Part shown: positions 1-25,291 of the stretch, piece after piece
Numbering within the stretch: the first letter of the stretch is position 1
How the letters are laid out: every line of letters begins with the position of its first letter
Source of the DNA: a virus
Strand: one strand, 5' to 3'
Length of the DNA: 25,291 nucleotides
Virus record (IMG/VR): IMGVR_UViG_3300044516_001432
Span: 1 to 25,291 of that record
Made by a program: the position numbers and the translations under genes
Notes under the pieces: generated by a model
Told to the model about the DNA's origin: nothing
The model's input: the letters and a program-made list of their open reading frames with translations, nothing else
Database searches by the model: none

Positions 1-1
1 T

Positions 2-3000
2 ACTCAAATCCCTAAATATGAAGCGGCATACATTGCTAAATCATATCTTCAACAATCTAATCAGTTATTCGTAACAAGAGTATTAGGTTTGTCGGGTTAT
101 GACGCGGGACCTTCTTGGTCTTTAACCGTAACTGCGAATGTTGACCCATTAACAATTGGATTAAATCCATCTACAGGAACTACTTGGAGTGCTACTTTTA
201 CAGGAACATCTTCAGGTGGAACAATAACATTTTTAGATACAAATGATTTACCTTCACAAGTATCGGCAAATTACAACACACAATATAGATTGGCTGATGG
301 TTCAGTTTCAACATATTCAAATGACTTTAATAGTTACTTGGATACGATTATGGACACACCATCATTATCGGCAACAACTGCAATAGTATATGGTGCTATT
401 CCTGAAACTACTTACAATAGTTTAGTTTCAACTTATAGTGCTGTAACAAATGCTTATGATTGTTATTCAGTTGATTTATCACAAAATGATTTAAGTGCTG
501 GTTCTAACGATTCTTGGTATTATGCTAACTTCCAAAACTATAGTGCTGATAGTTATTCAGGTTATTCATTTGATTACGTTGTAAGTTCATTAACTTCAGG
601 TTCTTCACAAAGTTTTACAGGAACTGTATCGGGTAATGTTTATAACTTCTCAGGTACTGCTTACCCTGAATACAATAATATGGTTGTTGCTACTTTACGT
701 TCAAGAGGTATTTCATTATACACTAATAATTCAACAAGTGAAAATCACGGACCTGTTTATCAAGTTACTGGTTTAACCGATGTATCATTACTTTGTAGTG
801 GTCAATATTCAGGTATAACAACTTCACCATATGCAACATTTGCAATTTCAGGTGTTACTAAAGAAAATGAAGTATTCACATTTGAAACTTCATTATTGGC
901 GGCATCATCAAAATATCTTACAAAAGTTTTTGGTTTTGATAATTTTGGTAAATCAAGATTTGAAGTTCCATTATTTATTGAAGAAGTTTATCCAGCATCA
1001 TTAGCTTATGGTTACAACCAAGGTTATGTTCGTGGATTAAATTGTACTTTAATCGAGTTACCTGAAGCAAGAGATACAACATCAACTACTTCAATTGCTT
1101 GGAATTTAGAAAAATATCAATCACCAGAAACTCCTTTCTTAGTATCTGAGCTAAGAGGTAATAAAGTTTATAACTTATTTAAGTTTATTTCAATTTCAGA
1201 TGGTGATTCCGCAAATACAGAAGTTAAAGTTTCAATTGCTAACTTATCATTTAATAATATGACATTTGATGTGTTGGTTAGAAGTTTCTTCGATACGGAT
1301 GCAAATCCTGTTGTAATTGAAAAATTTACAAATTGTAATTTGGACCCAGCATCTAATAACTTTGTTGCTAAGAAAATTGGTTCATCAAATGGTGAATACG
1401 CTTTAATTTCAAAATTTATTATGATTGAAATGGCGGACGAAGCACCAATAGATGCAATTCCTTGTGGATTCTACGGTTATACTCAAAGAGAATACGAAAA
1501 TTATTCAACATATCCATCACCTTATATTCAATATAAAGTGAAATATAATTACCCTGGTGAAGTTATTTATAACCCACCATTTGGTACAACTACAGGTGGA
1601 GTTTCAAATGCAGTTGAATCGGGTGGAGATATTGTAAGAAGAACTTACTTAGGATTTTCAACTACTCAATATGGTGTTGACGAATCATTCTTCTCTTATA
1701 AAGGTAAACAAAATCCAACAGTAGATTGGATAAATAGAACAGATTCTGTTAAATGGAATGTATTAAGTAAAGGTTTCCATATGGACTCAGGTGCTACGGT
1801 TGTTAATATTGGTAATACCTCTGTTGATAGTGGAACTACTGCATTCGAATGTGGTGTTGCTGATTTTAGAGAAGACCCACAAACTCAAGAAAATCCATAT
1901 TACTTCATTTACTCAAGAAAGTACACAGTATGTTTCGCGGGTGGATTTGACGGATGGGATATCTACAGAGAATTTAGAACAAATCAAGATAGATTCCAAT
2001 TAGGTGATTCAGGATATTTGGCAGGTGCTGCGGCATCTCCAAGATACCCAACGGCAACTGGTGATGGTGTATTCAAAAGAATTATTGTTCAAAACAATAC
2101 TCAAGACTTTGCAAACACTGACTACTATGCTTACTTATTAGGTGTATTAACATTTGCAAACCCTGAAGCAACAAACATTAACGTTTTTGCAACAACAGGT
2201 ATTGATTATGTTAACAACTCTAATCTTGTTGAAGAAGCAATTGATATGATTCAATTTTCAAGAGCTGACTCGGTTTACATCGCAACAACTCCTGATTACA
2301 ATATGTATACTCCGGATTCAACTAACTCTTTAGATATTATTTATTCACAAGAAGCAGTTGATAACTTGGATAATACAGGAATTGATTCAAACTACACAGC
2401 TACCTACTATCCTTGGATTTTAGTTAGAGATACTGTAAGTAATACTCAAATCTATTTACCACCAACAGGTGAAGTTTGTAGAAACTTAGCGTTGACTGAT
2501 AATATTGCTTTCCCTTGGTTCGCATCTGCGGGTTACACAAGAGGTTTAGTAAACTCAATTAAAGCAAGACAAAAACTTACTCAAGAAGATAGAGATACTT
2601 TATATCAAGGTAGAATCAATCCAATCGCGACTTTTGCTGATGTTGGAACGGTTATTTGGGGTAACAAAACTCTTCAAGTTTCTGACACAGCATTAAACAG
2701 ATTAAACGTAAGAAGATTGTTATTACAAGCTCGTAAGTTAATATCAGCAGTAGCGGTAAGATTATTGTTCGAACAAAACGACCAAATCGTTAGACAACAA
2801 TTCTTAGATAGTGTTAACCCTATTTTAGATGCGATTAGAAGAGACAGAGGTTTATACGATTTCCGTGTAACAGTTTCATCTTCTCCTGAAGATTTAGATA
2901 GAAATACATTAACAGGTAAAATATATCTTAAACCTACGAAGGCATTAGAATTCATCGATATTGAGTTCTTTATTACTCCAACAGGAGCTTCGTTTGAGAA

Positions 3001-3007
3001 TATTTAA
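2..3007 (+). CDS. Contractile tail sheath protein, gp18-like (5' end outside window)
   Basis: This is the subunit of the contractile sheath around the tail tube, which drives genome injection. The frame is open from base 2, so the true start lies upstream. The first visible residues (YLQQSNQLFVTRVLGLSGYD) are a typical inner motif of T4-family sheaths, so the TTG at 89 is not the start. About 1001 residues are visible, against 659 for whole T4 gp18. The extra length includes a Ser/Thr/Tyr/Asn-rich insertion at visible residues about 37-215, between the LGLSGYDAG motif and the conserved VATLRSRG motif. The C-terminal third (from about base 2480) is the conserved sheath core: FPWFASAGYTRG, then RLNVRRLL, then a final TPTGASFENI strand. 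A strong terminator follows the stop. The family call is firm; the role of the insertion is unknown. Confidence 0.93.
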   Translation, partial: TQIPKYEAAYIAKSYLQQSNQLFVTRVLGLSGYDAGPSWSLTVTANVDPLTIGLNPSTGTTWSATFTGTSSGGTITFLDTNDLPSQVSANYNTQYRLADGSVSTYSNDFNSYLDTIMDTPSLSATTAIVYGAIPETTYNSLVSTYSAVTNAYDCYSVDLSQNDLSAGSNDSWYYANFQNYSADSYSGYSFDYVVSSLTSGSSQSFTGTVSGNVYNFSGTAYPEYNNMVVATLRSRGISLYTNNSTSENHGPVYQVTGLTDVSLLCSGQYSGITTSPYATFAISGVTKENEVFTFETSLLAASSKYLTKVFGFDNFGKSRFEVPLFIEEVYPASLAYGYNQGYVRGLNCTLIELPEARDTTSTTSIAWNLEKYQSPETPFLVSELRGNKVYNLFKFISISDGDSANTEVKVSIANLSFNNMTFDVLVRSFFDTDANPVVIEKFTNCNLDPASNNFVAKKIGSSNGEYALISKFIMIEMADEAPIDAIPCGFYGYTQREYENYSTYPSPYIQYKVKYNYPGEVIYNPPFGTTTGGVSNAVESGGDIVRRTYLGFSTTQYGVDESFFSYKGKQNPTVDWINRTDSVKWNVLSKGFHMDSGATVVNIGNTSVDSGTTAFECGVADFREDPQTQENPYYFIYSRKYTVCFAGGFDGWDIYREFRTNQDRFQLGDSGYLAGAAASPRYPTATGDGVFKRIIVQNNTQDFANTDYYAYLLGVLTFANPEATNINVFATTGIDYVNNSNLVEEAIDMIQFSRADSVYIATTPDYNMYTPDSTNSLDIIYSQEAVDNLDNTGIDSNYTATYYPWILVRDTVSNTQIYLPPTGEVCRNLALTDNIAFPWFASAGYTRGLVNSIKARQKLTQEDRDTLYQGRINPIATFADVGTVIWGNKTLQVSDTALNRLNVRRLLLQARKLISAVAVRLLFEQNDQIVRQQFLDSVNPILDAIRRDRGLYDFRVTVSSSPEDLDRNTLTGKIYLKPTKALEFIDIEFFITPTGASFENI

Positions 3008-3017
3008 TAAAAAACAT

Positions 3018-3042
3018 AAGTGGGGATTCGTCCCCACTTTTT
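3018..3042 (+). terminator. Rho-independent terminator after the sheath gene
   Basis: A perfect 9-bp stem (AAGTGGGGA / TCCCCACTT) closes on a TTCG tetraloop and runs into five T residues; an A-run precedes it. It starts 11 bases after the sheath stop and ends 8 bases before the next start. It should end sheath transcription and keep the HAD-like gene at a lower level. Confidence 0.9.
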
Positions 3043-3050
3043 AGCCAAAT

Positions 3051-3881
3051 ATGAAAAAAGTAATTAAAGAAGGGTTTAAACCCGAAGGTTCACCAGATAT
3101 GAAATATTATGCATTCGATTGGGACGATAATATTGTTCATATGCCGACAAAGATTATTTTAAAGTCGGAAGACGGTGATGAGGTTGGTATGAGTACGGAT
3201 GATTTTGCTGAGTTTAGAGGTCAAATTGGTAAAGAACCATTCACTTATCACGGTAAAGTAATTGTTAATTTTGCTGAAAATCCATTTCGTAATTTCACAA
3301 CTGAAGGAGATAAAGAGTTTTTGGTTGACGCAATGAGAGCAAAATTAGGACCGGCATTTAGTGACTTTAGAGAAGCAATCAATAATGGTTCAATATTCTC
3401 AATTATTACTGCAAGAGGACATAATCCTAATACAATTAAAGAAGCAATTTATAATTATATTATTAATGATTTTAATGGTATTGATAAAAAATCACTTATA
3501 AAAAACTTAAAGAAATATAGAAGTTTTGCTGATGAAGAGGATATGACTGATACTGAGTTAATTAAATCGTATTTGGAACTTAACAAATACCACCCCGTTT
3601 CTTTTGGAGACGAAGAAGGTGCTGCCAACCCTGAGGTTGCGAAAGTCAAAGCTATGGAAAGTTTTGTGGATTATATTAAAGCGATGGCGGGTGTCTTAAA
3701 TAAGAGAGCTTTCCTCAAAAATGATGTGTCCAACAAATTTGTCCCTAATAAGTTATCTATTGGTTTTTCAGATGACGATTTAAGAAATGTTGAATTAATG
3801 AGTAAACATTTTAATAAAAAACCAGATAATATAGTAAAGACTTATTCTACATCAGGAGGAATTAAGAAAGAATATAAATAA
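3051..3881 (+). CDS. HAD-like phosphatase-type protein, phage-encoded
   Basis: This 276-residue protein has features of the haloacid dehalogenase fold. A motif I-like FDWDDN at residues 22-27 puts candidate nucleophile and acid Asp23 and Asp25 at the end of a hydrophobic strand. A motif II-like IITARGHNP has Thr120. A motif IV-like FGDEEGAAN has Asp187, followed by lysines. This fits a soluble phosphotransfer enzyme, but the substrate cannot be read from the sequence. It sits between the sheath and tube genes, after a terminator and with no clear ribosome-binding site. An internal start at Met17, just before the HAD motif, is possible; I kept the first ATG because the upstream residues are in frame and unbroken. 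Related domains occur in phage polynucleotide 5'-kinase/3'-phosphatases, but no kinase domain is present here. The fold call is fairly sure; the role is not. Confidence 0.7.
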   Translation: MKKVIKEGFKPEGSPDMKYYAFDWDDNIVHMPTKIILKSEDGDEVGMSTDDFAEFRGQIGKEPFTYHGKVIVNFAENPFRNFTTEGDKEFLVDAMRAKLGPAFSDFREAINNGSIFSIITARGHNPNTIKEAIYNYIINDFNGIDKKSLIKNLKKYRSFADEEDMTDTELIKSYLELNKYHPVSFGDEEGAANPEVAKVKAMESFVDYIKAMAGVLNKRAFLKNDVSNKFVPNKLSIGFSDDDLRNVELMSKHFNKKPDNIVKTYSTSGGIKKEYK

Positions 3882-3968
3882 ACTAGAATTAATATTAGAG
3901 CTAGAAATTATATATAATGAATAATTCTATATAAAAAAAAGTAAATAGAAATATTTTTAACTAACTAA

Positions 3969-3976
3969 TATTTATA
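3969..3976 (+). promoter_or_regulatory. TATTTATA element, candidate phage promoter box (tail tube gene)
   Basis: The octamer TATTTATA lies in the 127-bp AT-rich gap before the tail tube gene, with 32 bases between it and the ATG. The same octamer precedes four other genes in this window. It is the reverse complement of the T4 late box TATAAATA and also resembles the Bacteroidetes -7 box. Apart from it, the gap (3882-4008) shows only A/T-rich sequence and a weak imperfect inverted repeat near 3902-3929. Confidence 0.5.
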
Positions 3977-4008
3977 AGAATAAATAAAATAATAAAAATT
4001 AAAATAAT

Positions 4009-4497
4009 ATGGCTGATTTATTAATGAAAATGCCGGTTCCTTATGAACCAAAACGTCAGAATCGTTTCATCTTAAGGTTTCCATCAAGTTTGGGTATAAA
4101 TGAATGGTTCGTAGAAACTGCTCAAAGACCACATATTCAAATCGCTGCGACTGAAATTCCTTTCCTAAATACATCAACATATGTTGCGGGAAGATTCACT
4201 TGGCAAGCATTAAATGTTACGTTTAGAGACCCAATTGGTCCTTCAGCGGCACAAGCATTGATGGAGTGGGTACGTTTACACGCTGAATCAGTTACAGGTC
4301 GTATGGGTTATGCTGCGGGTTATAAAAAAGATATTGACTTGGAGATGTTAGACCCAACGGGTGTTGTTGTTGAGAAGTGGATTCTTTATGGAACATTCTT
4401 AACTGACGTTAACTTTAACTCATTATCATATTCTCAAGATGCTTTGGCAACAATTGCGGCAACTTTGAGAATGGATAGATGTGTGTTAGTTTACTAA
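4009..4497 (+). CDS. Tail tube protein, gp19-like
   Basis: This is the inner tube subunit, stacked in hexameric rings through which DNA passes into the cell. At 162 residues it matches T4 gp19 (163). The order of features also fits the family: an N-terminal NRFILRFP strand, a central IPFLNTSTYVAGRFTWQALNVTF region matching the family's IPVGFMNRKINVAG-type stretch, a helix (AQALMEWVRLHAESV) in the middle, then KDIDLEMLDPTG and a closing strand. It is in the expected neighbourhood, downstream of the sheath and upstream of the baseplate assembly genes. It has its own candidate TATTTATA promoter and a terminator, consistent with high-level separate expression. No Shine-Dalgarno sequence is seen; the leader is nearly all A/T. 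Confidence 0.88.
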   Translation: MADLLMKMPVPYEPKRQNRFILRFPSSLGINEWFVETAQRPHIQIAATEIPFLNTSTYVAGRFTWQALNVTFRDPIGPSAAQALMEWVRLHAESVTGRMGYAAGYKKDIDLEMLDPTGVVVEKWILYGTFLTDVNFNSLSYSQDALATIAATLRMDRCVLVY

Positions 4498-4531
4498 TTA
4501 CTATTTATTAAAAATCAATACTCACTATATT

Positions 4532-4565
4532 TAACCGTAAAGCTAAACTTTACGGTTATTTTTTT
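4532..4565 (+). terminator. Rho-independent terminator after the tail tube gene
   Basis: An 11-bp perfect stem (TAACCGTAAAG / CTTTACGGTTA) with a CTAAA loop is followed by seven T residues. It ends 2 bases before the ATG of the gp26-like gene, so that gene is read either by read-through or from a start very close to its ATG. A near-match to the promoter octamer, TATTTATT, lies at 4502-4509. Confidence 0.88.
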
Positions 4566-4567
4566 AT

Positions 4568-5320
4568 ATGGACAATCAACAATCAAACGACTACGGTCAA
4601 CAAAATTTTACATTACCACACGATGTGGTACCATTACCCTCACAAGGTATTTTTTATAAAAATAAAAAGAAATCAATTAAGGTTGGTTATCTTACCGCTG
4701 CCGATGAAAATATTTTAATGGGTGGTGCAAAAGATTTAACACTTAATTTATTAAGGTCAAAAATATACGAACCCGATATTAGAGTAGAAGAATTAATTGA
4801 AGGTGATGTTGAGGCAATTCTTATCTTTTTAAGAAACACAGCATTTGGACCTGAAATGACATTAAACCTAACTGACCCGGCAACTAAAAAACCATTTCAA
4901 ACAAATGTTTTATTAGACCAACTTTCAATTGTTAATGGACAACAACCATCAGAAGATGGTACTTTTTCAATTAATTTACCTAAATCTCAAGCAACAATTA
5001 AAGCTAAACCATTAACTTATGGCGAAATTACGGAGTTATCCAGAATGGCTGAAACATATCCTCAAGGACGTGTTGTACCAAGAGTGACTTGGAGAATGAA
5101 TAAGGAAATTGTTGAGGTAAATGGAACAACAGATAAAACCGAAATTGCGAAGTTTGTTGAGTCAATGCCAATTTTTGATTCTAAAACTTATCGTAAGTTT
5201 ATGGATGATAATGAACCCAAGCTCGATATGTCGAGAGTAGTAATAGCCCCATCAGGAGAACAACTGACAGTTAACGTCGGTTTTGGGGTTGACTTTTTTC
5301 GTCCTTTCTTCGGATTATAG
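4568..5320 (+). CDS. Baseplate hub assembly protein / tape measure chaperone, gp26-like
   Basis: This 250-residue protein carries the hallmark of the T4 gp26 family near its N-terminus: VVPLPSQGIFYKNKKKSIKV followed by LTAADENIL. T4 gp26 (208 residues) acts in baseplate hub assembly, and in T4 genes 26 and 51 lie upstream of the tape measure gene 29. Here too the gene lies directly upstream of a tape-measure-like gene. The zero-frame protein ends VDFFRPFFGL and stops at TAG. A second open frame (+1) begins inside it at 5268 and runs on past the stop to 5453, so a fraction of ribosomes may shift frame at the TTT TTT C run (5294-5300) to make a product of about 294 residues. The start ATG follows a terminator by 2 bases. 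The family call is strong; the exact role is from homology. Confidence 0.85.
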   Translation: MDNQQSNDYGQQNFTLPHDVVPLPSQGIFYKNKKKSIKVGYLTAADENILMGGAKDLTLNLLRSKIYEPDIRVEELIEGDVEAILIFLRNTAFGPEMTLNLTDPATKKPFQTNVLLDQLSIVNGQQPSEDGTFSINLPKSQATIKAKPLTYGEITELSRMAETYPQGRVVPRVTWRMNKEIVEVNGTTDKTEIAKFVESMPIFDSKTYRKFMDDNEPKLDMSRVVIAPSGEQLTVNVGFGVDFFRPFFGL

Positions 5321-5453
5321 ACAAGGACAACTTGATGAGTTTTATTACTTAAATACGTTAATGAAAATAACGTATCAAGATTTTATGGTAATGCCCGTTT
5401 TTATGCGAAAATATTTGTTAGATAAATGGGTTGAAAATAATAAGAAGGACTAA
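5268..5453 (+). CDS. +1-frame extension of the gp26-like gene, gene 51 position (probable frameshift product)
   Basis: This open +1 frame runs from just after a stop at 5265-5267 to TAA at 5451-5453. Its protein looks real: after the overlap it reads DYRQGQLDEFYYLNTLMKIT and then a region with FMVMPVFMRKYLLDKW. Leu-rich helices ending in a basic/Trp segment recall C-terminal extensions of frameshifted tape measure chaperones in other phages. No ATG lies near its beginning. TTG codons at 5283 and 5289 are possible starts; the ATG at 5361 would give only 30 residues. A +1 shift at GAC TTT TTT CGT, with tRNA-Phe slipping from UUU to UUC, would join residues 1-244 of the upstream protein to 50 new residues. 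Coordinates give the open frame, not a proven start. Confidence 0.65.
   Translation, partial: QLTSVLGLTFFVLSSDYRQGQLDEFYYLNTLMKITYQDFMVMPVFMRKYLLDKWVENNKKD
5294..5300 (+). other. Candidate +1 ribosomal frameshift site TTTTTTC
   Basis: In the gp26-like frame this reads TTT TTT C. A peptidyl-tRNA-Phe on the second UUU can re-pair with UUC one base downstream, a good match for its GAA anticodon. The site lies inside the 53-base overlap of the two frames and 18 bases before the zero-frame TAG. A -2 shift on the same run would reach the same frame. Confidence 0.5.
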
Positions 5454-5469
5454 AAAATTAGTCCTTCTT
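5442..5469 (+). terminator. Strong hairpin at the end of the gene 51-like frame
   Basis: A perfect 12-bp stem (AAGAAGGACTAA / TTAGTCCTTCTT) closes on an AAAA loop. The stop codon of the +1 frame is in its left arm. What follows (CTATTTATAGG) is only moderately T-rich, so termination may be weak; an RNA-stability or processing role is possible. It sits directly before the TATTTATA element of the tape measure gene. Confidence 0.65.
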
Positions 5470-5470
5470 C

Positions 5471-5478
5471 TATTTATA
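5471..5478 (+). promoter_or_regulatory. TATTTATA element upstream of the tape measure gene
   Basis: An exact TATTTATA directly follows the 12-bp hairpin and has 19 bases between it and the ATG at 5498. There is no TTTG/TTGACA-like box at the right distance upstream, which fits a single-box late promoter of the T4 type better than a host promoter. Confidence 0.5.
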
Positions 5479-5497
5479 GGTAATGAGAAATTAAATT

Positions 5498-7339
5498 ATG
5501 GCAGACGATTATAATAAAAAATCTTTAGAGGATATCGCAAAACTACTTAACGACATTGCAAGTCCGTTACAAAGTGTTGCTTCTGCAATTTCGAATATGA
5601 TTGTTGAAGCGGATAGCCTTAACAGAGCATTTGGTGGTGGAAGGGTTCGAATCGAGGAGATGAATTATGCTATTAAAGATTCTGTTTCATCGATAAATAA
5701 ACTTGGTGGTGATATTTCTGATGTTACCACAACAATGGCAGGAATTGCTGAGGGTTCTCGAAGGAATGTAATTGCTACAGAAGAACAAGTTTCTAAATTA
5801 TATGCATCAGGACAAATATTAACTAGAACTGCTGCCGATTTAACTGAATCGTTTGGTAGTGCGGGTTATGAGGTTTCTCAAATTGGTGTTAATGTTGAAG
5901 AATCGATTGGATATGTTCAAAGTTTAGGTTTAAATGCTAAAACAATAACACAAGATGTTGTTAGAAATTTAGATTCAATGAATCGTTTTAATTTTAATGA
6001 TGGTGTTCAAGGTTTAACCAAAATGGCGGCACAAGCATCAATGTTAAGATTTGATATGAGGGATACTGCTAATTTTGCCGACAAAGTTATTACTCCTGAA
6101 GGTGCTATTAATATGTCTGCGGCATTTCAAAGATTAGGTTTGGCTGTAGGTAGTTTGGGAGACCCATTCAAATTAATGAATGATTCAATTAACGACCCTG
6201 GTGCTTTACAAGATAGTTTAATTAATGCTACAAAACAATTCACATATTTTGACGAAAAAACAAAATCATTTAGAATAAACCCTCAAGGTATTTTAACCTT
6301 GAGAGAAATGGCTCAAGAAACAGGAATTTCTTATGAACAATTAAGTAAAACCGCATTAGCTGCCGCAGATTTAGATGATAGATTATCTGCCATAAGTCCA
6401 AGTATTAATTTTGAAAAAGAGGAAGATAAAATGTTTTTGGCGAATATGGCTCAAATGGATAAGGGTGAATATACGGTTAAAGTTAAAAATGCCAGAGGTG
6501 AACAAGAAACAGTTAAATTAGGTGAAATAACTGCTGAACAAATTACAAAACTTAGAGAACAACAAGAAAAAGCTCCAAAAACGGTTGAAGAAATTCAAAG
6601 AAGTCAGTTAGATGTTTTAACGGTTATTGGTGGAGATTTACAAGCGATTATAAATCAAATGAGATATGGTGTTGCTGGAGCAAAAGAAGTTGTATCTAAT
6701 GCTGAAGGTTTTAGGAACGTCTCAACCGCAATTTCAAGTGAAATTAGTAAGTTAACTCCGGAAACAAAAGAGGTTAGTGGGTTTATTGATGAATCGTTAA
6801 ATGCAATTCTACCTGCAATTATGGGAAAACAAGGAGGAGAACTTGACCAAAAAAGTTTTGAATCAAAAATTAAAGAAATTGAAGAAAAGTTTATTAAATC
6901 AACAGATGGTTTTGAAAATAAAACTTCTGAAGTTTTAAATAATTTAATTACTGGTGTTAAAGGTACTTCCGCAGCTGAACAAGGTTTTAAGTCAATAATT
7001 CAAGAATTCAAAAATGCCGTTGATATTGGTAAATCTGGACCAATTAAAACTAAAGTTAAAACAATTCCTGAGGTTGGAGGTGCTTCGGTATTTGGTGCTA
7101 GCGGAGCAAGAGTAAGACAAATTGAGGGAATGAATAAAGACAAAGACCCTGGTAAAGTTTCATTACAAAAACTTGATTTTGGTGGTATGATAACAATTAA
7201 GGTCGATGCCCCTCCTGGTGTTAGTGCCGAATATCTAAACAAATTCTTTACTGATTTTTTCAATAGTGAAAGTGGTAGACAACAATTATCAAAAATATCG
7301 AAACAATCTATAAAATCAGAAATGAAACCAACATCATAA
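5498..7339 (+). CDS. Probable tail tape measure protein (gp29-like position)
   Basis: This 613-residue protein is mostly predicted helix, with an N-terminal heptad-like stretch (IAKLLNDIASPLQSVASAIS) and many Ala, Ser, Thr and Gln residues. It resembles tape measure proteins in composition and in segments such as GILTLREMAQETGISYEQLS. It directly follows the gp26-like gene and its +1-frame extension, the place of a tape measure gene in tailed phages. Its length is close to T4 gp29 (590 residues), so a tail of roughly T4-like length is expected. Residues from about 565 to the end contain a FTDFFNSESGRQQLS segment. No transmembrane stretch stands out. The call rests on context and composition rather than on a diagnostic motif; another hub structural protein is the main alternative. 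Confidence 0.68.
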   Translation: MADDYNKKSLEDIAKLLNDIASPLQSVASAISNMIVEADSLNRAFGGGRVRIEEMNYAIKDSVSSINKLGGDISDVTTTMAGIAEGSRRNVIATEEQVSKLYASGQILTRTAADLTESFGSAGYEVSQIGVNVEESIGYVQSLGLNAKTITQDVVRNLDSMNRFNFNDGVQGLTKMAAQASMLRFDMRDTANFADKVITPEGAINMSAAFQRLGLAVGSLGDPFKLMNDSINDPGALQDSLINATKQFTYFDEKTKSFRINPQGILTLREMAQETGISYEQLSKTALAAADLDDRLSAISPSINFEKEEDKMFLANMAQMDKGEYTVKVKNARGEQETVKLGEITAEQITKLREQQEKAPKTVEEIQRSQLDVLTVIGGDLQAIINQMRYGVAGAKEVVSNAEGFRNVSTAISSEISKLTPETKEVSGFIDESLNAILPAIMGKQGGELDQKSFESKIKEIEEKFIKSTDGFENKTSEVLNNLITGVKGTSAAEQGFKSIIQEFKNAVDIGKSGPIKTKVKTIPEVGGASVFGASGARVRQIEGMNKDKDPGKVSLQKLDFGGMITIKVDAPPGVSAEYLNKFFTDFFNSESGRQQLSKISKQSIKSEMKPTS

Positions 7340-7361
7340 TCAAAAAAAAATACCATCAATC

Positions 7362-7369
7362 TATTTATA
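7362..7369 (+). promoter_or_regulatory. TATTTATA element upstream of the 1644-residue baseplate gene
   Basis: An exact TATTTATA that continues into AAATA, so both it and its reverse complement TATAAATA are present in 12 bases. Twelve bases separate it from the ATG at 7382. Upstream is an A-run and no -33-like box. Confidence 0.5.
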
Positions 7370-7381
7370 AATAAAACATAG

Positions 7382-10300
7382 ATGGCGACAAGTCCTTTAG
7401 ATTTAATTAATATTGAGAACTTCTTAACAAGACTTACTAAAAGGAATTTACAACCTTATAGTAAATCTCCTAGTAAGTTTACGCCCCCTATTAATTTTGA
7501 GTATAGTCAATCAGATTATTCTGTTATTGATAGTCCTGACCAACTTATTGACGAACCTTCTTTAGCCAACAAATTATTTCCCTTAAATCAATATGGAAAT
7601 GATGGTGGTTATAGACAAGCCCCCGACCCTAACGGATTACTTAATAGTAAATCAAACGAGGGGGAATATGGTTATCAAGATGCCAATATTGTCGATGAAT
7701 CGTTTATCGCTTCGGATAAAGGTATTGGAAACATTTCACCAGCTTGGAAACCATTAAATGCTTATGCTGGTGTTGGACAGGGGTTAGATGCCGCAAACGC
7801 AATTGGAACGTTTAATTCAGTTACACCTGACCAAGATAGACAAGGAAACGGACAACCATATTCAAATAATTTTAATCCATCATTATTTGTACCTTCAAGT
7901 TATTCTCCTGTATCAATCTTATTATTTAAAGACCCACAAGGTAGTGATGGTCTGTTAAGTCAAGATTCGTATATTGCAAGAATGGGTGCTGAAAACTTAA
8001 GAAAAGATTTTCAAGCTCGAATCGCAGCACAAATACTTCAAGACACAATTGGACGAGCCAACATATTCAACGTAAGAAGTGGAACAGACATTTTAAGTCT
8101 TGTAACCGGTAGAGTTCCTTTAATTGAACCTAACTATAAGATTACAATTTCTTCAAATCCAATTCTTGCTGCTAGTGATTTTGCTTTAAGACTTGCCGGT
8201 AGTATTTTACCTGTATCTACAATACCTGGTTCATATTTTGACCCAAGTATCAATCCAGGTCAACCAACAACAATTCAACAATTACAGAACGCCTATAGAC
8301 AATCTACCGTTGGAAAATTATTAACTGGTTTATTGGGAGCAAATACCACAGGTTCACAATTGTTTTATAACAATTTGGGTAGTGGACAAAAGTCCCGTTT
8401 ATTTGGTAATATTGATTTTAACAAATATAAACCAAGTTTTGATAGAACGTTATTTGACAGATTGGGTGGGGCAATTGTTGGTTCGACAACCAATAATAGT
8501 GATTACTATGTAGGTTCTATTACTTCTGACCCGTCAAGAGTATTTTCTCCATCAGGAGATTTACCTGTAAATACGTTTGGTCAAGAACAACAAATGCCGG
8601 TCTATGGACCACAAGAACTTGCTCAACTTTATGAAGGTCCTTCACAAGAAGTTAGACTTGGGGCTAATGGTCCTACGTATAGTGATGGTGGTGGTATCGA
8701 GGGTGGATTTACTTGGGTATCTCCAAAGTATAAAGATAATGCCGGTAAAAAAGTTGGTCTTGGTGGGGCAATCTTTAATCAAGATGAAGACTTTAAGCCG
8801 TCATCTTACAACTCAACTGAATCAACGAATAGAGTATATCGTGAAGGTTCAATTTTAGATGACACCCAAAGAATTATTGATAGCCAACCTCAAGGAGGTA
8901 AAAGATTACAACACGTAGGTAATGCTATTGACCAAGTGAGTAAGGTCTTTCACGATGGTTATAAAGAGATTACAAAGGGTTCTAGAGTTCTTTCATATGT
9001 CGGTTCAATTGGACAAGAAGTTGGTACGGAATATTGTCGAGTTTTTGCCAAAGATACACCATATCTTCAGTTTAATGACTTACAAAAAACTGATGGTATT
9101 ACAACACAAGGTAGAAGATTTTCTTATTCAGTTTTAGATAATACGTATAATCTTAATATTGCTCCAAACAAACAAGAAGGTGGTCAAGATTCGACAAACT
9201 TAATTGGAAATGAGAATAATGGTTATGCCAAAAAATATATGTTCTCGATTGAGAACTTGGCTTGGGCTACGTCAAATGCTCCGGGTTATGCGGTTGCTGA
9301 TTTGCCAGTTTGTGAAAGAGGACCTAATGGTGGTAGAGTAATGTGGTTCCCTCCATATGGATTAACGTTTACTGAAAGTGTTAGTGCTAACTGGAACCCT
9401 GTTGAATTTTTGGGAAGACCTGAACCAATTTATACCTATAAGAATACTTCAAGAACGGGTACTTTAACTTGGAAAATTGTTGTTGACCATCCGTCGGCAT
9501 TAAATGTTATTGTTAACAAGGTTTTAAATAATGAAACCAATAAAGTAAGAATTGATAGTATTTTGGAATCGTTTTTTGCCGGATGTAGAAAATATGATTT
9601 ATATGAACTTGCTAAGAAATATTATACAATAAAACAAAACGACTTATTTCAAATTCAACAAGCCATTACTTCAAAAGAATTATCTCAAGAATCTCTTGAA
9701 TATGCGGTAAATACTGTTGGTAATGTACCTGCGGTTGCTCAAGGAGCAATTACTGCTGCGGAAGCAAATACTAAAATAAATGGATATAAGGACTTAGGGT
9801 TTTATTTTGATAATGATGTTCCGAAACAACTTGGTGTAAATTATATTGATACATATACACCATATATTAGTCAAGAAGGAAGTTATGGTCCTAACAGTAC
9901 AGTAATAGCACAAACAACAAACTTTTTTCAAACGGTAATTAAACCAAACAAAGATAAAATTCAAAATTTTATAAATGAATTAAAAACTCAAATGTCTAAT
10001 TATCCTGGTACGGTAACAATATCCTTGGCTGGTAGTGCATCTGCTCCTGCAAAAAAAGAATACAATCAAAAGTTATCTAAAAGACGTATTGATTCTGCAA
10101 TAACATATATGACTGCGGATACTAAAATACAAGAGTTTGTACAATTAAAAAGATTATTATTTATAGAGAAGCCTTTGGGTGAAAATGCTCAAGTTCAAAA
10201 ATTTGACGCTAAAAGTAAAAAATTTATGTCAGGCACAAAGGTTAATTGTACTGATAATGATTCTGATAGCTTAAGTAAAACACAAAAAATATATTCAACA

Positions 10301-12316
10301 AACTCTATGGCTTGTAGAAGAGCGTTTATTTCAGATATTCAATCTAAATTAGATGAACCACCATCTCAAGCACAACAAGCAAAAACAAATGTCACCGTTG
10401 GTAATGTTGTTACTAAGACGGTTACTCAGCCTGTTTTAGAACAAAAAGTTGTCATTAGAGATAATATTAGTAAAAGAGTTTTAAGGTCGTTATTATCTGA
10501 GTGTGATTATTTTGAAACAATAAAAGAAGAAACTCCGATGGTTTATGATAACTTAAAAGAAAAGTTAAAGTTTTTCCAACCGGCATTTCACTCAATGACA
10601 CCTGAAGGATTAAATTCTAGACTTACATTTTTACAACAATGTATGAGACCTGGTGACACAATACCTACAGTTAAGTCTGTTGGTGGAAAAGATGTCTTGG
10701 AGTATAATAACGCCACAAACACATCATTTGGTGCACCTCCTGTGTTAATATTAAGAATTGGTGACTTTTATAATACAAAAATTATTCCGACAAGTTTAAA
10801 CTTTACATATGAAAACTTGGATATTAATCCTGAGGGTATTGGAGTTCAACCTATGATTGCCAATGTTACGATGGGATTTAACTTTGTTGGTGGTAGCGGA
10901 TTAAAAGAATCGGTTGATAAATTACAAAACGCATTAACTTTTAATTATTATGCTAATACTGAAATTTATGACGATAGAGCAACACCAACAGATGACAGTT
11001 ATAAGATTATTGATAAACAATTTTTAGATGCTAATCGAAATATTCCGGCACCAACACTTAATGACGCATTACCTAATCAAGGTCAGACAAATGAATCAAC
11101 AGTTGGAACAATATTAACAACGGTTAACATTGGTGATATTGTTTCGGGCACAACAAGTTATCAAACTTTTATGGATGATTTAATTACGAATACTCAAACA
11201 TATTTTACTAATGTTGTTAATAAAAATAAAGAGTGTGTTAATCAATATAATAATGCCTTAAGACAACAATGGATGTTAGAAAGAACTTATACTGAAGGAC
11301 AATTTAATGTGTATATAGATGCTAATATTCAAAAAGTACCATTATTTGGAAAACCATATAATGTTGAAAAAAGAATTGACGAAATATTTTCAGATTTAAT
11401 TGCGGATGTTAAAGGTGGTGATGAAGGGTTCATTCAAATTTTAAATGGTGGAAAATTTAATGATGAAAAGAAAAAAACATATAAAAATATCCCAAATAAA
11501 ATTATTCGTCAAGTTAAAGATAATTACGTTAAATTCTTACAGGATAAAAAAGGAGTGTATCAAAATCCTGTAACAGTAATAACTCAGGGAATAGTAAATG
11601 TTGAACAAATTTATATTCCAAACTTATCAAGGATTAATACAATTACGTATCAAGTTCCGGCATTTACAAATACGGGTACTGATGGATTTGCTAAAAAGAA
11701 TGGACAAATAACAACATATATTACTTCAGGAACTATTGAAGTTGATACTAATTCAGGCGTTTCAACAACACTGGAGGAATTAATTAAGGATGTTAAAATA
11801 ATTGGTGAAAATATTTATGCGTTTAATTCTGCAACGACAATTGATACCAAAATAGTATGGACTGATGGTAAACCATATTCCGGACCATTAGTTTTTCCTG
11901 ATGGTACAAAAATTAAAACAAAAGATGTTTTTAATCCTTTTCAAACAGATGTATTTACTAACGATAAATTATCGTTAAGAAGAGTGTATATGTTAATGTC
12001 AAATGACGTTATTGATTTGAAAAAACAGGATTATTGGGAAGTCCAAACAAAACCAAATTTTGTTAGGGAAAATGACATTACAAAGGCAATAATTGATAAA
12101 AAAGAAAAAGAAGAATTGGTTAGGTTTTTAAAATTTGACCCTTATACTAAAGGTAAGAAACGAGTGTTTACTTATACAACAGAAAATGCTGACAGTGATA
12201 ATCAAATAACGTTGATTAAAGGGTTAGGACAATTTGGTAATTTAAACACTGATGCAAAAACTTGGAATGATGAAATTTCACCATCAACTTGGGTATCTAA
12301 AGTAAAACTATTATAA
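7382..12316 (+). CDS. Giant baseplate / tail-tube-adaptor structural protein with OmpA-like domain
   Basis: This 1644-residue protein lies between the tape measure and gp53-like genes, so it is almost surely a baseplate component. No family covers it fully. Residues about 1-640 are Ser/Asn/Gly/Tyr-rich with little recognisable structure. Residues about 655-735 (FPPYGLTFTESVSANWNPVE, then GRPEPIYTYKNTSRTGTLTW) look like the beta-rich tube-adaptor domain of contractile tails, as in T4 gp48/gp54-type or LysM-bearing tail proteins. Residues about 850-925 resemble an OmpA C-terminal peptidoglycan-binding domain: VTISLAGSAS, then YNQKLSKRRIDSAITYM, with Asn895, Leu898, Ser899 and Arg902 at the family spacing. 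The usual Asp after the Gly884 strand is missing. Residues about 1118-1200 (PPVLILRIGDFYNTKIIPTS) form a second tube-adaptor-like beta region. The stop overlaps the next ATG by one base, suggesting coupled translation. Confidence 0.7.
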   Translation: MATSPLDLINIENFLTRLTKRNLQPYSKSPSKFTPPINFEYSQSDYSVIDSPDQLIDEPSLANKLFPLNQYGNDGGYRQAPDPNGLLNSKSNEGEYGYQDANIVDESFIASDKGIGNISPAWKPLNAYAGVGQGLDAANAIGTFNSVTPDQDRQGNGQPYSNNFNPSLFVPSSYSPVSILLFKDPQGSDGLLSQDSYIARMGAENLRKDFQARIAAQILQDTIGRANIFNVRSGTDILSLVTGRVPLIEPNYKITISSNPILAASDFALRLAGSILPVSTIPGSYFDPSINPGQPTTIQQLQNAYRQSTVGKLLTGLLGANTTGSQLFYNNLGSGQKSRLFGNIDFNKYKPSFDRTLFDRLGGAIVGSTTNNSDYYVGSITSDPSRVFSPSGDLPVNTFGQEQQMPVYGPQELAQLYEGPSQEVRLGANGPTYSDGGGIEGGFTWVSPKYKDNAGKKVGLGGAIFNQDEDFKPSSYNSTESTNRVYREGSILDDTQRIIDSQPQGGKRLQHVGNAIDQVSKVFHDGYKEITKGSRVLSYVGSIGQEVGTEYCRVFAKDTPYLQFNDLQKTDGITTQGRRFSYSVLDNTYNLNIAPNKQEGGQDSTNLIGNENNGYAKKYMFSIENLAWATSNAPGYAVADLPVCERGPNGGRVMWFPPYGLTFTESVSANWNPVEFLGRPEPIYTYKNTSRTGTLTWKIVVDHPSALNVIVNKVLNNETNKVRIDSILESFFAGCRKYDLYELAKKYYTIKQNDLFQIQQAITSKELSQESLEYAVNTVGNVPAVAQGAITAAEANTKINGYKDLGFYFDNDVPKQLGVNYIDTYTPYISQEGSYGPNSTVIAQTTNFFQTVIKPNKDKIQNFINELKTQMSNYPGTVTISLAGSASAPAKKEYNQKLSKRRIDSAITYMTADTKIQEFVQLKRLLFIEKPLGENAQVQKFDAKSKKFMSGTKVNCTDNDSDSLSKTQKIYSTNSMACRRAFISDIQSKLDEPPSQAQQAKTNVTVGNVVTKTVTQPVLEQKVVIRDNISKRVLRSLLSECDYFETIKEETPMVYDNLKEKLKFFQPAFHSMTPEGLNSRLTFLQQCMRPGDTIPTVKSVGGKDVLEYNNATNTSFGAPPVLILRIGDFYNTKIIPTSLNFTYENLDINPEGIGVQPMIANVTMGFNFVGGSGLKESVDKLQNALTFNYYANTEIYDDRATPTDDSYKIIDKQFLDANRNIPAPTLNDALPNQGQTNESTVGTILTTVNIGDIVSGTTSYQTFMDDLITNTQTYFTNVVNKNKECVNQYNNALRQQWMLERTYTEGQFNVYIDANIQKVPLFGKPYNVEKRIDEIFSDLIADVKGGDEGFIQILNGGKFNDEKKKTYKNIPNKIIRQVKDNYVKFLQDKKGVYQNPVTVITQGIVNVEQIYIPNLSRINTITYQVPAFTNTGTDGFAKKNGQITTYITSGTIEVDTNSGVSTTLEELIKDVKIIGENIYAFNSATTIDTKIVWTDGKPYSGPLVFPDGTKIKTKDVFNPFQTDVFTNDKLSLRRVYMLMSNDVIDLKKQDYWEVQTKPNFVRENDITKAIIDKKEKEELVRFLKFDPYTKGKKRVFTYTTENADSDNQITLIKGLGQFGNLNTDAKTWNDEISPSTWVSKVKLL

Positions 12317-12639
12317 TGGCATTTCAATATTGGAACAGATATAGTGAATTTTTAATTAATGGAGAACAAACTGTTGTCCCCTTCGTTAACTTGCCACAAA
12401 AAACCACAGATAAAAATTACATTTATAAAGTTGCTCAAAGTAGATTAGATATTATTTCACAAGAATATTATAACTCACCATATTTTGGCTGGTTGATATT
12501 ACAAGCTAATCCTCAATTTGGAGGACTTGAAAATAATATATATGATGGTGCGGTATTGATTATTCCTTATCCATTACTACCATCATTACAAGACTATAAA
12601 GCGGCATTGGATAATTATTTTTATTATTATGGCAGGTAA
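12316..12639 (+). CDS. Baseplate wedge protein, gp53-like
   Basis: This 107-residue protein fits the gp53 family of small baseplate wedge proteins with a LysM-like core. It has the typical RLDIISQEYYNSPYFGWLIL block followed by QANPQF and a closing DGAVLIIPYP strand. In T4, gp53 joins wedges to the central hub and to each other. T4 gp53 is longer (196 residues), so this is a compact form. The ATG shares its A with the upstream TAA (TAATG) and its own stop overlaps the next gene by 11 bases. This arrangement implies translational coupling of the three baseplate proteins in a fixed ratio. Confidence 0.82.
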   Translation: MAFQYWNRYSEFLINGEQTVVPFVNLPQKTTDKNYIYKVAQSRLDIISQEYYNSPYFGWLILQANPQFGGLENNIYDGAVLIIPYPLLPSLQDYKAALDNYFYYYGR

Positions 12640-15600
12640 CAGACCAGGAGACAATAGTGGAAACATATTAGTTGATTTTGATTACAACAATATAATTGTT
12701 GTTGACCCCAACAAAACAATTGATGCGTTTGGTAATATTGCGGAAAGATTAGTTGACCACGAAAATTTGGTTATGTATGCTAACTTAGAGGCAGAAGTTG
12801 TACCAAGAACAAAATTATCTGTTGGTGGTAGTCCTGAAGATAGAATTAGAACCATTTCGGTTGCTAAAATGAATTTCTTAAGACCAACAGAAGGAACTTA
12901 CTTAAGTACTGGTTATTATGATGAATTAACTGGTAAAGATTCTACAAATCAAAAAGGTGTTAATCAACTAAAGGAGAAGACAATAATTGGTCCAAATAAC
13001 CAAGCTTATAAGAAAATGTCACCCAACGAAGAAGGTAAAACTGTTGATAGTGGGTTGTTGGGTATTACATCGATTGAGGTTACAACAAACACTTCATTCA
13101 TTCCAAGTGTAACAATTTTATTAGAAGATATTCAAGGTAAAGCATTATTTCAATTAGGTAATAGTTCACCTTACGCCGCTTTTTTTAATTTACCATATTG
13201 TCCGTTTTATTTAACCCTTAAAGGTTATTATGGTCAAGCCATTAAATACCAATTAAATCTTAGAACATTTAATGCTAGTTATAACTCATTCAGTGGTAAC
13301 TACCAAGTTAGATTGGAGTTTGTTGGATATAAGTTTAATATTCTTAATGAAATTTCTATTGGAAACTTGTTGGCAACACCACATATGTATAGTACAAGAT
13401 ATGATGTTTCAAGACCAACAGAGACATTAGAGTTAGGAAAAAATTCATCTGCTTTAGGTGTTAGAGTTTCAGAACCAACAAATAGCCAAGATAATGTTGT
13501 AACACAAATAGTATCGGAAAGAGGTTATGAAAAAATAGTTGAAGTTTATAGTGAATATAAAGCCAAAAAATTAATTCCTGAGGACTTCCCTGAGTTAACG
13601 GTTGCTCAATTAATGAGTAAACTTAGTAATTTTGAAAAGTCAATTATTGCATCTTATCCTCAGGCTAATGTTCAACCTTTAACAGATATCAGACAATATA
13701 AAGATGTTCTATCTTCATATTTCAATCAAGTTAGAGGAGCTTCTAATTCTTGGTTTAAAACATATTTGAACCCAAAACCAATTGTTTTAGTTACAGGTGA
13801 ATATGTTTATACATTTAAAAACCAATATTTAACACCGGCAAATGCTCAAGTTAGAGTTACTGCAAAAAGTTTATTGAGTGGTCAAACAACGGACTATAAT
13901 AATTTATTGGCATCAAATCCTGTTTTAGGTAAAAAAGGTTTATCCCCAATTAAAAATAGTATTACGTATGGTATGTTTACTATTGATATTGATGTTGAAA
14001 GTGTTGATTTGTTAAAGACACTTCAAGAACAAACTGGAATTACTTCTCCAACTAATGAAGACTTAGTTAATATAAAAAAATATATTGAAGATATTTTAAG
14101 ACCTGTTCAAGAAACAACTAAAGGAACTCAACAAAATCCATCTAAAGTTTCAAAAATTAACGAACCGTTATATATTTTTGATGGTGATTTTAGATTCGAT
14201 AAAACAATATCACAAATTGAAACTGAAGCTAATAAAAAATTATCGGAATATGAAAGTGCAATATCTGCTGATTTGGCAAGAAAAATTGAAAACTCGGATA
14301 CGGGTATTGGGTTTAAGCCTAGTGTGAGAAATATTTCTGCGGTTATTATGGCATCGGCAGAAGGTTTTATTAGATTACTTGATGATGTACATACCAATGC
14401 TTGGAATGTTAAGTATGACCCAGTTAGAAAAGAAGTAATTATAAATAATCAAACTGCGGCACAAGGAACCGACACTAGGGATAATGTTAATGTTGCGGCA
14501 AAAGCATTAAGTGATAATTCAAATTATGCTAATTCACAAATACCCGTTTACCCTTGGCCTCAATTTTTTGTTGAAACTCCTGATGATAAAAAAGGAAGAT
14601 TTCAATTAAAATATATTGGTGACCCATCGGTTGTTGGTGATACTAAAGGTTATTTGTATGAAAAATGGCCTGAGGTTGAATTTGTTGAAGAGTTTATGAG
14701 AGGTTTAACTCAAAAGTTTAACCCTCCTGTTGTTCAACCACCAACCGACAACGGACAGACAACTAAGGTAATTAATATAAATGCAATTGAATTTCCTTCA
14801 ATTGGTCTTGCTTATGCTAATAAAGAAGAGGTTAAATTTTTCTATGAAATATGGGAAAGACAATTCTTAACCGCAAACTATTCGGGATTTATTAGGGCAA
14901 ATCAAAATCAGGTTAATCAATTAATTAACTTAAATGTTGAAGCAGAAACTAATAATATTGTTTTAGGTCTTGGAATTAGTTCACCGTATATTACATTTAA
15001 ATTAAAAAATTGGGATTTAAGTAATCCAAGTTATACGTTGTTTTTAAAATCAATATCAAATGATGGAACTGGTAGAGCTTACCAAGAATATAGTAGAGAT
15101 ATATTTGTAACCCCATATATTAAAAATTTAACAGAAAATTCGTTTAATATTCTTAGTATAAAAGATTTAGGTAAAATTCCTCAAGAATCGCCAAGTTCTG
15201 AAGCATTAACTCAATTGGTTAAAAATGCTTCAAACACTCCTTTGGTTATTGATACATATCCGTTTACTAATCCTTCTTGGGTTGAAAACAATATGAGTTC
15301 AAGTAACCTTAGTAAAGGTGAATTAGTATATGATACTAAGAATGTGATGACAGTATTTGATGAGAGAAATGTTATTGCCAATTTTACCAGTGTTTATAAT
15401 AAAACAACAAACCGACCTGTTACCAACTTTTCATATTTAAATCCAACAACACCAAGTTTAAATAATATTGTTGGATTGGATGCGTTCTTTAAAAGTAGAG
15501 AGGTATCTAATTTTGTACCAACAGAAGGTTATGTTAATTACATTTCACCAACACTTAGTTTATCAACTCAAACAATTACATCAATACTTAATACTCCGTA

Positions 15601-18600
15601 TTTTATTAATGCGATACAGAATGGTGTTTATAATTGGAGAAGAAATGATAAATACCCATATATCCAAGCGGCTTATTTATTTTTAAATTCATTACCATTA
15701 GCGTCGTTAAGAGAAAGATATAAGACATTAAATTCTTCAAGTGATTTAGATTATATTGCATCTTGTTTTAAAAAGTTTGGCGCTATTCATAAAATGCCGT
15801 ATGCTTGGATTCTTAAGTTAGGTTCAGTTTGGTATAGATATAAAACTTATAAAGAACAAGGTGTTGATATAATTGATTCCGCTTGGAAAAATTTTAATTA
15901 CAAAGAAAACTTTGACCCTATTACAAGTGCCGAAACAAAGACATATGAGTTTACATTTGATGGTGTTAAACAAATAACTTTACAAGAACAAACTACCTCA
16001 AACATTAAAATTCAAACAGGATTTTTCCCTAAAGTTATTAATGACTTTAACGTGTTTTATAAGGGATATGATTTATATGTGAATTATACCAACAAAGAAA
16101 TACAAACAAGTGTTAATGAAGGTATGAAAGTTTATAACTTTGGTGATTCTAATTTTAATGCAACACAAAATAACACAACACTTAATTTTCAAACTTGGTC
16201 AGTCATTCTTCCTGATAATATTCAAGACCCAACTACAAGTAGTGAACCTTGTGAAGTACCACCATCGATTGCGGTTACTGGACCAAAATATTTTGTTGTT
16301 CCATCATTTGGTTCAGTGTTGGTAAATCAAGCCGAATTAAATTGCGTTTCAAATGGTACTACCAAAGTTAATTTAACAAATAACGAATCTATGTATAATG
16401 GTTCTGTTAGATTATTATGGTCAACACCAAACTATGGTTATTTTGATGCCAATCAAGTTGTTAAACCACAACCTGATTCATATGTTAATAAAATTTTACC
16501 AAACACATCAAATCAATCTCCATTCACATTATTATCAAGTGATGAGTATAGTAAAATAGAGGAAATCTTTTCTGTATTTGACAAAAGTATTTTAGATAAA
16601 TTGGAACAAGAGTTTTTAAACTTTTGTAAACCAATTGCAGACATTGATTTAGGTCCACAAGTTCAAGTGGCGATTGGTGTTTCACCTGTTGATGTTAATG
16701 CGGTTTATAAAAACTTCCAATATCTTTTTAGAAGTTTGATGAGTGTTACGACAAAACAATCAACAACAACAAATGCGGAATATTTTAATTCACTTGCTGA
16801 AAATCAATTAGGTGTCTTTACCAATACGATGAAGTCTTTCTTAGAGTATGATGTTCTATTAAAGTATGGTAATCCTGCAAACTATAAGAGAAGAATTTTT
16901 GATTCGTTTTTATCACAAAATTTAACAACTCCAATTGTTGTTGACCCAATTCAATTTGACCCTTATGTTCTTAATACATTACCTGGTGGAGGAACAATAA
17001 CTTTAGAACAATCTAAATTATCTTATCCACAACAATGGGCAACATTAGAAACCGAAGTCGGATTTTCAACAATTCAAAATTTAATTTATAGTGATAGTGG
17101 TTCGTACATAACCGATTTCTTTATTGATAATAATATTGGATTCAATACCCAAAATATTACATTATGTGCTCCTTTAGTTAAGATGTATGCCACACAAAAA
17201 TTATATTCTCCAAGTATAACAAGTGATGGGTTTAAACAAACAATTCAAAGTTATTTACAACAAACCGCAGATTTTCAAGATGATTTATTAAATACATTAC
17301 TGACACAAGTTAGAAATAAATTACCTAACCAAGACCAATTACCTGAAAAAACAATTAATAGTGTTATTGATGGACAACAAAGTAAAGTTGAGAATTATGA
17401 AGTTTTTAAAGCATTAAATGATAAGTGGATTGCCGGTTCTGATTATAAAAGTAAAACATTATTTGAGGACTTTTTATTCTTAGATAGAGCATCAAGAAAT
17501 ATTGGAGATACTATTATTATTGATATTTTTGCTCTTAGAGATGCTTTTGGTGATGTTGAAAATAACAAAGCGTTAAATTTAGGTATGAGTGTATTCACTT
17601 TCTTAAGTGGTATGTTGATTAAAAATAAGTTTAATGTTATGCCATTACCTTCTTATGTTAATTTTTATAATATTCAAGAAGTTGATGGTACGACAATATC
17701 ACAAAACACAGAAGGTTCGTTAAAGTTTGCCGATAATATGTGGGGAACATTCTTAGATGTTGACTATAGAAATTCATCTCCAAAAATGGTTTGTTTTTAT
17801 ACTGCCCTTCCATCACAATATTTGGATTTACCTAAAGGTAATTCTAGATATAGAGATGATGCGTTTGAGATGAGACGAGCTTCGGATAATCCTTTACTTG
17901 AAAACCTTACAGGTAAAAATGATTATGCGTTATCAAATAGGTGTGTTGGATTTAATGTTGACTTAGGTATTAGAAATCAAAATATATTTTATTCATTTAA
18001 CGTTTCAATGGATGGTGGTAAAGCAACTTCTGAATCTTTACAAACTCAATTAGATATGGTTGACCAAGCTAATGGAAGAAATAGTACAACTCAAAACGTT
18101 AGTCTTTATAATTTCTACAAACAAAGAAGTTATACTTGTCAGGTTGTTTCTATGGGAAATGCTTTAATCCAACCAACAATGTATTTTAACTTAAGACACG
18201 TTCCAATGTTTAATGGTCCTTATTTAATTACAGAGGTTAAACATACAGTACAACCTGGTACGTTCCAAACTAATTTTTCAGGTATTAGACAAGGAATATA
18301 TGATTTACCTGCAATTGATAATTACTTACAAAGTATTAATCAAAATTTATTAACACAGATTGAATCGTTATTAAAAGTTAAAAAAGACAGTACGGTTAGT
18401 GAAAGGATTACTGAAATTAATAAAGCTGCTCAAATACAACAAACAGGAAGTAATGTTGCTGCCGCGACAAATAGTTGTATTAATGGTTTGGTTGCTGCTT
18501 ATGTTAGTTATGGTGATTTTATAACAACAACAAATACATCATTAAATGCCACACAATTAGTAAATGCAATTAAGGCAAAAACATCAAACCCAAGATTACA

Positions 18601-19888
18601 AGTTTTAATCTACATGATTTGTTATGTTAGAACATTCAAAGGAAAAACATTTAATGGTTATAACAATAATTATGCGACAATAGAATTAACTAAAGATTAT
18701 TTTAGTAGAAGTAATTATTTTGTTCCTGGAAAAAGCGCCTGTGTTGAAGTTCAAACATTAAACGGTAAAGTTTCTAAACCTATTGCAATTTTTGAATCAA
18801 TTGATAAATTTCTTGATTTTATGATTTCATCATTATCAACTGATGTTGATAGAATTTATGGTGATAATGCATTAGGTATTACTAAATATTATGCTTGTTA
18901 TTGGTCTAACCCTAGTGTTACGGAAGAGTATTTTGATTCAAAAGAAGTGAGTGAGTTTACACAATTAAGTAAAACATTCCAAGATGCATTTAAGAGTGCT
19001 GCAGATGCTAAATTAGATGCTTCTGCCACACAAGACCTAAGACTTTCAACTAAAAATACATTTACTCTTAATATTAAAGTAAAGGCCGGTGTAACTCCAG
19101 TTCCAAATAACTTGAATACTACACCATCACCAACACCTGTTTGTCCTCTTCCAACAATAATTTCATTCTCACCACTAGCAGGTACTAGTCAAACAATATT
19201 AAGTATTGTTGGAACTGACTTAGAACTTACAACTGGTGTGACAATTAATGGTATAACAACTAGTCAATTAACAATTAATGCCAATACAAATTTAAATGTA
19301 ATTGTACCAAAAAGTAATACTGTAATTCCTCAAACACAAACAATAGTCTTAAGGACTAAAAATGGTAATGTAATTAGTTCAGGTCAGTTTACATATAATC
19401 CATTCCAAACCGCACCACAACCACCAACATCAGTACCAGGTGTTCCTTTAAATGCCAACACACAACCACAACAAACAGGACCATTAGTTATGACTGGATT
19501 AACAACAAATAATTCGTTATTGGTTACAATTAATCCAGATGCGGGTCTTTGGGATATATTATCAGGCCAAACTGAATGGACTTGGAGAGCAATTAAAGAA
19601 GAAACTGGACCAAACAATACAATCGTTAAGGTTGTTGTGGCTGGAGACCAATTCTCAAATGACTTAGAATCTTATGTTAGTTCTAACAAACAATCATTTA
19701 GTGTTGATAGTATTGACATTTTAAACATTATAAAACAAAATATGAACGATGATGTTGAATTTAATAAGATAAAGTCAGTTGAGTCAAAAATATCTTTATT
19801 AGCTTTATCACCAAACGCATTTGCTGACCCCAACAATTTAATACCTGATGCGTTCCAATCATTTACATTCAACATTAACATAATTTAA
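12629..19888 (+). CDS. Giant baseplate hub protein, gp27-like with lysozyme-like and IPT/TIG segments
   Basis: This 2419-residue protein is by far the longest here. Residues about 145-245 (IEVTTNTSFIPSVTILLEDI, then CPFYLTLKGYYGQAIKY and QVRLEFVGYKFNIL) look like the first beta-barrel domain of a tail hub. Residues about 1840-1890 (LIQPTMYFNLRHVPMFNGPY followed by LITEVKHTVQPGTFQTNFS) match the end of gp27/VgrG-type hub domains. Residues about 1975-2070 have the layout of a muramidase/glucosaminidase-type domain, with FKGKTFNGYNNNY at 2003-2015, but Arg2001 stands where the catalytic Glu would be. Residues about 2172-2258 form an IPT/TIG Ig-like domain. It is probably the central hub, merging functions that T4 spreads over gp27, gp5 and others. 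Its start overlaps the gp53-like stop. The long middle (250-1800) is unassigned. Confidence 0.72.
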   Translation: MAGNRPGDNSGNILVDFDYNNIIVVDPNKTIDAFGNIAERLVDHENLVMYANLEAEVVPRTKLSVGGSPEDRIRTISVAKMNFLRPTEGTYLSTGYYDELTGKDSTNQKGVNQLKEKTIIGPNNQAYKKMSPNEEGKTVDSGLLGITSIEVTTNTSFIPSVTILLEDIQGKALFQLGNSSPYAAFFNLPYCPFYLTLKGYYGQAIKYQLNLRTFNASYNSFSGNYQVRLEFVGYKFNILNEISIGNLLATPHMYSTRYDVSRPTETLELGKNSSALGVRVSEPTNSQDNVVTQIVSERGYEKIVEVYSEYKAKKLIPEDFPELTVAQLMSKLSNFEKSIIASYPQANVQPLTDIRQYKDVLSSYFNQVRGASNSWFKTYLNPKPIVLVTGEYVYTFKNQYLTPANAQVRVTAKSLLSGQTTDYNNLLASNPVLGKKGLSPIKNSITYGMFTIDIDVESVDLLKTLQEQTGITSPTNEDLVNIKKYIEDILRPVQETTKGTQQNPSKVSKINEPLYIFDGDFRFDKTISQIETEANKKLSEYESAISADLARKIENSDTGIGFKPSVRNISAVIMASAEGFIRLLDDVHTNAWNVKYDPVRKEVIINNQTAAQGTDTRDNVNVAAKALSDNSNYANSQIPVYPWPQFFVETPDDKKGRFQLKYIGDPSVVGDTKGYLYEKWPEVEFVEEFMRGLTQKFNPPVVQPPTDNGQTTKVININAIEFPSIGLAYANKEEVKFFYEIWERQFLTANYSGFIRANQNQVNQLINLNVEAETNNIVLGLGISSPYITFKLKNWDLSNPSYTLFLKSISNDGTGRAYQEYSRDIFVTPYIKNLTENSFNILSIKDLGKIPQESPSSEALTQLVKNASNTPLVIDTYPFTNPSWVENNMSSSNLSKGELVYDTKNVMTVFDERNVIANFTSVYNKTTNRPVTNFSYLNPTTPSLNNIVGLDAFFKSREVSNFVPTEGYVNYISPTLSLSTQTITSILNTPYFINAIQNGVYNWRRNDKYPYIQAAYLFLNSLPLASLRERYKTLNSSSDLDYIASCFKKFGAIHKMPYAWILKLGSVWYRYKTYKEQGVDIIDSAWKNFNYKENFDPITSAETKTYEFTFDGVKQITLQEQTTSNIKIQTGFFPKVINDFNVFYKGYDLYVNYTNKEIQTSVNEGMKVYNFGDSNFNATQNNTTLNFQTWSVILPDNIQDPTTSSEPCEVPPSIAVTGPKYFVVPSFGSVLVNQAELNCVSNGTTKVNLTNNESMYNGSVRLLWSTPNYGYFDANQVVKPQPDSYVNKILPNTSNQSPFTLLSSDEYSKIEEIFSVFDKSILDKLEQEFLNFCKPIADIDLGPQVQVAIGVSPVDVNAVYKNFQYLFRSLMSVTTKQSTTTNAEYFNSLAENQLGVFTNTMKSFLEYDVLLKYGNPANYKRRIFDSFLSQNLTTPIVVDPIQFDPYVLNTLPGGGTITLEQSKLSYPQQWATLETEVGFSTIQNLIYSDSGSYITDFFIDNNIGFNTQNITLCAPLVKMYATQKLYSPSITSDGFKQTIQSYLQQTADFQDDLLNTLLTQVRNKLPNQDQLPEKTINSVIDGQQSKVENYEVFKALNDKWIAGSDYKSKTLFEDFLFLDRASRNIGDTIIIDIFALRDAFGDVENNKALNLGMSVFTFLSGMLIKNKFNVMPLPSYVNFYNIQEVDGTTISQNTEGSLKFADNMWGTFLDVDYRNSSPKMVCFYTALPSQYLDLPKGNSRYRDDAFEMRRASDNPLLENLTGKNDYALSNRCVGFNVDLGIRNQNIFYSFNVSMDGGKATSESLQTQLDMVDQANGRNSTTQNVSLYNFYKQRSYTCQVVSMGNALIQPTMYFNLRHVPMFNGPYLITEVKHTVQPGTFQTNFSGIRQGIYDLPAIDNYLQSINQNLLTQIESLLKVKKDSTVSERITEINKAAQIQQTGSNVAAATNSCINGLVAAYVSYGDFITTTNTSLNATQLVNAIKAKTSNPRLQVLIYMICYVRTFKGKTFNGYNNNYATIELTKDYFSRSNYFVPGKSACVEVQTLNGKVSKPIAIFESIDKFLDFMISSLSTDVDRIYGDNALGITKYYACYWSNPSVTEEYFDSKEVSEFTQLSKTFQDAFKSAADAKLDASATQDLRLSTKNTFTLNIKVKAGVTPVPNNLNTTPSPTPVCPLPTIISFSPLAGTSQTILSIVGTDLELTTGVTINGITTSQLTINANTNLNVIVPKSNTVIPQTQTIVLRTKNGNVISSGQFTYNPFQTAPQPPTSVPGVPLNANTQPQQTGPLVMTGLTTNNSLLVTINPDAGLWDILSGQTEWTWRAIKEETGPNNTIVKVVVAGDQFSNDLESYVSSNKQSFSVDSIDILNIIKQNMNDDVEFNKIKSVESKISLLALSPNAFADPNNLIPDAFQSFTFNINII

Positions 19889-19901
19889 CACATAACCGAT
19901 A

Positions 19902-19909
19902 TATTTATA
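19902..19909 (+). promoter_or_regulatory. TATTTATA element upstream of the 74-residue gene
   Basis: An exact TATTTATA inside a 13-base string TATATTTATATTA (19900-19912) that is repeated identically before the SSB gene (20900-20912). Fourteen bases separate the octamer from the ATG at 19924. No -33-like box is seen. Confidence 0.5.
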
Positions 19910-19923
19910 TTAAAAAGATTTTT

Positions 19924-20148
19924 ATGAGCTTAAAATCAACATTAGACAATTACTTAGGAAAATCAGTTAGATATTCTGAAGAAGATAACGGAGACGGAAC
20001 TAAACAAGTATGTGATTTAGATACCGGAGACTGTTATACTGTAAGAGAAAGAGACGGCTTAATTGAAAGAGCTGGTCATATGACTACTGCTAATAGACAA
20101 GTTAGAGTAGAGACATCGAGAGGTGTTAAACAATTATTAAACGGATAA
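19924..20148 (+). CDS. Unrecognised 74-residue protein
   Basis: I do not recognise this protein. It is small, charged and soluble, with no membrane segment. It has two cysteines in a CDLDTGDC arrangement (CX6C) in the middle, next to a basic ERDGLIERAGH segment. The start has a candidate promoter octamer 14 bases upstream and the frame is supported by normal codon use. It stops two bases before the next ATG (TAATAATG), so it is probably co-translated with the 221-residue gene. Its place at the boundary between the tail and replication modules fits either a minor virion protein or an accessory factor. Confidence 0.7.
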   Translation: MSLKSTLDNYLGKSVRYSEEDNGDGTKQVCDLDTGDCYTVRERDGLIERAGHMTTANRQVRVETSRGVKQLLNG

Positions 20149-20150
20149 TA

Positions 20151-20816
20151 ATGGCAATAGATAAAAAAATATTAAATGAAATTGAAAGATACAGAAGTAT
20201 CAATCAATATATTACAGAGCAAGCTGCTCCTGAACCTACAGAGTTAGATGCTTTAATGGCACCTGCTCCTGGTGAAATTGCTCCCCCGCCAGCTCCTGGT
20301 GGTGAGGTTGCGGCACCTGAAATGGCAGAACCTGCGGTTATTGATGTGGCTAATGACCCTGATGTTGAAAAGGTTGACGAAAAAGGTGAGACTGAAGAAA
20401 AAAGTGAAACTGAAGAAAGTGGAACTGAAGAACTTGATGTAACTGATTTAGTTGATTCTCAAAAGAATATTGAGAAAAAACAAGACGATTACTTTGAAAA
20501 TTTATTTGGTCAAATAAATAAATTGGAATCAAGATTAGGTGAGATGGATGCGATTATGAACAAACTTAACGACCTTGAAACCAAAATTGAAAAGTATAGA
20601 GAAAAAACTCCTCAAGAAAAATTGGAGTTAAGAACCTATGATTCATACCCATTTAATCAAAAACTTTCAGATTTCTTTGATGATAAGAAAGAAGATATGG
20701 AAAAGACGGGAAAAAATGATTATGTTTTAACTCCTGACCAAGTAACGGATATTAATGTGAATGATATTAAAGGTTCATTCCAACCGTCAAGTAATCCTGA
20801 TAATAATATGAGATAA
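20151..20816 (+). CDS. Unrecognised acidic, Pro/Ala-rich coiled-coil protein
   Basis: This 221-residue protein is strongly patterned. Residues 1-24 form a short amphipathic helix (KILNEIERYRSINQYITEQ). Residues about 25-62 are a Pro/Ala/Gly-rich linker (APGEIAPPPAPGGE). Residues about 63-100 are very acidic, with repeated TEE/SEE runs. Residues about 105-155 form a heptad-like coiled coil (INKLESRLGEMDAIMNKLND). The tail contains LRTYDSYPFNQKLSDFF and ends in Asn/Asp. The layout is that of an elongated oligomeric virion, scaffold or linker protein. It sits two bases after the 74-residue gene and before a strong terminator that closes the structural block. No enzyme motif is visible, and I assign no function. 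Confidence 0.75.
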   Translation: MAIDKKILNEIERYRSINQYITEQAAPEPTELDALMAPAPGEIAPPPAPGGEVAAPEMAEPAVIDVANDPDVEKVDEKGETEEKSETEESGTEELDVTDLVDSQKNIEKKQDDYFENLFGQINKLESRLGEMDAIMNKLNDLETKIEKYREKTPQEKLELRTYDSYPFNQKLSDFFDDKKEDMEKTGKNDYVLTPDQVTDINVNDIKGSFQPSSNPDNNMR

Positions 20817-20845
20817 TCTCGTATTGTATTTGTATTAAATAATTT

Positions 20846-20874
20846 AAAGGGTCTTGTAATAAAGACCTTTTTTT
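20846..20874 (+). terminator. Rho-independent terminator closing the structural block
   Basis: A 10-bp stem (AAAGGGTCTT / AAGACCTTTT, one G-T pair) with a six-base loop ends in a T-run (20868-20874). It lies 29 bases after the stop of the 221-residue gene and just upstream of the SSB promoter, so it separates the tail block from the replication block. Confidence 0.88.
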
Positions 20875-20875
20875 A

Positions 20876-20912
20876 TTTGACAAAGTGATAAACTTGGCGT
20901 ATATTTATATTA
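20876..20912 (+). promoter_or_regulatory. Promoter of the SSB gene, Bacteroidetes-like, containing TATTTATA
   Basis: TTTG at 20876-20879 (within TTTGACA) is separated by 20 bases from TATATTTA at 20900-20907. This fits the known Bacteroidetes promoter pattern, a -33 TTTG and a -7 TAnnTTTG box, except for the last base. The same -7 region holds the phage octamer TATTTATA (20902-20909). It is the only one of the five octamers with a -33-like box, so this gene may be read by host polymerase early and again late. Confidence 0.62.
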
Positions 20913-20933
20913 CACAATTTAAAAATTATACAT

Positions 20934-21794
20934 ATGATGAGTTCATTAGACGCCGTATTGGCACAGTACGAAAAATCACAACAAGGTGGGGGCGGAGCCC
21001 AAGGTAAAATGTCTCAAGATGAAAGAATGAAAAAGTATTTCGCTTTAATCTTAGGGGATAAAGAAAAATCAGGACAACGAAGAATTCGTATCTTGCCTAC
21101 AACAGATGGCTCTTCGCCATTCAAAGAGGCTTGGTACCACGAAATTCAAGTAGGTGGACAATGGAATAAATTCTATGACCCAGGAAAGAATGACAACGAG
21201 CGTTCTCCTTTAAACGAGGTTTATGAAGAATTAATGTCAACTGGTAAAGAATCTGATAAAGAATTGGCGAAACAATATAAGTCTCGTAAGTTCTATATCG
21301 TAAAAGTAATTGACAGAGACCACGAGGAAGATGGTCCAAAGTTCTGGAGATTCAAGCACAACTACAAAAATGATGGTATCTTGGATAAAATCATTCCAAT
21401 TTGGAGAAACAAAGGTGACATCACTGACGCTGAAAAAGGTCGTGACCTTATCATCGAATTAACAAAATCAAAAACACCAGCAGGTAAAGAATACACAAGT
21501 GTATCAACAATTATGTATGATGACCCAACTGCGGTTCACGAGGAAAAAGAACAAGCAAAAGCTTGGATTGAAAATGAATTAACTTGGTTGGATGTATATT
21601 CTAAAAAACCTGTTGATTATCTTGAAGCAATCGCTCGTGGTGAAACACCAAAATGGGATTCAGATAAGGGTGGATATGTTTATGAAAATTCATCTCAAGA
21701 AACAACTACAATCGGTGGTAAAAAATCGGCAGAAAAAGTTGAACAAGTTGACCCACAAGCTGACGCTGAGGTTGACACAGAATTACCTTTCTAA
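20934..21794 (+). CDS. Single-stranded DNA-binding protein, gp32-like role
   Basis: This 286-residue protein is close in length to T4 gp32 (301). It coats ssDNA during replication and recombination and recruits partner proteins. An OB-fold-like core runs from about residue 35 to 230, with SGQRRIRILPTTDGSSPFKE, then SRKFYIVKVIDRDHEEDGPK and FWRFKHNYK, the usual aromatic/basic strands of phage SSBs. After it comes an acidic flexible tail that ends DTELPF, like the partner-binding tip of bacterial SSBs. A Gly-rich linker (QQGGGGAQGK) follows the N-terminal helix. The protein has no cysteine at all, so it lacks the zinc site of T4 gp32. Two ATGs are in tandem (20934, 20937); I took the first. The next gene is the recombinase it would work with. 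Confidence 0.85.
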   Translation: MMSSLDAVLAQYEKSQQGGGGAQGKMSQDERMKKYFALILGDKEKSGQRRIRILPTTDGSSPFKEAWYHEIQVGGQWNKFYDPGKNDNERSPLNEVYEELMSTGKESDKELAKQYKSRKFYIVKVIDRDHEEDGPKFWRFKHNYKNDGILDKIIPIWRNKGDITDAEKGRDLIIELTKSKTPAGKEYTSVSTIMYDDPTAVHEEKEQAKAWIENELTWLDVYSKKPVDYLEAIARGETPKWDSDKGGYVYENSSQETTTIGGKKSAEKVEQVDPQADAEVDTELPF

Positions 21795-21806
21795 TAAACA
21801 AAACAC

Positions 21807-21841
21807 ATTATGTGTGGTATCTTTATGGTACCACGCATAAT
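21807..21841 (+). terminator. Long hairpin between the SSB and recombinase genes
   Basis: A 13-bp stem (ATTATGTGTGGTA / TACCACGCATAAT, one G-T pair) closes on a 9-base loop and runs into TTATATTAA. The T-run is short, so it may be a leaky terminator that lowers recombinase expression relative to SSB, or an mRNA-stabilising 3' end. It ends 14 bases before the ATG of the recombinase gene. Confidence 0.6.
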
Positions 21842-21855
21842 TTATATTAAGTAAT

Positions 21856-22860
21856 ATGGCAATTAAAAAGAACGATTTCAGTTCAGTTAAAAAGAAGTTT
21901 TCCACTTCTGCAAAATATAAACCACAAAGATTTTTTGACTTAGGTTCTGATTTCTTGGATGCTGTTGGACTTCCTGGTCCGGCTATTGGACATTTGAATA
22001 TGTTCTTGGGTCACTCTGATACGGGAAAAACAACTGCCTTGGTTAAAACTGCGGTGGATGCTCAGAAAAAAGGTATATTACCTGTGTTTATTATTACAGA
22101 ACAGAAATGGTCTTTTGAACACGCAAAACTTATGGGTTTTGATTGTGAAGAGGTTGTTGATGAAACAACGGGTGAAGTTGATTGGGACGGATTTTATATC
22201 TTCAACAATAACTTTAACTACATCGAACAAATTACAGATTATATCAATTCATTATTGGACGCACAAGAAAAAGGTGAATTAGATTATAGTTTGTTGTTCT
22301 TATGGGATTCTGTTGGTTCAGTTCCTTGTAAAATGACGTTCGAAGGTAAGGGTGGGAAGCAACACAACGCATCGACACTTGCTGACAAAATTGGTATGGG
22401 TATTAACCAACGTATTTCAGGTTCACGTAAAGCGGATTCAAAATTTGAGAACACATTGGTTATCGTTAATCAGCCTTGGGTTGAATTACCTGATAATCCT
22501 TTTGGTCAACCAAAGATTAAAGCAAAAGGTGGTGAAGCAATTTGGTTAAACTCATCTTTGGTATTCTTATTTGGAAATCAAAAAGGAGCGGGAACAACAA
22601 AGATTACTGCTACCAAAGACAAACGAAGTGTTAAGTTCGCTTCAAGAACAAAGGTGTCTGTAATGAAAAACCACATCAATGGTTTGGGTTATGAAGATGG
22701 AAAGATTATCGTAACACCTCACGGATTTTTGGCGGGTAAGGATACTGCAGAAGAAAAAGAATCTATTGAAACATACAAAAAAGAATATGCTGACTATTGG
22801 AAAGATATTCTTGGAGTGAGTTCGTTAGATTTTGACTTGAAAGAAGAAAAAGAAGATTAG
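21856..22860 (+). CDS. uvsX: UvsX/RecA-like recombinase
   Basis: This is the strand-exchange ATPase that forms filaments on ssDNA and pairs it with homologous duplex. At 334 residues it is somewhat shorter than T4 UvsX (391). The ATPase core is clear: Walker A GHSDTGKT at 52-59, an ITEQKWSF segment near residue 80 where RecA has its catalytic Glu, and Walker B LLFLWDSVGS with Asp151. Later come TLVIVNQPW and a Gly-rich region (KGGEAIWLNSS) expected for the L2/DNA-binding area. The short N-terminal part before Walker A and the acidic C-terminus (DLKEEKED) are family-typical. It lies after SSB and before the 5'-3' exonuclease, a compact recombination-dependent replication set. Confidence 0.88.
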   Translation: MAIKKNDFSSVKKKFSTSAKYKPQRFFDLGSDFLDAVGLPGPAIGHLNMFLGHSDTGKTTALVKTAVDAQKKGILPVFIITEQKWSFEHAKLMGFDCEEVVDETTGEVDWDGFYIFNNNFNYIEQITDYINSLLDAQEKGELDYSLLFLWDSVGSVPCKMTFEGKGGKQHNASTLADKIGMGINQRISGSRKADSKFENTLVIVNQPWVELPDNPFGQPKIKAKGGEAIWLNSSLVFLFGNQKGAGTTKITATKDKRSVKFASRTKVSVMKNHINGLGYEDGKIIVTPHGFLAGKDTAEEKESIETYKKEYADYWKDILGVSSLDFDLKEEKED

Positions 22861-22880
22861 TTTTATTGTTACACCTTTTA

Positions 22881-22896
22881 AATCACGATTGTGATT
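22881..22896 (+). promoter_or_regulatory. Hairpin covering the GTG start codon of the exonuclease gene
   Basis: AATCAC and GTGATT form a perfect 6-bp stem around a GATT loop; the right arm begins exactly with the GTG start codon (22891-22893). In RNA this could hide the start and make translation depend on ribosomes or proteins opening it. The same palindrome could be a protein-binding site in DNA. It is short enough to be chance. Confidence 0.35.
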
Positions 22897-23892
22897 AATA
22901 CACTATTAGTAGACGGAGATAATTTATTTAAAATAGGATTCCACGGAGTTAAAGAATTATTTAGCGACGGGGAGCACGTGGGTGGTGTTTATCATTTTAT
23001 AAACACCATTCGCAAATTCCTTGAGGAACACAACCACGATAAGGTAATTGTGTTTTGGGATGGTGATTCTAATTCATCAGTAAGGAAAGCTTTATATCCC
23101 CAATATAAAGCCAATAGAAGACAAGATATGAATGAGTATAAGTACGAATCATATCTAAATCAAAAATCACGAGTTAAGGAATATCTTGAAGAAGTTTTTG
23201 TAAGACAGGTTGAGTTAATTAATAACGAAGCCGATGACCTTATTGCTTATTATTGTCAGATGGCAAAGGACGAGAATATTATCGTTTTTTCCTCAGATAA
23301 AGACCTCACACAACTTATCTCCGAGAGAGTGACCATCTACTCCCCAAACGCAAAACAATACTTTAGACAGGGGGATATGATTACCCTTAACAAAGTTCAA
23401 TTCCCTCACTATAATGTTTTACTATGTAAAATCTTAACGGGGGATAAATCGGACAATATTAATGGAATCGAGGGGTTAGGAGAAAAAACTTTAATTAAGT
23501 TTTTCCCTGAAATCACAAAACAACCTCTTAATGTAGAGGAAATTATGGGTTCAGCTCAGGTACTATCAGAGACCAACAAATCAAAAACTTTGTCAAATAT
23601 TTTGACTGGTAAGACAAAAAGTGGTATATTTGGAGAACAATACTACAAAACAAACTTAAAGATTGTGGATTTATCCAATCCATTAATCACAGATGAAGGG
23701 AAAGAATTGGTATCACAAATCTTAACCGACACAATTGACCCCACAGATAGGGGATATCGTAATTTGATGAGAATGATGATGGACGATGGTCTATTCAAAT
23801 ATCTTCCAAAGAACGATGAGGCTTGGGTTGAATTCCTTAAGCCGTTTATGAAACTAACAAGAAAAGAAAAAAGAAACACAAACCAAAAGTAA
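22891..23892 (+). CDS. 5'-3' exonuclease / RNase H, FEN family (T4 Rnh-like)
   Basis: This 333-residue protein is a flap-endonuclease-type nuclease that would remove RNA primers from lagging-strand fragments, as T4 Rnh does (305 residues). The metal-binding acidic residues are all visible: LLVDGDN with Asp8 and Asp10, VFWDGDSN with the following R...YPQYKANR clamp, NNEADDLIAYY with Glu113, Asp115 and Asp116, SSDKDL with Asp136 and Asp138, and the helix-three-turn-helix GDKSDNINGIEGLGEKT with Asp185 and Asp188. It therefore looks active. The start is GTG, chosen because the conserved first strand begins right after it and no in-frame ATG lies close by. That start sits in a small hairpin. The polymerase domain found in bacterial Pol I is absent. 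Confidence 0.88.
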   Translation: MINTLLVDGDNLFKIGFHGVKELFSDGEHVGGVYHFINTIRKFLEEHNHDKVIVFWDGDSNSSVRKALYPQYKANRRQDMNEYKYESYLNQKSRVKEYLEEVFVRQVELINNEADDLIAYYCQMAKDENIIVFSSDKDLTQLISERVTIYSPNAKQYFRQGDMITLNKVQFPHYNVLLCKILTGDKSDNINGIEGLGEKTLIKFFPEITKQPLNVEEIMGSAQVLSETNKSKTLSNILTGKTKSGIFGEQYYKTNLKIVDLSNPLITDEGKELVSQILTDTIDPTDRGYRNLMRMMMDDGLFKYLPKNDEAWVEFLKPFMKLTRKEKRNTNQK

Positions 23893-23896
23893 AATT

Positions 23897-24328
23897 ATGA
23901 GAGAGCAAGAAAGTACCAAGATGGAATTTCTATTGACGTTGAATGGCAACATTGTCGTTCAAAGATTTTTTAACGTAAGGGGATATAACCCTAATTCGAA
24001 GAACTCGAGTGAGTTGTATTCGTATGTTAAATCATTACAAGATGAGTTGGAGTATTATTTAAAAATGAAGACGGTAATCTATATGTTGGACTACCAAGAT
24101 TCAATTGTGAATGACCCCGCAGTTATGGACACATCGTTCACCGATGGACCTGAAGATTTTAACATTTTCATCAAGTTGGGAGAACAGACAATTTGTCATA
24201 GAGTTTTTAACGGAAAATTATTTCCACCAAAAGTTCGTTATACGGTTGACGTACGACCAATTATCAAAGACGTTTTAAAGTCTTTAACTGACATTTTTTC
24301 AGACAAAAAATTAAGTTTTAATTTTTAG
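23897..24328 (+). CDS. Unrecognised 143-residue protein in the replication block
   Basis: I do not recognise this protein. It appears to be alpha/beta and soluble: a first strand pair (FLLTLNGNIVVQRFF), a helix (YSYVKSLQDELEYYLKMKTV), an acidic loop (FTDGPEDF), a second strand pair with one cysteine (FIKLGEQTICHRVFNGKLFP), and a C-terminal helix ending in FNF. The beginning could be the ATG at 23897 or Met9 at 23921; the first is used because it follows the exonuclease stop by four bases, as in a coupled operon. Its place between an exonuclease and the helicase suggests a replication accessory role. In T4, small mediators such as UvsY and helicase loaders lie near such genes, but I see no motif that would link it to them. 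Confidence 0.75.
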   Translation: MREQESTKMEFLLTLNGNIVVQRFFNVRGYNPNSKNSSELYSYVKSLQDELEYYLKMKTVIYMLDYQDSIVNDPAVMDTSFTDGPEDFNIFIKLGEQTICHRVFNGKLFPPKVRYTVDVRPIIKDVLKSLTDIFSDKKLSFNF

Positions 24329-24382
24329 ACTTTAAGGTAAGTAAGTAAATATTTAATAAAACAAGGGGAGAGAAAACGCAAT

Positions 24383-25291
24383 ATGAATAAGAATTTTGAT
24401 TACTTAGGGAACACATTTCAGCTACAACTTTTAAACCAAATTATTGTAGACAAAGAGTTCTCTACCACAATTATGGACGTAATTGAGAGCTCATATTTTG
24501 ATAACAAATACTTTAAAATCATCTTACAGATGGTTAAGGAGTATCACAAAAAATATGAATCTACTCCCAACTTTGAAACTCTTGAGCAGATTGTTAAATC
24601 TGAAATAACTCAAGAACTTGTTGCCAAGATTGTCTTGGACACATTAAAACAAATCAAAGATGCTCCCGATGAGGGAACATTATTTGTTCAAGAAAAAGCC
24701 TTGAAATTCTGTAAACAACAAGAACTTCAAAAGGCGATGGACAGAGCCCAAAAAATTATTAATGAAGGAGATTTTGAATCTTATGATAAAGTTGAAGGAC
24801 TTGTTCGTGAGGCATTACAGGTTGGAGAAAGAGACACGGGAATTACCGATATCTTCTCTAACTTGGATACAGTTTTGGATGAGGATTATAGACATCCAAT
24901 TCCAATGGGAATACCAGGAATTGATAAATTGTTAAAAGGTGGTTTGGCAAAAGGTGAGATTGGTGTTATCCTTGCTCCAACTGGAGTAGGTAAGACAACA
25001 ATTTTAACTAAGATTGCCAACACCGCATTTAACTTGGGTTATAACGTTCTTCAAATTTTCTTTGAGGACAACCCGAAGATTGTTCAAAGAAAACATTTTA
25101 CCCTTTGGACAGGAATTGCTCCCGATAACTTGGTTCAACATAAAGAAGAAGTTATGGGAAAAATTGAGCAAATCAAAGAGACAATGAAAAATGAATTGGT
25201 GTTAAAAAAATTACCATCGGATTCAATGACAATGTCTCAAATTAAAAACCAAGTAAGAAAAATGATTGCTGATGGAAACAAATTGGATTTG
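24383..25291 (+). CDS. Replicative DNA helicase, DnaB/gp41-like (3' end outside window)
   Basis: The first 303 residues of a hexameric replicative helicase are visible; the frame is still open at the window end. Residues 1-130 look like the DnaB N-terminal helical domain (YLGNTFQLQLLNQIIVDKEF). A linker with RHPIPMGIPGIDKLLKGGLA leads into the RecA-like motor with Walker A APTGVGKT at 198-205, followed by NVLQIFFEDNP, where the conserved Glu of motif H1a is expected. It would unwind the fork ahead of the phage polymerase. The ATG is preceded by GGGGAG 12 bases upstream, one of the few Shine-Dalgarno-like stretches in the window, though the spacing is long. A TATTTAATA variant of the promoter octamer lies near 24350. 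Confidence 0.88.
   Translation, partial: MNKNFDYLGNTFQLQLLNQIIVDKEFSTTIMDVIESSYFDNKYFKIILQMVKEYHKKYESTPNFETLEQIVKSEITQELVAKIVLDTLKQIKDAPDEGTLFVQEKALKFCKQQELQKAMDRAQKIINEGDFESYDKVEGLVREALQVGERDTGITDIFSNLDTVLDEDYRHPIPMGIPGIDKLLKGGLAKGEIGVILAPTGVGKTTILTKIANTAFNLGYNVLQIFFEDNPKIVQRKHFTLWTGIAPDNLVQHKEEVMGKIEQIKETMKNELVLKKLPSDSMTMSQIKNQVRKMIADGNKLDL

Follow-up and report, generated by a model that had tools for sequence, protein, structure and literature searches.

Frameshifted tail chaperones are well known in phages, and T4 was excepted from the conserved tail-gene frameshift in a 2016 review (PMC5009743). For some T4-like phages, a short gene together with a separate fused long gene is reported by Vladimirov, Gautam & Davidson 2022, as cited in PMC10885494. 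The same study is cited in PMC12846349, an article that also refers to -1 sites of the poly-T kind in T4-like chaperone genes. The chaperone reading of T4-like genes is already published (Vladimirov et al. 2022) and is not new here. No account of the +1 site and direction changes reported below was found in the literature searched, the full text of Vladimirov et al. 2022 lying outside that search.

The locus was analyzed in a 25,291-nt stretch of viral DNA, the whole of which is referred to as the window. As judged from sequence, it very probably yields two tail assembly chaperone products, both begun at a single start codon, through a +1 frameshift. The features of the locus are as follows:

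4009–4497, + strand: tail tube gene, gp19-like (phrog_4542, E 2.2e-25)
4568–5320, + strand: TAC-N gene, gp26-like, with a zero-frame product of 250 aa (PF12322, phrog_150, AF2 model, VIA matches)
5268–5320, + strand: overlap of the zero frame and the +1 frame, 53 nt including the zero-frame stop
5294–5302, + strand: slip site TTT TTT CGT (TTTTTTCG[CT]CC in 80/80 close relatives; motif table, 114 representatives)
5301–5453, + strand: D (TAC-C) domain read in +1, 50 aa (pN/pS, predicted fold, alignment)
5442–5469, + strand: 12-bp inverted repeat across the D stop codon
5498–7339, + strand: probable tape measure gene of 613 aa (by position and by a PhageMin_Tail match under the cut-off, E 0.0066)

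The sequence-only reading had reported a +1 frame at 5268–5453 overlapping the gp26-like gene by 53 nt, with TTT TTT C inside the overlap. Re-derivation of the coordinates gave the same values: the +1 frame is open from 5268, after TGA at 5265–5267, and ends with TAA at 5451–5453, and the T run with its C occupies 5294–5300 in the zero frame. The fused product comprises 244 + 50 = 294 residues. An ATG is absent from the vicinity, as had been claimed; however, within the overlap the +1 frame has two TTG codons, at 5283 and 5289, that could still start it, so the window by itself is compatible with internal initiation. The gp26-like gene sits between the tail tube gene and 5498–7339, and SP-15, LIS04, and immuto each have an annotated tape measure gene in the corresponding position. 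The earlier placement of the pair ahead of a tape measure gene thus fits by position, while the PhageMin_Tail match falls short of the cut-off; from both together, 5498–7339 is the probable tape measure gene.

Several other elements were observed in the window. A tail sheath-like protein of 972 aa is encoded at 89–3007, its sheath match being confined to the last quarter. The inverted repeat at 5442–5469 is perfect, has the loop AAAA, and spans the D stop codon; of 15 related loci examined, most have a predicted hairpin at this stop or immediately 3' of it. The motif TATTTATA/T, which reads on the opposite strand as the T4 late promoter motif TATAAATA, occurs on the + strand 20–66 nt upstream of gene starts in six intergenic gaps (positions 3969, 4502, 5471, 7362, 19902, and 20902); its total in the window (16 vs 12.7 expected) is not above chance, and the positions are striking.

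When 5321–5497 was shuffled, 49 of 5000 sequences (~1%) stayed open for 43 codons; the open +1 frame by itself is therefore weak evidence, and it was conservation across relatives that set it apart from chance. In 80/80 of the closest viral contigs, the site TTTTTTCG(C/T)CCTTTCTTC is present and is followed by the open +1 frame, with a +1 domain that is 67–100% identical. A wider set of 286 loci with a gp26-like gene was assembled from further scans and named phages; near-copies count separately in it, and a small number of contigs are present in duplicate. The D domain was found by profile in 274 of the 286 loci (265 in +1 and 9 in -1); inspection by eye added 6, all in +1, and the remaining 6 loci stop at a contig edge. 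Thus, D lay in +1 and overlapped the gp26-like 3' end in 271 of the 280 loci with data. After dereplication, 122 loci were retained, 114 in +1 and 8 in -1. Over 36 alleles, pN/pS was 0.18 in the D frame, the two alternative frames giving 0.69 and 1.60, and the D alignment contains an invariant P and R; on this sequence evidence, purifying selection acts on the +1 domain. A gp26 pN/pS of 0.508 was set aside, as it came from unaligned sequence. Both frames are conserved and coding. In the public records checked, the C-terminal part of the long form is omitted or annotated as a separate hypothetical protein, for example, in immuto (L288, 3845–3955), Mel-JY01 (L084, 3770–4006), and SP-15 (L085, 3755–3874).

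The two TTG codons of the window, and an ATG or TTG within the overlap in many relatives, would suit separate synthesis of D, through internal initiation at TTG 5283/5289 or through coupled re-initiation. This was judged very improbable from the relatives with short overlaps: among the 29 representatives whose overlap is ≤26 nt, 21 lack any ATG, GTG, or TTG from which D could start, and D stays intact in these 21, with a +1 stop just 5' of the slip codon. The +1 frame opens ≤6 nt from the slip codon in 17 of the 114 dereplicated +1 loci. Conservation of the third position of the slip codon beyond codon use also counts against a separate start, as does the presence of both domains in one chain in T4 gp51.

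The slip site is conserved as well. Nearly all of the 114 dereplicated +1 loci carry the motif TTT TTT (C/T)NN CCT, mostly as TTT TTT TGG CCT, TTT TTT TAC CCT, or TTT TTT CGN CCN; slip motifs of these loci were counted as TTTTTTTGG (69), TTTTTTTAC (12), and TTTTTTCG[TCAG] (17). The fourth codon is CCT in 97/114, and the zero-frame stop lies 9–18 nt 3' of the slip codon in 110/114. The conservation of CCT may be explained by dual coding, for Pro in the zero frame and Leu in +1. TTT serves as the slip Phe codon in 111/113 cases, where codon use predicts 82.8 (binomial P 2e-9, for loci that are not independent). Neither a conserved Shine-Dalgarno-like element in the position profile nor a conserved stimulatory RNA structure (mean z -0.5 vs -0.3 in controls) was detected, and downstream RNA structure was rejected as a frameshift stimulator, the related loci giving no consistent signal.

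Variants of the site include TTC TTT, CTT TTT, and TTT CTT T; in Flavobacterium phage immuto (L288), it reads TTT CTT TGG CCT. In addition, the slip site has apparently moved to CCC AGT, at the end of the gp26-like gene, in L190, L193, L195, and L199, where it resembles the Pro-codon +1 sites of Listeria phages. All of these variants permit +1 re-pairing, and several bar -2 re-pairing and interrupt the T run. They bear on a -2 frameshift at the T run, which would reach the same frame with one extra Phe residue: TTTTTT in the window permits -2 re-pairing of P-site tRNA-Phe, and -2 frameshifting is known from phage Mu (PMC5009743), but homologous sites such as TTC TTT C/T, TTT CTT T, TTT CTA, and CCC AGT allow +1 and not -2 re-pairing, which makes the -2 route very improbable. 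Transcriptional slippage, producing edited mRNAs, would fit the T6–T7 run of most relatives; however, relatives with an interrupted run (TTC TTT C, TTT CTT T, or CCC AGT) keep the arrangement. A T6 run is short for polymerase slippage, and this explanation is extremely improbable. The best-supported reading is the one proposed from the window sequence, a programmed +1 frameshift at TTT TTT C producing a tail-chaperone pair; conservation in relatives carries it, and the homologue alignment that had been suggested as a check showed the site and the +1 overlap retained throughout the closest set and in nearly all of the wider one.

The zero-frame product matched PF12322 with 27.7 bits (cut-off 24.5; E 2.6e-6) and phrog_150 with E 1.1e-8 over positions 13–232 of 282. 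The short form and D were folded as separate models. The AlphaFold (AF2) model of the short form had a pLDDT of 90.9, and D by itself was predicted as a three-helix bundle (pLDDT 88.6). The top three VIA matches of the TAC-N model were YqbN (Z 5.6), RBSTP2171 (Z 5.3), and the HK97 chaperone (Z 4.3), followed by a match at Z 2.5; every one of these lies below Z 8, and Z 4–6 is a range in which chance matches occur. The three, all of solved structure, are tail assembly chaperones (PMC9603447). In BFVD, the short-form model matched predicted T4-like baseplate hub proteins. A Foldseek search against the PDB gave no convincing relative for the short-form or D model, and VIA gave nothing convincing with the D model.

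The locus is homologous to T4 gp26/gp51. PF12322 matches both T4 proteins alike, and gp26 and gp51 are paralogues by sequence. The fused profile aligned nearly end-to-end with the gp51 family (probability 97%, E 1e-10, columns 37–314 of 344). D by itself matched gp51 weakly (E 0.0099), yet scored above 50/50 column-shuffled controls. On phrog_150, gp51 extends to position 280 of 282, and gp26 and the window product extend to about 235. Moreover, the gp51 family phrog_634 matched the -1 D frames of a cyanophage (1e-25) and Aeromonas Ah1 (2e-15), which thereby form a bridge between the D of the window and gp51. The proposed link to T4 26/51 was borne out, gp26 corresponding to the short product and gp51 to the whole fusion; the label "gene 51-like" for the +1 frame applies to the last ~45 residues of gp51 and not to gp51 as a whole.

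We infer the slip itself, its efficiency, the slipping tRNA, and the function of both products as follows. Most ribosomes would read 4568–5320 and yield the short, gp26-like form TAC-N of 250 aa. In a minority, at UUU UUU CGU with peptidyl-tRNA-Phe on the second UUU, tRNA-Phe would slip +1 in the P site from UUU (5297–5299) to UUC (5298–5300), with which the GAA anticodon pairs well. Translation would resume at GUC in the +1 frame and run through to 5453, giving the long form TAC-NC of 294 aa, which would carry the three-helix D domain at its end. If the two products act as lambda G and GT do, TAC-N would cover the tape measure protein and TAC-NC, the scarcer form, would bring in tail tube subunits; by the same analogy, the gp19-like tail tube protein (gene 4009–4497) is the expected partner of the D domain.

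Named phages with the +1 arrangement were Mel-JY01, SP-15, LIS04, GXN1, immuto, RM378, and LR756508, and those with -1 were XacN1, Atu_ph07, LR756511, cyanophage DSL-LC02, and Aeromonas Ah1; in DSL-LC02, Ah1, Atu_ph07, and XacN1, the -1 shift occurs at the same Phe-Phe codons. A 78-row tree, its root not fixed and with RM378 and the window row as long branches, required the +1 label to change at least three times on well-supported branches. The T4-type separate genes grouped with Ah1, adjoining the cyanophage, and the LR756511 group formed a -1 clade within +1. Locus L163 has the TGG CCT context of the +1 group, with D in -1 after TTC TTC; it carries no weight here as a direction change, since its sequence TTC TTC TGG CCT offers no good -1 site and may reflect an assembly indel, and the one change that it adds to the tree is possibly an artefact. 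On balance, we favor the view that a very large, mostly uncultured T4-like branch makes its long chaperone by a tRNA-Phe +1 slip at UUU UUU (U/C)NN CCU, that the direction flipped between -1 and +1 more than once at the same Phe-Phe codons, and that the T4 two-gene form arose within a -1 branch. The short and long genes of T4-like phages have reportedly been read as chaperones by Vladimirov, Gautam & Davidson (2022).

Through these phages, the T4 two-gene arrangement and the frameshifted one can be linked as versions of a single homologous locus. Their +1 sites supply a large natural alignment in which a compact +1 signal lacks obvious RNA structure. With direction changes falling at a single site, small codon differences could be used to test what decides between +1 and -1. 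The locus resembles lambda G/GT in arrangement, with a short product and, probably, a frameshift-extended long product encoded 5' of the tape measure gene (PMC5009743); lambda differs in the -1 direction and in its slip site. A +1 shift in a phage tail gene is known from tsh of the Listeria phages PSA, A118, and A500 and is likely in HSTV-2 (PMC5009743); the PSA type uses CCC UGA and lies in the major tail protein gene. The -1 T4-like loci of DSL-LC02, Ah1, Atu_ph07, and XacN1 have the same domain order and Phe-Phe shift codons, but carry a T TTT TTY heptamer and shift in the -1 direction. In T4 itself, gp26 resembles the short product and gp51 the whole fused product, both belonging to PF12322; T4, however, has two genes and no frameshift, whereas the window has one gene with a probable +1 shift.
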